This document shows, piece after piece, positions 1-64,000 of a DNA stretch of 64,000 nt. The DNA lies in NCBI GenBank assembly GCA_021794095.1, contig JAJYRN010000015.1:1-64000 (forward strand). The letters run 5' to 3'. The notes under the pieces are model-generated. The model made no database searches. It was not told where the DNA came from and worked only from the letters and a program-made list of their open reading frames with translations. The stretch's first letter is position 1. Each line of letters starts with the position of its first letter. Origin of the DNA: Acidobacteriota bacterium (lineage in GTDB: Bacteria; Acidobacteriota; Holophagae; Holophagales; Holophagaceae). The translations under genes were made by a program, and so were the position numbers.

Positions 1-230
1 GATCCCCTGCTCCATGCTTCCACCTCACCCAATGGGTGCTGTGAATATGTATGTAGGTTCCCTGAATACCGCGATTACATTAATTTTTCGTCTCGACCGA
101 ATAGGGCAGGATCAGATCTGTTCGCCTTTCGTGCGCCCGCAGGGCGTTTCGCGCCTTTCGCGGTTCCAGGATCCCGGCCTCGACGTCCCTGAACGGCTAA
201 GCTAGAGGGACACCTCCCTCCGGAAGCCCC
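1..230. other. Upstream region of the first kinase gene
   Basis: No convincing gene lies here. Bases 40-95 are clearly more AT-rich than the rest of the window, which would suit a promoter or the end of an unseen gene, but I find no clean -35/-10 pair. A short open frame (14-205) has no recognisable protein and no ribosome-binding site. A solitary copy of the CGCGAAA repeat family lies at 120-167. Confidence 0.5.
120..167. repeat. Solitary CGCGAAA-family repeat
   Basis: Bases 147-167 are identical over 21 nt to 57920-57940, the right-hand repeat of the GxxExxY cassette. Two TTTCGCG units spaced 9 nt apart are clear. The third unit further left (121-131) is degenerate. No partner copy in opposite orientation and no nuclease gene is next to it, so it is either a solo copy or the edge of an element that starts before the window. 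Confidence 0.7.
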
Positions 231-1547
231 ATGCCCGACCGCATCGGCAAGTTCGAGATCCTCCGCGCCCTGGGCCAGGGGGCCATGGGCGAGGTATTCC
301 TGGCGCGGGATACGACGCTCGGCCGCGAGGTGGCCCTCAAGACCATCCGGCCCTTCGCGGACGCGGAGGCGCTGGGCGATCTGAAGGCCCGCTTCGCGCG
401 GGAGGCCCAGTCGGCGGCCGGGCTGCACCACCCGAACGTGGTGACCATCTATGAATTCGGCGAGGCGGACGGCCTGCTCTACTTCGCCATGGAAGTGGTG
501 GAAGGCCCCAGCCTGGAGAGCCTGCTCCGGCGCCAGGCCCTCACACCCCGGCAGTTCCTGGAGGCCATGGCCCAGGTCTGCGACGGCCTCCAGGCGGCCC
601 ATGCCAAGGGCATCGTCCACCGCGACATCAAGCCCGCGAACATCATGATCGCCCGCGAAGGCGAGCGGCCCGTGGCCAAGATCCTGGATTTCGGCGTGGC
701 CAAGTCCCTGGGCCAGGAGGCCACCCAGACCGGGCAGGTGGTGGGCACCCTGGCCTACATGGCCCCCGAATACCTGCGCCTGGGCAAGGCCACCCCCTCG
801 GCGGATCTCTTCGCCGTGGGCGTCATCCTCTTCGAGGGCCTGGCGGGCCACCGCCCCTTCCAGGGCGACACGAACGGCTCGCTCATCTACTGCATCCTGA
901 ACGAGCCCGCGCCGGAGCTGGACACCACCCGGCTGGAGGGCCTCAGCCCCGCCCTGCGGGAGCTGATCCTGCGGGCCCTGGCCAAGGATCCCCTGGAACG
1001 CTTCGGCTCCGCCAAAGAGCTGGGCGAGGCCCTGCGGGCGGCGCTGGATCCCGCCTGGCGGCCCCAGGACCAGCCCACCGTGGCCCTACCGAAGCACCCC
1101 GCCCCCCCGGCCCGCCGGTCCCGGGGGCCGCTGATCGCGGCCGGGGCGGTCGTCGTCCTGGCCCTGGCGGGCCTGGGCGCCTGGTGGGCCCTCCGTCCCG
1201 CCCCCACCGCCCCCAGCGCCACCCTGGACGATGCCGCCCTCCGGGCCGCCGAGCACATGGTGGACAAGGATCCCCTGGGGGCCCTGCGCGTCATCCGCGA
1301 GGTCATGGCCCAGGCCCCGCCCGGCGCCCGCGTGGACCCCGACGCCCCGGCCCTGATGCTGGTGCTCCAGTACCAGGCCAAGGATCTGGAAGGCTTCCTC
1401 GCCACCCTCAAGGACGCCCAGGCCCGCGGCATCCCCGCCGCCGACCTCCTCAAGAACCGCCGCTACAAGGCCATGCTCACCCAGGACCGGCGGACCGAGC
1501 GCCTCCCTGACGAACTCCGGGGGCGGCTGCTGCGGGGAGAATACTGA
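231..1547 (+). CDS. Membrane-anchored Ser/Thr protein kinase (Hanks type)
   Basis: Phosphorylates proteins on Ser/Thr at the cytoplasmic face of the membrane; substrate unknown. The 438-aa product has a full kinase domain: glycine loop GQGAMGEVF (residues 15-23), ATP-anchoring lysine in VALK (K37), catalytic HRDIKPAN (130-137), DFGVA (153-157) and an APE-like MAPE in the activation segment. A single membrane helix follows at about 301-324 after a proline-rich linker. The last 110 residues are a small extracytoplasmic domain, not PASTA repeats, that I do not recognise. The ATG is preceded by a purine stretch. It converges on lpd, with an inverted repeat in the shared 3' gap. A second Hanks kinase of different architecture lies at 49070-50299. 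Confidence 0.93.
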   Translation: MPDRIGKFEILRALGQGAMGEVFLARDTTLGREVALKTIRPFADAEALGDLKARFAREAQSAAGLHHPNVVTIYEFGEADGLLYFAMEVVEGPSLESLLRRQALTPRQFLEAMAQVCDGLQAAHAKGIVHRDIKPANIMIAREGERPVAKILDFGVAKSLGQEATQTGQVVGTLAYMAPEYLRLGKATPSADLFAVGVILFEGLAGHRPFQGDTNGSLIYCILNEPAPELDTTRLEGLSPALRELILRALAKDPLERFGSAKELGEALRAALDPAWRPQDQPTVALPKHPAPPARRSRGPLIAAGAVVVLALAGLGAWWALRPAPTAPSATLDDAALRAAEHMVDKDPLGALRVIREVMAQAPPGARVDPDAPALMLVLQYQAKDLEGFLATLKDAQARGIPAADLLKNRRYKAMLTQDRRTERLPDELRGRLLRGEY

Positions 1548-1560
1548 AGGGGACAAGCGG

Positions 1561-1658
1561 GACCACAGAGCGCGCAGAACACCACAGAAGACACAGAGGA
1601 AGGCTGCCTGTAGGTTTCTGTGTCCTCCTTGGCCCTCTGTGTCCTCCGTGTTCCCCTT
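1561..1658. repeat. Inverted CACAGAGGAC-type repeat pair between convergent genes
   Basis: The left half repeats ACAGAG/ACACAGAGGA units (1563-1603); the right half carries their complement (1616-1655). Core arms GACACAGAGG (1590-1599) and CCTCTGTGTC (1634-1643) are perfect complements. The pair fills the gap between the kinase stop and the lpd stop, so it could act as a two-way terminator stem. The same unit family recurs at 50969-51117. I infer one dispersed repeat family. Confidence 0.72.
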
Positions 1659-1664
1659 TTGGGT

Positions 1665-3068
1665 TCACATATTCAGCGCCCGCCCGTACACGGCCCGTGC
1701 CGCCTCGGGGAACACTTCGTTCAGGGTGGGGTGGGGATACAGGGTGTGGATCAGCTCGTCCACGGTGAACTCGCCACCCATCAGGGCCACGCTGGAGGCC
1801 ACGAGCTCGGTGGCCTTGGGGCCCAGGATGTGGATGCCGAGGATCTCGCCGTATTTTCTGTCGGCCACGATCTTGATGAAGCCGTGGGGCTCGCCCACGA
1901 TGTTGGCCTTGGCCATGGGCGCGAAGGGGAAGACGCCCACCTGCACGTCGTAGCCCTTGTCCCGGGCGGCCTTCTCGCTGAGGCCCACGGTGCCCACTTC
2001 AGGATCGCAGTAGGTGCAGGCGGGGAAACGGTCGTAGCGCACGGGGTGGGGATGCACGTCCTTGCCCAGGCTCTGGGCCGCGTGCTCGGCGGCCACGATG
2101 CCCTCGTCGCTGGCCACGTGGGCCAGCCAGGGGGTGCGCACGATGTCGCCGATGGCGTAGAGGCCGGGCTCGGCCGTCTGCATGTACTTGTCAATGACGA
2201 CGCAGCCCCGGTCCACCTGGGCCTTGGTGGCCTCCAGGCCCACGCCCTCGAGCTTCGGCGCGCGGCCCACGGCCACCAGCAGGTGGCTGCCCACCACCTC
2301 GCCGGGGGTCTCCCCCTCCAGGAAGCAGGCCACGCCATCGGCCCGCTTCTCGATGCGGGTGATCTTGGTCTTGGTGCGGACATCCATCTTGTAGGACTTG
2401 CGGAAGATCTTGGCCAGCTCCTCGCCGATGGCGGCGTCCTCCAGCGGAAGGATCGTGTCCATGAACTCCACCAGGGTCACCTTCGAACCCAGGCGGCTGA
2501 ACACCGAGGCGAACTCCACGCCGATGGCGCCGGCGCCCAGGATGACGAGGTGGCTGGGCAGCTCGGTGAGATCCAGGATGTGGTCGCTGTTGAGCACGCG
2601 AACGCCATCCGTCTCCAGGCCGGGGATGGGCTTGGGCGCCGAGCCCGTGGCCAGGATGATGCGCTTGGCTTCGTGCACCTCGCCGGCGACATCCACCCGG
2701 CCCGAACCCAGCAGCTTCCCGAAGCCCTTCAGCACCGTCACCTTGTTCTTCTTCATGAGGAACTCGATGCCCTTGGCGTTCTTGGTGACGATGCGGCCCT
2801 TGCGCTTGACGATGGTCTCAAGGTTGGCCTTCAGGGCCTTGCCGTCCACGCCATCAATGCCGTAGTCATCCGCCACTTGCATCTGCTCGAAACGGTGGGC
2901 GGTTTCCAGCCAGGTCTTGGCGGGGATGCAGCCGCGATGGAGACAGGTGCCGCCCAGGGCCGGATCCTTTTCCACCAGGGCCGTGCTCAGGCCGAGCTGG
3001 GCGCCCCGGATGGCGGCGATGTAGCCGCCGGGGCCGGAACCGATGACGAGGAGGTCGAACTGGGCCAT
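1665..3068 (-). CDS. lpdA: Dihydrolipoyl dehydrogenase (E3)
   Basis: FAD enzyme that reoxidises dihydrolipoamide with NAD+ in 2-oxoacid dehydrogenase and glycine cleavage complexes. The 467-aa length is typical. Visible motifs are the FAD Rossmann GSGPGG (residues 10-15), the redox disulfide C42-x4-C47 in GGTCLHRGC, the central NAD-binding GAGAIGVEFA, the second FAD motif YAIGD and the C-terminal HPHPTLNE that supplies the catalytic His-Glu pair. The ATG has a GGAGG box 4 nt upstream. No E1, E2 or lipoyl-domain gene is adjacent, so the complex it serves cannot be read from this window. Confidence 0.96.
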   Translation of the reverse strand: MAQFDLLVIGSGPGGYIAAIRGAQLGLSTALVEKDPALGGTCLHRGCIPAKTWLETAHRFEQMQVADDYGIDGVDGKALKANLETIVKRKGRIVTKNAKGIEFLMKKNKVTVLKGFGKLLGSGRVDVAGEVHEAKRIILATGSAPKPIPGLETDGVRVLNSDHILDLTELPSHLVILGAGAIGVEFASVFSRLGSKVTLVEFMDTILPLEDAAIGEELAKIFRKSYKMDVRTKTKITRIEKRADGVACFLEGETPGEVVGSHLLVAVGRAPKLEGVGLEATKAQVDRGCVVIDKYMQTAEPGLYAIGDIVRTPWLAHVASDEGIVAAEHAAQSLGKDVHPHPVRYDRFPACTYCDPEVGTVGLSEKAARDKGYDVQVGVFPFAPMAKANIVGEPHGFIKIVADRKYGEILGIHILGPKATELVASSVALMGGEFTVDELIHTLYPHPTLNEVFPEAARAVYGRALNM

Positions 3069-3111
3069 GGGGCCTCCAAAGAGCAGCCCCCATCATCCCA
3101 CAGCCGCGGCC

Positions 3112-3636
3112 TCAGCCGGGAAGGACGGCCCCCCGGACCGGCGCGAGGAGCCGCGCCGCGAGGCCCACCAGTTCCTGGCGGCCTTCGGAACTCCAGAACG
3201 GATGCTCCAGGGTGGCCGTGGCCAGGCCTGACCACACCGGTTCCCCCGTCGCCCGGCGGATCAATTCCAGAACCACTTCCACCTCCGCAGAAGCCCGCCC
3301 CCGGCCGGGCGCCGCCGTAGCCGAGGCCTGGCGCCCCCCGCCGCGCTTGAGGCGCAGGTGGGCCCGCAGCCAGAGATCGGCCGACGCCGCATCGGTCCGG
3401 GTGAAGCCATGGGAGGCCAGCAGGCCCAGCACCGCGTCCGAGAACCCGGAGGAGGGGATTTCCGCATAGCCCTTGCTCAGCACGATGGCCCGCCCCGCAC
3501 CCGGGGCCGCCACGGTCTGAATCGAGGCCGCTGTCTGGGTGTCCCAGGCATCCATCTGAAGACTGGCGCCCGTCCCGTAACCCGTGATGGTCAGCCCTCC
3601 TGCGAGGGCAATCCCCGCCCAGTTTCCCGCGCCCAT
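3112..3636 (-). CDS. Hypothetical protein
   Basis: I do not recognise this 174-aa protein. The chosen ATG is preceded by GGAGG at proper spacing; an in-frame ATG four codons earlier lacks one. The N-terminus is a Gly/Ala-rich moderately hydrophobic stretch (about residues 4-20) that could be a weak export signal, with no lipobox. The central part (about 80-100) has an Ala-Asp-Leu-Trp-Leu-Arg segment followed by a Lys/Arg/Gly-rich run, then a predicted strand-rich end. The pattern (exported, two-layer, unknown partner) resembles small periplasmic proteins of the DUF4136 kind, but that is only an impression. It lies between lpdA and the desaturase, all on the same strand. Confidence 0.6.
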   Translation of the reverse strand: MGAGNWAGIALAGGLTITGYGTGASLQMDAWDTQTAASIQTVAAPGAGRAIVLSKGYAEIPSSGFSDAVLGLLASHGFTRTDAASADLWLRAHLRLKRGGGRQASATAAPGRGRASAEVEVVLELIRRATGEPVWSGLATATLEHPFWSSEGRQELVGLAARLLAPVRGAVLPG

Positions 3637-3684
3637 GGGAGCCTCCATTCAGAAGTGTCCCGATGGGCGCAGAAGTTCGGGGCC

Positions 3685-4836
3685 TCAGGCGAAGACCAGG
3701 GCCATTCGAACCTCGGTGCGGGCGGCCCGCCACTCGGCCCAGGCGGCGCGCAGTTCCAGGCGGTGCTGGGCCAGGGTGGCCCGCCATTCGGCTTTGGCCT
3801 CGCGCCAAGCCTCGGCCCGGGCCTGGCCCTTGGCCTTCCACGCGACCTTCTTCTGCTGCCAGGCCTCGTGGCGCTCGTGCAGGGAGGCCAGGGCCTGGTC
3901 CAGCTTCAGCCGGGCGGCCTCGAGCCGCAGGCGCATGGGCGTCGCCACGGCGGGACTGGCCAGGGCAAGCCGTTCGCGCAGGCGCTTTTCCTCCATGCGG
4001 AGGCGGGCCCGCTCCATGGCCGCGGCGGATACGCGGCGGAAGCCGCTCACGAGCCCGAACCAGGCCAGCACGTTCAGCAGCCACTTGGTGCTGTCCCACT
4101 GGTACCAGAGGGCCCCGTTGCGGTAGTCCCACTGCCAGAGGTGGTGGAAGTTGTGGTAGCCCTCGCCATAGGTAAGGGGCGCCAGCAGCCAGTTGTCCCG
4201 GGCCGTGTTCGTGTCGGTGTAGGGGCGGCTGCCGAAAGCATGGGCGGCGCTGTTGATGAGGAAGGTGCTGTGGTGGTTCACCACGATCCGCAGCAGGAGG
4301 CCCCAGACCAGGTAGCCCCAGACATTGCCCGTGGCCAGGCCGATCCCCACGGGAATCAGGCTCACCACGGCCCCGATAAGGAAGTGGTTCCGGTGCTGCC
4401 AGCGGATCAGGGGATCCTTCTCCAGATCCGCCACGCCGGTGATGGGCAGATCCTTGGCCTCCATGGCCCAGGTCCAGTGGGCGTACCAGAAGCCCTTGGC
4501 GATCTCGTAGGGATCCTGGTCCGTGTCCACGTGCTGGTGGTGGATCCGGTGGTCGCTGGACCATTTGAGGGCCGAGTTCTCGAAGGCGGCGGCGCCGACG
4601 CAGAGGAAGAAGAAGCGCACGGGCCAGGAGGCCTTGTAGGCCCGGTGGCTGAACAGCCGGTGGTAGCCGCCGCTGATGGCCGTCCCCACCAGGAAGGTCA
4701 TGGTCGCGAAGACCAGGAGTTCGCCCCACATGGGCCGGACCACCAGGATGCGCCAGGGCACCAGGATGAGGGCCAGGACCAGGGTGCCCACGAGGAAGGA
4801 GGTGTTCAAAACATTCCAGTACTTGGCCTGCGGCAT
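3685..4836 (-). CDS. Acyl-CoA/fatty acid desaturase with a C-terminal coiled-coil tail
   Basis: Membrane di-iron enzyme that introduces a cis double bond in acyl chains. All three histidine boxes are present: HRLFSH (59-64), HRIHH (96-100) and HNFHH (228-232), with hydrophobic segments between them as in delta-9 desaturases. I start at the ATG with GGGAGG 6 nt upstream; an ATG 33 nt earlier has no such box and would begin almost at the likely transcription start. Residues about 270-383 are unusual for the family: a long Arg/Glu/Ala/Trp-rich, presumably helical tail with near-heptad spacing of hydrophobic residues. It is divergent to the symporter gene. Confidence 0.92.
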   Translation of the reverse strand: MPQAKYWNVLNTSFLVGTLVLALILVPWRILVVRPMWGELLVFATMTFLVGTAISGGYHRLFSHRAYKASWPVRFFFLCVGAAAFENSALKWSSDHRIHHQHVDTDQDPYEIAKGFWYAHWTWAMEAKDLPITGVADLEKDPLIRWQHRNHFLIGAVVSLIPVGIGLATGNVWGYLVWGLLLRIVVNHHSTFLINSAAHAFGSRPYTDTNTARDNWLLAPLTYGEGYHNFHHLWQWDYRNGALWYQWDSTKWLLNVLAWFGLVSGFRRVSAAAMERARLRMEEKRLRERLALASPAVATPMRLRLEAARLKLDQALASLHERHEAWQQKKVAWKAKGQARAEAWREAKAEWRATLAQHRLELRAAWAEWRAARTEVRMALVFA

Positions 4837-4872
4837 CCAGGGCCTCCCGTCGCACCCCTGGGGCGACATTCC

Positions 4873-4878
4873 AGTATA
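4873..4878 (-). promoter_or_regulatory. Possible -10 element of the desaturase gene
   Basis: On the minus strand TATACT matches the sigma-70 -10 consensus at 5 of 6 positions and would start transcription about 30 nt before the ATG at 4836. No good -35 is seen at 16-18 nt. The divergent symporter start lies only about 10-50 nt away, so control regions of the two genes overlap. Confidence 0.35.
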
Positions 4879-4904
4879 GGGAATTATTGAGACTCGTTCT
4901 TGAT

Positions 4905-6278
4905 ATGTTTCTCCCGGCGCCTCCGCGGAGGATGGCCCTGTGGGACACTGGCTTCATCCCAATTGAGGCCTTCGTGACCGCTTCGCGCGCCTGGTACCGC
5001 TCCAGCACCCTCTGGATCTTCGTCGGCCTGCTGCTGGGCGTGGTGCTGGGCGGATTCCTGCCCCGGGACCAGCACCCGCTCGCCTACGAAACCTTCCGGT
5101 TCATCTCGAAGGCCTTCATCAGCCTCATCAAGGGGCTCATCGTGCCCCTGCTGGTCTCGACCATCATCGTGGGCATCGCCCAGACCGGGGACATCAAGGC
5201 CGTGGGCCGCATGGGGGTCAAGGCGCTCCTCTACTTCGAATGCGTCACCACCCTGGCCCTGTTCATCGGCCTGGCCATCGGCCACTGGCTGAAACCCGGG
5301 GCGCACCTCCCCCTGGACCTGTCCGCCCACGCGGCGGTGGCGGCCGTCCATCCCCGGAGCGGCTGGGACATGGCCCTCCACCTGTTCCCGTCGAACCTCA
5401 TCCAGCACGCCGCCGAGGGCGACATCCTGCCGGTGGTCATCTTCGCCAGCCTGTTCGGCGCCGCCCTCACGCAGGTGGGCGAGCGCGGGAAGCCGGTGCT
5501 GGCCTTTTTCGATGGCGTGGCCCAGACCATGTTCCGCTACACCGACATGGTGATGACCCTCACCCCCCTGGGGGTCTTCGGGGCCATGGCCTACAACGTG
5601 AGCCACATGGCCGCGGGGCAGGCCGTGAACGGGGCCGTGATCAAAGGCTGGCCCGCCGTCTTCCACCTGCTCAGGCAGTACGGCCTCCTGGTGGCCAGCC
5701 TCTACCTGGCCCTGATCCTCCTGTTCCTGCTGGTCTTCGCGCCCATCGCGCGGCTGGCGGGCATCCGGGTTCTGGCCTTCCTGAAGGCCATCAAGGATCC
5801 CGCCCTCACGGCCTTCAGCACGGCCAGCAGCGAGGCGGCCCTGCCCAAGCTGCTGGAGGAAGTGGTGCGCTTCGGGGTGCCCCGCCGGGTGGCCAGCTTC
5901 GTCATCCCCACGGGCTACAGCTTCAACCTGGACGGCTCCACCCTCTACCTGGTGCTGGCCAGCCTCACCATCGCCCAGGCGGCCGGCATCCACATGAGCC
6001 TGGGTCAACAGCTGCTGATGGTCTTCACCTTCATGCTCACCAGCAAGGGCGTGGCGGGCGTGCCCCGGGCGACCCTGCTGATCCTCGCGGGCACCTGCGG
6101 CAGCTTCGGCTTGCCCGGCGAGGCGGGCATCGCCATGCTGCTGGCCGTGGACGAGATCATGGACATGGCCCGCACCACCATCAATGTCATCGGCAACGGC
6201 CTGGCCAGCGTGGTGATCGCCAAGTGGGAGGGCGTCTTCGGAACCGAGCTGGAACCGCTGCCGGATGAACCGATCTGA
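4905..6278 (+). CDS. Dicarboxylate/amino acid:cation symporter (DAACS family)
   Basis: Secondary transporter that imports C4-dicarboxylates or acidic amino acids with Na+ or H+. About 457 residues, with eight or so hydrophobic segments. The family signatures are clear: the serine-rich reentrant loop ending SSEAALPK and the substrate/cation motif GYSFNLDGS, followed by a SKGVAGVP loop. Which substrate it takes (glutamate, succinate, fumarate) cannot be decided by eye. The start is uncertain: TTG at 4887, ATG at 4905 and ATG at 4932 are in frame and none has a well-spaced ribosome-binding site. It is divergent from the desaturase. Confidence 0.92.
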   Translation: MFLPAPPRRMALWDTGFIPIEAFVTASRAWYRSSTLWIFVGLLLGVVLGGFLPRDQHPLAYETFRFISKAFISLIKGLIVPLLVSTIIVGIAQTGDIKAVGRMGVKALLYFECVTTLALFIGLAIGHWLKPGAHLPLDLSAHAAVAAVHPRSGWDMALHLFPSNLIQHAAEGDILPVVIFASLFGAALTQVGERGKPVLAFFDGVAQTMFRYTDMVMTLTPLGVFGAMAYNVSHMAAGQAVNGAVIKGWPAVFHLLRQYGLLVASLYLALILLFLLVFAPIARLAGIRVLAFLKAIKDPALTAFSTASSEAALPKLLEEVVRFGVPRRVASFVIPTGYSFNLDGSTLYLVLASLTIAQAAGIHMSLGQQLLMVFTFMLTSKGVAGVPRATLLILAGTCGSFGLPGEAGIAMLLAVDEIMDMARTTINVIGNGLASVVIAKWEGVFGTELEPLPDEPI

Positions 6279-6343
6279 GGAACGCCCGAGTTTCAGGATG
6301 GAATCGAACTTATTAGGGATAACGTTGCCCTAGAGGCGACACC

Positions 6344-7594
6344 ATGCCGAAACCGGGCTCCGTCGAGTCCCTCCCTGGGAAGGAACGTCCACCGCGGGTC
6401 ATCCGCATCGAGCCGTCGCCCGGAACGGTCATCGCGCTCCTGCTCCTCCTCGCCGGCCTGTGGGTGCTGAACCGGATGCTCCCGGTGGTGCTGGTGCTGA
6501 TTGCGGCCCTCATCATCGTGGGGACCATCAGCCCCGCGGTTCAATGGCTCGAAGGCCGGCGCGTGCACCGGGGTTTGGCCATCGCGATCGTGTTCAGCGC
6601 GCTGCTGGCGCTCACCGTGGTCTTCATCACCCTGACGATTCCAGCCCTCATCACCCAGGCGACCCACCTTCTGGAGCAGGAACCCGCCCTGCGGGCCCGC
6701 CTGGCGAACCGGCTGGCCGAGTCCCACCTGACCTTGCCCTTGGCCGACCTGCTTCGCACCGTGCAATCCGGCGACCTCCTCAAGGTGGCCGTCTCGAATG
6801 CCATCGGCTTCTCCACCCGGGTCGTCGCGGTGTTCGCCTACATCATCAGTTCCGTCTTCCTCGCGCTGTACATCATGATTGACCGGGACCGGCTGCGCGG
6901 CGGCCTCTTCTCGGTGGTCCCAAGATCCCACCACATCCGGTTGTCCCGGGTCATGCTGAACCTGGAAACCATCGTCGGCGGGTACATCCGCGGGCAGGTG
7001 ATCACCTCCGCCTTCATGGCCGCCTTCGTCTTCATCCTCCTGAGGGCGTGCGGGGTTTCCGGCGCCCTGGCCATCTCGATGTTCGCGGGCGTGGCCGACG
7101 TCCTGCCCTACGCCGGCGGACTGCTTTCCGTGGGCGCTGCGGCTACGGCATCCATTTCGCGCGGCCCTGTGATCATCATCCTCGTCCTGGCCCTGATGCT
7201 CGCCTACGAGGAATTCGAGAGCCGGGTGATCGTGCCCCGGGTCTACGGACAGGAACTGCGCCTTCCGTCCTCCGTGATCCTCTTCTCGCTGCTGGCGGGG
7301 GGCGTCCTGATGGGCATCCCCGGGGCGCTGCTCGCCCTTCCGGTGGCGGCCGCCGTGTTGATGCTCGTCGGGGAACTGCGCGTCGAGCTGCCGGGGCAGC
7401 AGGAGCAGACGGAAGACATGGAGATCAAGGAACGCGATGACCGCGGAGAAGAGGAATATGAACGCCGGGCCGAGGGCATGCCCGCGGAGCAGGCTGCGGC
7501 CATCGCCATCGAGATCTCCGCGGACCGGAGCAAGGAGGAGAGGAATCCGCCGGCGAAACCCGAGGCGCCCGCTACCCAAGGTAAGCCCAACTGA
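6344..7594 (+). CDS. AI-2E family transporter (PerM/YdiK-like)
   Basis: Polytopic membrane protein of 416 aa. Architecture fits the AI-2E/PF01594 family: two N-terminal helix hairpins, a soluble stretch (about residues 100-150), a third helix pair, then a glycine-rich block with GYIRGQ and the conserved ending that includes DVLPYAGG and LAYEEFESRVIVPRVYG. Members export varied solutes; the AI-2 role is known only for a few. The last 60 residues are highly charged (Glu/Arg-rich) and extend beyond the usual end, probably as a cytoplasmic tail. Upstream is the symporter; serA follows 58 nt downstream on the same strand. Confidence 0.9.
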   Translation: MPKPGSVESLPGKERPPRVIRIEPSPGTVIALLLLLAGLWVLNRMLPVVLVLIAALIIVGTISPAVQWLEGRRVHRGLAIAIVFSALLALTVVFITLTIPALITQATHLLEQEPALRARLANRLAESHLTLPLADLLRTVQSGDLLKVAVSNAIGFSTRVVAVFAYIISSVFLALYIMIDRDRLRGGLFSVVPRSHHIRLSRVMLNLETIVGGYIRGQVITSAFMAAFVFILLRACGVSGALAISMFAGVADVLPYAGGLLSVGAAATASISRGPVIIILVLALMLAYEEFESRVIVPRVYGQELRLPSSVILFSLLAGGVLMGIPGALLALPVAAAVLMLVGELRVELPGQQEQTEDMEIKERDDRGEEEYERRAEGMPAEQAAAIAIEISADRSKEERNPPAKPEAPATQGKPN

Positions 7595-7652
7595 GGCCAG
7601 TCCCGGATTCCGCGCCGCCCCGGACAGGAAGTAGGCTAGGGCAGGAGGCCCC

Positions 7653-9260
7653 ATGAAGATCATCGTCACCGATGAAGTGACTGGCGCAGGGCTCGCGCTC
7701 CTCCAGCGGGATCCGCGGGTGCAGCTCGACCTGCGCGCCGGCATCCCGCGGGAGGAGCTGCTGGAGGTCATCGGCGGCTACGACGCCATCATCACCCGCA
7801 GCGGCACCACCGTGGACAAGGCCCTGCTCGACGCCGCCATCCGGTTGAAGCTGGTGGCACGGGCGGGCGTGGGCATTGACAACGTGGATGTGGAGTACGC
7901 CTCCGCCCGGGGCATCGTGGTGGTCAACGCGCCCCTCGGCAACACCAACGCCGCCGCGGAACACACGCTGGCCCTGCTGCTCGCCGCCTGCCGGAACGTC
8001 CCGGCGGCCCACGCCAGCCTGAAGGCCGGTGAGTGGAAGCGGGCAACCTTCACCGGCGTGGAGCTGCGGGGCCGCACCGCCGGCGTCATCGGCCTGGGGA
8101 AGGTGGGCGGCCGCGTGGCCACCCGCCTCAAGGCCTTCGAGTGCGAGGTGCTGGCCTGCGATCCCTACATCTCCGCCAAGCGGGCCCAGGATCTGGGCGT
8201 GCGCCTCGTGGATCTCGATGAACTCTGCCGAACCTGCGACATCCTCACGGTGCATACCCCCCTCACGGACGAGACGAGGGGCATGATCGGCGCGGCGGAG
8301 ATCGCGACGATGAAGCCCGGCGTCATCCTCCTGAACGTAGCCAGGGGCGGCATCCTGGACGAGGCGGCCCTGCTGGACGGACTGGCTTCCGGCAAAGTGG
8401 CCCTGGCGGCGGTGGATGTCTTTTCCGTGGAGCCGCCCCGGACGGAGACGCTCCTGCGGCTGCTGGCCCACCCCCGGGTGGTGGTCACCCCCCATCTGGG
8501 CGCCAACACCCAGGAAGCCCAGGTGAACGTGGCCGTGGATGTCTCCCGGGAGATCCTCGCGTGGCTGGACCAGGTACCCCTAGAGAACGCCGTGAACCTG
8601 CCCCGCTTCGACCCGGCGCTCCTGGGCCAGATGCGGCCCTGGTTCCGCCTCATGGCGCTCCTCAGCGAATTCGGGCTCCAGCTCATGAAAGGCAACCTGG
8701 ACCGCGCCACCTTCGCCTACGCCGGGGGCCTCTCCCACCACGACTGCACGCCCCTCACGGTCAGCGGCCTAGCTGCCCTGCTGGACCGCATGGTGGAACA
8801 GCCCGTGAACATGGTGAACGCCGGGCGGGTCGCCGAGCAGATGGGCCTGGTGGTGGAGGAACGCAAGTCCACCCAGGAAGGCCCCTTCTCCAACCTCGTC
8901 ACCCTCACCCTCGAAGGCGGCGGCTCCTCCCGCCTGGTGGCGGGCACCCTCTTCGAGGGCATGCCCCGCATCGTGCAGCTGCGGGACTATGCCATGGACT
9001 TCACGCCCCAGGCGCACATGCTGCTCCTCCACTACGAGGACAAGCCGGGGCGCATCGGCCGCATCGGCACCGTGCTGGGGGCCCACGACATCAACATCGC
9101 CTTCCTCAACCTGGGACGGCGGGAGAAGCGGGGCGAAGCCATGGTCATCCTGTCGGTGGATTCCCCGGTGCCCGCCGAGGTGGTCGAGGAGATCGCCCGG
9201 GAGACCGAGGCGGGGTTCATCAAGGCCCTGCATCTGCCCTCCGCCACGGGCCTCGGGTAA
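7653..9260 (+). CDS. serA: D-3-phosphoglycerate dehydrogenase (long form, ACT domain)
   Basis: First step of serine synthesis: 3-phosphoglycerate to 3-phosphohydroxypyruvate with NAD+. The 535-aa length is the long bacterial type with an intervening domain and a C-terminal ACT regulatory domain (from about residue 460). The NAD fold motif GLGKVGGRVA begins near residue 148; catalytic Arg is in NVARGGILDE and the catalytic His in VTPHLGANTQ. An AGGAGG box lies just before the ATG. The ACT domain suggests feedback control by serine. The stop codon abuts a 271-bp inverted-repeat element. Confidence 0.97.
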   Translation: MKIIVTDEVTGAGLALLQRDPRVQLDLRAGIPREELLEVIGGYDAIITRSGTTVDKALLDAAIRLKLVARAGVGIDNVDVEYASARGIVVVNAPLGNTNAAAEHTLALLLAACRNVPAAHASLKAGEWKRATFTGVELRGRTAGVIGLGKVGGRVATRLKAFECEVLACDPYISAKRAQDLGVRLVDLDELCRTCDILTVHTPLTDETRGMIGAAEIATMKPGVILLNVARGGILDEAALLDGLASGKVALAAVDVFSVEPPRTETLLRLLAHPRVVVTPHLGANTQEAQVNVAVDVSREILAWLDQVPLENAVNLPRFDPALLGQMRPWFRLMALLSEFGLQLMKGNLDRATFAYAGGLSHHDCTPLTVSGLAALLDRMVEQPVNMVNAGRVAEQMGLVVEERKSTQEGPFSNLVTLTLEGGGSSRLVAGTLFEGMPRIVQLRDYAMDFTPQAHMLLLHYEDKPGRIGRIGTVLGAHDINIAFLNLGRREKRGEAMVILSVDSPVPAEVVEEIARETEAGFIKALHLPSATGLG

Positions 9261-9531
9261 GGAGCTGGAACGGAATAATCGTTGCCATCGTTGACGCCCA
9301 GCCGCGATGCATCCGCAAGGAAGGGCCCGCAGGGCCATGTGGTTCATGGTTCAAGGGCCCTGACGCCGCGGGGCGCGCGGATGGGCGTCAACCCTCCGGG
9401 CGCGGGGTGGCGGGCGGCGCGATCCTGCGTCGGCTTCGGTTCACGGAGTCCCGCTCCGCTGGAACCTCAGCCTCCTTGACTCGCTTGCCCGGCACCCCGC
9501 GCGATGGCATTGCTTATTCCGTTCCAGCTCC
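9261..9531. mobile_element. 271-bp non-coding element with 30-bp terminal inverted repeats (MITE-like)
   Basis: Left end 9261-9290 and right end 9502-9531 are inverted repeats matching at 27 of 30 positions, the outer 18 without mismatch (GGAGCTGGAACGGAATAA). The trinucleotide TAA precedes the left end and follows the right end, as a short target duplication would. Inside, TTGACGCCCA (9291-9300) pairs with TGGGCGTCAA (9382-9391) and several GC-rich stems are possible. No protein is encoded. It sits immediately after the serA stop. I infer a miniature transposable element or a large structured RNA; a strong terminator is the dull alternative. Confidence 0.6.
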
Positions 9532-9540
9532 TAATCCTCT

Positions 9541-9587
9541 CAGGGGGGGGACCGCCCGGTCGCGAAGCGCCCTCTGCGTCCCCCCTG
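9541..9587. repeat. G-run/C-run hairpin, copy 1 (left of HAD gene)
   Basis: CAGGGGGG (9541-9548) is complementary to CCCCCCTG (9580-9587), with a loop containing ACCGCCCGGTCGCG. The stretch GGGGGGGACCGCC also begins the loop of copy 2 at 10322-10368, on the other side of the HAD gene. It lies 80-120 nt before the HAD start. Confidence 0.55.
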
Positions 9588-9665
9588 GCCCCCACGCGGA
9601 GACCAGGCAGAGCCCGGTCTCCGCGTCTGGTCTCGCCCCCTGCCATGATGAAGGGGGAGGCCGCC

Positions 9666-10316
9666 TTGAAACTGATCGCCTGGGACTTCGACGGCACCCT
9701 GGTGGACAGCCGTCCCCTCATCGAGGCCGGCATGGCCCACGCCCTGGACGCCCTGGGCCAACCCCGCTCGGTCATGGCCGAGTGGCTCAAATACGTTGGG
9801 CTGCCCGTGGAGGCCGGCATCCGCCATACCTTCGAGCCCCTGGGCCTGGACGGGGACCGCGTGCTGACCGCCTACCGGAGCTTCGGCCATACCGAACACG
9901 AGCATCTGCTCCGGCCCTTCCAGGGCATCCCTGAACTTCTGGAGGAACTCCGGGGCCGGGATCAGCGCATGGGCATCGCCACCTCCAAGCGGCGGGTGCC
10001 CCTGCTGCGCCAGATGGCCCGCTTCGGCTGGGAGGCTTGGTTCGATCCCATCATCACCCCCGACGAGGTCACCCACGGCAAGCCCCACCCAGAGACCCTG
10101 GAGACGATGCAAGCCCTGACCGGTCTACCCGCCGGGGAGATCCTCATGGTGGGCGACACCCCCTTCGATCTGGACATGGCCCGCGCCGCCGGGGTGCCCA
10201 GCCTGGCCGTGGGCCACGGCTTCTACCCCGAACCCGCCCTGGCCGCCTGCGGGCCCCGGGCCTACGCTCCGGACACGGCGGCGCTCCGGGACATCCTGCT
10301 GGCCTGGATGGACTGA
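9666..10316 (+). CDS. HAD-superfamily hydrolase, phosphoglycolate phosphatase-like
   Basis: Haloacid dehalogenase-type phosphatase of 216 aa. Motif I is DFDGTLVDS with nucleophile D7 and acid/base D9; a helical cap follows; motif II is ATSKRR; motif III is the lysine in HGKPHPET; motif IV is GDTPFDLDMA. This is the subfamily IA layout of phosphoglycolate phosphatases (Gph/PgpB-like), but the substrate is not certain. I use the TTG start: GGGGGAGG lies 6 nt upstream and the protein then begins MKLIAWDFDG, as homologues do. Two in-frame ATGs at 9645/9648 would add seven or eight residues. G-run hairpins flank it on both sides. Confidence 0.85.
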   Translation: MKLIAWDFDGTLVDSRPLIEAGMAHALDALGQPRSVMAEWLKYVGLPVEAGIRHTFEPLGLDGDRVLTAYRSFGHTEHEHLLRPFQGIPELLEELRGRDQRMGIATSKRRVPLLRQMARFGWEAWFDPIITPDEVTHGKPHPETLETMQALTGLPAGEILMVGDTPFDLDMARAAGVPSLAVGHGFYPEPALAACGPRAYAPDTAALRDILLAWMD

Positions 10317-10321
10317 TGCTG

Positions 10322-10368
10322 TCCGGGGGGGACCGCCTGCTCGCGCTGCTCGCGATGTCCCCCCCGGA
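10322..10368. repeat. G7/C7 hairpin, copy 2 (right of HAD gene)
   Basis: Perfect 12-bp arms TCCGGGGGGGAC (10322-10333) and GTCCCCCCCGGA (10357-10368) enclose a 23-nt loop rich in CTGCTCGCG. It starts 6 nt after the HAD stop. It lacks a T-run, so a standard intrinsic terminator is not obvious. It shares the G-run plus ACCGCC with copy 1 at 9541-9587. Confidence 0.6.
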
Positions 10369-10427
10369 GCCCCCCGCCGTGGCCCCAGGCCAAGCCTGAG
10401 ACCGCGGCCCCCAACCATGGAGCCGTC

Positions 10428-10928
10428 ATGGCCGAGCTGACCCACCTCGATCCCGAAGGCCGGCCGAAGATGGTGGATGTCTCTGCCAAGCCGATCACCC
10501 GGCGTCGCGCCGTGGCCGCCGGGTGCCTGGAACTGGACGAACCGGCCGCCACCGCCCTCGCCCAGGGCGGCGGACCCAAGGGGGATCCCTGGTCCGTGGC
10601 CCGCCTCGCCGCGGTCGGCGGCGTGAAGCGGACGGCGGATCTCATCCCCCTGGCCCATCCCCTCGCCATTGAAGCCGTGGAGGTGGAGCATGCCTGGGAT
10701 CCGGCCACGCGCCGGGCCTGGCTGCGGGTGGCCGTGACCTGCGAGGGCCGCACCGGCATCGAGATGGAAGCCCTGGCGGGCGTCAGCGTGGGGCTTCTGG
10801 CGCTCTACGACATGCTCAAGGCCGTCAGTCATGGCATGACCCTGGGGCCCGTTCGCCTGCTCCGGAAGGAGGGGGGCCGGCGGGGCCTCGTTCAACTGGT
10901 CTGGGAGGATTGTCCCTGGAAGCCATAG
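10428..10928 (+). CDS. moaC: Cyclic pyranopterin monophosphate synthase
   Basis: Molybdenum cofactor synthesis: converts the MoaA product (3',8-cyclo-GTP) to cyclic pyranopterin monophosphate. The 166-aa protein is of normal length and shows the family start MVDVSAKPITRRRAVAAG, the LIPLAHPL segment, GIEMEALAGVSVGLL and the active-site DMLKAVSHGM run near residue 126. The ATG follows GGAGCCGTC, a modest ribosome-binding site. No other moa or mob gene is in the window, so the pathway is scattered. Confidence 0.96.
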   Translation: MAELTHLDPEGRPKMVDVSAKPITRRRAVAAGCLELDEPAATALAQGGGPKGDPWSVARLAAVGGVKRTADLIPLAHPLAIEAVEVEHAWDPATRRAWLRVAVTCEGRTGIEMEALAGVSVGLLALYDMLKAVSHGMTLGPVRLLRKEGGRRGLVQLVWEDCPWKP

Positions 10929-11085
10929 GGACACCCATCCCAGTTGGAAAACATTTGCATATCCAGCCCCGCCTCCGGCAGGTAGGATGGATGTGGACCC
11001 GTTCCATCCTTTGCAACCCGGGGTGCCCACCCCTCAAGGAGGCCTAGCGAAGCAGGCTTTTTCCGTTCCAGCCGGGAGTCCCCCC

Positions 11086-12147
11086 ATGCGTCTTGCCGCT
11101 CTTACCCTTGTCCTCGCGTCCCTGACCCTCAACCTGAACGCCGCGCCCAAGGGCCGATTCCGGCGAAGCCATCACCCGGTGAACGGAGCCGTGCACGTGG
11201 TCCGGCGGGGCGAAACCGCCGCCAAGGTGGCCCGGTCCGCAGGCCTGAGCCTGGCCGAACTGGCCCACCTCAACCCCGGGATCCGCCTTGCTCGGCTGTC
11301 CGTGGGCACCCGCCTCAGGGTGAAGGTCGCCGCCAAGCCGGTCTTCCGCGAAGAAACCGCCCCCTCGGAGGCCAGGACGCTGATCGAGCCTCAGGAACCG
11401 GCCGCGCCGGTGGTCCCGCTCGCCGCGCTTCCGGCCACCCCCACCATTGATCCCGACATCATGCCCCACCTGGAGGGCCTCCAGCCCTACGACATCCGCT
11501 TGGCGCCGCCAGCGGATTCGCGCCAGGCCTCCTCCTCCGATGAGCACCTCTCCCCCACTAGCACCGCCGAATTGCTGGCGCGCATGCAGCCGGTGGTCCC
11601 CCCGGTCAGCGAGGCGGAACTGAAGGCCCTGCTGCCCACCTTCACCCCGGCGGATCCCGACCACCTGGACCTGCTCTGGCCCGTGGAAACGCGCACCATC
11701 AGTTCCGCCTGGGGCCCCCGGATGCGCACCCGCATCGTTCGCATCCGGAACCACCGCAAGAAGCGTGTGCGCTACCAGGGCCGACACGAGGGCGTGGACC
11801 TGGCGGCACCCATGGGTACCCCGATCTTCGCGGCCATGGGCGGCAAGGTCATCATGGCCGCCCGCCACCCCCAGTACGGCAACTACATCATCCTCGACCA
11901 CGGGAACGGCGTGATGACCCTCTACGCCCACGCCAAGCTGAACCTGGTACACGAGGGCGAGATCGTCCACCGGGGCCAGGAGATTGCCGAAGTGGGCCGT
12001 ACGGGCAATGCCACCGGGCCGCATCTCCACTTCGAACTGCGCGTGAACGGCATTCCCCAGAACCCCCTGCCCGACCTGGACGACACCGAAGAGGTGCCGG
12101 CCGAAATGGCCGCCCGGAATGCGCTGCTGGACGGCAATCGTCCCTGA
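11086..12147 (+). CDS. Exported LysM and M23-family metallopeptidase
   Basis: Probable peptidoglycan hydrolase or amidase activator in the periplasm, 353 aa. It starts with a signal peptide (residues 1-20, cleavage near NAAPKG). A LysM domain at about 35-85 begins VVRRGETAAKVA and would bind glycan. After a Pro/Ala-rich linker the M23 domain carries zinc ligands H234 and D238 (HEGVD), LYAHA with H282 and HLHF with H313/H315, the full lysostaphin-type set, so it should be catalytically active. I start at the ATG directly before the signal peptide, not at an ATG 33 codons earlier. Confidence 0.92.
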   Translation: MRLAALTLVLASLTLNLNAAPKGRFRRSHHPVNGAVHVVRRGETAAKVARSAGLSLAELAHLNPGIRLARLSVGTRLRVKVAAKPVFREETAPSEARTLIEPQEPAAPVVPLAALPATPTIDPDIMPHLEGLQPYDIRLAPPADSRQASSSDEHLSPTSTAELLARMQPVVPPVSEAELKALLPTFTPADPDHLDLLWPVETRTISSAWGPRMRTRIVRIRNHRKKRVRYQGRHEGVDLAAPMGTPIFAAMGGKVIMAARHPQYGNYIILDHGNGVMTLYAHAKLNLVHEGEIVHRGQEIAEVGRTGNATGPHLHFELRVNGIPQNPLPDLDDTEEVPAEMAARNALLDGNRP

Positions 12148-12284
12148 CACCCATTCCGGCCAGGGCCTGCATCGAACCTACCGCCACTCGATCGCATAGG
12201 AAGAGGGTGTGCCGGCTCGACCTGCTCCGGGATCTGCCGGCGGGGCCGTGCTAGACTTGACCTTTTCGCCGTTTCGAGGTGTCC

Positions 12285-14219
12285 ATGCTGTTGTACCGAC
12301 GTTTCCTCCGGGCCCTGGGGGTCGCGGCCATGGCCGGACTGGCCCTGGGACTGGCGTGCAAGGGCAGCAACCATGGCTCCCCTGCCGGGGCTGGCAATTT
12401 CCTGTTGACCGGCACGGTGACCTACACCCGGATCCCCCTCGCCAAGGATGCGAACGGGGTTCCAACGGGCTTGATGGACAGCACCGTCGCCAGCAACCTC
12501 CAGACCCTGCCGGCCCGGGGCGTGATGGTTGTGGCCTTCCAGAACACCGAGCAGACCCAACCCGATGGCAGTACGACGCCGGTCTGGGTGATGGCGGCCT
12601 CGGGCTATACCGATAGCAACGGCTCCTACAGCCTGAAGGTGCCCAACTCTAAACCCGTGATGGTTGAAGTATTGAGCACTTTCGCCGGGGGCGACGGGAA
12701 TCCCATCAGCCTGATCGCCGATCCCGCCGGGATCGGCAGCACGGTGCCGGTGGAAGAACGCCTCCGCTACGCCCTGCGCAAGGCCCTGGACGGCTCCGCG
12801 CCCGCCGGAAACCCCGCCCCATCCTCCATGCCCTCCGGGGCGGACACCTCCGTCAATTTCACCGTCGGCCTGACGGATCCGTGGTGGCTCATCAATCCCG
12901 CCGTCAACAGCCAGACCCAGGCCGCACCCTTCATTGACCAGGCGGTGCTCGAAACCACCCTGCCCGGGCGGACGGTCGGCACCGGAAGCCGCATCCTGGC
13001 CATCGGCGACTCCATCGCCACCTTCGTCGCCGCCTACGGGCATGCCTCCCCGGGCGAGCCCGTGGACCTCCACTACGCACCCGGCCTCTCCGATGTCCGA
13101 GGTTCCTTCATCGAGTACGATCCTGCGGTCTATCCGCTGGCCAACGTCATGAATTCCTCGACGTACGTGCTCACCCAGCACGCCTTCGGCTCCCTTCAGG
13201 GCGGCACCAACGACGATGCCTGGGACGAGTCAGTGATCTTCCGGCTCATGGCCAGGAACTTCCTCTTCGGCGCCATCCGCACCCGCACCTTCGGCATGAC
13301 CGCCGATCCCCTGTACCCCCAGTCGGCCCCGCTGACCCATCTCAGCCCCGATCAGGCCCTCGTCGAAGGCCTATCCGACGCCATGGCGGCGACCCTTCTC
13401 CAGTCGCCCTATCTCGCGGATACCGAAGGCACCACCCTCGCCACGCCCCTGGTGGATATCCGCGACCTGTCGGGCCTGACGCCGGATCAATTGTCACCCT
13501 ATTCGGCCCCGGCCATCCGGGCCCTCGCCTGGGCCCTGACCCTGAAGGCCAACGGGATCACGGCGCCCGGGACCGCCACGGATTGGGCCAAGATCACCCC
13601 AGCGGTCACCGCCCGTTTCTTCGCAGCCCCAGCCTATCCCAGCAGCCTCACCTACGAGACCGAACCCCTGAACCTCTTCAGCCAGATCGGGCGCCTCCAG
13701 GAGCCCAAGAACGCGACGGAACCGGTGGATCTGGCCGCCGTCTTCACGGATCCGGCCCTGACGCCGCTGCTCGCGCCCTTCGGCGTGCCCTGGCCCCGCC
13801 CCAGCTCCGGCCCCTTGGCCGCCTTCGCCACGTCCTGGGGCGCCGATCCCAACACCCTCGCCGCGCCCCTTCCGCCCTTCCCCTTCTCCATGGCCAATGC
13901 CGTCCAGGTGCGGGGCAGCTACCCCAACCTTTCCCCCGGCGAAGTGGCCTATGCGGGGTTCACCCTGAGCGCTGACCGGGCCTACACCCTGACCGTCACG
14001 GCCAGCCCTGCCCTGGCCAACACGGCGCAGCTGGAGCTGATGATGCCCTCCTTCCAAGCCAGCCCCATCTTCTTCACGGGCAGCGGGGGTAGCCAGCGTG
14101 TGGTGCTGACAGGCAACGCCACCACCCCCGTCTTCCAGCCCGTGCGCCTGCGCCTGCTCAGCCCCACGACGCAGCAGCCGGACACCACGGTCACCGTGAG
14201 CCTGGTGCCGACCTCCTGA
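12285..14219 (+). CDS. Large lipoprotein with an N-terminal CarboxypepD_reg-like domain
   Basis: 644-aa protein exported and lipid-anchored: Arg-rich start, hydrophobic core and lipobox GLAC with the acylated cysteine at residue 25. Residues about 38-140 look like a beta-sandwich carboxypeptidase regulatory-like domain (strand patterns and SGYTDSNGSYSLKV). The following 450 residues I do not recognise; they contain several Trp/Asp/Gly loops and AFGSLQGGTNDDAWDESV around residue 303-320. The last 90 residues look like another beta domain. It begins 137 nt after the M23 gene and 14 nt before punA. A surface or outer-membrane role is inferred from the anchor only. Confidence 0.8.
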   Translation: MLLYRRFLRALGVAAMAGLALGLACKGSNHGSPAGAGNFLLTGTVTYTRIPLAKDANGVPTGLMDSTVASNLQTLPARGVMVVAFQNTEQTQPDGSTTPVWVMAASGYTDSNGSYSLKVPNSKPVMVEVLSTFAGGDGNPISLIADPAGIGSTVPVEERLRYALRKALDGSAPAGNPAPSSMPSGADTSVNFTVGLTDPWWLINPAVNSQTQAAPFIDQAVLETTLPGRTVGTGSRILAIGDSIATFVAAYGHASPGEPVDLHYAPGLSDVRGSFIEYDPAVYPLANVMNSSTYVLTQHAFGSLQGGTNDDAWDESVIFRLMARNFLFGAIRTRTFGMTADPLYPQSAPLTHLSPDQALVEGLSDAMAATLLQSPYLADTEGTTLATPLVDIRDLSGLTPDQLSPYSAPAIRALAWALTLKANGITAPGTATDWAKITPAVTARFFAAPAYPSSLTYETEPLNLFSQIGRLQEPKNATEPVDLAAVFTDPALTPLLAPFGVPWPRPSSGPLAAFATSWGADPNTLAAPLPPFPFSMANAVQVRGSYPNLSPGEVAYAGFTLSADRAYTLTVTASPALANTAQLELMMPSFQASPIFFTGSGGSQRVVLTGNATTPVFQPVRLRLLSPTTQQPDTTVTVSLVPTS

Positions 14220-14233
14220 GTTCCGGAGTTCCC

Positions 14234-15049
14234 ATGCCGCCATCCGCTGCTTTCCAGGCCCTCCAGGCCCGCGCGCCCTTTGTGCCCGATCTGGCCATCG
14301 TGCTCGGCTCCGGGCTCGGCGGCCTGGCGGACAGCCCCGAGGCCCGCACCGGCACCTCCGTGGCCTTTACGGATCTGCCAGGGTTCCCGGCACCGACCGT
14401 CGCGGGCCATGGGGGCCGCCTGATCTTCTGCGTCTTCGAAGGCCGGAAGGTGGTGCTTCAGGCCGGCCGTTTCCACTACTACGAGGGGCATCCCATGGCC
14501 CTGGTCACGGCCCCCATGCGTCTCTACGGGCGCCTGGGCGTGAAGACCGTGCTGCTGACCAATGCGGCGGGCGCCCTCAACCAGGCCTTCGGCGTGGGCG
14601 AACTGATGGCCCTCACCGATCACTTGAACTTCTTCGGAACCAACCCCCTCATCGGGCCCAACGTCGCGCCCGGACCGCGCTTTCCTGACATGACGGCCGT
14701 GTACGATCCGGCCCTGCGCGCCCTGCTCGCCACCTGCGCCGGTGAACTCGGGCAGACCCTTCGCCAGGGGGTGTACCTGGGCCTCACGGGACCGAGCTAC
14801 GAAACGCCCGCGGAAATCCGCGCCTTCCGGAGCCTGGGCGCCGATGCGGTGGGCATGAGCACCGTGCCCGAGGCGATCGTGGCGCGCCATGAAGGCCTGC
14901 GGGTCGCGGGCATCTCCTGCCTCTGCAACATGGCCGCGGGCCTACTGCCCCAGCCCCTCACGCACCAGGAAGTGCTGGAAGCCGGGGCCGCCGCCGCAGG
15001 CCGGTTCGAGGCGCTGGTGCGCGCCTTCGTCCGCAGACTGCCGGACTGA
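14234..15049 (+). CDS. punA: Purine nucleoside phosphorylase (trimeric, PNP family)
   Basis: Cleaves inosine/guanosine with phosphate to base and ribose-1-phosphate in purine salvage. The 271-aa length fits the trimeric class. Visible motifs are the phosphate loop VLGSGLGGLAD, GRFHYYEGHP, NAAGALN and the purine-binding loop TGPSYETPAEIRAF, followed by DAVGMSTVPE. Asparagine in SCLCNMAAG is the usual base-specificity position. It ends 15 nt from the convergent acs gene. Confidence 0.96.
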   Translation: MPPSAAFQALQARAPFVPDLAIVLGSGLGGLADSPEARTGTSVAFTDLPGFPAPTVAGHGGRLIFCVFEGRKVVLQAGRFHYYEGHPMALVTAPMRLYGRLGVKTVLLTNAAGALNQAFGVGELMALTDHLNFFGTNPLIGPNVAPGPRFPDMTAVYDPALRALLATCAGELGQTLRQGVYLGLTGPSYETPAEIRAFRSLGADAVGMSTVPEAIVARHEGLRVAGISCLCNMAAGLLPQPLTHQEVLEAGAAAAGRFEALVRAFVRRLPD

Positions 15050-15064
15050 GCTTTCTCGAACGGA

Positions 15065-17017
15065 TTACGCGTGGGCCTGGTGTTCCTCGATGAGTCGGTT
15101 CACCACCTCGGGTTCCGCCAGGGTCGAAATGTCCCCCATGCCGTCGTACTCGCCGGAGGCGATCTTGCGCAGGATGCGGCGCATGATCTTGCCACTCCGG
15201 GTCTTGGGCAACCCTGACGCGATGTGGACCACATCTGGCGCGGCGAAGGCACCAATGGCCTGCCGCACCTGCTCCTTGAGCGCGCCGATCAGCTGTTCCT
15301 TCCCGCCGCTGCCCGCGTGATCGGTATTGAGGATGACATAGCAGTAGATGCCCTGGCCCTTGATGGGATGGGGGTAGCCCACCACGGCGGCCTCGGCCAC
15401 GGCCTCATGCGCCACCAGCGCGCTCTCGACCTCGGCCGTGCCGAGGCGGTGGCCTGAAACATTGATGACATCGTCAATGCGTCCGGTGATCCAGTAGTAG
15501 CCATCCTCATCCCGGCGGGCCCCATCCCCGGTGAAGTAGTAGCCGGGGTACTGGGTGAAGTAGGTGTTCTTGAACCGGGCGTGGTCGCCCCACACCGTGC
15601 GCGCGGTGCCAGGCCAGGGGGTGGCCAGGCAGAGGGCGCCGGAGACATCGTTGCCTTCGATGGCCTTGCCGCTGGTGGGATCCACGATCACCGGCTTGAT
15701 GCCGAAGAAGGGAAGGGTCGCGGAACCGGGCTTGGTGGGCGTCACACCAGGCAGGGGCGTGATGAGGATCCCGCCGGTCTCGGTTTGCCACCAGGTGTCC
15801 ACCACCGTGCAGCGGCCCTCGCCCACCACGTCGTGGTACCAGCGCCAGACCTCGGGGTTGATGGGCTCCCCCACCGTCCCCAGGATGCGGAGGGATTTAC
15901 GGCTGGACCGTTTCACCCAGTCATCCCCAGCCTGCGCCAGGGCCCGCAGCGCCGTGGGCGCGGTATAGATGACGCTCACCCCGAGATCATCCACGATCTG
16001 CCAGTAGCGGCCCGGATCCGGATGCAGCGGCGTGGATTCGAAGATCACCGAGGTGGCCCCGTTCGCCAGGGGCCCATAGACGATGTAGCTGTGGCCCGTC
16101 ACCCAGCCGATGTCGGCCGTGCAGAAATAGATGTCGCCCGGCTGGTAGTCGAAGACCATCTTGTGGGTGAAGGCCGCATAGGTCAGGTAGCCGCCGGTGG
16201 TGTGGAGCAGCCCCTTCGGCTTCCCCGTGCTGCCGGAGGTGTAGAGGATGAAGAGCGGATCCTCCGCGCCCATCCATTCGTGGGTGCAGGTGGAGCGCTG
16301 CCGGGTGGCTTCCTCGTCCAGCCACAGATCCCGGCCGGCCTGCATGGGCACATCGCCATCGGTACGCCGGGCCACCAGGACGGTTTCCACCAGCGACATG
16401 CCCTCGATGGCCCGGTCCACCGTCCGCTTCAGGGGCACCCGGCGCCCGCCCCGGAGCCCTTCATTGGCGGTGACCACCACCTTGCACCGGGCGTCCACGA
16501 TGCGGTCCCGGAGCGCCTCCGCCGAGAACCCCCCGAACACCACGGAATGGATCGCCCCGATGCGGGCGCAGGCCAGCATGGTGTACACGAGTTCCGGGAT
16601 CATGGTCATGTAGATGCAGACCCGGTCACCCTTTTGCACGCCTTGGCTGAGGAGCACGTTGGCCACCCGGCAGACTCGGTGCTTGAGTTCACGGTAGGTG
16701 ATGTGGGTGTAGACCCCGGGTTCATCCTGGGCCCAGATGAGGGCGGTCTGGTCCCCCCGGGTGGGGAGGTGGCGGTCCACGCAATTGAAGCAGGCGTTGA
16801 GCCGCCCCCCGGAAAACCACGCGAAATCCACTTCCCTGTAGTCGGCATCGAGCACGGATTGCCAAGGATGGAACCAGGTCAGCGCCTTGGCCTGCTCGCC
16901 CCAGAACCACTCGGGATTATCCAGGGAGAGCCGATAGAGTCGTTGGTATTCCTCCATGGTTTTCAGGTGGGTGCGCTCGGCGATGTCCGGTTTGACGGGG
17001 TAGAGATCCTGGCTCAC
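15065..17017 (-). CDS. acs: Acetyl-CoA synthetase
   Basis: Activates acetate to acetyl-CoA via acetyl-AMP. The 650-aa product has the full set: [11 protein letters not shown] nucleotide loop, [21 protein letters not shown] with the Trp that restricts the acyl pocket to short chains, [29 protein letters not shown] hinge and [11 protein letters not shown] with the lysine that is acetylated to switch off the enzyme in other bacteria. GTG start with AGGAGT upstream. It is transcribed away from satP, leaving a 278-nt shared control region. With satP and a second synthetase it forms an acetate-use module. Confidence 0.97.
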
Positions 17018-17295
17018 GGTTCGACTCCTGGATGAGACGGTCCAACGCCCTTAGCATGCCCCGCGTCCGGTGCCTCCGGCAGGCGTTTTCCCCGGGATCT
17101 GGATTTTCACCCCCCGGCCACGTTTACCTCTTGACAAGACACCTTCCTCTTGACACGATCCAGTCCACTTTTCCACTCCATCGCGCCTGCCCTCGAAAGA
17201 GACGCAAGGTTTGCGGCCATACATCCCACCACCCTCGGCTGGGCCTTCGGGCGACCAGCCCACATCTTCCCCATCTCGGGGAGCAGGAGCACACC
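17018..17295. promoter_or_regulatory. Divergent control region between acs and satP
   Basis: No gene fits this 278-nt gap. Two tandem copies of CCTCTTGACA(A/C)GA occur 19 nt apart, containing perfect -35 hexamers TTGACA at 17131-17136 and 17150-17155, pointing toward satP. No strong -10 follows either. The 19-nt period may instead be two binding sites on nearly the same DNA face. On the acs side I see no clear promoter; the sequence CATGCTAAG near 17055 is at best a weak -10. Confidence 0.5.
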
Positions 17296-17877
17296 ATGAG
17301 CGACATGAAGCTCGGAAACCCCGCCGTGGTCGGCCTTGCCGGGTTCGGCATGACGACGTTCGTGCTGCAGTGCCATAACCTCGGCTGGTGCGGGGTCGCC
17401 CCGGTCATCTGGATTGGGATGGTGTTCGGCGGCACCGCCCAGCTGATCGCGGGCCTCCTGGAGTTCAAGACCGGGAACAACTTCGGCTTCTGCGCCTTCA
17501 CCGGCTATGGCGCCTTCTGGATCTCCCTCTGCCTGATGCTCATCTTCGGCACCAACGCCAGCCTGAAGACGGCCTATCCGGTCCTCGCCTTCAGTGACAA
17601 GGATCTGGGCTTCTTCCTGGTGGCCTGGACCATCTTCACCTTCCTGCTCTTCATCGCCTCCATGAAGCACCACGGTACTTTGGCCATCATTTTCCTGACC
17701 CTGCTCGTCGGCTTCATCGGCCTGGACATCGAGAAGCTCACGGGCAACGCCGCCGCCGGTGTCTTCGCGGCCTATGACCTGCTGATCTGCGCCTTCTCGG
17801 CCCTCTACCTTATGGCGGTGGCTGTCTTCGCCGAAGCTGGCATCACGTTGCCCGTCGGCGCCGCCTGGATCAAGTAG
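17296..17877 (+). CDS. satP: Acetate uptake permease (GPR1/FUN34/YaaH family)
   Basis: Acetate/succinate:proton symporter of 193 aa with six membrane helices. The family signature is at the very start: NPAVVGLAGFGMTT (residues 7-20), matching the NPAPLGL-type motif at the first helix, and GGTAQLIAGLLEF follows in helix 2. The ATG has AGGAG 6 nt upstream; an earlier in-frame ATG at 17032 would add an unlikely Pro/Arg-rich leader. Its place between two acetyl-CoA synthetase genes supports acetate as the substrate. A 139-nt spacer leads to the second synthetase, so co-transcription is likely. Confidence 0.94.
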   Translation: MSDMKLGNPAVVGLAGFGMTTFVLQCHNLGWCGVAPVIWIGMVFGGTAQLIAGLLEFKTGNNFGFCAFTGYGAFWISLCLMLIFGTNASLKTAYPVLAFSDKDLGFFLVAWTIFTFLLFIASMKHHGTLAIIFLTLLVGFIGLDIEKLTGNAAAGVFAAYDLLICAFSALYLMAVAVFAEAGITLPVGAAWIK

Positions 17878-18016
17878 GCGGCCTGTGCCCTTCAGGAGGC
17901 GCCCTGGCCCCGCCGGGGCGCCTCCTGATCTGCCTTCAACAGCAGCCTGCCTCGCGCCGCGGGGCCCTGCTGCCGCCGATTCCTTTCATCCACCTTTTCC
18001 AACGGAGGAGATCCCC

Positions 18017-20050
18017 ATGTCATCCCAGAATCAGGGCGAAACCACTGAGGCCCAGCTTGCGGTCCATTGGAAAGAAGAAGAGCTCATCCAACCTCCCCCA
18101 TCCTTCATCGCCCAGGCCAACGTGGCGGATCCCGGCATTTTCGAGCGGTTCTCCGAGAAGAACTTCCCCGAGTGCTACCACGAATACGCCAACCTGCTCG
18201 ACTGGTACAAGCCCTGGACGAAGACCCTCGATACCTCCAACCCACCCTTCTGGAAATGGTTCGTGGGCGGAGAGCTGAATGTTTGCTACAACTGCGTGGA
18301 CCGCCACTTGGCCACGAACCGCAACAAGACAGCCCTCCACTTCGTGCCAGAGCCGGAACAGGAGCCCATCCAGCACGTGACATACCAGGAACTCTGGGTT
18401 CGCGTGAACGAGTTCGCGGCCCTGCTCCGGGATGTATGCGGCCTCAAGAAGGGCGACCGGGTGACCCTGCACCTGCCCATGACCGCCGAGTTGCCCATCA
18501 CCATGCTGGCCTGCGCCCGGCTGGGTGTGATCCACAGCCAGGTATTCAGCGGCTTCTCCGGGCAGGCCTGCGGCGAGCGCATCGCCGATTCCCAGAGCCG
18601 TGTGCTCATCACCATGGATGCCTATTACCGCGGCGGGAAGCTGCTGGACCACAAGAAGCTCGCGGATATCGCGGTGGACAAGTCCAAGGACGAGGGCGTC
18701 GTTCCTGAGAAAGTGCTCATCTGGCAGCGGTACCCCGGGAAGTACTCCTCCGAGACGCCGCTCATCCCCGGTCGCGACTTCATCATCAACGAACTCCTGC
18801 CCGACCTCCGTGGCCGGCGGGTCGAGCCCGAGCACATGGGCTCCACCGACCCGCTCTTCCTCATGTACACCAGCGGGAGCACAGGACGTCCCAAAGCCTG
18901 CCAGCACAGCACCGGCGGCTACCTGGCCTATGTCACCGGCACGTCCAAGTACATCCAGGACATCCATCCCGAGGATGTCTACTGGTGCATGGCGGACATC
19001 GGATGGATCACCGGCCACAGCTACATCGTGTACGGACCGCTCGCCCTCGGCGCCTCCTCCGTGGTGTATGAGGGCGTGCCCACCTTCCCCGATGCGGGCC
19101 GACCCTGGCGCATCGCCGAGGATCTGGGCGTGAACATCTTCCACACCTCGCCCACGGCGATTCGGGCCCTGCGCCGGGCAGGCGAGGATCTTCCGCTCAA
19201 GTACAACCACCATTTCAAGCACATGACCACCGTGGGCGAGCCCATCGAGCCCGCCGTCTGGCACTGGTACTACGACGTGATCGGCAAGAAGGAAGCGGTG
19301 ATCGTGGACACCTGGTGGCAGACGGAAACGGGCGGCTTCCTGTGCAGCACCGTGCCCGCGCTCCAGGCCATGAAACCCGGCAGCGGCGGTCCCGGCATCC
19401 CGGGCATCTACCCCGTGATCTTCGACGATGAAGGGAACGAGCTGCCCGCGGGTTCCGGCAAGGCCGGGAACATCTGCATCCGCAACCCCTGGCCGGGCCT
19501 GATGCAGACCATCTGGGGCGACCCGGACCGGATGGTGCGGGTGTACTTCGACCGCTACTGCAAGAACCCCAACAGCAAGGATTGGCGCGACTGGCCCTAC
19601 GTGGCCGGCGACGGGGCAGTCTTCGCCGCGGACGGCTATTTCCGGATTCTCGGGCGCATTGATGATGTCATCAATGTGGCCGGCCACCGGCTCGGCACCA
19701 AGGAACTGGAAAGCGCAGCCCTGAACGTGCCGGAAGTCGCCGAAGCCGCGGCGATCCCGGTTCCGGACGAACTGAAGGGACGCGTTCCCGAGCTCTACGT
19801 CTCCCTCAAGCCGGGCTACAAGGCAAGCCCAGAGCTGAGCCAGCGGATCGCGCAGGCCCTGAGCGACACCATCGGCCCCATCGCCCGCCCGAAGAACGTC
19901 TGGATCGTGCCGGACATGCCCAAGACCCGTTCGGGCAAGATCATGCGCCGCGTCCTCACGGCCATTTCCACCAAGAGCAACACCGGTGACATCACCACCC
20001 TGGCCAATCCAGATGTGGTGGAGGAGATCCGCAAGACCGTCCAGGGGTGA
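18017..20050 (+). CDS. Acetyl-CoA synthetase-like AMP-forming acyl-CoA ligase (second paralogue)
   Basis: 677-aa AMP-forming acid-CoA ligase of the acs family, clearly diverged from the neighbouring acs. Shared motifs: [31 protein letters not shown] (small-acid pocket Trp kept), [17 protein letters not shown] and [11 protein letters not shown] with the modifiable lysine. Differences: the loop after PK reads ACQHSTGG instead of GLLHTTGG, and an extra segment of about 12 residues (YCKNPNSKDWRDW) precedes the GDGA motif. Acetate or propionate is the likely substrate. ATG with CGGAGGAG upstream. It sits downstream of satP on the same strand and ends at a strong hairpin. Confidence 0.93.
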   Translation: MSSQNQGETTEAQLAVHWKEEELIQPPPSFIAQANVADPGIFERFSEKNFPECYHEYANLLDWYKPWTKTLDTSNPPFWKWFVGGELNVCYNCVDRHLATNRNKTALHFVPEPEQEPIQHVTYQELWVRVNEFAALLRDVCGLKKGDRVTLHLPMTAELPITMLACARLGVIHSQVFSGFSGQACGERIADSQSRVLITMDAYYRGGKLLDHKKLADIAVDKSKDEGVVPEKVLIWQRYPGKYSSETPLIPGRDFIINELLPDLRGRRVEPEHMGSTDPLFLMYTSGSTGRPKACQHSTGGYLAYVTGTSKYIQDIHPEDVYWCMADIGWITGHSYIVYGPLALGASSVVYEGVPTFPDAGRPWRIAEDLGVNIFHTSPTAIRALRRAGEDLPLKYNHHFKHMTTVGEPIEPAVWHWYYDVIGKKEAVIVDTWWQTETGGFLCSTVPALQAMKPGSGGPGIPGIYPVIFDDEGNELPAGSGKAGNICIRNPWPGLMQTIWGDPDRMVRVYFDRYCKNPNSKDWRDWPYVAGDGAVFAADGYFRILGRIDDVINVAGHRLGTKELESAALNVPEVAEAAAIPVPDELKGRVPELYVSLKPGYKASPELSQRIAQALSDTIGPIARPKNVWIVPDMPKTRSGKIMRRVLTAISTKSNTGDITTLANPDVVEEIRKTVQG

Positions 20051-20070
20051 TCCGGACCTCTGAGCGACAC

Positions 20071-20102
20071 GAAAGGGCACGCCCTCGCGGGCGTGCCCTT
20101 TC
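20071..20102. terminator. Perfect 14-bp hairpin between convergent acs-like gene and rplQ
   Basis: GAAAGGGCACGCCC (20071-20084) and GGGCGTGCCCTTTC (20089-20102) are perfect complements around a TCGC tetraloop. It lies 20 nt after the acs-like stop and 24 nt after the rplQ stop on the other strand. The symmetrical stem could stop transcripts from both sides, although neither side has a long U-run. Confidence 0.85.
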
Positions 20103-20126
20103 AATCTGTGTTCAGCTGACGAGGGC

Positions 20127-20516
20127 CTATTCGGCCTCGGCCTTGGGTTCGGGCAGGGTGTAATCCACGAACTCGATGAGGGCCATGTCCGCGGCATCGC
20201 CGAGGCGATGGGCCATCTTGAGAATGCGGGTGTACCCACCCGGGCGGCTCTCGAAGCGCTTGCGGAAGTCGGCGCCGAAGAGCTTGGCGACGGCATCCTT
20301 GCTGCCAAGGCGGGCCATCGCCAGACGGCGGTTGGCCACGGTGTCGGACTTGGCGAGGGTGATGAACGGCTCCACGAAGATGCGGAGTTCCTTGGCCTTC
20401 ACGAGGGTGGTCTCGATGCGCTCGCTGTGGATGAGCGCAGTGGCGAGATTCTTCATGAGGGCCTTGCGCTGGTTGGTGGTGCGGCCCAGGCGCTTGCCGG
20501 CAACGTTGTGACGCAT
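20127..20516 (-). CDS. rplQ: 50S ribosomal protein L17
   Basis: Large-subunit protein near the exit tunnel. The 129-aa product begins MRHNVAGKRLGRTTNQRKAL, the diagnostic L17 start, and ends in a short acidic tail (PKAEAE). It is the last gene of the alpha cluster, 9 nt after rpoA, and is followed by the hairpin at 20071-20102. Confidence 0.97.
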   Translation of the reverse strand: MRHNVAGKRLGRTTNQRKALMKNLATALIHSERIETTLVKAKELRIFVEPFITLAKSDTVANRRLAMARLGSKDAVAKLFGADFRKRFESRPGGYTRILKMAHRLGDAADMALIEFVDYTLPEPKAEAE

Positions 20517-20525
20517 GGGGGCTCC

Positions 20526-21491
20526 TTACACTTCCTGCTCGAGGCGCATACCCAGGGAGAGGCCGATGCGGGCCAATTCGTCCTTGATCTCCTGGAGGGA
20601 TTTCTTGCCGAAATTCTTGGTCTTCATCAGCTCGGCCTCGGTCCGCTGAACCAGCTCGCCGATGGTGGTGATGTTCGCGTTCCGCAGGCAGTTGTTGGCC
20701 CTGACGGACAGTTCCAGCTCCTCGACGGACTTGATGAGCCAGTGGTTGGCCTCGCCGGGGGCGATGGTGCCAGGCTCGTCATCCGTGAAGTCCTCGTCCT
20801 GACGGGCGAAGACCAGGAAGTGGTCGCGCAGGATCAGGGCTGCATCGGACACCGCCTCCTTGGGATGGACGGCGCCGTTGGTCCAGACCTGCAGGGTGAG
20901 CTTCTCATAGTCGGTGCTCTGGCCCACGCGGGCCGGCTCGACAATGTAGTTCACGCGGGTGATGGGGCTGTGGTTGGCGTCCATGGGAATGAAGCCCAGG
21001 CCCAGCGACTCGTCGTGGTTGTGGTCGGCGGTGATGAAGCCGCGGCCCAGACGGACCACCAGTTCCATCTCCAACTCGCCCTCTTCACCCAAGGTGGCGA
21101 TGTGGACATTGGGATCCACGACCTCCACATTCTGGTTGCAGCGGATGGCCGAAGACGTGACCACGCCCTCACCCTTGACGGAAATGGTCACCGTCTGGGG
21201 CTCGCTGCTGTGCAGCTTGAAGGGCACCTCCTTGAGGTTCAGGAGGATGTGGGTGATGTCCTCCCACACGCCCGGCAGGGTCGTGAACTCGTGCATCACG
21301 CCCTTGATCCGGACGTTGGTGACAGCCGCGCCCTGGATGCTGCTGAGCAGCACCCGACGGAGGCTGTGCCCCACGGTCGTGGCAAAGCCCCGCTCGAAGG
21401 GATAGGCCACGAACTCGCCGTAGGCCTCGGTCAGGGAACCGGGGGTGACTTCCGCGAAGCGCGGCCTCTGGAAATCGTTGATGTTCAGCAT
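20526..21491 (-). CDS. rpoA: RNA polymerase alpha subunit
   Basis: 321 aa. The N-terminal assembly domain contains [19 protein letters not shown] and the long dimerisation region; the C-terminal domain (from about residue 250) has the helix-hairpin-helix that contacts UP elements and activators, with [12 protein letters not shown] and [12 protein letters not shown]. Normal length. It follows rpsD by 9 nt in the alpha cluster, the standard bacterial order rpsM-rpsK-rpsD-rpoA-rplQ. Confidence 0.98.
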
Positions 21492-21500
21492 CCTGCCCCC

Positions 21501-22133
21501 TTACTTGGAATACAGTTCAACGATCAGCTGCTCGTTGATGTCGAGGGTCACGTCCTCGCGGGTGGGAGCGGCGAGCACCTGGCCCTTGAAGGCGGCGGCG
21601 TCCAGGGTGAGCCATTTGGGAATGCCACGGCCCGCGGAGGTTTCGACGGAGGACTTGATCCCATCGTTCTCCTTGGCGCGGCGGCCCAGCTCGATGGCGT
21701 GGCCCGGCTTCACCTGGTAGGAGGGAATATCCACCCGCTTGCCGTTGACCAGCACATGGCCATGCATGACCATCTGGCGCGCGGCCGAACGGCTGGACGC
21801 GAAGCCCAGACGGTAGACCACGTTGTCCAGGCGCTGCTCGAGGAAGGCCAGCAGGTTGTGGCCCGTCACGCCCTTCTTCTGGTCGGCGCGCTCGAAGTAG
21901 TGCCGGAACTGCTTCTCCAGCACCCCGTAGATGCGCTTGACCTTCTGCTTCTCGCGAAGCTGGAGGGCATAGCCGGTGGGTTTCTTGATCTTCCCCGCGC
22001 CATGCTGGCCGGGGATCTTGCCCTTGCGGGTTTCGAAGGAGCACTTCTCCTTGAAGCAGCGCTCGCCCTTGAGGTAGAGCTTCATGCCTTCGCGACGGCA
22101 AAGGCGGCAAACAGCGTCCGTGTATCGAGCCAT
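21501..22133 (-). CDS. rpsD: 30S ribosomal protein S4
   Basis: Primary 16S rRNA-binding protein, 210 aa, with an S4 RNA-binding fold (RLDNVVYRLGFASSRSAARQ). The N-terminus retains four cysteines (C9, C12, C26, C31), so this is the zinc-binding C+ form of S4, not the zinc-free form. In other bacteria S4 represses the alpha operon; no such site was identified here. Confidence 0.97.
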   Translation of the reverse strand: MARYTDAVCRLCRREGMKLYLKGERCFKEKCSFETRKGKIPGQHGAGKIKKPTGYALQLREKQKVKRIYGVLEKQFRHYFERADQKKGVTGHNLLAFLEQRLDNVVYRLGFASSRSAARQMVMHGHVLVNGKRVDIPSYQVKPGHAIELGRRAKENDGIKSSVETSAGRGIPKWLTLDAAAFKGQVLAAPTREDVTLDINEQLIVELYSK

Positions 22134-22148
22134 GTCTCTGATCCTCCG

Positions 22149-22556
22149 TTACACGCGGCGCCGCTTGGGCGGCCGGCAACCGTTGTGGGGGATGGGGGTG
22201 ACGTCGCGGATGCTGGTCACCTGGATGCCGGCGGCATTGAGGGCGCGGATGGCGCTCTCGCGGCCCGCGCCGGGGCCCTTGACACGGACATCCACAGAGC
22301 GGACGCCCTGTTCCTTGGCAGCCTCGGCGGCGATGCCGGCAGCCACCTGGGCGGCGAAGGGCGTGCCCTTCCGCGTGCCGCGGAAGTTTTGGTTGCCGCT
22401 GGAAGCCCAGCAGAGCATGTTCCCCATCGGGTCGGCGATGGAGATGATGGTGTTGTTGAAGGACGCCTGGATGTGAGCCACACCGTGGGGGACGTTCTTC
22501 TTTTCTTTCTTCTTGACCACTTTTTTGCCGGTGGTCCGGGTTTGGGTCTTGGCCAT
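22149..22556 (-). CDS. rpsK: 30S ribosomal protein S11
   Basis: Platform protein of the small subunit, 135 aa. Family hallmarks are [13 protein letters not shown], the [12 protein letters not shown] segment and the ending [19 protein letters not shown]. The first 25 residues are Lys/Thr-rich and longer than in Escherichia coli. Located between rpsM and rpsD. Confidence 0.97.
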
Positions 22557-22568
22557 GGGTTCCTCGCC

Positions 22569-22937
22569 TTACTTCTTCTTGCCGGCCACGGTCTTCCGCT
22601 TGCCCTTGCGGGTGCGGGCGTTGGTATGTGTGCGCTGGCCGCGGACAGGCAGCCCCTTGCGGTGCCGCAGGCCACGGTAGCAGCCGATGTCCATGAGCCG
22701 CTTGATGTCCATGCCGATGTTCTTGCGGAGGTCACCCTCCACCGTCTCTTCGGCGGTGATCACGCGGCGGATGCGGCCGACCTCGTCCTCGGTCAGATCC
22801 CTGACCTTGGTGCCGAAGTCCACCTTCGCGCGGGTCAGGATGCTCTGCGCCTTGGCGCGGCCAATGCCATAGATGTAGGTGAGCGCGATCTCGACGCGCT
22901 TCCCGATGGGCAGGTCAATGCCGGCGATACGTGCCAT
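22569..22937 (-). CDS. rpsM: 30S ribosomal protein S13
   Basis: Head protein contacting the P-site tRNA, 122 aa. Starts [19 protein letters not shown], contains YGIGRAK, and ends in the usual basic tail ([15 protein letters not shown]). It follows rpmJ by 10 nt and leads rpsK. Confidence 0.97.
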
Positions 22938-22947
22938 CGCTGTCTCC

Positions 22948-23064
22948 TTAACCCTGACGCTGCTTGTGCTTGGGGTTCTTCTTGCAGATGATCCGGTTCA
23001 CGCCTTCGCGGCGGACCACCTTGCAGTGCTCGCACAGCTTCTTGATGGAAGGCCGTACTTTCAT
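22948..23064 (-). CDS. rpmJ: 50S ribosomal protein L36
   Basis: 38-aa zinc-ribbon protein, [20 protein letters not shown] at the start and ending [10 protein letters not shown]. The zinc ligands C11, C14, C27 and H33 are all present, so it is the zinc-dependent (C+) form. It lies between infA and rpsM, the usual position. Confidence 0.96.
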
Positions 23065-23077
23065 GGTGTCCTCTCGT

Positions 23078-23296
23078 TCACTTGAATCGGTAGATGATGC
23101 GGCCGCGGGTGAGGTCGTAGGGGGTTACCTCTACGAGCACCCGGTCCCCGGGAAGGATGCGGATGAAGTTCTTGCGCATCTTCCCGCTGATGTGCGCAAG
23201 CACCTGGTGTTTGTTCTCCAGCTCGACCTTGAAAACCGCATTCGGCAAGGCCTCGACCACTGTGGCTTCGAGCTCAATGGCTTCTTCTTTGCTCAA
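23078..23296 (-). CDS. infA: Translation initiation factor IF-1
   Basis: 72-aa OB-fold protein that binds the ribosomal A site during initiation. Diagnostic stretches are [16 protein letters not shown] and [17 protein letters not shown], ending [12 protein letters not shown]. The start overlaps the adk stop by 4 nt (translational coupling), and rpmJ follows by 13 nt. Confidence 0.97.
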
Positions 23297-23952
23297 GCGC
23301 GTGCTCCGAAGATCTGGCGGAGGGATTCAAACACCAGCTCCGGCGCGCGATGGCCATCCACGCTCCGGAAAGTCGGCCGGGTTCGGTAGAAGCCCAGAAG
23401 GGGCTGAAAGGTCGAGTTGAACTCGCCCATCCGGCTCTGGAAGGCTTCGGCGGTATCGTCGGACCGGTGCTTCAGCGGACTTCCGCACAGGTCGCAGACA
23501 CCGGACTGCTTCGGGGGCTTGGATTCCAGATGGTAGATGGCGCCGCAGGCATTGTTGCTGCAAACACGCCGGCCCACCACGCGGGCTTCCAGCACATCCT
23601 GGGGGACATCCACGTTCACCACCATTCCCAGTTCCAGGCCCTTGGAGGAGAGGAAGTCTTCCAATGCCTTGGCTTGTTGCAGGGTTCGGGGGTAGCCGTC
23701 GAACAACACGTCGCGGGTTTCGTCCAGCAGCCGCGCAAAGACGAGGCCGTTGACTGTGTCGTCGTCCACCAGTTTGCCCTCAGCCATGATGGCTTTCGCC
23801 TTCAGGCCGATCTCCGTCCCTTTCGAGACGGCATCTCTCAGAATGTCACCGGTTGAAAGGTGAGTCAAAGCAAATGTATCCACCAGCCGCTTGGCCTGGG
23901 TGCCCTTGCCGGAGCCAGGGGCCCCGAGCAGGATGTGTGCCTTCAGGGTCAT
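23293..23952 (-). CDS. adk: Adenylate kinase with zinc-type LID
   Basis: Interconverts AMP + ATP and 2 ADP. 219 aa with P-loop [10 protein letters not shown] (10-19), STGD, DGYPRT and RSDDT. The LID domain holds four cysteines (CSNNAC and CDLC), the zinc-binding form, but the first pair is spaced C-x4-C rather than the usual C-x2-C. The start overlaps secY and the end overlaps infA by 4 nt each, so the three genes are probably translationally coupled. Confidence 0.96.
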
Positions 23953-25310
23953 GCCGTCCTCCCTGCGCGACTGCTGCGCCCCCGGATGCGGCCCCGTTCC
24001 ATGAAGCCGTCATACCGGCGCATCACCATGTGGCTTTCAATCTGGTCGGCCGTATCCAAGGCCACGCCCACCACGATCAGCAGGCTGGTGCCGCCGTAGT
24101 AGAAGTTCAGGCCCTGGATGTTGTTCAGAATGACGAGGGGCACCAGGGAGATGAGCGCCAGGTAGATGGCCGCCACGAAGGTGAGCTTGGACAAGATGCC
24201 GTCCAGGAACGCGCTGGTTTCCTTGCCGGGCCGGATGCCCGGCACGTAGCCGCCCGATTTCTTCATGTTGTCGGCGGTTTCGTCCGGATTGAAGACAATG
24301 CTGGTGTAGAAGAAGGTGAAGAAGATCGTCACCCCCACGAAGACCGGCGTGTAGATCCAGAAGTGGGTCTGGGGGCTGAGGTAGGAGGACCCTTTGGCCA
24401 GCCACTCCCAGCGGGTGAACTGGGCGATGGTGGCCGGGAAGAAGATGAGCGAACTGGCAAAAATAACGGACATCACACCAGCGGTGTTGACCTTGAGAGG
24501 CAGGTAGCTGCTTCGCTGGCTGGACATGCCCGCCGAATCGGCGCGGCGCGCGTAGTGGATGGGGATCCGCCGATAGGCGCTTTCCACCAGGACCACGACC
24601 AGCAGCACGACGATCATGGCGGCGATCAGCAGCAGGAAGATGCCCGGAGGCGGCACATTGGGGGCATTCCGCATGGATTCCCCCATCATCACGCTGATGG
24701 TGGTGACGCCCCTGGGCAGGCCGGCCACGATGCCCGCGAAGATCAGCAGGGAGATGCCATTGCCGACACCGCGTTCCGTGATCTGCTCGCCGATCCACAT
24801 GACAAACATGGACCCGACCGACAGGGAGAAGGCGGCCAGCAGTCTGAAACTGGTGGGGGAGAGCGTGGAGGTCACCACCTCAAGGCCATGCTGGTTCTGA
24901 CTCAGCGCCAGGGAGGCGATGCCGAACCCCTGGATGAAGGCCAGGCCCACGGTCAGGTAGCGGGTCCACTGATTGATCTTCTCGCGACCGGCTTCACCTT
25001 CCTTCTTCTGGAGGTTGTCCAGGTAGGGGACCACCGCTCCCATCAACTGGAAGACGATGCTGGCCGTGATGTAGGGCGCGATGCCCAGGGCGAAGACCGA
25101 GAACTTGAGGAAGGCTCCACCGGAGAACAGGTTCACCACATCAAAGAGGCCGTTGCCTCCTCCGCTCTGGAGCGCGGTCCTCAGGTTCTCCGTGTTCACG
25201 CCCGGCACGCTGACCTGCACACCCAGGCGGAAGATGACCAGCATGATGAGGGTGAACAGGATCCGCTTTCGCAGTTCCTTGCTGGCGAGGAGGTTCCGGA
25301 GGTAATCCAT
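23949..25310 (-). CDS. secY: Protein translocase subunit SecY
   Basis: Central channel of the Sec translocon, 453 aa, ten membrane helices. Family marks include the N-terminal FTLIMLVIFRLGVQVSVPG, the plug/helix 2 region FSGGAF, GIAPYITASIVFQLM and the cytosolic loop GVALDTADQIESHMVMRRYDG near the end. It sits at its standard place between rplO and adk in the spc cluster. Confidence 0.98.
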   Translation of the reverse strand: MDYLRNLLASKELRKRILFTLIMLVIFRLGVQVSVPGVNTENLRTALQSGGGNGLFDVVNLFSGGAFLKFSVFALGIAPYITASIVFQLMGAVVPYLDNLQKKEGEAGREKINQWTRYLTVGLAFIQGFGIASLALSQNQHGLEVVTSTLSPTSFRLLAAFSLSVGSMFVMWIGEQITERGVGNGISLLIFAGIVAGLPRGVTTISVMMGESMRNAPNVPPPGIFLLLIAAMIVVLLVVVLVESAYRRIPIHYARRADSAGMSSQRSSYLPLKVNTAGVMSVIFASSLIFFPATIAQFTRWEWLAKGSSYLSPQTHFWIYTPVFVGVTIFFTFFYTSIVFNPDETADNMKKSGGYVPGIRPGKETSAFLDGILSKLTFVAAIYLALISLVPLVILNNIQGLNFYYGGTSLLIVVGVALDTADQIESHMVMRRYDGFMERGRIRGRSSRAGRTA

Positions 25311-25316
25311 GGGGGT

Positions 25317-25778
25317 CTACTCGTTCGCCTTCACGCAGGGCTCCTGAATGGTGCCGCCCTGGGCCAGGATGGCCTCGCGGGCCCCTTTGGTGATGCGGTC
25401 GGCGACCACGTTGACCTTGGCGGTCAGTTCGCCACTGGCCAGTACCACGATCTTCTCGATCCGGTGGCCCACCAGGTTCTTGTCCCGGAGGGACTCGAGG
25501 CAGACCGTCTCGCCATCCTGAAAGTGGATGGAGATGAATCCAAGGCCGATCTCCTGGATGGCGGGGGCGAAGATGTTGGTGAAGCCTCGCTTGGGCAGAC
25601 GGCGGACCAGGGGCATCTGGCCGCCCTCGAAGCCGCGACGACTGCGGGCGCCGCTGCGGGACTTCTGGCCCTTTTCGCCCCGGCCGGAGGTCTTGCCCAG
25701 GCCGGAGCCCTTGCCGCGCCCGAGGCGCTTGCGGGTCTTCGTGGCGCCCTCAGCGGGCTTGAGTTCGTTGAGCTTCAT
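25317..25778 (-). CDS. rplO: 50S ribosomal protein L15
   Basis: 153-aa assembly protein. Gly/Arg/Lys-rich first half (MKLNELKPAEGATKTRKRLG, then GKGSGLGKTSGRGEKGQKSR) and a globular C-terminal half, as in all L15. Ends 6 nt before secY. Confidence 0.96.
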   Translation of the reverse strand: MKLNELKPAEGATKTRKRLGRGKGSGLGKTSGRGEKGQKSRSGARSRRGFEGGQMPLVRRLPKRGFTNIFAPAIQEIGLGFISIHFQDGETVCLESLRDKNLVGHRIEKIVVLASGELTAKVNVVADRITKGAREAILAQGGTIQEPCVKANE

Positions 25779-25782
25779 GGCA

Positions 25783-25980
25783 TTACCCCTTCACCTGGAC
25801 GTCAACAAGGTGCGGGATGAGCTTGACGATCCCGTGGACGTTGGAGGTGTACTCGCACTCGCGGATGTCCCCGATCTTCTTGAGGCCGAGGGTCCGCACG
25901 AAGGCGCGGTGCTTGGGTGTGGTGCAGATGGTGGACCGCTTGAGGGTCAGGACCACCTGCTTCCCGATCATTTCAGACAT
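25783..25980 (-). CDS. rpmD: 50S ribosomal protein L30
   Basis: 65 aa, slightly longer than the Escherichia coli protein. The core TLKRSTICTTPKHRAFVRTL, then LGLKKIG and a VHGIVKLIPHLV segment are the L30 signature. It is tightly packed, 1-4 nt from rpsE and rplO. Confidence 0.95.
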   Translation of the reverse strand: MSEMIGKQVVLTLKRSTICTTPKHRAFVRTLGLKKIGDIRECEYTSNVHGIVKLIPHLVDVQVKG

Positions 25981-25981
25981 C

Positions 25982-26506
25982 TTATGCCTCCGCCTGGTCC
26001 AGGCCCCGATTGGTCAGGACCGTGTAGGGATCCATGAGATTCTTCAGCCCCTCGAAGGTGGCGCGAACCACATTGTGGGGGTTGGAGGAGCCCAGGCTCT
26101 TCGTCAGCACGTTATGGACACCCGCAGCTTCCATGATGGCGCGCACGGCGGCCCCGGCGATGATGCCAGTGCCCTCGGGGGCGGGCTTCAGCAGCACGCT
26201 GCCGGAACCGAAGAGGCCGGTCACCGGATGCGGCAGGGAGCCGTTCGAGGTGAGAGGCACGCGGATCATGTTGCGCTTGGCACTCTCGATGCCCTTCTTG
26301 ATGGCGGAGGGCACTTCGAGGGCCTTGCCCAGGCCGAAGCCGACTTTGCCATTCCCATCGCCCACGACCACCAGCGCGGAGAAGGAGAAGTTCTTGCCCC
26401 CCTTCACCACCTTGGTGACCCGGCCGACGTAGATGACCTGGTCCTTGAATTCCCCGGCTTCGGAGTTCTTCGCATCCTTGGATTCTTTGAAATCAGCAGT
26501 CGCCAT
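25982..26506 (-). CDS. rpsE: 30S ribosomal protein S5
   Basis: 174-aa protein involved in decoding accuracy. Contains the double-stranded RNA-binding fold, [34 protein letters not shown], and the C-terminal domain with [17 protein letters not shown] and [13 protein letters not shown]. An N-terminal Asp/Glu/Lys-rich stretch of about 20 residues extends beyond the core. Confidence 0.97.
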
Positions 26507-26515
26507 GGCTTCCCC

Positions 26516-26878
26516 CTAGAACTGAAGCCCGGCTTCGCGGGCGCTGTCAGCCAGCGCCTTGACGCGGCCGTGATAGACGTAGCCGTTGCGGTCGAAGACC
26601 ACCGCGGTGATGCCCTTCTCCTTCAGCCGAGCGGCGATGCTGGCGCCGACGGCCTTGGCCGCCTCGATGTTCGAACCGGACTTCAGGCTGCCGCGGAGAT
26701 CCTTTTCCAAGCTGCTGGCGGCGGCCACGGTGACACCGCGGGTGTCGTCAATGGCCTGGACATAGATGCGCTTGAGGCTCTTGAAGATGGTGAGCCGCGG
26801 ACGCTCCTGGGTGCCGGACACCCGGCTGCGGATGCGGGCCTTGGTCTTGTCGCGTCGAATGGTGAGATCGTTCGCCAT
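26516..26878 (-). CDS. rplR: 50S ribosomal protein L18
   Basis: 120-aa 5S rRNA-binding protein. Marks are RRVSGTQ-like basic start ([20 protein letters not shown]), IYVQAIDD and the C-terminal [19 protein letters not shown]. Placed between rplF and rpsE. Confidence 0.97.
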
Positions 26879-26887
26879 GGTGTCTCC

Positions 26888-27427
26888 CTACTTCCCGGTC
26901 TTGCCGGCCTTGCGGCGGATGACCTCGCCGGTGTACTGGACGCCCTTGCCCTTGTAAGGCTCAGGCTTGCGGAACTTCCGGATGTCAGCCGCGACCTGGC
27001 CCACCAGCTGCCGGTCGAACCCGGTCACGACCACATGCGTAGCCTTGTTGTCCACGGCGATCTGGATGCCCGCGGGCGCTTCGTAGTGGATGGGGTGGCT
27101 GTAGCCGAGGTCGAGGCGGAGCTTGCCGCCATCCATGGCGGCCTTGTAGCCGACGCCGACGATATCCAGTTCCTTCTTCCAGCCCTCGGTCACGCCGACG
27201 ACGGCGTTGTTGAGCAGGGCGCGGGTCAGGCCATGGTAGGCCCGGGTCTGGGGGGCGTCATCCGCCCGGTGGAGGTTCACGGATTCGGCCTGCACATCCA
27301 GGGTGATCCCAGCCGGGATCGGGCAGCTGAGCTTGCCCTTGGCGCCCTCGACAATGGCCTCAGACCCGGTGACGGTGACCTTCACGCCCTTCGGCAGTGT
27401 CACGGGCTTCTTTCCGATTCGAGACAT
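26888..27427 (-). CDS. rplF: 50S ribosomal protein L6
   Basis: 179 aa, two tandem L6 folds. Start MSRIGKKPVTLPKGVKV; the C-terminal signature PEPYKGKGVQYTGEVIRRK is intact. It follows rpsH by about 44 nt. Confidence 0.97.
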   Translation of the reverse strand: MSRIGKKPVTLPKGVKVTVTGSEAIVEGAKGKLSCPIPAGITLDVQAESVNLHRADDAPQTRAYHGLTRALLNNAVVGVTEGWKKELDIVGVGYKAAMDGGKLRLDLGYSHPIHYEAPAGIQIAVDNKATHVVVTGFDRQLVGQVAADIRKFRKPEPYKGKGVQYTGEVIRRKAGKTGK

Positions 27428-27471
27428 GGTTGCTTCCTTAAATGAAGGCCGGATGGCCTTTTTCAGGATGG

Positions 27472-27867
27472 TTACCAGACCTGGGCGAGGATTTCCCCGC
27501 CCACGTTCTGCTTCTTGGCGTCTTTGCCCGTCAGGAGGCCCTTCGGGGTGGAGAGGATGGCGATGCCGAGGCCGCCGTGGACATCGGGGATCTCTTTCAC
27601 GCCCGCATAAATGCGCAACCCGGGACGGGACACGCGGCGAAGGCCGTGAATGACATTTTCCTTGTCCTTGACGTACTTGAGGTTGACGACGAGATACTGG
27701 CGGCCCTCGTGTTCCACCTCTTTGAAGGAGTGGATGTAGCCCTCCTGCTTCAGAATGACGGAGAGCCCCGCTTTCATCTTCGAGGCAGGAACGACCACCG
27801 CGTCATGCCCGGCCATGATGCCGTTGCGGATGCGGGTGAGATAATCAGCGATGGGATCGGTATGCAT
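27472..27867 (-). CDS. rpsH: 30S ribosomal protein S8
   Basis: 131-aa central-domain rRNA binder. I start at the ATG of [16 protein letters not shown], which has GGGAGGGG upstream. The C-terminal [19 protein letters not shown] and EILAQVW are diagnostic. S8 represses the spc operon at the rplE leader in enteric bacteria; a long leader is present before rplE here. Confidence 0.97.
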
Positions 27868-27878
27868 GGTCCCCTCCC

Positions 27879-28064
27879 TTACCAGCTGGACTTCTGGACG
27901 CCCGGCAGTTCGCCGTTGAGGGCGAGCTTGCGGAAGCACAGACGGCAGAGTTCAAACTTGCGCATGAAGCCCCGGGGCCGGCCGCAGCACTTGCAACGGT
28001 TGCGGTGCTGGGTCGAGAACTTCGGCTTGCGCGAATCCTTGACGATCTTGGAAATCTTGGCCAT
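27879..28064 (-). CDS. rpsZ: 30S ribosomal protein S14, zinc-binding short type
   Basis: 61 aa with two CxxC pairs, CKCC at about residues 24-27 and CRLC at 40-43, giving the zinc-ribbon S14 (rpsZ/type Z). Starts [20 protein letters not shown]. It follows rplE by 18 nt. Confidence 0.97.
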
Positions 28065-28082
28065 CGGTATGATCTCCTCAGC

Positions 28083-28646
28083 CTATTTGCGGAAAGGCAT
28101 ACCGAGGTGGGCCAGCAGGGCCCGCGCTTCGGCGTCATTCTGGGCAGTCGTCACGAACGTGATGTTCATGCCCTTGAGCTTGTCAATCCGGGAGAAGTCA
28201 ATCTCCTGGAAGATGGCCTGATCCTTCAGGCCCAGCGTGTAGTTGCCACGGCCATCGAAAGACTTGGTGGGCACCCCGCGGAAGTCGCGCACGCGCGGCA
28301 GAGACAGGGAGATCAGGCGGTCGAGGAATTCCCACATGCGGGGCCCGCGCAGGGTGACCATGCAGGCGATGGGCATGCCGGCCCGCAGCTTGAACTGGGC
28401 CACGCTCTTCTTGGCCTTGCGGATGACGGCCTTCTGGCCGGTGATGGCAGTGAGTTCGTCCACGGCCGTATCCAGGATCTTGATGTTCTGGATGGCATCG
28501 CCCACGCCCATGTTGATGACGATCTTCTGCAGGCGGGGTACCTGCATGGCAGAGGAGAAGGCGAACTCCTCCTTGAGCTTCCCGACCACCTCCTGGTGGT
28601 AGCGGGTCTTGACGCGGGGCTCCGCGTGGCCTTGCTTGGCAGACAT
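28083..28646 (-). CDS. rplE: 50S ribosomal protein L5
   Basis: 187-aa 5S rRNA-binding protein that contacts P-site tRNA. I start at the ATG with GGAGGAATCC upstream. Marks: [34 protein letters not shown] and [14 protein letters not shown]. Upstream is an unusual 285-nt gap to rplX. Confidence 0.97.
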
Positions 28647-28931
28647 GGATTCCTCCATTTCCGTGGGGCGGCGATGCCCCAGGGGTTCGGGAGAGCGGGG
28701 GGGCTTGGGACGGCGTTCCGGCCCGTTTCCCCCCAACCTCGAGTTGTCATGGCGCGGGAGCGCCCTGAGTCAGATGCTCGCCCCGCGCACGGGGCAGAAC
28801 GTCCATCTTCCCAGAAAAAGCGGAAGAGGAAAAGCAAATTACCTGGCGAACTCAAGCTCGAAGAGGCTCAGCCTCTGAGAGCGTGGGAGGCTGGGGGTCA
28901 TGGGTCGAGAAGACCGGACCCCCCAGGGGAT
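28647..28931 (-). promoter_or_regulatory. 285-nt untranslated leader splitting rplX and rplE
   Basis: Every other junction between rplC and rplQ is at most about 180 nt and mostly under 20 nt, so this gap stands out. No open frame fits it. It holds at least three hairpins: AGAGGC/GCCTCT (28862-28867 with 28871-28876), GCCCCG/CGGGGC (28780-28785 with 28790-28795) and GGCGC/GCGCC (28751-28755 with 28760-28764). It may be a regulatory leader for rplE onward, or hold an internal promoter; no good -35/-10 pair was found. Confidence 0.55.
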
Positions 28932-29204
28932 TTAGACACGGTTGCGGCTGGCCTTGCCGGTCTTGGGATCGAGGAACTGGACGTTGGAGGCGTGGATCGG
29001 GGCCTCCTTCTCGATCAGGCCGCCGCCGGCGCCGGTCTGCTGATCCGGCTTGGTGGCCTTCTTGATGATATTGATGCCGGCGACCGTCACGCGGTTGGTG
29101 GTGGGGCTGACCTTGAGGATTGCTCCGGTCTTTCCCTTGTCCTTGCCGGCGATGACGACAACCTGGTCGCCCTTCTTGAGTTTCATCTTGATCGGGGCTT
29201 CCAT
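28932..29204 (-). CDS. rplX: 50S ribosomal protein L24
   Basis: 90-aa assembly initiator with a KOW motif ([20 protein letters not shown]). The ATG overlaps the rplN stop in TGATG; a GTG one codon earlier is also possible. C-terminal [14 protein letters not shown] is typical. It is the last gene before the 285-nt leader. Confidence 0.95.
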
Positions 29205-29572
29205 CACAGCACCTCGGGGGCCAGGGAGACGATCTTCATGTACTTCCGCTCGCGGAGTTCGCGGGCCACGGGACCGAACACGCGGGTCCCGACGGGCTCG
29301 CCGTCCTTCTTGATGATCACGGCGGCGTTCTCGTCAAAGCGGATGTAGGAACCGTCCTTGCGGCGGTAGGCCTTGCGCTGGCGGACGATGACGGCCTGGA
29401 CGACGGCCTTCTTCTTGACGGTTCCGCCGGGGATGGCCTCCTTGACGGAGGCGGTGATGACATCCCCGAGCTGGGCGATCTTGCCCACACCCCCGCCCAG
29501 GGGCAGGATGCAGCAGATCTTCTTGGCGCCGGAGTTGTCGGCGACGGTGAGCATGGTTCCCATCTGGATCAT
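29204..29572 (-). CDS. rplN: 50S ribosomal protein L14
   Basis: 122-aa core protein. Marks: [36 protein letters not shown]-type loop and [12 protein letters not shown] near the end. It follows rpsQ by 9 nt. Confidence 0.98.
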
Positions 29573-29581
29573 GTGAGCTCC

Positions 29582-29839
29582 TTACTCGCCGGCCTTCTGG
29601 ACGATCTCGAGGACCATCCAGCGCTTGCGCTTGGAAAGGGGGCGGGTCTCCACGATGGTGACCACATCGCCGATGCCGCAGGCGTTGGTCTCGTCGTGGG
29701 CCATGAACTTGGCGCTCTGCTTGACCGTGCGGTGGTAGAGCGGGTGCTGGAACTTGCGCTCCACCTTCACCACCACGGTCTTGTCGGCCTTGTTGGAGAC
29801 CACGATGCCATTGCGAGTCATCTTGTTGTCGAGGCTCAT
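29582..29839 (-). CDS. rpsQ: 30S ribosomal protein S17
   Basis: 85-aa OB-fold primary rRNA binder. Marks: [39 protein letters not shown] and [15 protein letters not shown]. Confidence 0.97.
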
Positions 29840-29847
29840 GGTGTCTC

Positions 29848-30048
29848 CTAGGCCAGCTTGGTGCGCAGGGCGGTCTTGACACGGGCGAGTTCGCGGCGGG
29901 TCTTGCGGATCTCCGCGGTGTTCTCGACCTGCCCCACGGCGTGCTGGAAGCGGAGGGTGAAGCGCTTGGCGGCCAACTCGGTCTCCAGCTGCGCCAGCTC
30001 CTCGACGCTCTTGCCGGTCAATTCGGAAAAGGGATTCTTCTTGGTCAT
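29848..30048 (-). CDS. rpmC: 50S ribosomal protein L29
   Basis: 66-aa helical hairpin at the exit tunnel. Marks: [20 protein letters not shown] and [15 protein letters not shown]. Four nt separate it from rplP. Confidence 0.96.
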
Positions 30049-30052
30049 CGGA

Positions 30053-30472
30053 TCACTCCTCCGGCGGCGTGCGGCTGATGAATTCGGACGCCACGGACAG
30101 CTTCATCTGGGCCAGACGCAGGGCTTCCCGGGCGGTTTCCTCGGTGACGCCCTCCATCTCGAACAGGATGCGGCCGGGACGGATCACCGCCACCCAACCA
30201 TCAGGCGCTCCCTTGCCGGAACCCATGCGGGTCTCGGCGGGCTTGGAGGTGGTGGGACGATCGGGGAAGATGCGGATCCAGATCTTGCCGCCGCGCTTGA
30301 TGTGCCGGGTCATGGCGATACGGGCCGCCTCGATCTCCCGGTTCGTAAGCCAGCAGTGCTCCATCGCCTTGAGGCCGTAGTCGCCAAAGGCGAGCTCGCA
30401 GCCCCGGGTAGCGGTGCCGCGGGTGCGGCCCTTCTGTGTCTTGCGGTTCTTGACCTTCTTGGGCATCAGCAT
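30053..30472 (-). CDS. rplP: 50S ribosomal protein L16
   Basis: 139 aa. Start [16 protein letters not shown] and the core [20 protein letters not shown], followed by [15 protein letters not shown], are diagnostic. Located between rpsC and rpmC. Confidence 0.98.
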
Positions 30473-30481
30473 GGGTTCACC

Positions 30482-31129
30482 TCAACGCTTCACGGTCTCG
30501 ACGACCTGGTCGCCCAGGTTCACCCACACCTTGATGCCGATGATCCCGTAGGTGGTGTGGGCCTCGGCAAAACCGTAGTCCACATTCGCCCGGATCGTCT
30601 GGAGCGGCATCTGGCCGGAAAGGTAGTCTTCGGTCCGGGCGATTTCGGCGCCGTTCAGGCGGCCGGCAACTTTGATCTTGAAGCCCTTGGCGCCGAAGCG
30701 GATGGCAGCCTCTTCCGCCTTGCGCATGGCGCGGCGGAAGGCGATGCGGCGCTCGAGCTGCTGGGCCACGCCCTCGGCCACGAGTTGGGCGTCCACCTCG
30801 GGCTTCTTGATTTCCTGGATATCCACGGAGACCGGCCGGTTCAGGCGCTTCTGGAGGTCTTCGCGGAGCTTGTCAATCTCAGCACCCTTGCGGCCGATCA
30901 CGATGCCGGGCCGGGCGGTGAAGATGCGCACCGTCACCTTGTCGGCGGCGCGCTCGATGTCAATCTTGGAGATCATCGCATTCAGGCTGTGGAGCTGCTT
31001 CTTCAGCTCGGCGCGGAGCTTGATGTCCTCGTGCAGCAGCGTCGAGTAGTCGCGCTTGGAGAACCACTTGCTGTGCCAATTCCGCTGATAGATGAGCCGG
31101 AATCCGTAAGGATGAACTTTCTGGCCCAT
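30482..31129 (-). CDS. rpsC: 30S ribosomal protein S3
   Basis: 215-aa protein of the mRNA entry tunnel. Start [18 protein letters not shown]; a KH domain carries the GxxG loop in [11 protein letters not shown]; the C-terminal domain has [21 protein letters not shown] take the ATG that sits 2 nt after the rplV stop; upstream residues in the same frame are not S3. Confidence 0.98.
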
Positions 31130-31131
31130 GA

Positions 31132-31488
31132 CTACTCCTCCCCGCCGGTGGCGGCCAGCTGGATGGTGATGTGGCAGGTGCGCTTCTGGACGCGGTAGGC
31201 CCGGCCCATGGGGGCGGGACGGACGCGCTTCATGCGGAAGCCCTCGTCCACGAAAGCCGTCTTGACCATCAGCTCGTCGGGATTCACGGAAGGATTCTTG
31301 TCGAGGGCGTTGGCCACAGCGGAATCCAGGAGCTTGCGGATGGGGGCCGCGGCGTATTTCTTGGCCTGGGCGAGCACCCACTGGGCCTCGCCGACCTGCT
31401 TGCCGCGGATGAGGTCCACCACGAGGCGGGCCTTCTGGGCGGAACCGCGCAGGTGGCGAACGGTGGCGGTGGAAACGATCTCAGCCAT
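31132..31488 (-). CDS. rplV: 50S ribosomal protein L22
   Basis: 118-aa exit-tunnel protein. Marks: [20 protein letters not shown] and the extended loop [20 protein letters not shown] reaching into the tunnel, then HITIQLA. Confidence 0.98.
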
Positions 31489-31490
31489 CG

Positions 31491-31775
31491 CTATTTCCCC
31501 TTCGCCTTGGTGTCGGCCTTGCCGGCGTGACCCTTGAAGGTGCGGGTCATGGAGAATTCGCCCAGCTTGTGGCCGATCATGTTCTCGGTGACATACACGG
31601 GAATGAACTTGTTGCCGTTGTGGACGGCGAGCGTAAGCCCGATCATCTGCGGCACCACAGTGGAGCGCCGGGACCAGGTCTTGATCACCCGCTTGTCATT
31701 GACCGCCTGGGCCGCCTCGACCTTCTTCTGGAGGTGGGCGTCAATGAACGGGCCTTTTTTCAGGGAGCGTGCCAT
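31491..31775 (-). CDS. rpsS: 30S ribosomal protein S19
   Basis: 94 aa. I start at [19 protein letters not shown], which has an AGGCAGG-type site upstream. [20 protein letters not shown] and [13 protein letters not shown] are diagnostic. It follows rplB by 11 nt. Confidence 0.98.
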
Positions 31776-31786
31776 TGTCCTGCCTC

Positions 31787-32608
31787 CTAGTTGATCCGCT
31801 TGACGATGAACTTGTCCGTGCGCCGGTTGCCACGGGTCTTGTAGCCGCGCGTCGGTTGGCCCCACGGGGTCACGGGGTGGCGTCCGCCGGAGGTGCGGCC
31901 TTCGCCGCCGCCGTGCGGGTGATCCACCGGGTTCATGACCACGCCGCGGACCGTGGGACGGACGCCCAGCCAGCGGGTGCGGCCCGCCTTGCCGATCTGG
32001 ATGTTTTCATGCTGCAGGTTGCCGACGGTGCCGATGGTCGCGTAGCACTCCAGGTGGATCTTGCGGATCTCGCCGGAAGGCATGCGGAGCTGGGCGTAGT
32101 CCTCATCCTTGGCCACCAGCTGGGCGAAGGTGCCGGCGGCACGGGCGATCTGGCCGCCTTTGCCGGGTTTCATCTCGATGTTGTGCAGGATGTTGCCCAC
32201 CGGGATGTTCCGCAGGGGGAGGGCGTTGCCCACCAGGATGTCGGCGTTCTTGCCGGCCACCACGGTGCGGCCCACTTCCAGGCCATCGGGGGCCAGGATG
32301 TAGCGCTTCTCGCCATCCGCATAGACCAGCAGGGCGATGCGGGCGGTGCGGTTGGGATCGTACTCGATGGTGGCCACCTTGGCGGGCACTTCGAGCTTGT
32401 TCCGCTTGAAATCAATGATGCGGTACTGCCGCTTGTGCCCTCCGCCGATGTGGCGGGTGGTGATGCGGCCGGTGTTGGAGCGGCCTCCAGTGCGGTTCCT
32501 CTTGGCAATCAGCGAACGCTCGGGCGTGTCCGCGGTGATTTCCTCGAAGCCGGACTTGGACATGCCGCGCTGACCAGGGGTCGTGGGCTTGAGCTGTTTG
32601 ATGCTCAT
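31787..32608 (-). CDS. rplB: 50S ribosomal protein L2
   Basis: 273-aa protein next to the peptidyl-transferase centre. Marks: GRNNTGRIT-like start of the core, [10 protein letters not shown], and the C-terminal [20 protein letters not shown] with the conserved histidine. A 73-nt spacer separates it from rplW. Confidence 0.98.
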
Positions 32609-32681
32609 CGTTGTCCTCTTGCCTCAGGGTTGAAAGGGGCGGGCGATAGTGGGCAAAGCTTGTCCGTCCGCCAGGGAACGC

Positions 32682-32954
32682 CTACACGGCTGTGGAGCCT
32701 TCGGCGAGTTCGACATAGGCCTTCTTGCGGGGGCTGGAGGTCCCCACGAAACGGCCAAGGCGCTTGGTCCGGCTCGGGATCCGCACGGTGCGGATGCTCT
32801 TCACCTTGGACTGGAGCAGCAGCTCCACGGCCTCCCGGATCTGGTGCTTGGTGGCCCAGGTGGCCACCTCGAACACCTGGATGTTCTTCTCCCGCAGGAT
32901 CTGGCCCTTCTCGGTGAGAAGGGGCTTGCGGATCACTTCAAAGATCTTGGTCAT
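32682..32954 (-). CDS. rplW: 50S ribosomal protein L23
   Basis: 90-aa protein at the tunnel exit, docking site for trigger factor and SRP. Marks: IRKPLLTEKGQILREKN, FEVATWATKHQIREAVELL and FVGTSSPRKKAYVEL. Its ATG overlaps the rplD stop by 4 nt. Confidence 0.96.
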   Translation of the reverse strand: MTKIFEVIRKPLLTEKGQILREKNIQVFEVATWATKHQIREAVELLLQSKVKSIRTVRIPSRTKRLGRFVGTSSPRKKAYVELAEGSTAV

Positions 32955-33586
32955 GGCTTCACCACCTCCTGGAGGGCCAGGACAGCTTCCTTCGAGAAGA
33001 TCACCTGGTCGTACTTGAGGAGCTCGTAGACATTCACGCCCAGGCTCTCGATGGCCTGCAGCCGGGGATTGTTGCCGGCGGCCAGGGCGAGCTTTTCGCT
33101 GCCCTCAGCGCCCACCAGCAGGGCGGAGCCGGTGACGCCGAGCTTGCCGAGTGTGGCGGCCAGAGCCTTCGTCTTGTGCGAGGCCACATCCCAATTCTCC
33201 ACCACCATGATCTGGCCGCTGGCCAGCTTGACAGAAAGGGCATTGCGAAGCGCCGCGCGGCGGGCCTTCCGGGGGAAGGCGTAGTCGTAGGAGCGGGGGT
33301 GGGGACCATGGGCCGTGGCGCCGCCCTTCCACAGCGGGCTGCGGATGGAGCCCACGCGGGCGCGGCCGGTGCCCTTCTGCTTCCAGAGCTTCTTGCCGGA
33401 GCCGCTGACTTCCCACTTGTCCTTGGTCTTGGCGGTGCCGGAGCGCCGCTTGGCCAGGAAATGGCGGACCGCTTCCCAGATCAGGTGCTGATTCACATCC
33501 TCGAGCTTGAACACCTCGGGCAGCAGATCAACGGTGCCCGCGGGCTGGTTGTCGAGATTGACGACGGGGTGCTGGAAGGCTGCCAT
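32951..33586 (-). CDS. rplD: 50S ribosomal protein L4
   Basis: 211 aa with the long tunnel-lining loop: KRRSGTAKTKDKWEVSGSGK, KGTGRARVGSIRSPLWKGG and GPHPRSYDYAFPRKARRAAL. I start one nt after the rplC stop at MAAFQHPVVNLD. In enteric bacteria L4 represses the S10 operon; no matching leader is evident before rpsJ. Confidence 0.97.
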   Translation of the reverse strand: MAAFQHPVVNLDNQPAGTVDLLPEVFKLEDVNQHLIWEAVRHFLAKRRSGTAKTKDKWEVSGSGKKLWKQKGTGRARVGSIRSPLWKGGATAHGPHPRSYDYAFPRKARRAALRNALSVKLASGQIMVVENWDVASHKTKALAATLGKLGVTGSALLVGAEGSEKLALAAGNNPRLQAIESLGVNVYELLKYDQVIFSKEAVLALQEVVKP

Positions 33587-33587
33587 C

Positions 33588-34214
33588 CTAGGCCTCCTGC
33601 TTGATGACGATGTACCCACCCTTGGGGCCGGGGACGGCACCCTTGATGAGTAGCAGGTTGTTCTCGGCATCCACCTTGGCGATCTCCAGGTTGCGCACGG
33701 TCACCTGGGCATCGCCCATGTGGCCGCCCATGCGCATGCCGGGGAAAACGCGGCTGGGGTAGCTGGACCCGCCGATGGAGCCGGGAGCGCGATGGAACAT
33801 GGAACCGTGGGTCGCGCGGCCGCCGGCGAAATGGTGCCGCTTGACCACACCCGCGAAGCCCTTGCCCTTGCTGATGCCGGTGACGTTCACCTTGGTCTTC
33901 GCCTCGAAGGCGCTGGCCAGGACACTGTCGCCGGGCTTGGAGGCGTCGGCGGCATCCACCTTGATCTCCCGGAGGACGCGAACCGGAGCCACACCCAACT
34001 TCTCGCAGTGGCCCTTCTCCGCCTTGGACGCACGCTTGCCGCCGTTGGGATCCACGAAACCGATCTGCACGGCTTCGTAGCCATCCTTGACGGAGGTCTT
34101 GCGCTGCACGATGACGCAGGGACCGGCCTGGATGACCGTCACGGGGACGATCTGGCCCTGCTCGTTGAAAATCTGGGTCATGCCCAGCTTCTTGCCGATG
34201 ATTCCTTTGGACAT
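33588..34214 (-). CDS. rplC: 50S ribosomal protein L3
   Basis: 208 aa. Marks: GIIGKKLGMTQIFNEQGQIV, KGKGFAGVVKRHHFAGG, GSIGGSSYPSRVFPGMRMGG and GAVPGPKGG. The conserved glutamine methylation site of enterobacterial L3 is replaced in this loop as in many phyla. ATG with GGGGGAGAG upstream. Confidence 0.98.
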   Translation of the reverse strand: MSKGIIGKKLGMTQIFNEQGQIVPVTVIQAGPCVIVQRKTSVKDGYEAVQIGFVDPNGGKRASKAEKGHCEKLGVAPVRVLREIKVDAADASKPGDSVLASAFEAKTKVNVTGISKGKGFAGVVKRHHFAGGRATHGSMFHRAPGSIGGSSYPSRVFPGMRMGGHMGDAQVTVRNLEIAKVDAENNLLLIKGAVPGPKGGYIVIKQEA

Positions 34215-34228
34215 AGTCTCTCCCCCCC

Positions 34229-34555
34229 CTACCGGTTGCCCTGGCGGCTGAAGACCTTGATCTCCACGTCAACGCCGGCAGGCAGGTCGAGGCGCATCAG
34301 GGTGTCCACGGTGTTCTGAGTCGGATTCAGGATGTCCAGCAGCCGCTTGTGCGTGCGGATCTCGAACTGGTCCCGGCTCTTCTTGTCCACGTGGGGGGAG
34401 CGGTTGACGGTGTACTTGTTCGTCCGGGTGGGCAGGGGAATGGGCCCGGCCACCTGGGCGCCCGTACGCTTGGCGGTGTCCACGATCTCGCGGGTGCTCT
34501 GGTCGAGCAGACGGTGATCGAAGGCACGCAACCGGATGCGGATGTTGTCTTTCAT
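34229..34555 (-). CDS. rpsJ: 30S ribosomal protein S10
   Basis: 108-aa head protein, also the NusB partner in antitermination. Start [40 protein letters not shown] and SREQ-like [12 protein letters not shown] are diagnostic. First gene of the S10 cluster; a promoter and hairpin lie 93-128 nt upstream. Confidence 0.98.
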
Positions 34556-34647
34556 GCTCACTCCATTGGGACGGAGACCGTCCATAGACGTGGGGCGCTG
34601 ACCGCCCAGGTTGATTGACCATCCCGCGAACGGGGACAGGGCTGATC

Positions 34648-34675
34648 AGCATAACAAAAGCCGCTGGAAATGCAA
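34648..34675 (-). promoter_or_regulatory. Promoter for the S10 cluster
   Basis: On the minus strand TTGCAT (34675-34670) and TATGCT (34653-34648) are separated by 16 nt. Transcription would start near 34641 and give a leader of about 85 nt before rpsJ. The spacer and -35 lie inside the hairpin at 34656-34683. Confidence 0.55.
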
Positions 34676-34683
34676 CGGCTTTT
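34656..34683 (-). terminator. Hairpin terminator overlapping the S10 promoter
   Basis: AAAAGCCG (34656-34663) and CGGCTTTT (34676-34683) form an 8-bp stem with a 12-nt loop; reading from fusA, the stem is followed by TTTTGTTA. It looks like an intrinsic terminator for the str cluster whose DNA also carries the rpsJ -35 hexamer. Confidence 0.55.
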
Positions 34684-34805
34684 TGGAAGAACGCACGACC
34701 CCCCGGAGGAGGAAGCGGTGGATCAGGAGGCCCGGCAACCCGAGGGTTCGAAGGACGGCCTCACCCCGGATGGGGCTAAAACAATAGGTTGAAGCACTTG
34801 CTTTG

Positions 34806-34836
34806 CTCCGGAAACGGGCGGGGCCCGTTTCCGGAG
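34806..34836 (-). terminator. 13-bp hairpin just after fusA
   Basis: CTCCGGAAACGGG (34806-34818) and CCCGTTTCCGGAG (34824-34836) are perfect complements with a 5-nt loop, 8 nt past the fusA stop. No U-run follows directly, so it may be an mRNA 3'-end stabiliser or a weak terminator ahead of the next hairpin. Confidence 0.6.
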
Positions 34837-34843
34837 ATAGAAA

Positions 34844-36952
<2,109 letters not shown>

Positions 36953-37057
36953 GTCGGCCTCCTGAAAGGGTCAGAACAGAATCGAAATCGGGTACGACTC
37001 AAAGACCTTCGTGGAACGAGCCGCCCCAGGGGCGGCCCGCTCCGGTCCGATACGCGA

Positions 37058-37528
37058 CTACCAGCGGAAGTGGGCGAAGGCCTTGTTGGCCTCGGCCATC
37101 TTGTGGACGTCGTCCTTCTTCTTGATCGCGGCCCCGCGGAAGTTCATGGCGTCCATGATCTCGCCCGCAAGCTTGTCACGCATGGTGCGCTCGCCACGGG
37201 AAGCGGAATAGGTCTTCAGCCAGCGCATGGCCAGCGACACGCGGCGGTTCTGGGGAACCTCCACGGGCACCTGGTAGGTGGCGCCACCCACGCGGCGGGA
37301 CTTGACCTCGACGCTGGGCTTGATGTTGTTGAGGGCTTTCTGGAAGGCCTCCAGGGCCTCCTCGCCGGTCTTCTTGGAGACGATCTCCAGGGCGCCGTAG
37401 AGAATGCGCTCGGCGGTGGCCTTCTTGCCGCGCTCCATGAGGATGTTCACGAACTTGGAGACGACGAGGCTGTTGTAGACGGGATCCGGAAGGATCTCGC
37501 GCTTGGCGGGGGCGGAACGACGGGCCAT
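37058..37528 (-). CDS. rpsG: 30S ribosomal protein S7
   Basis: 156-aa 3'-domain initiator. Marks: [39 protein letters not shown] and [17 protein letters not shown] with GGGAGG upstream, 12 nt after rpsL. Confidence 0.98.
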
Positions 37529-37540
37529 GTTTGACCTCCC

Positions 37541-37939
37541 CTACTTCTTCTTGGCCGGCGCGGCGCCAGCCTTGGGGCGCTTGGCGCCGTACTTGGAACG
37601 GGACTGGTTGCGGCCGGCGACGCCGGTGGCGTCGAGGCTGCCGCGCACCACGTGGTAGCGCACGCCGGGCAGATCCTTCACGCGGCCGCCGCGGATGAGC
37701 ACGATGCTGTGCTCCTGCAGGTTGTGGCCCACGCCCGGGATGTAGGTCGTGCACTCGATGCCGTTGGTGAGGCGCACGCGGGCCACCTTGCGGAGGGCCG
37801 AGTTCGGCTTCTTCGGCGTGGTGGTGAACACGCGGGTGCACACGCCCCGCTTCTGGGGGCATGCGTCGAGCGCGGGGCTCTTCGTCTTGTTCTGGAACGT
37901 CTCCCGCCCGTGGCGGATCAACTGATTGATGGTAGGCAC
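37541..37939 (-). CDS. rpsL: 30S ribosomal protein S12
   Basis: 132-aa decoding-centre protein. GTG start with GGAGG 3-4 nt upstream gives the correct N-terminus ([12 protein letters not shown]). The decoding loops [18 protein letters not shown] and [19 protein letters not shown] are wild-type in appearance, with lysine at the position altered in streptomycin resistance. First gene of the str cluster. Confidence 0.97.
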
Positions 37940-38049
37940 ACCATCCTCCAAGGAAGGCACCGGGGGATCCGGGCCTGGGCCCGAGAGGTTCCGCGGGGGG
38001 AACATCGGACGGATCAAATCCTGTCCCGGCCCTCGGGCCGGAATCATCT

Positions 38050-38077
38050 AGGCTATCGGAGCGGCCTGGAAAGTCAA
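38050..38077 (-). promoter_or_regulatory. Promoter of the str cluster
   Basis: On the minus strand TTGACT (38077-38072) and TAGCCT (38055-38050) are 16 nt apart, directly after the fmdB-type stop. It predicts a leader of about 105 nt that begins with the stem CCGGCCC-GA-GGGCCGG. No rplJL-rpoBC genes precede rpsL in the window, so the cluster starts here. Confidence 0.55.
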
Positions 38078-38081
38078 TGGA

Positions 38082-38333
38082 TCAACTGGCGAAGGGACAT
38101 CCGCAGGCCCCGCCCGCGCACCCGCCGCCCGCGGCAGGCGCGGGGGAAGACACCGGCGCGGCGGCCTTGGACCAGCCATCCCCGGCCAGCGTGAACGCGG
38201 CGGCGGAGATCTGGCGCTTCATCCCGGCCAGGGCACGGCACGCCGGACAGTCGTGCGCCTCCGGCGCGGACATGCTTTCCAGCTTCTCCTCGCGCTGGCC
38301 GCAAGCTTCGCAACGGTATTCGTAGAGGGGCAT
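38082..38333 (-). CDS. FmdB-family zinc-ribbon protein
   Basis: 83-aa small protein of unknown role. Start [20 protein letters not shown] with two CxxC knuckles (C8/C11 and C28/C31), the FmdB/PF09723 signature; the tail is Gly/Ala/Cys-rich and likely disordered. The name comes from a regulator of formamidase in Methylophilus, which need not apply here. AAGGAG lies 4-5 nt upstream of the ATG. Confidence 0.88.
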
Positions 38334-38390
38334 GGCATCCTTCTCCTTGCGGACAGTTTCCGCAGCCCTCAATTATATTCCGGTCCGATC

Positions 38391-38879
38391 ATGCCGTCAT
38401 CCTCGCGATTCTATCCCTCAGCCCAGGCCTTCCTCGCGGCGACGCCCCATCCGGGGAGGCTCTGCTTCACCAACGGCTGCTTCGACTTGATCCATCCTGG
38501 GCACGTGCAGTACCTCGAAGAGGCGCGCGCCCTGGGCGATTTCCTGGTGGTCGGGCTGAACAGCGATGCGTCCGTGGCCCGTCTGAAGGGCCCCGGCCGG
38601 CCGCTCCAGGACGAGGCCGCCCGGGCCGCGGTGCTGCTGGGCCTGCGCAGCGTGGATGCGGTGGTGCGCTTCGACGAGGACACGCCCTTGGAGCTGATTT
38701 GCGCCCTCCAGCCGGATGTGCTGGTGAAGGGCGGAGACTACACGCCGGAGGCCGTCATCGGACGGGAGTTCGTGGAGGGACGCGGGGGCAGGCTCGTACT
38801 CATCCCCTTCCTGCCCGGCCACAGCACCTCGCGCATTGAGCAGCGGATCCGCACCGGGCGGGGCGTGACGCTGGAGTAG
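38391..38879 (+). CDS. rfaE2: D-glycero-beta-D-manno-heptose 1-phosphate adenylyltransferase
   Basis: Cytidylyltransferase-fold enzyme that makes ADP-heptose for lipopolysaccharide inner core. 162 aa; [20 protein letters not shown] carries the HxGH nucleotide motif, and [13 protein letters not shown] with SIRIEQRI-like STSRIEQRI follow. It is the separate RfaE2 (C-terminal HldE) form; the kinase part is not in the window. The promoter region includes AATTATATTC 20 nt before the ATG. It implies a heptose-containing outer membrane. Confidence 0.93.
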
Positions 38880-38886
38880 CCCACCC

Positions 38887-41046
38887 CTAGACCAGCGGGG
38901 AGAGCAGCTGCCAGTACTTCGGCAGCGGCCAGAGATCCGCGTCGCAGGCTTCCTCCAGCTGATCGAGCACCTCGCGCAGCGCGTGCTTGGCTTCATTGAC
39001 GCGGCCGCCGAAGGTCGCCGTGCGGAGCTGGAGTTCCTCGACCGCCTCCGCCTCCGCCAGGGCTGCCTTCAGATCCTTCAAGCGGATCTGGGCCTCGCCA
39101 GCGAGGGCGGCCTGAGCTTCGAGGGCGGCCTTCAGGGGCGCGGGAATGGCCACGCCCACACTCGCCAGCTTGGCCAGGCTCCCCGCCCGGGCGCCCAGAT
39201 CGGTGGAGATGGCCGGCAGGATCTGGGTTTCCGCCATTTCGCGCAGGACCTGGGTCTCGATGGCGATGGCCTTCTGGTACTGCTCGTGGCGGATGTGGAC
39301 GCGGGCTTCCAGCTCGTGCTCGGCCAGGATGCCAGGGCGCGTGAACACGGCCTTGGAGGCGGGCTGTTCCCAGATGTGCAGGGCGGCCACCGTGTCCTTG
39401 GCATGGGGCAGGCCGCGGCGTTCGGCTTCATGCTTCCAGTCCTCGGCATAGCCGTTGCCCTCGAAACGGATCGCCTTGGTTTCGAGAATGGCCTTCCGCA
39501 CCACCCCCATGACGGCGGCCTGGTGTTCCTTCCCGGATTTCAGCTCGGCGTCGAGCTGGGCGTTCAGGCCCTCCAGGGCCTCGGCCACTGCGGCATTGAT
39601 CACTGTGAGCGGCAGGGCGATGGGCTGGCTGGAGCCCACGGCGCGGAACTCGAACTTGTTGCCCGTGAACGCGAAGGGGCTGGTCCGGTTCCGGTCCGTG
39701 GCGTCCTTCTCGATCATGGGCAGGTTGGTGATGCCCAGATCCAGGATGTGCTGGGTGGACGCGTCCGTCACATCGCCGGTCTCGATGGCCTCGAGGATGT
39801 GATTGAGCTGGGAGCCCAGGAACACGGACATGATGGCGGGCGGCGCTTCGTTGGCCCCCAGGCGGTGGTCGTTGCCAGCGCTGGCGATGGCCGCGCGCAG
39901 CAGGCCGCCGTGGGCATGGATGGCCTTCAGGGTGGCGCACAGGAAGTAGAGGAACTGGAGGTTCTGCTCCGGCGTGTGGCCGGGTTCCAGCAGGTTGCTG
40001 CCCTCCTCCGTGGCCAGGCTCCAGTTCACGTGCTTGCCGCTGCCGTTGACGCCCGCGAAGGGCTTCTCGTGGAGCAGGACCGCGAGGCCGTGGCGCTCGC
40101 CCACGGACTTGAGGATCTCCATGAGCAGCTGGTTGTGGTCGCTGGCGAGGTTGGCGGACTCATAGATGGGCGCGATCTCGAACTGGTTGGGGGCCACCTC
40201 GTTATGGCGGGTCTTGGCCGGGATGCCGAGCTTGAAGCACTCCAGCTCCACCTCCTGCATGAAGCCCAGGACGCGCTCCTTGATGCTGCCGAAGTAGTGG
40301 TCCTCCAGCTCCTGGCCCTTGGGCGGCTTGGCGCCCTGGAGCGTGCGGTTGGCGAACATCAGGTCGGGCCGCTGCTGGGCCAATTCCAGGTCCACCGCGA
40401 AGTACTCCTGCTCGGGCCCGCACTGCGCCACCACCGCATCCGGCTTCACGCCGAGAAGGGTCAGCGACTCCTGAGCCCGTCGGGACACCACTTCCATGGA
40501 GCGAAGGAGGGGCACCTTGTGATCCAGGGCTTCGCCGTGGTACCCGACGAAGGCCGTGGGGATGCACAGCGTCTTGCCCAGGGGGCCTTCCATGATGAAG
40601 GCCGGGCTGGCCGGATCCCAGGCCGTGTAGCCCCGGGCCTCGAAGGTGGCCCGCAGGCCGCCGGAGGGGAAGGAACTGGCATCGGGCTCGCCCTGGATGA
40701 GCTGGCCGCCACTGAAGCGCTCGATGACCGCGCCGTCCTCGTCCCAGGTGATGAACGCGTCGTGCTTCTCGGCCGTGGCGCCGGTCATGGGCAGGAACCA
40801 GTGGGTGAAGTGGGTGCAGCCCTGCTCCAGGGCCCACTCCTTCATGGCCAGCGCCACGCTGCGGGCCACCTCCGGCGAGAGGGTCTCGCCGCGCTTCAGG
40901 GCCTGACGGTAGGCCTTGTAGGCATCCTTCTGGAGGCGCTCCCGCATGGTGCGCTCGCTGAAGGTGTTGCAGCCGAAATACTGGCTGATCCTGGTCTGAT
41001 CCAGCCGTGAGATGCTGGATGTGTCGAGCCCCTGCGCCTTGGCCAT
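38887..41046 (-). CDS. glnN: Glutamine synthetase, type III (GlnN)
   Basis: ATP-dependent glutamate + ammonia to glutamine. The 719-aa length and sequence order are of the GSIII family, unrelated in length to GSI (about 470 aa). Marks: HFTHWFLPMTGATAEKHDAF near residue 95, QEYFAVD, NQFEIAPIYE, GSGKHVNWSL and ANEAPPAIMSVFLGSQ. GSIII lacks the GSI adenylylation loop, so control is probably at transcription. No glnB/amt gene is nearby. It is divergent to the small gene and nadA. Confidence 0.95.
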   Translation of the reverse strand: MAKAQGLDTSSISRLDQTRISQYFGCNTFSERTMRERLQKDAYKAYRQALKRGETLSPEVARSVALAMKEWALEQGCTHFTHWFLPMTGATAEKHDAFITWDEDGAVIERFSGGQLIQGEPDASSFPSGGLRATFEARGYTAWDPASPAFIMEGPLGKTLCIPTAFVGYHGEALDHKVPLLRSMEVVSRRAQESLTLLGVKPDAVVAQCGPEQEYFAVDLELAQQRPDLMFANRTLQGAKPPKGQELEDHYFGSIKERVLGFMQEVELECFKLGIPAKTRHNEVAPNQFEIAPIYESANLASDHNQLLMEILKSVGERHGLAVLLHEKPFAGVNGSGKHVNWSLATEEGSNLLEPGHTPEQNLQFLYFLCATLKAIHAHGGLLRAAIASAGNDHRLGANEAPPAIMSVFLGSQLNHILEAIETGDVTDASTQHILDLGITNLPMIEKDATDRNRTSPFAFTGNKFEFRAVGSSQPIALPLTVINAAVAEALEGLNAQLDAELKSGKEHQAAVMGVVRKAILETKAIRFEGNGYAEDWKHEAERRGLPHAKDTVAALHIWEQPASKAVFTRPGILAEHELEARVHIRHEQYQKAIAIETQVLREMAETQILPAISTDLGARAGSLAKLASVGVAIPAPLKAALEAQAALAGEAQIRLKDLKAALAEAEAVEELQLRTATFGGRVNEAKHALREVLDQLEEACDADLWPLPKYWQLLSPLV

Positions 41047-41096
41047 GTGTCCCCCCCTAGGACGGAAAAGGCATGAATCCATATAGACCTGGACCG

Positions 41097-41369
41097 ATGT
41101 CCGCCCCCAGTGAGCAGCCATCGGCATTCCACATCCACCTGGACCCTGCGATCCGATCTCAGGGTACCGGATCCGGCAGTCCGGTGCCAGCCCCGACGTT
41201 GCCATCGGAGCCCTGTGAACGGGCCCTCGCACTTCTCGGAAACCTCCAAGCCCGGCAGGCGGGCCTCCCCCGTTCTGCGGCCCTGGCCTGGGAGCGGGCC
41301 GCCTTCGGCGAGGTGTTCGATCATCCCGGGCCCCGCCAGCGGATCCGGGGGTTCCTGGAGCGGGATTAG
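41097..41369 (+). CDS. Small hypothetical protein upstream of nadA
   Basis: 90 aa, unrecognised. The first 40 residues are Pro/Ser-rich; the second half (ERALALLGNLQARQAGLPR and AAFGEVFDHPGPRQRIRGFL) looks like a short folded helical domain and has the strong third-position GC of real genes. It ends 9 nt before nadA. No clear ribosome-binding site precedes the ATG, so it may be a chance open frame. Confidence 0.45.
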   Translation: MSAPSEQPSAFHIHLDPAIRSQGTGSGSPVPAPTLPSEPCERALALLGNLQARQAGLPRSAALAWERAAFGEVFDHPGPRQRIRGFLERD

Positions 41370-41378
41370 AATGCATTC

Positions 41379-42347
41379 ATGGATCTGACCGCCCCCTACG
41401 TCCCTGACCTCGACAGCATCCCCGCCGGGCTCGACCTCGTGGCCGAGATCCAGCGCCTCAAGCGGGCGCGGAAGGCCGTGCTCCTGGCCCACTATTATCA
41501 GGAACCGGAGATCCAGGATCTGGCCGACTTTGTGGGCGACAGCCTCCAGCTCAGCCAACAGGCGGCGAAGACCGATGCCGAGGTGATCGTCTTCTGCGGC
41601 GTCCACTTCATGGCCGAGACCGCCAAGATCCTCAACCCGACGAAGACCGTGGTGATCCCCGATCTGGACGCCGGGTGCAGTCTGGCGGACCGCTGTCCCG
41701 CAGACTTCTTCGCCGAATGGCTGAAGCAGTACCCAGATCATGACGTGGTCAGCTACATCAATTGTTCCGCGGGCGTGAAGGCGCTGAGCACCGTCATCTG
41801 CACCAGCAGCAACGCGGTGCGCGTGGTCGAGAGCATCCCGGCGGACCGGAAGATCGTCTTCGCGCCAGACCGCCACCTGGGCACGTGGGTGATGCAGCAG
41901 ACGGGCCGGGACATGGCGCTGTTCCCCGGTTTCTGCATCGTCCATGAGCAGTTCACCGCCAAGCGCCTGGCGGCCCTCAAGGCCCAGCACCCGGGCGCGA
42001 AACTCATCGCCCATCCGGAATGCGATGCCAGCGTGAACCAGCTGGCCGATTTCGTGGGGTCCACCGCCGCGCTCCTGAATTTCGTGGCGAAGGATCCCGC
42101 GAAGGCCTTCATCGTGGCCACCGAGGCCGGCATCCTCCACCAGATGCACCAGCGGCGGCCCGAGGCCGAACTGATCCCCGCCCCCGTGGACAGTGGTTGC
42201 AACTGCAGCCTCTGCCCCTACATGAAGCTGAACAGCCTGGAGAAGCTCTACCTCTGCCTCCGGGATCTGAAGCCCGACATCCGGCTGGACGAGTCTCTGC
42301 GCCTCCGCGCCCTCAAACCCCTGGAACGCATGCTGGCCCTGGGCTGA
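41379..42347 (+). CDS. nadA: Quinolinate synthase A
   Basis: Condenses iminoaspartate with dihydroxyacetone phosphate to quinolinate for NAD. 322 aa. The three [4Fe-4S]-ligand cysteines fit: [19 protein letters not shown], and [12 protein letters not shown] near the end; [19 protein letters not shown] and [14 protein letters not shown] are also typical. nadB and nadC are not in the window. Confidence 0.96.
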
Positions 42348-42383
42348 CCGCGTTAAGCTGCTGGCACCCCACGTCGAGCCTTC

Positions 42384-43958
42384 ATGTACCGCCACCGCGT
42401 CACCCGCTTCCGCTTCCTGCATCCGGGCCTCAAGGGCCCCAGCCGGTGGCAGCGCTTCCAGCAGCGCAGCGGCATCGTCCTGCTCGTCCTGGCCGGGCTG
42501 GTGACCACCGCCCTGCTTCTGCTGGCCCCGTACATCTACGTCCGGGACAAGCTCAGCGATGTGACGGGTTCGTACTACGACACCCACTGGGCCGATTTCG
42601 AATCCGTGGAACGCCACTGGAAATCCCTGCCCATCCTCACGGCCCTGAAGACGGGCCAGGAGCCGGAGGTCCGCCAGTTCCTCGCGGATCAGCCCCTGGT
42701 GGTGGCGATCCTCGACCGCTTCAACCGCCGCACCCTCTGGGTCCGGTCCGGCAACCACCTGGTCAAGGCGCCCAACGACGCCCTCAGCCAGTTGTATCTC
42801 GACTGGACCAGCCATGCGGAGATGGCGCAGCTGTTCGAATGGAACCCCCCGAAGAACCAGGATCCCGACTTCGGCAAGGTGGCCACGGTGGTCCTCCTCT
42901 CGGACCGCTGGATGGTCATCAAGCGCTGGCAGCCGGGCACGCCCGCAGTCGAGCGGGAACTGGCCATCGCCCTGGGCCCCAAGCCCACCCTGCGGATGGG
43001 GCTGGTGCGAGCCTCCGACCTGGACCGGACCAACCTGAAGCCCCAGAACTGGGGCAAAGAGCCCGCCCTCCAGGCCGATCCCTACCGGGCCGCCAACTAC
43101 GACCTCAGCGCCATCATCCAGACCAACGCCTACGGGGATGGCTGGGAACTGGTGGGCATCGCGCCGCTGGCCCAGGAGAACGCCTACCGGCGGACCCTCC
43201 GCAGGCTGTTGTTCATGTCCTATGCAGTGTCCCTCCTGGTGGGCACCGCCATCGGCCTCGGCCTCTGGCTGCGCCATCGGGCCCGCCGCCGGGCGGTCCT
43301 GGACGCCGATCGCATGGCATCCCTCACCCACAGCCTGAAGACCCCTCTGGCGCTGCTGAAGTTCCGCTGTGATTCCCTCCGCCTGGGCCGCCTGAGCCCG
43401 GAGCGGGCCGATGAGGAGCTGCTGCGGCTCGGCGAGGAGGTGGACCACCTCACGATCATCATCGAGAACGGCCTCCGGGTCATCCGGGGCGGAGGCGCCA
43501 CGGGCCCGCGCGCCCTGGCCACACCCGAATGGGTGCAGACCGTGGCGGAGGACCTGCGCCCGGGCTTCGAACTGGAAGGCCGTCCCCTGCTGCTGGATCT
43601 CTGCCCCGAAGCGGGTCACGCGCCGCTGACCTCCCTGCGTGCCGCGATCCTCACCCTCCTGGAGAACGCCCTGGCCCACGGCCGGGGCGCCGTCACCCTG
43701 GAGACACGAAAGGTCCGCCGTCGCCTCAGCCTCCAGGTCCGGGATGAAGGCGACGGCGTGACGCCCCTTCAGCTCAAGGCCCTCGGACGCCCCTTCCAGC
43801 GGATCCGGGAGCAGGGCAAGGAGGGCTTCCTGCGCGAAGGCCAGGGGCTGGGCCTGAGCCTGCTGGCCCAGGTGGCCGAGCAGGAAGGCTGGGGCCTCGC
43901 CTTTGCCTCCGCTCCCGGGCAGGGCTTCACCGCCACCCTGGTGATTCCCGCCACCTGA
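42384..43958 (+). CDS. Sensor histidine kinase
   Basis: 524 aa. Membrane helices at about 32-52 and 273-295 bracket an extracytoplasmic sensing domain of about 220 residues that I do not recognise. The kinase core has the H-box HSLKTPLA with phospho-acceptor H316, an N-box (LLENALAHG), G1 VRDEGDGV and G2 GQGLGLSLLA. The response regulator follows 96 nt downstream, so they should form a pair. The G1 aspartate reads DEGDGV. Confidence 0.92.
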   Translation: MYRHRVTRFRFLHPGLKGPSRWQRFQQRSGIVLLVLAGLVTTALLLLAPYIYVRDKLSDVTGSYYDTHWADFESVERHWKSLPILTALKTGQEPEVRQFLADQPLVVAILDRFNRRTLWVRSGNHLVKAPNDALSQLYLDWTSHAEMAQLFEWNPPKNQDPDFGKVATVVLLSDRWMVIKRWQPGTPAVERELAIALGPKPTLRMGLVRASDLDRTNLKPQNWGKEPALQADPYRAANYDLSAIIQTNAYGDGWELVGIAPLAQENAYRRTLRRLLFMSYAVSLLVGTAIGLGLWLRHRARRRAVLDADRMASLTHSLKTPLALLKFRCDSLRLGRLSPERADEELLRLGEEVDHLTIIIENGLRVIRGGGATGPRALATPEWVQTVAEDLRPGFELEGRPLLLDLCPEAGHAPLTSLRAAILTLLENALAHGRGAVTLETRKVRRRLSLQVRDEGDGVTPLQLKALGRPFQRIREQGKEGFLREGQGLGLSLLAQVAEQEGWGLAFASAPGQGFTATLVIPAT

Positions 43959-44054
43959 CGCCCCCTTCCGGCTAAGAAAAAGCATGGAACTCATCCTTGC
44001 TTTTCCAAAGCCAGCGGCGCATCGTGGAAACCTCTGTTCCTTGAGCGAGCCGCC

Positions 44055-44753
44055 GTGACCCACATCCTTGTGGTGGAGGATGAGCCCTCCCTCTGCCAGC
44101 TCCTCGTCAACAACCTGACCTTTGAAGGTTTCTCCGTGGACTCGGCCGGGGATGGTCTGCCTGCCCTGGCGGAACATGCCGCCCACCGCGCGGACCTGAT
44201 CGTCCTGGATCTGATGCTGCCCCAGATGGACGGCTTCGAAGTCCTGCGGATCCTCCGCGAGCGGAAGGATGAAGTCCCGGTCCTGATGCTCACCGCCCGG
44301 GGCCAGGAGACGGACCGCCTGCAAGGGCTCAGCCTCGGGGCCGACGACTACCTGGTGAAGCCCTTCTCCGTGCTGGAGCTGATCGCCCGGGTGAAGGCGA
44401 TCCTGCGGCGAACCCGGCCACTGGACCGCCCGCCCGTGCTGCGCTCCGGACCCTTCCGCTTCGACCTGCCCCGCCTGGAGGCGCGGCGAGCCGACAAAAC
44501 CCTGGATCTGACGCCCCGGGAGTTCCGGCTGCTGGAAATCCTCATCACCCATCCCGGCCGCACCCACAGCCGCAAGGAGTTGCTCCAGCTGGCCTGGGAA
44601 CCGGATGCCCGCCCTGCCGCCCGGACCGTAGACGTTCACATCGCCAACCTGCGCCGGAAGCTCGGCGAGGAAGTGCACGGCCAGCCCTGGATCACCACCG
44701 TGGGAGGCGAGGGCTACCGCTGGGTTGCACCGGTCGAGGCGGAGACCGTCTGA
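44055..44753 (+). CDS. OmpR-family response regulator
   Basis: 232-aa transcription factor. Receiver domain with acidic pocket VEDEP, phospho-acceptor D52 in VLDLMLPQMDG, T-loop LMLTARG and K102 in YLVKPF; the winged-helix DNA-binding domain (about 130-225) has LDLTPREFRLLEIL and RTVDVHIANLRRKLGE. GTG start. Partner of the histidine kinase just upstream; the controlled genes are not known. Confidence 0.95.
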   Translation: MTHILVVEDEPSLCQLLVNNLTFEGFSVDSAGDGLPALAEHAAHRADLIVLDLMLPQMDGFEVLRILRERKDEVPVLMLTARGQETDRLQGLSLGADDYLVKPFSVLELIARVKAILRRTRPLDRPPVLRSGPFRFDLPRLEARRADKTLDLTPREFRLLEILITHPGRTHSRKELLQLAWEPDARPAARTVDVHIANLRRKLGEEVHGQPWITTVGGEGYRWVAPVEAETV

Positions 44754-44792
44754 GCCCCCGGCTACACTGGAAGCTCCCGTCCGAGAGGCCCG

Positions 44793-46121
44793 ATGACCCC
44801 CTGGAATCCCCACAGCTGGCAGCGCTTCCCGGCAGAGCAGCAGCCGGTCTATCCGGATCCCACGGCGCTCGAGGCCGTGCTGGCGCGCCTCCGCCGCCTG
44901 CCGCCCCTCGTGGTGCCCGAGGAGGTGGATCGCCTGCGCGACCTCCTGGCGGAGGCGGCGGCGGGTCGGAGGTTCCTGCTCCAGGGGGGGGACTGCGCCG
45001 AGCGCTTCCAGGACTGCACCCCCGAAGCCATCGAGGGCAAGCTGCGGGTGCTGCTCCAGATGTCCGTGGCCCTCACCCACGGCGGCCGCAAACCGGTGGT
45101 GCGGGTGGGCCGGATCGCGGGCCAGTTCGCCAAGCCCCGCAGCCGGCCCACGGAGCTCGTGCGGGGCCAGGCGCTGCCGAGCTACCGGGGCGACCTGGTG
45201 AACGCCCTGGAGGCCAGCGCCGAGGCCCGCAGGCCCGATCCGGCCCGGATGCTGGAGGCCTACTTCCACGCCGCCGCCACCCTCAACCACCTCCGGGCCC
45301 TCACGGCCGGGGGCTTCGCGGACCTGCACCACCCCGAACGCTGGGAACTGCCCGGCGGCACGGGGGAGGTGCCCGAATACCACCGGACCCTCGACCAGGT
45401 GCGGGAATCCCTGGACTTCCTGGAGGCCCTGGGCGGCGTCCAGCGCGATGCCCTGGAGCGCATTGATTTCTTCACCAGCCACGAGGCCCTGCTGCTGCCC
45501 TACGAGGAGGCTCTCACCCGCTGGGTGCCCGAAGCGGGCGCCTACTACCACCTGGGCGCCCACACCCTCTGGGTGGGCGAACGCACCCGACAGCTGGATG
45601 GCGCCCACCTCGAGTACCTCCGGGGCCTTCGCAATCCGCTCGGCGTGAAGGTGGGCCCCAGCGCCACACCGGAGCAGCTGCAGACCCTCCTGGCGCGCCT
45701 GGATCCGGCGCGGGAACCGGGCCGCGTCACCCTCATCACCCGCTTCGGCGCCGCGCGCATCCGCGAGGCCCTGCCGCCCCTGCTGGCGGCGGTACAGGCC
45801 GCGGGCCATCCGGTGCTGTGGAGCTGCGATCCCATGCACGGCAACGGGATGGAAAGCGCCCAGGGCCTTAAGACGCGGGATTTCGACGCCATTCTCGCCG
45901 AGCTGCGCCAGGCCTTTGAACTGCACAGCGCCGCGGGCTCCACCCTGGGCGGCGTCCATTTCGAGCTCACCGGCGAGGCCGTCACCGAATGCACCGGCGG
46001 CACCCAGCGCCTGTCCGAAGCGGACCTGGCCAAGGCCTATGAGACCGGCTGCGATCCCCGGCTGAACCGGGCGCAGAGCCTCGAGATGGCCTTCCTCATC
46101 GCGGGCATGATGCGCGGCTGA
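44793..46121 (+). CDS. aroG: 3-deoxy-7-phosphoheptulonate synthase, class II
   Basis: First step of the shikimate pathway: phosphoenolpyruvate + erythrose 4-phosphate to DAHP. 442 aa of the class II (plant/Mycobacterium) type: WQRFPAEQQPVYPD start, LLQGGDCAERF with the metal-binding Cys, GRIAGQFAKPRS, LWVGERTRQLDGAHLEYLRG and GVHFELTGEAVTECTGG. Class II enzymes often have aromatic-acid feedback through N-terminal elements; the short N-terminus here suggests simpler control. Confidence 0.95.
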   Translation: MTPWNPHSWQRFPAEQQPVYPDPTALEAVLARLRRLPPLVVPEEVDRLRDLLAEAAAGRRFLLQGGDCAERFQDCTPEAIEGKLRVLLQMSVALTHGGRKPVVRVGRIAGQFAKPRSRPTELVRGQALPSYRGDLVNALEASAEARRPDPARMLEAYFHAAATLNHLRALTAGGFADLHHPERWELPGGTGEVPEYHRTLDQVRESLDFLEALGGVQRDALERIDFFTSHEALLLPYEEALTRWVPEAGAYYHLGAHTLWVGERTRQLDGAHLEYLRGLRNPLGVKVGPSATPEQLQTLLARLDPAREPGRVTLITRFGAARIREALPPLLAAVQAAGHPVLWSCDPMHGNGMESAQGLKTRDFDAILAELRQAFELHSAAGSTLGGVHFELTGEAVTECTGGTQRLSEADLAKAYETGCDPRLNRAQSLEMAFLIAGMMRG

Positions 46122-46865
46122 TCATTGCACGGTGCCATCCTGGCCGCCCTCCCCGAGGACCAGCGGCAGCGTCTCGAAGGGTGCCACGAGCTGGCAGGAG
46201 CCCGAACCCTCCGGCAGGGGTTTGAGCCGCGGCGGGGGCAGCAGGAGGGCTTCGCCCGGGTGCAGCTCCGGCAGTTCGAGGCCTTCCCAGGCCGCAAAGG
46301 GAACCCGCCGGTGGTGGGTGCCCCCACGAAGCTCCAGGGCACCCTCCGGCCAAGCCGGAACCATCCATGCCCCCAGCACCGCGCCGCCGGCGTCCTCCAG
46401 GGCCAGGCAAAAGCCCGCGGCCTGGCCGCCGAGGGTGCCCAGGGCCGCCAGGGTGGGATGCGGCGGCCCGTCGAGCCGGGCCCCGGGGCCCGCCACCCGC
46501 AGGCGGTCCAGGCAGGTGCCATCGCTCCGGCGCAGGCGCGTGGGCCGCGGCAGGCAGGGCAGGAAGCGGACCGCGGCTGCCTCTGGCGCCAGGACCTCGG
46601 GGAGCGTGCCCCGGCGCTCCCACTTCTCCGCGTAGGCCAGGGTCTGCCGGAGGCGCGCCAGGGCGCGGGGGCCATCCTCCAGCACCCGGCGCAGGCTCGC
46701 AGGCACCAGCACCGCCGCCAGCCGCTCGGGATCGCCTTCGCCCAGCTTCTGGAGGCGCACGGCCTCGATGCGGTTCAGATCCGCCACCCGGCCCGAGGGC
46801 AGGGGGGCCACCAGGGCCCGGCGCTCGCCGGGGCCTTCGGGCCAGAGGGCGGTGCCCAGCCGCAT
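46122..46865 (-). CDS. FAH-like protein of uncertain function
   Basis: 247 aa, not clearly recognised. The first 70 residues resemble the N-terminal domain of fumarylacetoacetate-hydrolase family proteins (MRLGTALWPEGPGERRALVA, GRVADLNRIEAVRLQKL, then RRVLEDGPRALARLRQTL). The rest lacks a clear metal site with the usual Glu-Glu-Asp ligands, so it may be a non-enzymatic or degenerate relative. The convergent aroG ends 1 nt away; the thioesterase gene lies 2 nt upstream, suggesting one transcript. Confidence 0.6.
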   Translation of the reverse strand: MRLGTALWPEGPGERRALVAPLPSGRVADLNRIEAVRLQKLGEGDPERLAAVLVPASLRRVLEDGPRALARLRQTLAYAEKWERRGTLPEVLAPEAAAVRFLPCLPRPTRLRRSDGTCLDRLRVAGPGARLDGPPHPTLAALGTLGGQAAGFCLALEDAGGAVLGAWMVPAWPEGALELRGGTHHRRVPFAAWEGLELPELHPGEALLLPPPRLKPLPEGSGSCQLVAPFETLPLVLGEGGQDGTVQ

Positions 46866-46867
46866 GG

Positions 46868-47263
46868 TCAGCCCTGGGTCTCCAGCCACGCCCGGGTCCG
46901 CTCCGCCAGGGGTGCGGGGCTTTGGGTGGCGAAGTCCAGCATCACCTGGACCGTCCGGCCTTCGGCGAAGACCGCGCCGCCCAGCCCCTGGGTGAGGCGA
47001 TAGGTCACGTCGAAGGACGTGGTGCCCACCTTGGTGCAGCGCAGTTCCACGCGGACATCGTCGCCCAGGAGGATCGGCTTGCGGTAGTCCACTTCCGTGC
47101 GTGCGATGAGGAAGCCCTCCTCCGTGAAGGCCCGCCCCGCAAGAAAGCCCCGCCACCACATGTACCGCGCCTGTTCCATGAAGCTCACCACCACGGCGTT
47201 GTTGACATGGCCCATGGCGTCCAGGTCGCGGAACCGCACCTCGATGGGATGGGAAAAGGGCAT
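46868..47263 (-). CDS. Acyl-CoA thioesterase (4HBT/YbgC type)
   Basis: 131-aa hotdog-fold thioesterase. Catalytic motif FRDLDAMGHVNN with D15 as the active aspartate, then EQARYMWWRGFL. Substrate is probably a small or hydroxylated acyl-CoA; the family is promiscuous. Forms a pair with the FAH-like gene. Confidence 0.92.
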   Translation of the reverse strand: MPFSHPIEVRFRDLDAMGHVNNAVVVSFMEQARYMWWRGFLAGRAFTEEGFLIARTEVDYRKPILLGDDVRVELRCTKVGTTSFDVTYRLTQGLGGAVFAEGRTVQVMLDFATQSPAPLAERTRAWLETQG

Positions 47264-47318
47264 GGCAGCCTCCTGGATGAAACCTTAACCCATCCCATGC
47301 GAAGATGCCGCCGACGCC

Positions 47319-47693
47319 ATGCCTGCGCCCCTGCTCATCGCCTACGACCCCGATTGCGCCCTCTGCTTCCGCATGGCCCTGTGGCTGGCGCGCCGCGACC
47401 GGCGGGGACGCCTGCTGGTGGCCCCCCTGAGGGATCCCGAGGTGCTGGCCCTGGCCCCGGAGCTGGCCGGGCGCGATCTGGGGCGGGAAATCCACGGGGT
47501 GGACCTGGCCACGCGGCGCATCTGGCAAGGCGCCGATCTGCTGGCCCCCATCGCCCGGCGCCTGCCAGCCTGGATCTGGGCCTGGCCCCTGTTGCGGATC
47601 CCGGGCGTGACCGGTCTGACGCGCCGGATCTACCTGGGCTGGGCGGCCTGGCGGTACCGGCGGACCGGGCGCCTTCCATTCCGGGGTGACTGA
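47319..47693 (+). CDS. DCC-family (DUF393) thiol-disulfide oxidoreductase-like protein
   Basis: 124-aa protein with YDPDCALC (residues 9-16), the DxxCxxC motif of the DCC family, thioredoxin-fold-like. The physiological role of DCC proteins is poorly known. It leads the CPBP gene by 32 nt on the same strand. Confidence 0.85.
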   Translation: MPAPLLIAYDPDCALCFRMALWLARRDRRGRLLVAPLRDPEVLALAPELAGRDLGREIHGVDLATRRIWQGADLLAPIARRLPAWIWAWPLLRIPGVTGLTRRIYLGWAAWRYRRTGRLPFRGD

Positions 47694-47725
47694 CACCGGA
47701 CCGCTCCCCAGGGCATTCTGGGAGC

Positions 47726-49066
47726 ATGGACGCCGCCACGACCTCCCCCTGGCACCCGGATCGCCGCTGGGCGGATCCCCTGATCACGCTGATGGCGGCC
47801 CTGGCCCTGCTGGCGGCGCTGTTCACGCTGCTGGCCCGGCAGGCCCAGGGCAGCCGCCCCGCGGAAGAGGCCAGCCTCCAGGCCCGCCTGATGGAACCCC
47901 TGCTCGAAGGGCCGCGCCTGCTGGGCACGCCGGTGCCCGGGGGCGGAACCAGCCTGGCCAAGGCCCAGGCGCAGCTGAAGGCGCCCTGGGACCAGGCCCT
48001 GCTGTCCGTCCTCGCCGCTGACCAGGGGGATCTGGCCCTGGGGCGGACCCTGGCCGCGGCACCCCAGGGGTCCGAGGGCGCGGCCTTCCGGGCCGCCTGG
48101 CAGGCGGCCTATGCCGGGGGGCCCCTGCCGGATCCCTCGACGATGCGCGAGGTCCGCCACCGGCTGGGAGATGGCTATGCCGCCGCCCTGCTGGAGGCCC
48201 GGCTGCTCGACCGGACGGGGGGCAACAGCGCGGCCCTTCGTGCGACGGCCCGCCGGAGCCTGCTCCTGCGCCTGGGCGTCCTGGGCCTCGCCGGGGGCCT
48301 GGCCCTGCTCCTGATGTTCGGCGGCGCGGCGTTCGGAATCTACCTGCTGGCGACCCGGCGTCAACCTCCGCAGCACCCGCTGCCGGTCTGGGGCCTTTCT
48401 GGACGGGCGGCCGCGCTGGTGCTGCTGGCCTGGTTCCTGACGTTCATCGTGGTGGGCAATGTCATGGCCCTGGCGTTCCGGCCTTGGCCGACCCTCCGGT
48501 GGCTGGCGGTGCCCCTGGGCTACGGCCTCCACGCCTGCGTGGGGGTGGCCCTGCTCTGCCGGGCGGAAGGGATCACCCTTCGCGCCCTCTGGCGGCGGCT
48601 GACGCCGGGGCCCCTGGGACGGGCCCTGCTCCAGGGTGTCGGGTTCCTAGCCCTGGCGGTAGTCCTGGTGCTGGCCCTGTCCCTGATCCTCAGCCCCTTC
48701 CTGCGTGGCAGCGGGAGCCCCCAGCGGGAGCTGGTGGACCTGCTGCGGGGCCTGCGGGGTTGGGGCCCCACCCTGGCCATGTTCCTGCTGGTGGCGGGCG
48801 TGGCGCCCTGCTTCGAGGAGACGCTGTTCCGGGGCTTCCTCCTGCCGGTCCTGGCCCAGCGGATGCCCATGGCCTGGGCGCTGGTGGGATCCGCCCTGCT
48901 ATTCGGAGCCATCCACCTCCAGCCCCTGGGCTTACCCACCCTCAGCATGCTGGGGCTGGTGCTGGGCCTCGGCATGCGCCGCACGGGCCACCTGGGTACC
49001 TCCATCCTCGTCCACGCCTGCTGGAACGGCTCCGTCTTCATTCTGATGCGGGTGCTCGGCGGCTGA
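47726..49066 (+). CDS. CPBP-family intramembrane metalloprotease
   Basis: 446 aa, about nine membrane helices in the C-terminal 270 residues and a Gln/Glu/Ala-rich soluble N-terminal third behind one helix. Catalytic site: E364-E365 with R369 (CFEETLFRGF), H397 in FGAIHLQPL and H432-type in HACWNG. Relatives cleave CAAX prenyl proteins or act in bacteriocin immunity; bacterial targets are mostly unknown. It is convergent with the second kinase (3 nt gap). Confidence 0.92.
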   Translation: MDAATTSPWHPDRRWADPLITLMAALALLAALFTLLARQAQGSRPAEEASLQARLMEPLLEGPRLLGTPVPGGGTSLAKAQAQLKAPWDQALLSVLAADQGDLALGRTLAAAPQGSEGAAFRAAWQAAYAGGPLPDPSTMREVRHRLGDGYAAALLEARLLDRTGGNSAALRATARRSLLLRLGVLGLAGGLALLLMFGGAAFGIYLLATRRQPPQHPLPVWGLSGRAAALVLLAWFLTFIVVGNVMALAFRPWPTLRWLAVPLGYGLHACVGVALLCRAEGITLRALWRRLTPGPLGRALLQGVGFLALAVVLVLALSLILSPFLRGSGSPQRELVDLLRGLRGWGPTLAMFLLVAGVAPCFEETLFRGFLLPVLAQRMPMAWALVGSALLFGAIHLQPLGLPTLSMLGLVLGLGMRRTGHLGTSILVHACWNGSVFILMRVLGG

Positions 49067-49069
49067 TCC

Positions 49070-50299
49070 TCACCCGTTCCAGCGGGCCTGAGCCAGAGCC
49101 GGATAGATCCACCAGAAGAGTTCCACCAGGAGCAGCACGATCAGCGCCCACTTCAGCAGGCGGACCCAGTCCACGCCCGCCTCGGGGGTGTGAAAGCGGG
49201 GGCGGCGCTGGGTGCTGCTGAGGTAGGTCTCCACGGGATCCTCAGCCAAGGCGATCTTCACGGGCTGGCTCTGCCGGAGGTGCGACTGGGAGGCGGCCCG
49301 GGCCTCTTCGGTGGGCATGAATTCCACCGCCCGCCCACGGGACAGGGTCGAGATTCCCAATCCGTCATCCTCTTGCCCGAGGAGGCCGAACAGCCGGGCC
49401 CGGAGGTGGGCGGGGCCGGGCAGGGCATCAATCAGCTCCTCCATGAACTCGGGGAGCGTGGTGTAGCGGTCATCGGGATCGGTGGCCAGGGCCCGCTGGA
49501 ACACCGCCGCCAGCCGGGGGGACATCTCGGGCGGGATGGCCACGGGTTCGTGCAGGGCGTGGATGATGATGGCCGTGAGGCCCTCGCCCGGGTGGGGCAG
49601 CTTCCCAGTCAGCAGCTCGAAGGCCGTGGCGGCGAAGCTGTAGCGGTCCGAGGCGGGGGTGCCCTCCCCGCCCTTCAGCACTTCGGGCGGGGCATAGGCC
49701 GGCGAGCCCAGGAAGTCGCCAGTCACCGTGAGGCGCAGGGCCAGGGTCTGGATGTAGCCGGTGGAATCCTCGGGCGGCAGGCCTTCCAGGTTCAGGGGGC
49801 GCTCGGATGACAGCCCCATGTGCCCGAGGCTCCGGGCGATGCCGAAGTCCATCAGTTTGGCCCGGCCCTCCTCGCTGAGCAGGATGTTGTCGGGCTTCAC
49901 ATCCCGATGGATGATGGCGCTCCGGTGGGCGGCCCGCAGCGCGCGCATGGCCTGGATGAGCACCCGGGCGCTGGCCTCCAGGTCCAGGCTCTTCTCCTTG
50001 ATGTGCTTCGCCAGGCTCTTCCCCTCGACGTACTCCATGGCCAGGAAGGGCCCAAGTTCGTCGGCCACGCCCACATCGAAAATGGTGATGACATTGGGAT
50101 GGTTCAGCTGCGCACTGATCTCCGCCTCGCGCCGGAACCGCAGCATGGCCTGGATGCGGGCCTCGCCGGACACCTTGACCACCTTGATGGCCACCCGGCG
50201 CTTCAACAGGGGATCCTCGGCCAGGTAGACCGTTCCCATGCCCCCGGAGCCGATGGGCTTGAGCACCTGGTAACGGCCAATGGTTTTGGGATCTGCCAT
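49070..50299 (-). CDS. Ser/Thr protein kinase with C-terminal membrane anchor
   Basis: 409 aa. Kinase domain: IGSGGMGTVYLAED, anchoring lysine K39 in VAIKVV, HRDVKPDN near 131, DFGIA near 150, and an activation loop with a SPAYAPPE segment. Unlike the kinase at 231-1547 there is no extracellular domain: one membrane helix (about 378-398) lies almost at the end, so the enzyme is a tail-anchored cytoplasmic kinase. The kinase-to-helix linker is Arg/Gln-rich. It is divergent to the EfpL-like gene. Confidence 0.92.
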   Translation of the reverse strand: MADPKTIGRYQVLKPIGSGGMGTVYLAEDPLLKRRVAIKVVKVSGEARIQAMLRFRREAEISAQLNHPNVITIFDVGVADELGPFLAMEYVEGKSLAKHIKEKSLDLEASARVLIQAMRALRAAHRSAIIHRDVKPDNILLSEEGRAKLMDFGIARSLGHMGLSSERPLNLEGLPPEDSTGYIQTLALRLTVTGDFLGSPAYAPPEVLKGGEGTPASDRYSFAATAFELLTGKLPHPGEGLTAIIIHALHEPVAIPPEMSPRLAAVFQRALATDPDDRYTTLPEFMEELIDALPGPAHLRARLFGLLGQEDDGLGISTLSRGRAVEFMPTEEARAASQSHLRQSQPVKIALAEDPVETYLSSTQRRPRFHTPEAGVDWVRLLKWALIVLLLVELFWWIYPALAQARWNG

Positions 50300-50381
50300 G
50301 AGCCTCCGATTCTAGCCTCGGGCGCTCCATCGGCGTTCCAGGTAGAATCTTGGGTTTGATTCAATCTGGTCCGGAGTCCCC

Positions 50382-50957
50382 ATGGCCGCCCTCATCGAAG
50401 CCATCACCATCAAGCGCAAGATGTTCTTCGAATTTGAAGACACCCCCTACCACTGCCTGGATGTGGAGATCTCCACCCCCACGGCCCGGGGCGGCCAGAC
50501 CCTGGTCCGCCTGAAGATGCGCAACCTGCTCACCCGGGCCGTCTTCGACAAGACCTTCAAGGCCGGCGACAAGTTCAAGGAGCCGGATCTGGCCCTGGCC
50601 CCCGCCAGCTACCTCTACACGGACGGCGACGGCTCCCACTTCATGGACCAGGAGACCTACGAGACCCATTCCCTCAACGAAGACATGGTGGGGAATGCCC
50701 TGGACTACCTCCTCGAGGGCCAACTGGTGCAGATCCAGAAGTTCAATGGGAACCCCATCGGCCTCCAACTGCCCCAGCAGGTCGAGCTCGCCGTCACCTA
50801 CACCGAGCCCGGCGCCCGGGGCGACACGGCCAGCGGGAATGTCACCAAACCCGCCAAGCTGGAAACCGGCATCGAGATCAAGGTCCCCCTCTTCATCAAA
50901 GAGGGTGAGAAGGTCAAGGTGAGCACCGAGACCGGCGAGTTCGCGGGCCGGGCCTGA
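50382..50957 (+). CDS. yeiP: EfpL/YeiP-like elongation factor P paralogue
   Basis: 191 aa, three-barrel EF-P fold that relieves ribosome stalling at polyproline and similar sequences. The beta3-beta4 loop that reaches the peptidyl-transferase centre reads TPTARGGQTL with R36 at its tip. Classical EF-P has a modified lysine or rhamnosyl-arginine in a PGKG-type loop, whereas YeiP/EfpL has SPTARGAATL; this protein matches the latter. The C-terminal GDTASGNVTKPAKLETG is typical of the whole family. No EF-P modification gene (epmA, epmB, earP) is nearby. Efp proper may lie elsewhere. Confidence 0.82.
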   Translation: MAALIEAITIKRKMFFEFEDTPYHCLDVEISTPTARGGQTLVRLKMRNLLTRAVFDKTFKAGDKFKEPDLALAPASYLYTDGDGSHFMDQETYETHSLNEDMVGNALDYLLEGQLVQIQKFNGNPIGLQLPQQVELAVTYTEPGARGDTASGNVTKPAKLETGIEIKVPLFIKEGEKVKVSTETGEFAGRA

Positions 50958-50968
50958 CCCAAATCCAG

Positions 50969-51117
50969 GAACACAGAGGACGCGGAATTCCCACAGAGGA
51001 CACAGAGAAAGGCAGAAGGCGATTCATGGAACTGACCCGGGGCTGTCCCACCTCACGGCGTCTGCCTCTGCGTCCTCTGCTGTCCTCCGCGCCCTCTGCG
51101 TTCCCTCTTTGTGGGAT
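50969..51117. repeat. Inverted CACAGAGGAC repeat pair between efpL-like gene and rsgA
   Basis: Left arm 50969-51020 repeats ACACAGAGGA, CACAGAGGAC and ACAGAGAAAGGCAGA; right arm 51061-51117 carries their imperfect complements (CTGCCTCTGCGTCCTCTG and CCTCTTTGTGG). A 40-nt spacer between has no gene. The unit is the same as in the 1561-1658 pair. It fills nearly all of the 169-nt gap. Confidence 0.7.
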
Positions 51118-51126
51118 GACCTCCGC

Positions 51127-52266
51127 ATGAGCCGGAAGTTCCGCCTCGGCCAGAGCCGGGAGGCCCAGGATCTGGACCACCGGGAGGCCTACTCCCGGGA
51201 GCGGAGCACCGACAGCAAGCGACGGCAGCGGCAGGCCGAGCGGCTCCGCACCGACATCGAAGCCCACGATGCCGATGCCCTCCTGAGGCTCCCCGATCCC
51301 ACCCCCTGGCTGCACCTTCCCGAGGCTACCCTGACCCAGCGGTACAGCCAGTGGGTGGATCTTGAACTGGCCGACCGCTCCAGCCTCCGCGCCACCCTGG
51401 GTGGCAAGCTCAAGGGCGTGCGACTGGTCTGCGGCGACCGTGTGCGCTATTCGGCCACGCCGGTCGAACCGGAGGATCCCAGCCTGCCCGCCCCCCTGCC
51501 GGTCCGGGGTGATGGGGGGTCTCCCGAAGCCCAGGTGGTGGCCGTGATGCCCCGACGCTCCCTCCTGAAGCGCGGCGGCGGCGACGACCGGGAACCCTGG
51601 CAACTCATCTGCGCCAATGCCGATGAGTTGTGGGTCTGCGTCGCCGTGGTGGATCCGCCCCTGCGACCGGGCCTGGTGGAACGCGCCCAGGTGCTGGCCC
51701 TGGATGCGGGACTCGTCTGCCGCGTCATCGTCACCAAGCGGGACCGGGCCTCCCAACAGGACACCCTGCCGGAACTCGACCCTCTGCGCGACCAGGGCGT
51801 GGCCATCCACGAGACCGCCGCCCTGAAAGGACAGGGCTTGTCCGATCTGCGTGTCCTGCTGCCAGATCGAGTGGTGGTGCTGCTGGGCCACAGCGGCGTG
51901 GGCAAGAGCACCCTCGTGAACGCCCTCTCCCCGGACGCCGCCCTGAAGACAGGTGGCCTCACGAAGTTCGGCACCGGCAAGCAGACCACCACCTCCGCCC
52001 GCTGGCTGCCGCTGCCCGGCGGCGGCACGCTCATTGATACCCCCGGCATCCGCACCCTCAGCGTCCGCGGCTTCGACCGGTCCCTGCTGGCCCAGGTCTT
52101 CCCCGAATTTCCCGCCGAGGTGCTGGAGGATCCCCTGGCCTTCGATCCCGAGGATGCGCACGTCCTCGATGCCCTGGGCCTCGACTACCCCGAGCGCCTG
52201 CGGAGCCTCCAGCGCCTCTGGCTGGAGATGGAAGACCGCAACCCCAACCAGAACGTGTGGCGGTAG
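51127..52266 (+). CDS. rsgA: Ribosome small-subunit biogenesis GTPase RsgA, zinc-knuckle-less
   Basis: 379-aa circularly permuted GTPase that checks maturation of the 30S subunit. Motif order is G4 TKRD (203-206), then G1 GHSGVGKST (254-262), then G3 DTPG (304-307), the permutation that defines the family. An N-terminal OB domain and a Lys/Arg-rich leader precede it. The C-terminal zinc motif C-x4-C-x-H-x5-C of usual RsgA is absent: no cysteine follows G3; the tail is an Asp/Pro/Leu-rich helix instead. Start chosen at MSRKFRLGQS. Confidence 0.93.
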   Translation: MSRKFRLGQSREAQDLDHREAYSRERSTDSKRRQRQAERLRTDIEAHDADALLRLPDPTPWLHLPEATLTQRYSQWVDLELADRSSLRATLGGKLKGVRLVCGDRVRYSATPVEPEDPSLPAPLPVRGDGGSPEAQVVAVMPRRSLLKRGGGDDREPWQLICANADELWVCVAVVDPPLRPGLVERAQVLALDAGLVCRVIVTKRDRASQQDTLPELDPLRDQGVAIHETAALKGQGLSDLRVLLPDRVVVLLGHSGVGKSTLVNALSPDAALKTGGLTKFGTGKQTTTSARWLPLPGGGTLIDTPGIRTLSVRGFDRSLLAQVFPEFPAEVLEDPLAFDPEDAHVLDALGLDYPERLRSLQRLWLEMEDRNPNQNVWR

Positions 52267-52269
52267 CCC

Positions 52270-53247
52270 GTGCAGGATCGCATGCAGTCCGATTCCCGCC
52301 TCCTGGGCCTCTTCTATGGCGCGGTCTTCGGGTCGCTGTTTCCGCTGTTCTTCTTCGCGGCGCGGGCTTTCGCACGCCGCAGTCGGGGCCACGAGATCGC
52401 CGACCAGGTTGCGAACGCCTTTCTGGCGCTGCGTCCCAAGTACCTGGAGGCGATCCTCGCCAACACCGCTCAGGTAACGGGTCTGCGTCCAGGCCATCCC
52501 GAGGTGGAGCGCCTGGCCCGGGAGATGGTACGCCAGCACGCCCGGGCCTGGGTGGACTTCTTCTGGTACGGCCAGCGGGATCCGCAGGAAGCCCTCGCCA
52601 ACTTCGCCTCGTTCGAAGGCCTGGAGCACCTGGATGCCGCCATGGCCGAGGGCCGGGGCACCATCCTGCTGACGGCCCACGCGGGAAACTACGAGCTGGG
52701 CGGTTTGCTGCTGCGGGCCCGGGGCCTGCGGATCCACACCGTCTACAAGCCGGATCGCTTCGCGGCTGTGGAACGGCTCCGGGAGCGCCTGCGGGCCCAG
52801 GGCGGGGTCATCGGCCTGCCCGTGGACGGTGTGGGATTCTCCACCCTGCCCCTGGTGAAGCTGCTGCGGGAAGGACGCCTGGTGGGCATGCAGGGGGACC
52901 GGGACTTCAGCCTGAACGGCGTGCCCGTGCCCTTCTTCGGGCGGGAGGTGCCCTTCCCCCGCGGGCCCTGGGAACTGGCGGCCATGACCGGCGCTCCGGT
53001 GGTGCCCAGCTTCTTCTTCGCGGATGACGCGGGGCGCTTCCATGCCCGCTTCGGCCCGCCCCTCCACATCCGCGGCCAGCGGGGGAAGCGCAGGACCGAG
53101 ATCGAGGCTGGGCTGCGGGCCTACGTGGCGGATCTGGAAGCCCTGGTCCGCCGGCACCCCAGCCAGTGGTACTGCTTCTACCCCTTCTGGGACGATCCGC
53201 TCAGGGCGACAACGTCACCCGCTGCCCACCCGGCAGATGGAATTTGA
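52270..53247 (+). CDS. Lysophospholipid/lipid A acyltransferase (LpxL/HtrB family)
   Basis: 325-aa membrane-bound acyltransferase. Active-site H-x4-E is HAGNYE with H137 and E142; an N-terminal hydrophobic segment anchors it. It follows rsgA by 3 nt; GTG start, with an ATG 4 codons on. Likely adds an acyl chain to lipid A or a phospholipid precursor, in line with the heptose enzyme for outer-membrane lipopolysaccharide. The last 47 bases overlap the convergent peptidase gene. Confidence 0.88.
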   Translation: MQDRMQSDSRLLGLFYGAVFGSLFPLFFFAARAFARRSRGHEIADQVANAFLALRPKYLEAILANTAQVTGLRPGHPEVERLAREMVRQHARAWVDFFWYGQRDPQEALANFASFEGLEHLDAAMAEGRGTILLTAHAGNYELGGLLLRARGLRIHTVYKPDRFAAVERLRERLRAQGGVIGLPVDGVGFSTLPLVKLLREGRLVGMQGDRDFSLNGVPVPFFGREVPFPRGPWELAAMTGAPVVPSFFFADDAGRFHARFGPPLHIRGQRGKRRTEIEAGLRAYVADLEALVRRHPSQWYCFYPFWDDPLRATTSPAAHPADGI

Positions 53248-53953
53248 GTACCGCGAAGTTGGGGCTGAGGTCGAAATCGCGGGGCATGATGTAGCTCGGA
53301 TGGCGCGCCAGCAGGGCTTTTCCGGAGCCTTCGCTGTGCATCTCCGGCTGGACGGGGTAGCCCACCTTGTAGAAGGCCTTGGCGATGAGGGCCGAACAGA
53401 TGATCTCGCGGCTGGTGGAGCTGCCCAGGTAGAGGGGGCGCCGCCGGAAGCGCGCAGGCAGCAGATGGAACGGGGTGAGGTAGCGGCCCAGGTCGAGGAT
53501 GTTCCGCTGGTCGTACCGGATGCCGAGGTGGCGGAGCATCTCCTCCAGCACCCGCTCCAGCTCCGGCCGGGTGAGGCCCCGGGGACGGCAGACCCGGAGG
53601 TTGTGATCCACATAGCTGTCGACCGGCACGGCGCGGACGCCCTCCCGGATGTCGCTCTCGATGAGGAGGCGGCGGGCCCCGGGGCCGTAGCGGTCCAGCA
53701 GCGCCTCAGCCTGGGGCCCGCCCCAGCGGAGCACCGTGTCGCCCACGTACATGGCCGCATGGCTCCAGGAACTCTGGGTGAGCATCTGGATGACCCGGCT
53801 GATGCGCGCGCGGCCTTCCACCAGCAGCACATCGCCCGGCCGGAGCCGGGCCTGCAACTGATTGCCATCATTGGGCACCCGCCGCTGGAAGCCGGGGCGT
53901 TCGTCGGTCAGGTAGCGGATCAGGCCGCGGGCGAGGGCATCGTGCAGGAACAC
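53201..53953 (-). CDS. Permuted NlpC/P60 cysteine hydrolase (YiiX/YebB-like)
   Basis: 250 aa. The circularly permuted papain-like fold has its His early and Cys late: LRPGDVLLVEG then SSWSHAAMYVGD with H65, and EIICSALIAKAFY with C186. Relatives such as YiiX and YebB act on unknown amide or lipid substrates. There is no signal peptide, so it is likely cytoplasmic. Its end overlaps the acyltransferase end by 47 nt. It lies 20 nt downstream of nuoG. Confidence 0.8.
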   Translation of the reverse strand: MFLHDALARGLIRYLTDERPGFQRRVPNDGNQLQARLRPGDVLLVEGRARISRVIQMLTQSSWSHAAMYVGDTVLRWGGPQAEALLDRYGPGARRLLIESDIREGVRAVPVDSYVDHNLRVCRPRGLTRPELERVLEEMLRHLGIRYDQRNILDLGRYLTPFHLLPARFRRRPLYLGSSTSREIICSALIAKAFYKVGYPVQPEMHSEGSGKALLARHPSYIMPRDFDLSPNFAVLKFHLPGGQRVTLSP

Positions 53954-53973
53954 GGAGGCTCCCGCCTCTCCGC

Positions 53974-55422
53974 CTAGACGGCGGCGGGAACGGCCGCCAG
54001 GGCCTTGGCCCAGGCAGGCATGGCGCGGGCGCCCTTGGGCGGTTCCAGGGCCTTCTGGTAGCGGCGCAGCTCGCCATCGTGGTTGACGATGAAGTCGCTC
54101 TCCTCCACATAGCTCGCGAGGGGCAGCCAGGCCGTGGCCATGCGACCCAGGTCCGAGGCTTCCACTTCGAGGACCAGGCTGAAGGGCGCGGCCTGGAGGA
54201 TGCGCCCCAGCAGCTCCGTCTCCCGGGCGCTGGAGAAGGCCGCGTCGTGCAGCAGGACCACGGCCTTCGCCTCGCCGCGCTCGATCCGGGCCAGCAGTTC
54301 CTCCAGGGCGCCGAAGCGGAAGCCCCGCTCGGAGAACCCCCGCCGGTTCAGGATCCCATCGGCGCTGGTCTGGAGCTTCGGCAGCACCACCGGCACCAGC
54401 TTCTCGCCGCTGCCATAGCGGAGATCAGGCGCGGAGGCCAGCTCACCCAGGCGCTGGGCGGCATCGCAGCCGAAGGTGCCCTGGCCGATGACCGCGCAGG
54501 GCCCCGCGGACTGGAGGGCCTCGCGCACCGCATCCCCGGTGGCGCTGGCGCCCAGCAGCAACGGCTGCGCCGGCCGGTCCGGCCGGTTGTAGCGGGCATA
54601 GGCATAGCGTTCTTCGTCGCTGATGAAGTGGGTGTCGTTCCGGCCCTCCAGCGGGCGCGGACGGAACCGGTAGATCGTGTTGCCCTCGTGATCAATCCAG
54701 AGGGGGCTCCCCAGGGCCGAGTGGCGGCTGATGGAGGGCGTGCGCTTCAGGAACCACACGCGCTTGCGGAAGCGGAAGTCGCGGCTGGTGAGGGCGCCTA
54801 CGGGACAGAGGTCCACCACGTTCCCGGCGAAGGGATTCTGATCCATGCTCTTGCCCGTGTAGGTGGTGACTTCCAGGCGCGAGCCGCGGTTGGCGACGGT
54901 CAGCTCGCCACCGCCACTGATCTCACGGGTGAAGCGGACGCAGCGGGTGCAGTGGATGCAGCGGTTCTTGTCAATGACGATCTTGGCGCCCAGATCCTCG
55001 TAGCGGTACCGGCGCTTCACTTCGGCCATGCGGGAGTCGCCGCTGCCATAGCTGTAGGAGTAGTCCTGCAGCTTGCACTCGCCCGCCTGGTCACAGATGG
55101 GGCAATCCAGCGGGTGGTTCATGAGGAGGAACTCCATCACGCCGGCCCGGGCATCGGCCACGCCAGGCGTGTTGGTGAAGACTTCCATCACCACGGCCTC
55201 GGGGTTGTCCTTCGGCGCCGGGGGCACGGTGGTGGTGCAACTGGTGGCGAGCTTGGGCTGGCCCTTGATCTCCACCAGGCACATGCGGCAGGTGGCCACG
55301 GGGGTCAGCGCCGGGTGGTAGCAGTAGTGGGGAATGTCCACGCCCGCCGCGCGGCAGGCGTCCAGCACCAGGGTGCCGGGGGTCACGCTCATCTCAACGT
55401 CGTTGATCTTGATGGTCGGCAT
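53974..55422 (-). CDS. nuoG: NADH-quinone oxidoreductase subunit G (NuoG), short form
   Basis: 482 aa. The [2Fe-2S] ligands are C34, C45, C48 and C62; the His-ligated cluster site is H103, C107, C110, C116 (HPLDCPICDQAGEC); the next 4Fe-4S site is C155, C158, C161, C206 (NRCIHCTRC ... CPVGAL). The N7 cysteines usually found downstream (TPSVCTGC region) are absent. The molybdopterin-like domain is shortened to about 250 residues. No nuoF or nuoH is adjacent. Confidence 0.92.
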   Translation of the reverse strand: MPTIKINDVEMSVTPGTLVLDACRAAGVDIPHYCYHPALTPVATCRMCLVEIKGQPKLATSCTTTVPPAPKDNPEAVVMEVFTNTPGVADARAGVMEFLLMNHPLDCPICDQAGECKLQDYSYSYGSGDSRMAEVKRRYRYEDLGAKIVIDKNRCIHCTRCVRFTREISGGGELTVANRGSRLEVTTYTGKSMDQNPFAGNVVDLCPVGALTSRDFRFRKRVWFLKRTPSISRHSALGSPLWIDHEGNTIYRFRPRPLEGRNDTHFISDEERYAYARYNRPDRPAQPLLLGASATGDAVREALQSAGPCAVIGQGTFGCDAAQRLGELASAPDLRYGSGEKLVPVVLPKLQTSADGILNRRGFSERGFRFGALEELLARIERGEAKAVVLLHDAAFSSARETELLGRILQAAPFSLVLEVEASDLGRMATAWLPLASYVEESDFIVNHDGELRRYQKALEPPKGARAMPAWAKALAAVPAAV

Positions 55423-55481
55423 ACACCCGCTCCAGGCCTATCAGGATGGGGCTTTGGGCCCGGCAGGTAAAGTGGACTGCT

Positions 55482-55820
55482 TCAGGGCCTTCCGACCGCC
55501 CCGACCATGCAGCGGCGGCAGAAGTCCAGGAACGCCTCCAGATCCGGTATGTCCAGGTCCACTGTGGCGGGAATCACATTCGGAATGACCACCCGCCTGC
55601 GGAGTTCGCCCGTGGCCTCCATGGAGAAAACGAACCAGGCCTGGCGATCCTTCTCCGAGGAGAGGGACACACTCACGGTCTTGGTTTCGAAGAACAGATC
55701 CGGAGCGCTGCTGTCCTCCGGCGTGCGCCAGTCGGGAATGTGCCCCCGCTTGACGAAGGCCTCCTTCAGCTGATCCAGGGTGTGCTGAACCGTGAATTGG
55801 ACCTCGACCTGGACATCCAT
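55482..55820 (-). CDS. Hypothetical protein
   Basis: 112 aa, not recognised. ATG with AGGAGGGCC upstream; an earlier in-frame ATG (55937) would add 39 residues rich in Pro that overlap purH upstream sequence, so I reject it. The protein is mixed alpha/beta with several aromatic residues and a LDFCRRCMVG C-terminus. It is 60 nt upstream of nuoG on the same strand and divergent to purH. Confidence 0.6.
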   Translation of the reverse strand: MDVQVEVQFTVQHTLDQLKEAFVKRGHIPDWRTPEDSSAPDLFFETKTVSVSLSSEKDRQAWFVFSMEATGELRRRVVIPNVIPATVDLDIPDLEAFLDFCRRCMVGAVGRP

Positions 55821-55924
55821 GCGGCCCTCCTGGAGATCTTTATCGGTAGGGGAGGCCGGAAACCCAAACCTGGTGTTCCCCGGGCGGGGCGGGCATGGGA
55901 AAATCATGGATTCGGGGGGATGGC

Positions 55925-57472
55925 ATGCCAACGGCATTGATCTCGGTGTACGACAAGACGGGTCTCATCGGGCTGGCAGAGGGGCTGCTCAGCCAGGGCT
56001 GGCGCCTGCTGGCCACGGGAGGCACCCTGCGGACCCTGAATGAAGCCGGCCTGAAGGCCGACGAGGTGGCCGTTTATACCGGCGCCCCGGAGTGCTTCGA
56101 CGGCCGGGTGAAGACCCTGCATCCCCGCATCCACGGCGGCCTCCTGTTCCGGCGCGATCTGGAAGCCCACACCGCCGATGCGGCCCGCCTGGGCATCGAA
56201 CCCATTGACCTGGTGGCCATCAACCTCTACCCCTTCGAGGCCACCATCGCCCGGGAGGGCGTGACGGCCGACGAGGCCATCGAGCAGATTGATATCGGCG
56301 GCCCCAGCATGATCCGCAGTGCTTCCAAGAACCACGCCTCGGTGACCGTGCTGACCGCTCCCGACCAGTACGGCCCCTTCCTCGAGAAGCTGAAGGCGGG
56401 CACCTGGGATCTGGAAGACCGGCGGCACTGCGCCCTGGAAGCCTTCCGCCGCACCGCCGCCTACGATGCCGCCATTTCCGGCTGGATGGAGCGGCAGCTG
56501 GCGCCCCGCGACGAGGGCACGGGCCTGCCCCACCACCTCTGCATCAACCTGTCCCAGAAGCAGGGCCTCCGCTACGGCGAGAACCCGCACCAGCCCGCCG
56601 CCTTCTATGTGGAGCCCGGCCGGGTGCCCTCCGGCATCGCAGCCTGCCACCAGCACCAGGGCAAGGAGCTGAGCTTCAACAACCTGCTGGATGCCGACGC
56701 CTGTGCCCACCTCGTCTGGCAGTTCCAGGCCCCCGCCTGCGTCATCGTCAAGCACAACAACCCCTGCGGCGTCGGCCAGGGGCCCCATGTGCTGGAGGCC
56801 TTCACCCGGGCCCAGGCGGGTGATCCGATCAGTTCCTTCGGCGGCATCGTCGGCTTCAACCGCCCCGTGGGCGTGGAGGTGGCCCGGGTCATGGCGCAGA
56901 ACTTCTGGGAAGTCATCCTCGCTCCGGCCTTCACCGCCGAGGCCCTGGAAGTCTTCGCCGCCAAGAAGCAGCTCCGCATCCTCCAGACGCCGGACCAGTG
57001 GCCCCAGAGCGCCGAAGGGCTGGACACCCGCTCCATCGGCGGCGGCTACCTCGTCCAGCGCACCGATGACGCCTTCGTACCCTTCGAGGACTGGGAGGTG
57101 AAGGCCAACGGCAGCGGTCCCCGCCCCCGTTCGGAGGATCTGGTGCTGGCCCAGAAGGTGGCCAAGGCGGTGAAATCCAACGCCATCGTTCTGGTGAAGG
57201 ACGGCGCCACCGTGGGCATCGGCGCGGGCCAGATGAGCCGGGTGGATTCCGTGGACATCGCCTGCCGGAAGGCCGGTGACAAGGCCCGGGGCGCGGCCCT
57301 GGGCAGTGATGCCTTCTTCCCGTTCCCGGACGGTGTGGAGCTGGCCGCCCGCCACGGCGTCACCGCCTTCGTCGAACCCGGCGGCAGCCTCCGCGACAAG
57401 GAAGTCATCGAGGCCGCCCAGAAGCTCGGCGTCTGGCTCTTCTTCACCGGCATGCGGCACTTCCGGCACTAG
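55925..57472 (+). CDS. purH: Bifunctional AICAR transformylase/IMP cyclohydrolase
   Basis: Last two steps of IMP synthesis. 515 aa. N-terminal IMP cyclohydrolase (methylglyoxal synthase fold) with LISVYDKTGLIGLA, LLATGGTLRTLNE and VKTLHPRIHGG; C-terminal transformylase with NLSQKQGLRYGENPHQPAAF, VIVKHNNPCGVG (catalytic Lys-His) and SNAIVLVKDG. Start chosen at MPTALISV, 10 codons after an earlier ATG. The stop codon abuts a CGCGAAA repeat that starts the next cassette. Confidence 0.97.
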   Translation: MPTALISVYDKTGLIGLAEGLLSQGWRLLATGGTLRTLNEAGLKADEVAVYTGAPECFDGRVKTLHPRIHGGLLFRRDLEAHTADAARLGIEPIDLVAINLYPFEATIAREGVTADEAIEQIDIGGPSMIRSASKNHASVTVLTAPDQYGPFLEKLKAGTWDLEDRRHCALEAFRRTAAYDAAISGWMERQLAPRDEGTGLPHHLCINLSQKQGLRYGENPHQPAAFYVEPGRVPSGIAACHQHQGKELSFNNLLDADACAHLVWQFQAPACVIVKHNNPCGVGQGPHVLEAFTRAQAGDPISSFGGIVGFNRPVGVEVARVMAQNFWEVILAPAFTAEALEVFAAKKQLRILQTPDQWPQSAEGLDTRSIGGGYLVQRTDDAFVPFEDWEVKANGSGPRPRSEDLVLAQKVAKAVKSNAIVLVKDGATVGIGAGQMSRVDSVDIACRKAGDKARGAALGSDAFFPFPDGVELAARHGVTAFVEPGGSLRDKEVIEAAQKLGVWLFFTGMRHFRH

Positions 57473-57505
57473 AAACCGCGAAACACGCGAAAGGACGCGA
57501 AAGGG
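57473..57505. repeat. Left CGCGAAA repeat of the GxxExxY cassette
   Basis: Three CGCGAAA units with 2- and 3-nt spacers, starting with AACCGCGAAA directly after the purH stop. Its complement lies at 57910-57938: the three units and their spacing are identical in both, 24 of 29 positions agreeing, and all mismatches fall in the spacers. Confidence 0.85.
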
Positions 57506-57507
57506 AG

Positions 57508-57900
57508 ATGACGCTCCAGGACTTGGTACTGCCTGACGAAAGCTACGCCCTGATGGGCGCGGCTTTCGAGGTCTACAAGGAATTGGGCCCCGGGTTCCTT
57601 GAAGCTGTCTATGAGGAAGCGCTCGCACGCGAACTGGCCCATCGCCAAATCCCCTTCCAGCGCCAGGTTCCACTGGTGATTCATTACAAGGGCCACCCCC
57701 TCGACAAGCACTACCTCTGCGACATCCTGGCCTATGGCCTGGTTATTCTTGAATTGAAAGCCATTCGCGGAATTACTGACATCGAGGTGGCTCAAACGCT
57801 GAACTACCTCAAAGCGTCCCGCCTTCCCCTAGCCCTGATCCTGAATTTTTCCGCACACGGCAAGCTCGAATGGAAGCGGCTCACCCTCACTCAAACCTGA
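57508..57900 (+). CDS. GxxExxY protein (PD-(D/E)xK nuclease fold)
   Basis: 130 aa. Signature G29-F-L-E32-A-V-Y35 gives the family its name. A PD-(D/E)xK-like core follows: D72 in CDILAYGLV, then E82-L-K84 in LELKAI, as in Holliday-type and restriction nucleases, so metal-dependent nuclease activity is plausible though unproven. The family (PF13366/TIGR04256) is very widespread and of unknown function. Here it is the only gene between two inverted CGCGAAA repeats, inserted between purH and alaS with no other interruption. AGGGAG lies 3 nt before the ATG. Confidence 0.9.
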   Translation: MTLQDLVLPDESYALMGAAFEVYKELGPGFLEAVYEEALARELAHRQIPFQRQVPLVIHYKGHPLDKHYLCDILAYGLVILELKAIRGITDIEVAQTLNYLKASRLPLALILNFSAHGKLEWKRLTLTQT

Positions 57901-57909
57901 GTTTCTAAA

Positions 57910-57938
57910 TTTCGCGATTTTTCGCGCCTTTCGCGGTT
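57910..57938. repeat. Right CGCGAAA repeat of the GxxExxY cassette
   Basis: Three TTTCGCG units, inverted relative to 57473-57505, starting 10 nt after the GxxExxY stop and ending 5 nt before the alaS ATG. Bases 57920-57940 equal 147-167 exactly. Because it ends almost on the alaS start, the ribosome-binding site of alaS must lie inside or be absent. Confidence 0.85.
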
Positions 57939-57943
57939 CCCCC

Positions 57944-60565
57944 ATGAAAACCTCTGAACTCCGCCAGCGATTCCTGCAGTACTTCGAGCGCCACGGGCAC
58001 CGCCGGGTGGCCTCCAGCGCGGTCATCGGGCCGGCGGATGATCCGACGGTGATGTGGACCAACGCCGGGATGGTGCAGTTCAAGGATCTCTTCCTGGGCA
58101 AGGAGAAGCGGGACTACAGCCGCGCCACCACCAGCCAGAAGTGCCTGCGGGCTGGGGGCAAGCACAACGATCTGGACCAGGTGGGCTTCACGGCCCGCCA
58201 CCATACCTTCTTTGAGATGCTCGGCAACTTCAGCTTCGGCGACTACTTCAAGGCCGACGCGATCCGCTTCGCCTGGGAGTTCGTCACGGGGCCCATGGCC
58301 GAGGGGAACCTGGGGCTGGATCCTTCGAAGCTCTGGATCACCGTCTTCGAGGGCGCGGACGGCGTACCCGCAGACACGGAGGCTGAGGATCTGTGGAAGG
58401 CCGCCGGCGTGCCGCCCGAGCGCATCCTGCGCTTCGGGAAGAAGGACAACTTCTGGCAGATGGGCGACACCGGCCCCTGCGGGCCCTGTTCGGAGATGCA
58501 CTACGACCGCGGCGCCCACATCCCGGGCGACGCCCTGCCCAACGGCGAGGGCGACCGGATCATGGAGATCTGGAACCTCGTCTTCATGCAGTACGAGCGG
58601 GACGGGAGCGGCATTCTCACGCCCCTGCCCCGGCCCAGCATTGACACGGGCATGGGCCTGGAACGCACCGCCAGCATCCTCCAGGGCGTGGACAGCAACT
58701 ACGAGATTGACCTCTTCCGCCCCATCTTCGACGCCATCTGGTCCGTGGCGAAGGTGCAGCCAGGCGAGCGCCACGAGCACACGAACCGCACCGCCTCCCA
58801 GGTCATCGCGGACCACATCCGCGCCGCCACGTTCATGAGCTTTGATGGCATCGTGCCGAGCAACGAAGGCCGGGGCTACGTGCTGCGCAAGATCATCCGC
58901 CGCGCCCTGCGCTTCGGCCGGAAGCTGGGCATCGAGGGCCTTTTCTTCGCCGACTTGGCTCCGGCGGTGTTCCAGGCCATGGGCGACCAGTACCCCGAGC
59001 TGCTCGGCGAACTGGGACGCATCCAGAAGGCGCTGCTCCGGGAGGAGCGGCAGTTCAGCCAGACCCTGTCCACCGGCCTGCGCACCCTCGAAGCGCTGGA
59101 TGTCTCGGGCGGGAAGCTGGCCGGTGCGGACATCTTCCGCCTCTACGACACCTACGGTTTCCCCGTGGACCTGGTGGAGGACTGGTGCCGCGAGCGGGGC
59201 ATCTCCGCCGACCTGGCCGGGTTCCAGGCTGAGCTGGGGGCCCAGCGCAGCCGCGCCCGGGCCGCCATGAAAGCCCACGACCTGCGCCTGAGCGGCGACC
59301 TGGCCATCCTCGCCGACCTGCCGCCGACCCGCTTCACGGGCTACGACCATCTGGAAGGGCAGGCCCACGTGGTGGCCCTCTTCGACGCGCATAGCCGGCG
59401 GGTCAAGCAGCTTTCGGGCGAGGGGTATGTCCTGCTGGACCGCACCCCCTTCTACGCCCAGTCCGGCGGCCAGGTGGGCGATCAGGGCCAGCTTCGCTTC
59501 GAGGGCGGGGTGGCCGAGGTGCGGGATTGCACGGCCCCGGCGCCCAAGCGGCACCTCCACAAGGTTGAGGTCCAGGGCGCGCTCCTGGAGAACATGGCCG
59601 TGTCGGCCCTGGTGTACGGCATCCGCCGGCGGCGCGTCCGGGCCCACCACACGGCCACCCACCTGCTCCATGCGGCCCTGCGCGAGGTGCTGGGCACCCA
59701 CGTGAAGCAGGCCGGCAGCGTGGTGGATGACACCCGCCTGCGCTTCGACTTCAGCCACTTCGCGCCCCTGGAGCCCGAGCAGATCGCCGAGGTGGAGCGT
59801 CTGGCCACCCGCGAAGCCCTGAAGTGCCTGCCCACCCGGGTGGATGAGATGGATATCGAGGAGGCGCTGACCTCCGGCGCCATGGCCCTGTTCGGCGAGA
59901 AGTACGGCGAGGTGGTCCGCGTGGTCCAGGTACCCGGCTTCTCCACGGAACTCTGCGGTGGCACCCACGTGCTGAACACCGGCGAGATCGGCGTGGTGAA
60001 GATCACCTCCGAAGGCGCGGTCAGTGCTGGTGTGCGTCGCATCGAGGCGGTGGCCGGCGACCTGGCCCTGGACCTGCTGCAGGCGGATGAGGCCCTGATC
60101 CACGGCCTTTCCCGGCAGGTCAACGCGGGCCGAGAGGCCTTGCCCGAGCTGTTCACGTCGAAGGACCACCGCATCGCGCAGCTGGAGCGGGAACTCAAGG
60201 AGGCCAAGCTCAAGGCCGCCAGCAGCGGGAGTTCCGCCGAACAGGTCGAGCAGGTCAAGGGGTTCACCCTGGTCACCGCCGCGGTCGAGGGCCTGGAAGG
60301 GAACGCGCTGCGCGAGCTGATGGACCAGGTCCGAACCCGCCATCCCCGCGCCATCATCGCCCTGACCTCCCAGGTGGCTGCGGACAAGGTGGCCGCCCTG
60401 GTTTCGGTGTCCTCCGATCTGCCCCAGGACGCGGGCGCCCTCTTCAAGGCCATGCTCCCAGCGCTCGGAGGCAGGGGGGGCGGCAAGAAGGATCTCGCCC
60501 AGGGCGGCGGTTCCCGCCCGGAGGGCATCCCCGCCGCCTTCGATGCCCTGAGGCAGTCCCTGTAG
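57944..60565 (+). CDS. alaS: Alanyl-tRNA synthetase
   Basis: 873 aa. Class II catalytic core (residues 1-240: RQRFLQYFERHGHRRVASS, TNAGMVQFKDLFLG, GDTGPCGPCSEMHYDRG), editing domain with HHTATHLLHAAL and CGGTHV zinc/editing site, and a C-terminal C-Ala domain. Normal length and complete. Its ATG follows the right cassette repeat within 6 nt and no standard ribosome-binding site is visible. Confidence 0.98.
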   Translation: MKTSELRQRFLQYFERHGHRRVASSAVIGPADDPTVMWTNAGMVQFKDLFLGKEKRDYSRATTSQKCLRAGGKHNDLDQVGFTARHHTFFEMLGNFSFGDYFKADAIRFAWEFVTGPMAEGNLGLDPSKLWITVFEGADGVPADTEAEDLWKAAGVPPERILRFGKKDNFWQMGDTGPCGPCSEMHYDRGAHIPGDALPNGEGDRIMEIWNLVFMQYERDGSGILTPLPRPSIDTGMGLERTASILQGVDSNYEIDLFRPIFDAIWSVAKVQPGERHEHTNRTASQVIADHIRAATFMSFDGIVPSNEGRGYVLRKIIRRALRFGRKLGIEGLFFADLAPAVFQAMGDQYPELLGELGRIQKALLREERQFSQTLSTGLRTLEALDVSGGKLAGADIFRLYDTYGFPVDLVEDWCRERGISADLAGFQAELGAQRSRARAAMKAHDLRLSGDLAILADLPPTRFTGYDHLEGQAHVVALFDAHSRRVKQLSGEGYVLLDRTPFYAQSGGQVGDQGQLRFEGGVAEVRDCTAPAPKRHLHKVEVQGALLENMAVSALVYGIRRRRVRAHHTATHLLHAALREVLGTHVKQAGSVVDDTRLRFDFSHFAPLEPEQIAEVERLATREALKCLPTRVDEMDIEEALTSGAMALFGEKYGEVVRVVQVPGFSTELCGGTHVLNTGEIGVVKITSEGAVSAGVRRIEAVAGDLALDLLQADEALIHGLSRQVNAGREALPELFTSKDHRIAQLERELKEAKLKAASSGSSAEQVEQVKGFTLVTAAVEGLEGNALRELMDQVRTRHPRAIIALTSQVAADKVAALVSVSSDLPQDAGALFKAMLPALGGRGGGKKDLAQGGGSRPEGIPAAFDALRQSL

Positions 60566-60574
60566 CCACCAGGA

Positions 60575-60592
60575 CTCAGGCTCCGACCTGAG
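60575..60592 (+). terminator. Weak hairpin after alaS
   Basis: CTCAGG (60575-60580) and CCTGAG (60587-60592) can pair with a 6-nt loop, 9 nt after the alaS stop. It lacks a U-run immediately after, although CTTTTTC follows 20 nt later. Low-confidence terminator before the kinase gene. Confidence 0.3.
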
Positions 60593-60638
60593 GCAGCCGA
60601 GAGGATGGGGAAGTCCTTTTTCTGGACGGCCCTCCTCG

Positions 60639-62960
60639 ATGCGATCCATGCGACGCCTGCTGTTGCAGGACCTCCTGGTCCTGGCCGTCGGCATGGTCGC
60701 CCTGATCCTCGGCATCTCCTGGCATGAACAACAGCTGGCGCTGCGGCAGCAGGCGGATGCCCGCGCGGCGGCCTCCCTGCGCCAGCTCGACGAGGCCCTC
60801 CGCTCGGATCTGGAGGATGTCCAGGAACAGGGAGACGTGATCCGCACTTGGTGGGCCTCCGGCCTCATGGATCCCACCCTCCCCGCCCAGGCCGCCCGCC
60901 TTCTCGCGCCCCTGCTGGATTCCCAGCAGGCCGTCACCAGCCTGAACTTGGCCCGCGCGGATGGGCGTTCCCTGCTGTTCTTGAAGATGGGGGGCGCTTG
61001 GTCCCTGCGGGAACTCCGGCCCAACGGCACCGGCGCTCGGATCCGCTGGATGCGGCTGGACGCGCAGGGCCGGATCCTCCACACCGAGGCCTGGACCCCC
61101 ATGGACTACGATCCCCGCACGCGCCCCTGGTACCAGCTTGGCGCCGCGGCCCAGGCTCCCCTGTGGACCAAGGCCTACCCCTTCTACACCACCCACGACC
61201 CCGGCATCACGTTCTGCCTGCCCATCCGCGATGCCCACGCGAACCTGGCGGGGGTCGCCGCCCTGGACTTCATGCTGGATGACCTCACATCGGCGGTCTG
61301 GGAGGCGCAACCCACGGCCCACAGCCGCTGCGTGGTCGTGGATGACCAGAACCGGGCCTTGATCCTCCCGAAGGAGGACGCCTTCATCTCCCAGACCGCC
61401 CGCCGCGCCGCCTTCCTGCGGCCCGTGTCCGCGACCTTCCTCGGGCAGATGGCCCCCCTGCTGGGCCAGGCCCTCCCGAGCGGCTTCCGGTTCTTCCACT
61501 ACCAGGGCTCCGGCTACATCGGACGGGTGCGGACGCTCCAGGGCCTCCCTGGCCTCCATTGGCGCTTGGTCCTGATGATTCCCGAAGAGGATCTGATGGG
61601 GCCCGCCCGCCGCCGGCTGCTGGGGCTGCTCCTGCTGTCGCTGGCCACCCTCGGTCTGGCGGTGTGGCGGATCCGGCGCCTGGCCGACCGCGCGGCCACG
61701 CCCCTCTCCCGCCTGGAGAGCATCGCGGAGGCCCTGGGGCAACCGGAGCTGCCCCCTCCGGTGGATTCGGATATCCGCGAGATCCGCCGGCTGGACGGGG
61801 CCCTGCGCCAGGCCCAGGCGGACCTGACGGAGCAGACGCTGCTCCGCCGGCAGCTGGAACACAGCCAGCGCATGGAAACCGTCGGCACCCTGGCGGGCGG
61901 CATCGCCCACGATGTGAACAACCAGCTGGCGGCGATCCTCGGCCAGTTGCACCTCTGCCGGGAACTGCTGCCAGAGGGCCATGCGGTCCTGACCCGCCTG
62001 GAGCGGGCCGAAACGGCCACCCGGCGCTGCGCCCAGACCACCAAGGCCCTGCTGGCCTTCAGCCACCAGTCCCGCCCCGAACTGAAACGCCTCAACCTGA
62101 ACACCCTGGTGGAGGAGACCTCGGTCATCCTGGAGCGCCTGCTGGGCGGGCGCATCCGCTTGACCCTGCATCTGGACCGCGCCCTGCCGGCCATCCGCGG
62201 GGATGCGGTGCAGCTGGAGCAGGTGCTCATGAACCTCGCGGTGAACGCCCGGGATGCCATGCCGGAAGGCGGCACCCTGGAGCTCGGGACGGGGCAGAAT
62301 GACGCCGGGGAAGTGCTGCTCGAGGTCCAGGATTCCGGCACCGGCATCCCCGAAGCGGCCCTGCCGCACCTCTTCGAGCCCTTCTTCACCACCAAGGAGC
62401 AGGGCAAGGGCACGGGGCTGGGGCTGGCCATGGTGTTCGGCATCGTGAAGGCCCACCAGGGCCGCATCCAAGCCGAGAACCCACCCGGCGGGGGCGCCCT
62501 GTTCCGCATCACCCTGCCCGCCGCCGGCCGCGCCGACGATTCCACGCCCCCCGCTCCACTGCAGCTCCGGGCGGAGACGCGACTGGCAGGTGTGCGCGTC
62601 CTGGTCGCCGAGGATGAAAGCCTGCTGCGGGACATGCTGGCGGATGCCCTGACCATGGCCCGGGCCCAGGTCACAGCGGTGCCAGATGGGGCCATGGCCT
62701 GGCGGGCCTGGCAGATGGCGACGTTCGATCTGGTGTTGAGCGACCACCGCATGCCGGATTGCACCGGGTACGAACTCCTCCAGCGCATCCGCGCCACCGG
62801 CTCCACCGTCCCCTTCATCCTCGTGAGCGGCCAGGGCCTGGAGGGCTTCGAGGCCGCCCTGGCCCGGGATTCCGCCGTGCGGCTGTTGCCCAAGCCCTTC
62901 GAAATGCCCCGGCTGATGCAGCTCATGGGGGAGATGCTGGCAAACCGCTCCGCGCCTTGA
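60639..62960 (+). CDS. Cache-domain hybrid histidine kinase
   Basis: 773 aa. Helix at 8-28, periplasmic dCache sensor (about 30-310) with YDPRTRPWY and [13 protein letters not shown] typical of small-ligand binding, second helix about 327-345, HisKA with phospho-acceptor H424 in [11 protein letters not shown], ATPase boxes [19 protein letters not shown] and [11 protein letters not shown], then a C-terminal receiver with D702 (LSDHRMP) and K752. No histidine phosphotransfer or output gene is adjacent, and the propeller sensor gene follows 34 nt later. Confidence 0.94.
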
Positions 62961-62994
62961 TCCCTGGCCCGCAGTGGCCTACGCTTGCGGATTC

Positions 62995-64000
62995 ATGAAC
63001 CCCTGGACACACGCAGGCCCGATGTCGCCCTGGCGCGCCCTCCGCCGCTGGGCGGGGTGGCTGCTCCTGCTCCTTCTGGCAGCCCCGCTCCGGGCCCTGG
63101 ATCCGGCCCGCCCCCTCGACACCTGCACCCACCGGGTCTGGAACACCACCAACGGCCTGCCCCAGGATTCCACCACAGCCCTGCTCGAATCCCGGGATGG
63201 GTTCCTGTGGATCGGCATGACCCAGGGGCTCGCCCGGTGGGACGGCGCCGCGTTCACCGCCTATTCCCGCCTGAATGCCCCCACCTTCACCAGCCAGGAG
63301 GTGCGCTGCCTGGAGGATACGCCGGACGGCTCCCTCTGGATCGGCACCTCCCAGCCGGGGCTCTTCCGCCTGAAGGACGGCGTCTTCACCCGTTTCGACC
63401 AGGCCGCCGGCCTGCCGTCCGCGCCCATCCTCCACCTGCTCCGCGACCGCGCGGGAGGCCTCTGGGCCGCGCCTGAGCAGGGTCCGCTGCTCCACCTGGA
63501 CGGCGGCCGCTTCCAGCCCCTGTCGCCCGAGGCGGGCCCCTCGCAGATTCGGGGCCTCGCCCAGGGCGCGGGCGGGACGATCTGGGTGGCCAGCGCGGAG
63601 TCCGGCCTCTGGCGGCTGGATGACGGCCGGCTGACCCTGGCGGCCCTGCCCCACGGCGGGATCACCGCACTGGAAGCCGCACCGGATGGCCACGTCTGGG
63701 TGGGCACCCAGACGGCGGGCCTGCTCAGGCTCGATCACGGCCGGTTGGATCCCCCCGCCTGGGCCCGGGAGCTCCCCCATGCCCCGATCACCTGCCTTTT
63801 CAATGACCGCGAAGGCAGTCTTTGGATCGGCTTCGAGGGCGCCGGGCTCTACCGGCGCACCGCCCTCGGCCGCCTGGAGCGCCTGCCCTGGACCGAATCG
63901 TCAGCTTGGACTCCCGACGCCCTGCTGGAGGGCAGTTCCGGCGCCCTCTGGATCGCCACCCGGCATGCGGGACTCCACCTCCTGGACACGCCGGTCTTCC
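62995..64000 (+). CDS. Two-component regulator propeller sensor protein (5' part only)
   Basis: 335 codons are open and the gene runs off the end. A signal peptide or anchor (about residues 18-35) precedes repeated propeller blades of the type W-N/T-T-x-x-GLPQ-D followed by DGFLWIGMTQGLARWDG and GSLWIGTSQPGLFRLKDG, six or more so far. Such proteins usually end in a histidine kinase or diguanylate cyclase domain, so a large membrane sensor is expected beyond the window. Start may be 62995 or the ATG at 63022. Confidence 0.88.
   Translation, partial: MNPWTHAGPMSPWRALRRWAGWLLLLLLAAPLRALDPARPLDTCTHRVWNTTNGLPQDSTTALLESRDGFLWIGMTQGLARWDGAAFTAYSRLNAPTFTSQEVRCLEDTPDGSLWIGTSQPGLFRLKDGVFTRFDQAAGLPSAPILHLLRDRAGGLWAAPEQGPLLHLDGGRFQPLSPEAGPSQIRGLAQGAGGTIWVASAESGLWRLDDGRLTLAALPHGGITALEAAPDGHVWVGTQTAGLLRLDHGRLDPPAWARELPHAPITCLFNDREGSLWIGFEGAGLYRRTALGRLERLPWTESSAWTPDALLEGSSGALWIATRHAGLHLLDTPVF

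Follow-up and report, generated by a model that had tools for sequence, protein, structure and literature searches.

A single-copy Cas4/RecB-type GxxExxY nuclease gene and its matching inverted repeat arrays: a candidate REPIN/RAYT-like pair

The gene between purH and alaS in the window (the whole 64,000-nt stretch of DNA analysed here) encodes a GxxExxY protein and is enclosed by two inverted arms, each a row of 7-nt units. Comparison with 47 Geothrix genomes and with loci from other phyla links such arms to GxxExxY genes and shows gene-less palindromes of the same kind to be mobile. It is proposed, with a probability of about 0.6, that gene and arrays form a REPIN/RAYT-like pair, in which a single-copy Cas4/RecB-type nuclease would copy gene-less palindromes built from its cognate arrays. 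GxxExxY genes (TIGR04256, PF13366) are common among bacteria, and to our knowledge the function of the family is not known.

The purH stop codon occupies positions 57470-57472 and the alaS ATG lies at 57944. The 466-bp gap between the two genes holds one supported ORF (Table 1), the overlapping ORFs on the opposite strand being without support. The arms pair over 29 nt each (57474-57502 and 57910-57938, 83% complementary), with CGCGAAA units starting at 57477, 57486 and 57496 on the forward strand and at 57910, 57920 and 57929 on the reverse strand. Counting from the outer end, the units of both arms are separated by 2 and then 3 nt; every unit position matches and the mismatches are confined to the spacers. 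The preliminary description of a single gene enclosed by three-unit inverted arms of equal spacing, differing in the spacers alone, was confirmed by the sequence and by tool. The left arm reaches into the start region of the GxxExxY gene. The right arm ends 5 nt upstream of the alaS ATG, and a Shine-Dalgarno sequence is not evident there (57929-57946).

Table 1. Arms, GxxExxY gene and neighbouring genes in the window
Feature	Position	Strand	Sequence or support
Left arm	57473..57502	+	AAACCGCGAAA-CA-CGCGAAA-GGA-CGCGAAA; three 7-nt units
GxxExxY gene, 130 aa, predicted PD-(D/E)xK nuclease fold	57508..57900	+	PF13366/TIGR04256; AlphaFold; Cas4 SSO0001 fold match; conserved residues
Right arm, inverted	57910..57938	-	AACCGCGAAA-GG-CGCGAAA-AAT-CGCGAAA
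purH, left neighbour, longest ORF	55895..57472	+	conserved in congeners
alaS, right neighbour	57944..60565	+	present in 43/47 genomes
Single arm	127..167	-	GGAACCGCGAAA-GG-CGCGAAA-(CGCCCTGCGGGCG hairpin)-CACGAAA

A solo copy of the repeat had also been described at 147-167. The 21-nt copy is present, but it is not solo, since it forms the outer part of the single arm listed in Table 1, whose third unit (TTTCGTG, 127-133) is set apart by a 13-nt hairpin insert, CGCCCGCAGGGCG. This layout recurs in many gene-less copies. By eye, the 13-nt hairpin (CGCCCTTCGGGCG and variants) separates units 2 and 3 in one arm and never in both (gene-less copies L279, L280, L284, L289, L293, L294, L298 and L299). 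Weak arrays of the CACAGAG/CGCAGAA type are found in the window at 1564-1598 and 50992.

The association between arms and GxxExxY genes extends well beyond this locus. Pattern searches, from which all array counts per genome were taken, found the triple CGCGAAA unit with up to two mismatches 14 times in the window genome (2.99 Mb) and 127 times in the 47 Geothrix genomes; since a reversed-pattern control gave 0 in all 47, these matches are not due to chance. The window genome carries five GxxExxY genes, all with arms and with five different units. When an inverted-flank score of at least 18 was taken as an arm, arms were called at 79 of 93 GxxExxY loci tested in Geothrix (outward-displaced flanks 3.3%, mismatched flanks 8%) and at 52 of 75 loci in a cross-phylum scan (1.6% and 10%, respectively), in support of the specific linkage of arms and protein implied by the preliminary description. 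At some of the arm-negative loci, the whole palindrome lies on one side of the gene, either upstream or downstream.

A definable 7-nt unit conforming to the motif CRCNRAK, with a spacing of 8-10 nt, was obtained for 153 of 208 GxxExxY loci. The commonest units are CACGAAG (30), CGCGAAT (18) and CGCAGAT (10), and they differ between subfamilies (for example, CGCGAAA, CACCAAG, CACCGAT and CACGAAG). Of 83 loci with three units in each arm, 73 have the same spacing on the two sides. Mapped onto a tree of 152 proteins, the unit letters change far less often than after shuffling: 19 v 55 changes at position 4, 9 v 49 at position 5 and 12 v 54 at position 7; in the cross-phylum loci alone, position 7 changes 6 times v 23. 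The unit type follows the protein tree, which co-inheritance of linked DNA alone would bring about to some extent. Too few independent changes were available among independent protein-unit pairs to derive a residue-by-residue recognition code. Arm-to-arm identity reaches 95.1% in the units and 62.4% in the spacers, and in 144 of 146 arms a C adjoins the outermost unit on its outer side. What is kept in the arms therefore seems to be a recognised sequence and not simply the ability to pair as a hairpin.

The window protein belongs to the GxxExxY family by both models, with 132.7 bits against PF13366 (E=1e-38; curated cut-off 22) and 131.5 bits against TIGR04256 (E=1.8e-38; curated cut-off 35). 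It contains G29FLEAVY35, D72, E82xK84 and Q96xxxY100, the last of which is the QxxxY motif of RecB-type nucleases. Across 207 proteins, E32 and D72 are present in all, E82 and K84 in 206 and Q96 in 203, and Q96xxxY100 is conserved; the PD-(D/E)xK core proposed at the outset (D72, E82 and K84) is intact, its residues and those of the GxxExxY motif being invariant or nearly so. The AlphaFold model (pLDDT 94.1) finds its closest fold in Cas4 SSO0001, with Z 9.4; Foldseek gives this match a probability of 1.0, though at E 1.2e-3. The other PD-(D/E)xK folds from VIA-align, with Z <8, are read as fold-level likeness only. A PDB sequence search with the protein gave no match. By fold and motif, the window protein is a RecB/Cas4-like PD-(D/E)xK nuclease, its activity being predicted. 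Cas4 proper was ruled out, as its iron-sulphur cluster needs four cysteines and the window protein has one (C71). The fold list also includes XisH (fdxN excision controlling factor, 2okf; Z 5.9) and Hjc resolvases (Z 6.6), matches that may reflect a shared fold and perhaps nothing more. The dN/dS ratio of the gene is 0.05-0.18, although synonymous sites in the window pair are close to saturated. As judged from the sequences, the protein is kept by purifying selection with an invariant active site.

The arrays that lack a gene vary widely in number and position. Geothrix genomes hold from 0 to 18 CGCGAAA arrays, up to 43 of the CACCGAT type and up to 56 of the CACCAAG type. In Herpetosiphon llansteffanensis (the genome of locus L167), 458 two-unit CACGAAG-NN-CACGAAG arrays were counted v 2 for the control. 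A second orthologous site is empty (15-34 nt) in five genomes and occupied in their relatives by a palindrome of the CGCGAAW, CACCAAG or CGCAGAT type. Nested palindromes are seen there in G010, G011, G020, G002 and G032, and unit types replace one another at this single site. A CGCCAAG or CACCAAG palindrome lies in the loop of one of the CGCGAAW type at L302, L286, L305, L331 and L333. One gene-less family of about 240 bp has, by eye, a common interior at several sites. Gene-less arrays are mobile, as shown by their presence or absence at orthologous sites and by the clean empty alleles at the second site. No target-site duplication was found across 132 loci, where old elements could have lost it, and one raised duplication value probably comes from a GATC palindrome at the ends.

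The purH-alaS site itself was read in 30 genomes. A GxxExxY element is present in three (G000, which is the window genome, G021 and G006) and, by coordinates, in G027; several genomes have a gene-less CACCAAG palindrome and others unrelated spacers. The idea of a clean insertion between purH and alaS is not borne out, because relatives have unrelated spacers there, including the nearest one, G022, with no element and an unrelated spacer of 72 nt. The preliminary description had named, as evidence against its view, the same gene and repeats fixed at this site in all relatives, with CGCGAAA units everywhere and unlinked to GxxExxY genes. The occupancy just given does not conform to that pattern, and 25 of the 47 Geothrix genomes lack CGCGAAA arrays.

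The gene-bearing unit behaves differently from the gene-less palindromes. GxxExxY paralogues within a genome are at most 68% identical, which rules out recent copying of the gene-bearing unit. Plasmids seldom carry GxxExxY (8 of 72,556 records), and none of 58 candidate relatives in viral contigs was confirmed. Gene-bearing elements of one subfamily occupy different sites, with 63 of 231 close pairs lacking flank similarity. Since the paralogues are so divergent, plasmid copies so rare and viral copies unconfirmed, the gene-bearing unit is regarded as static and mostly vertically inherited, the spreading part being the gene-less palindromes. The view of the cassette as a minimal selfish unit is not supported, for copies with the gene fail to multiply within a genome, are seldom met on plasmids and are under purifying selection. 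It is right in part, in that gene-less palindromes spread. A defence or phage origin is likewise unsupported, as searches of PADLOC, PHROGs and phage DNA gave no match and no viral relative was confirmed.

For two of the three unit types tested, array numbers are higher in the presence of the cognate gene. CACCAAG arrays stand at 42.5 with the gene v 2 without it (P=1e-4), CACCGAT arrays at 14 v 1 (P=5e-4) and CGCGAAW arrays, the unit type of the window, at 2.5 v 0 (P=0.08), none of the six cross-pairings of gene and array type being significant; these tests ignore phylogeny and leave out about 15 genes of the genus. The matching is not one to one, because none of the GxxExxY genes read from four CGCGAAA-rich genomes (G002, G010, G032 and G043, with 11-18 arrays) is of the CGCGAAW type. 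Gene loss in such genomes is possible. A Y1/RAYT transposase (PF01797) was found in none of 42 of the 47 Geothrix genomes, the window genome included, nor was a Y1_Tnp gene found in the Herpetosiphon genome with 458 arrays, where GxxExxY is present. Y1_Tnp genes with equal scores occur six times in the G030 chromosome and five times in that of G032 (L341-L351), and these sets are probably recent IS200/IS605-type copies.

In the pair proposed here, one part would be the single-copy gene for a small Cas4/RecB-type PD-(D/E)xK nuclease, GxxExxY, and the other two facing arrays, each built from roughly three 7-nt units (CRCNRAK) at a spacing of 8-10 nt, with an invariant C just beyond the first. 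The nuclease would bind its cognate units and cut the palindrome at its terminal C or close by, acting on extruded DNA or on a single-stranded hairpin, for example in replication. The cut would start the copying of a gene-less palindrome into new intergenic sites, the new copies being joined by host repair without target duplication, and the gene copy would remain in place, inherited mostly vertically. The preliminary description took the arms to be the ends of a mobile cassette on which its nuclease acts: the polymorphic sites support the arms as ends of mobile elements, and we infer the action of the nuclease on them. That it moves the palindromes is likewise inferred.

Other explanations must be weighed against this one. 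Another enzyme could move the palindromes, and GxxExxY would be a passenger, or a guard of the host serving to trim or remove them. The array-rich genomes without a matching gene would suit such a role, as would the single, vertically kept gene-bearing copies, which would be expected of a domesticated guard. However, the obvious candidate mover, Y1/RAYT, is missing from most Geothrix genomes and from Herpetosiphon, and a guard predicts fewer arrays in the presence of the gene, whereas more are observed; this explanation is considered unlikely, if still worth keeping in mind. Somewhat less probable again is that the arrays are operator sites, through which the GxxExxY protein or another regulator controls its own gene and the neighbours of the palindromes, the fold serving as a binding module. 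Paired inverted arrays of three TCTCCGTS[Y] units in Geobacter metallireducens carry the annotation 'predicted global regulator binding sites' (PMC2700814), and the left arm of the window element ends in a unit directly next to the start region of the gene (57496-57507), which would allow autoregulation. Nevertheless, the nuclease active site is invariant, and the sites are polymorphic and nested, with types swapped at one site, a mobility that a regulator does not need.

The arms could also work at the RNA level, as hairpins for termination or processing between genes, with the protein unrelated or an RNA-directed partner. Gene-less copies are intergenic and fold well (z -3.8 to -11), but the pairing is not kept (spacers 62% v units 95%), there is no T tract after the arrays and no Rfam match, the sole terminator-like match is at chance level, and a terminator does not explain the unit differences between subfamilies, all of which makes this reading very improbable. 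Homing, in which the nuclease would cut the empty allele and double-strand-break repair would copy the cassette into it, fits a stand-alone nuclease gene with presence and absence at purH-alaS; it has hardly any likelihood left, given that empty sites carry neither the unit nor a common recognition sequence and that gene-bearing elements of a single subfamily sit at different sites.

If it is indeed the nuclease that moves the palindromes, mobile elements would have an enzyme whose class is not known to function on its own. A specific DNA partner gives the GxxExxY family a likely job, scattered 8-10-nt repeat arrays earlier taken as regulator sites would be explained, and natural nuclease/recognition-unit pairs with different specificities would be on offer. 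In Geothrix congeners, PF05635 genes (S23, four-helix-bundle; L079-L094) also lie between inverted arrays, here of contiguous 7-nt units (GCTATCA, AGTCTTC and AGTTGGC), and all 12 loci whose flanks are complete show a lag-7 period. Since two unrelated proteins have this architecture in common, 'array-ended' elements could form a general category that accounts for many puzzling 7-10-nt repeat arrays in bacteria. This idea, joined to that of a pan-bacterial class of minimal mobile systems, in which a lone PD-(D/E)xK nuclease would read arrays of its subfamily's own 7-nt unit and copy gene-less palindromes to other places in the chromosome, is put forward tentatively, at slightly less than even odds.

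Among described systems, the Cas4/RecB nucleases (SSO0001, AddB and MGME1) offer the closest fold and the same D...ExK...QxxxY set, but the window protein has 130 aa, one cysteine and no cas neighbours. MITEs with an autonomous IS partner are likewise short non-autonomous elements with inverted ends, and the common interior of one gene-less family recalls them; in contrast, the cassette has no DDE transposase, no target duplication was found and the arms are made of tandem units. Taken as its reverse complement, the TCTCCGTS[Y] sequence of G. metallireducens corresponds to the CACGGAGA-type unit present at several GxxExxY genes, and the part of PMC2700814 consulted ties no gene or mobility to those arrays. 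Heptamer inverted pairs have been described in Xanthomonas (PMC4692102), and no literature linking GxxExxY to inverted tandem-unit arrays was found among open-licence papers, preprints aside. In REPIN/RAYT, the enzyme gene is single-copy, vertically inherited and not seen on plasmids, and the repeats are commoner where the gene is present (PMC8049555, PMC3116915). The elements described here share with it the gene-less, intergenic inverted pairs with predicted hairpins, the single-copy gene and the greater number of repeats in its presence, an analogy of behaviour rather than membership. They differ in that the enzyme is a predicted PD-(D/E)xK nuclease instead of an HUH/Y1 transposase, that the arms consist of three 7-nt units in a row where REPIN/RAYT has an imperfect palindrome, and that several unit types stand side by side in one genome. 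Neither the enzyme class nor the ends match any described mobile system known to us or found, while the behaviour of the pair resembles that of REPIN/RAYT.
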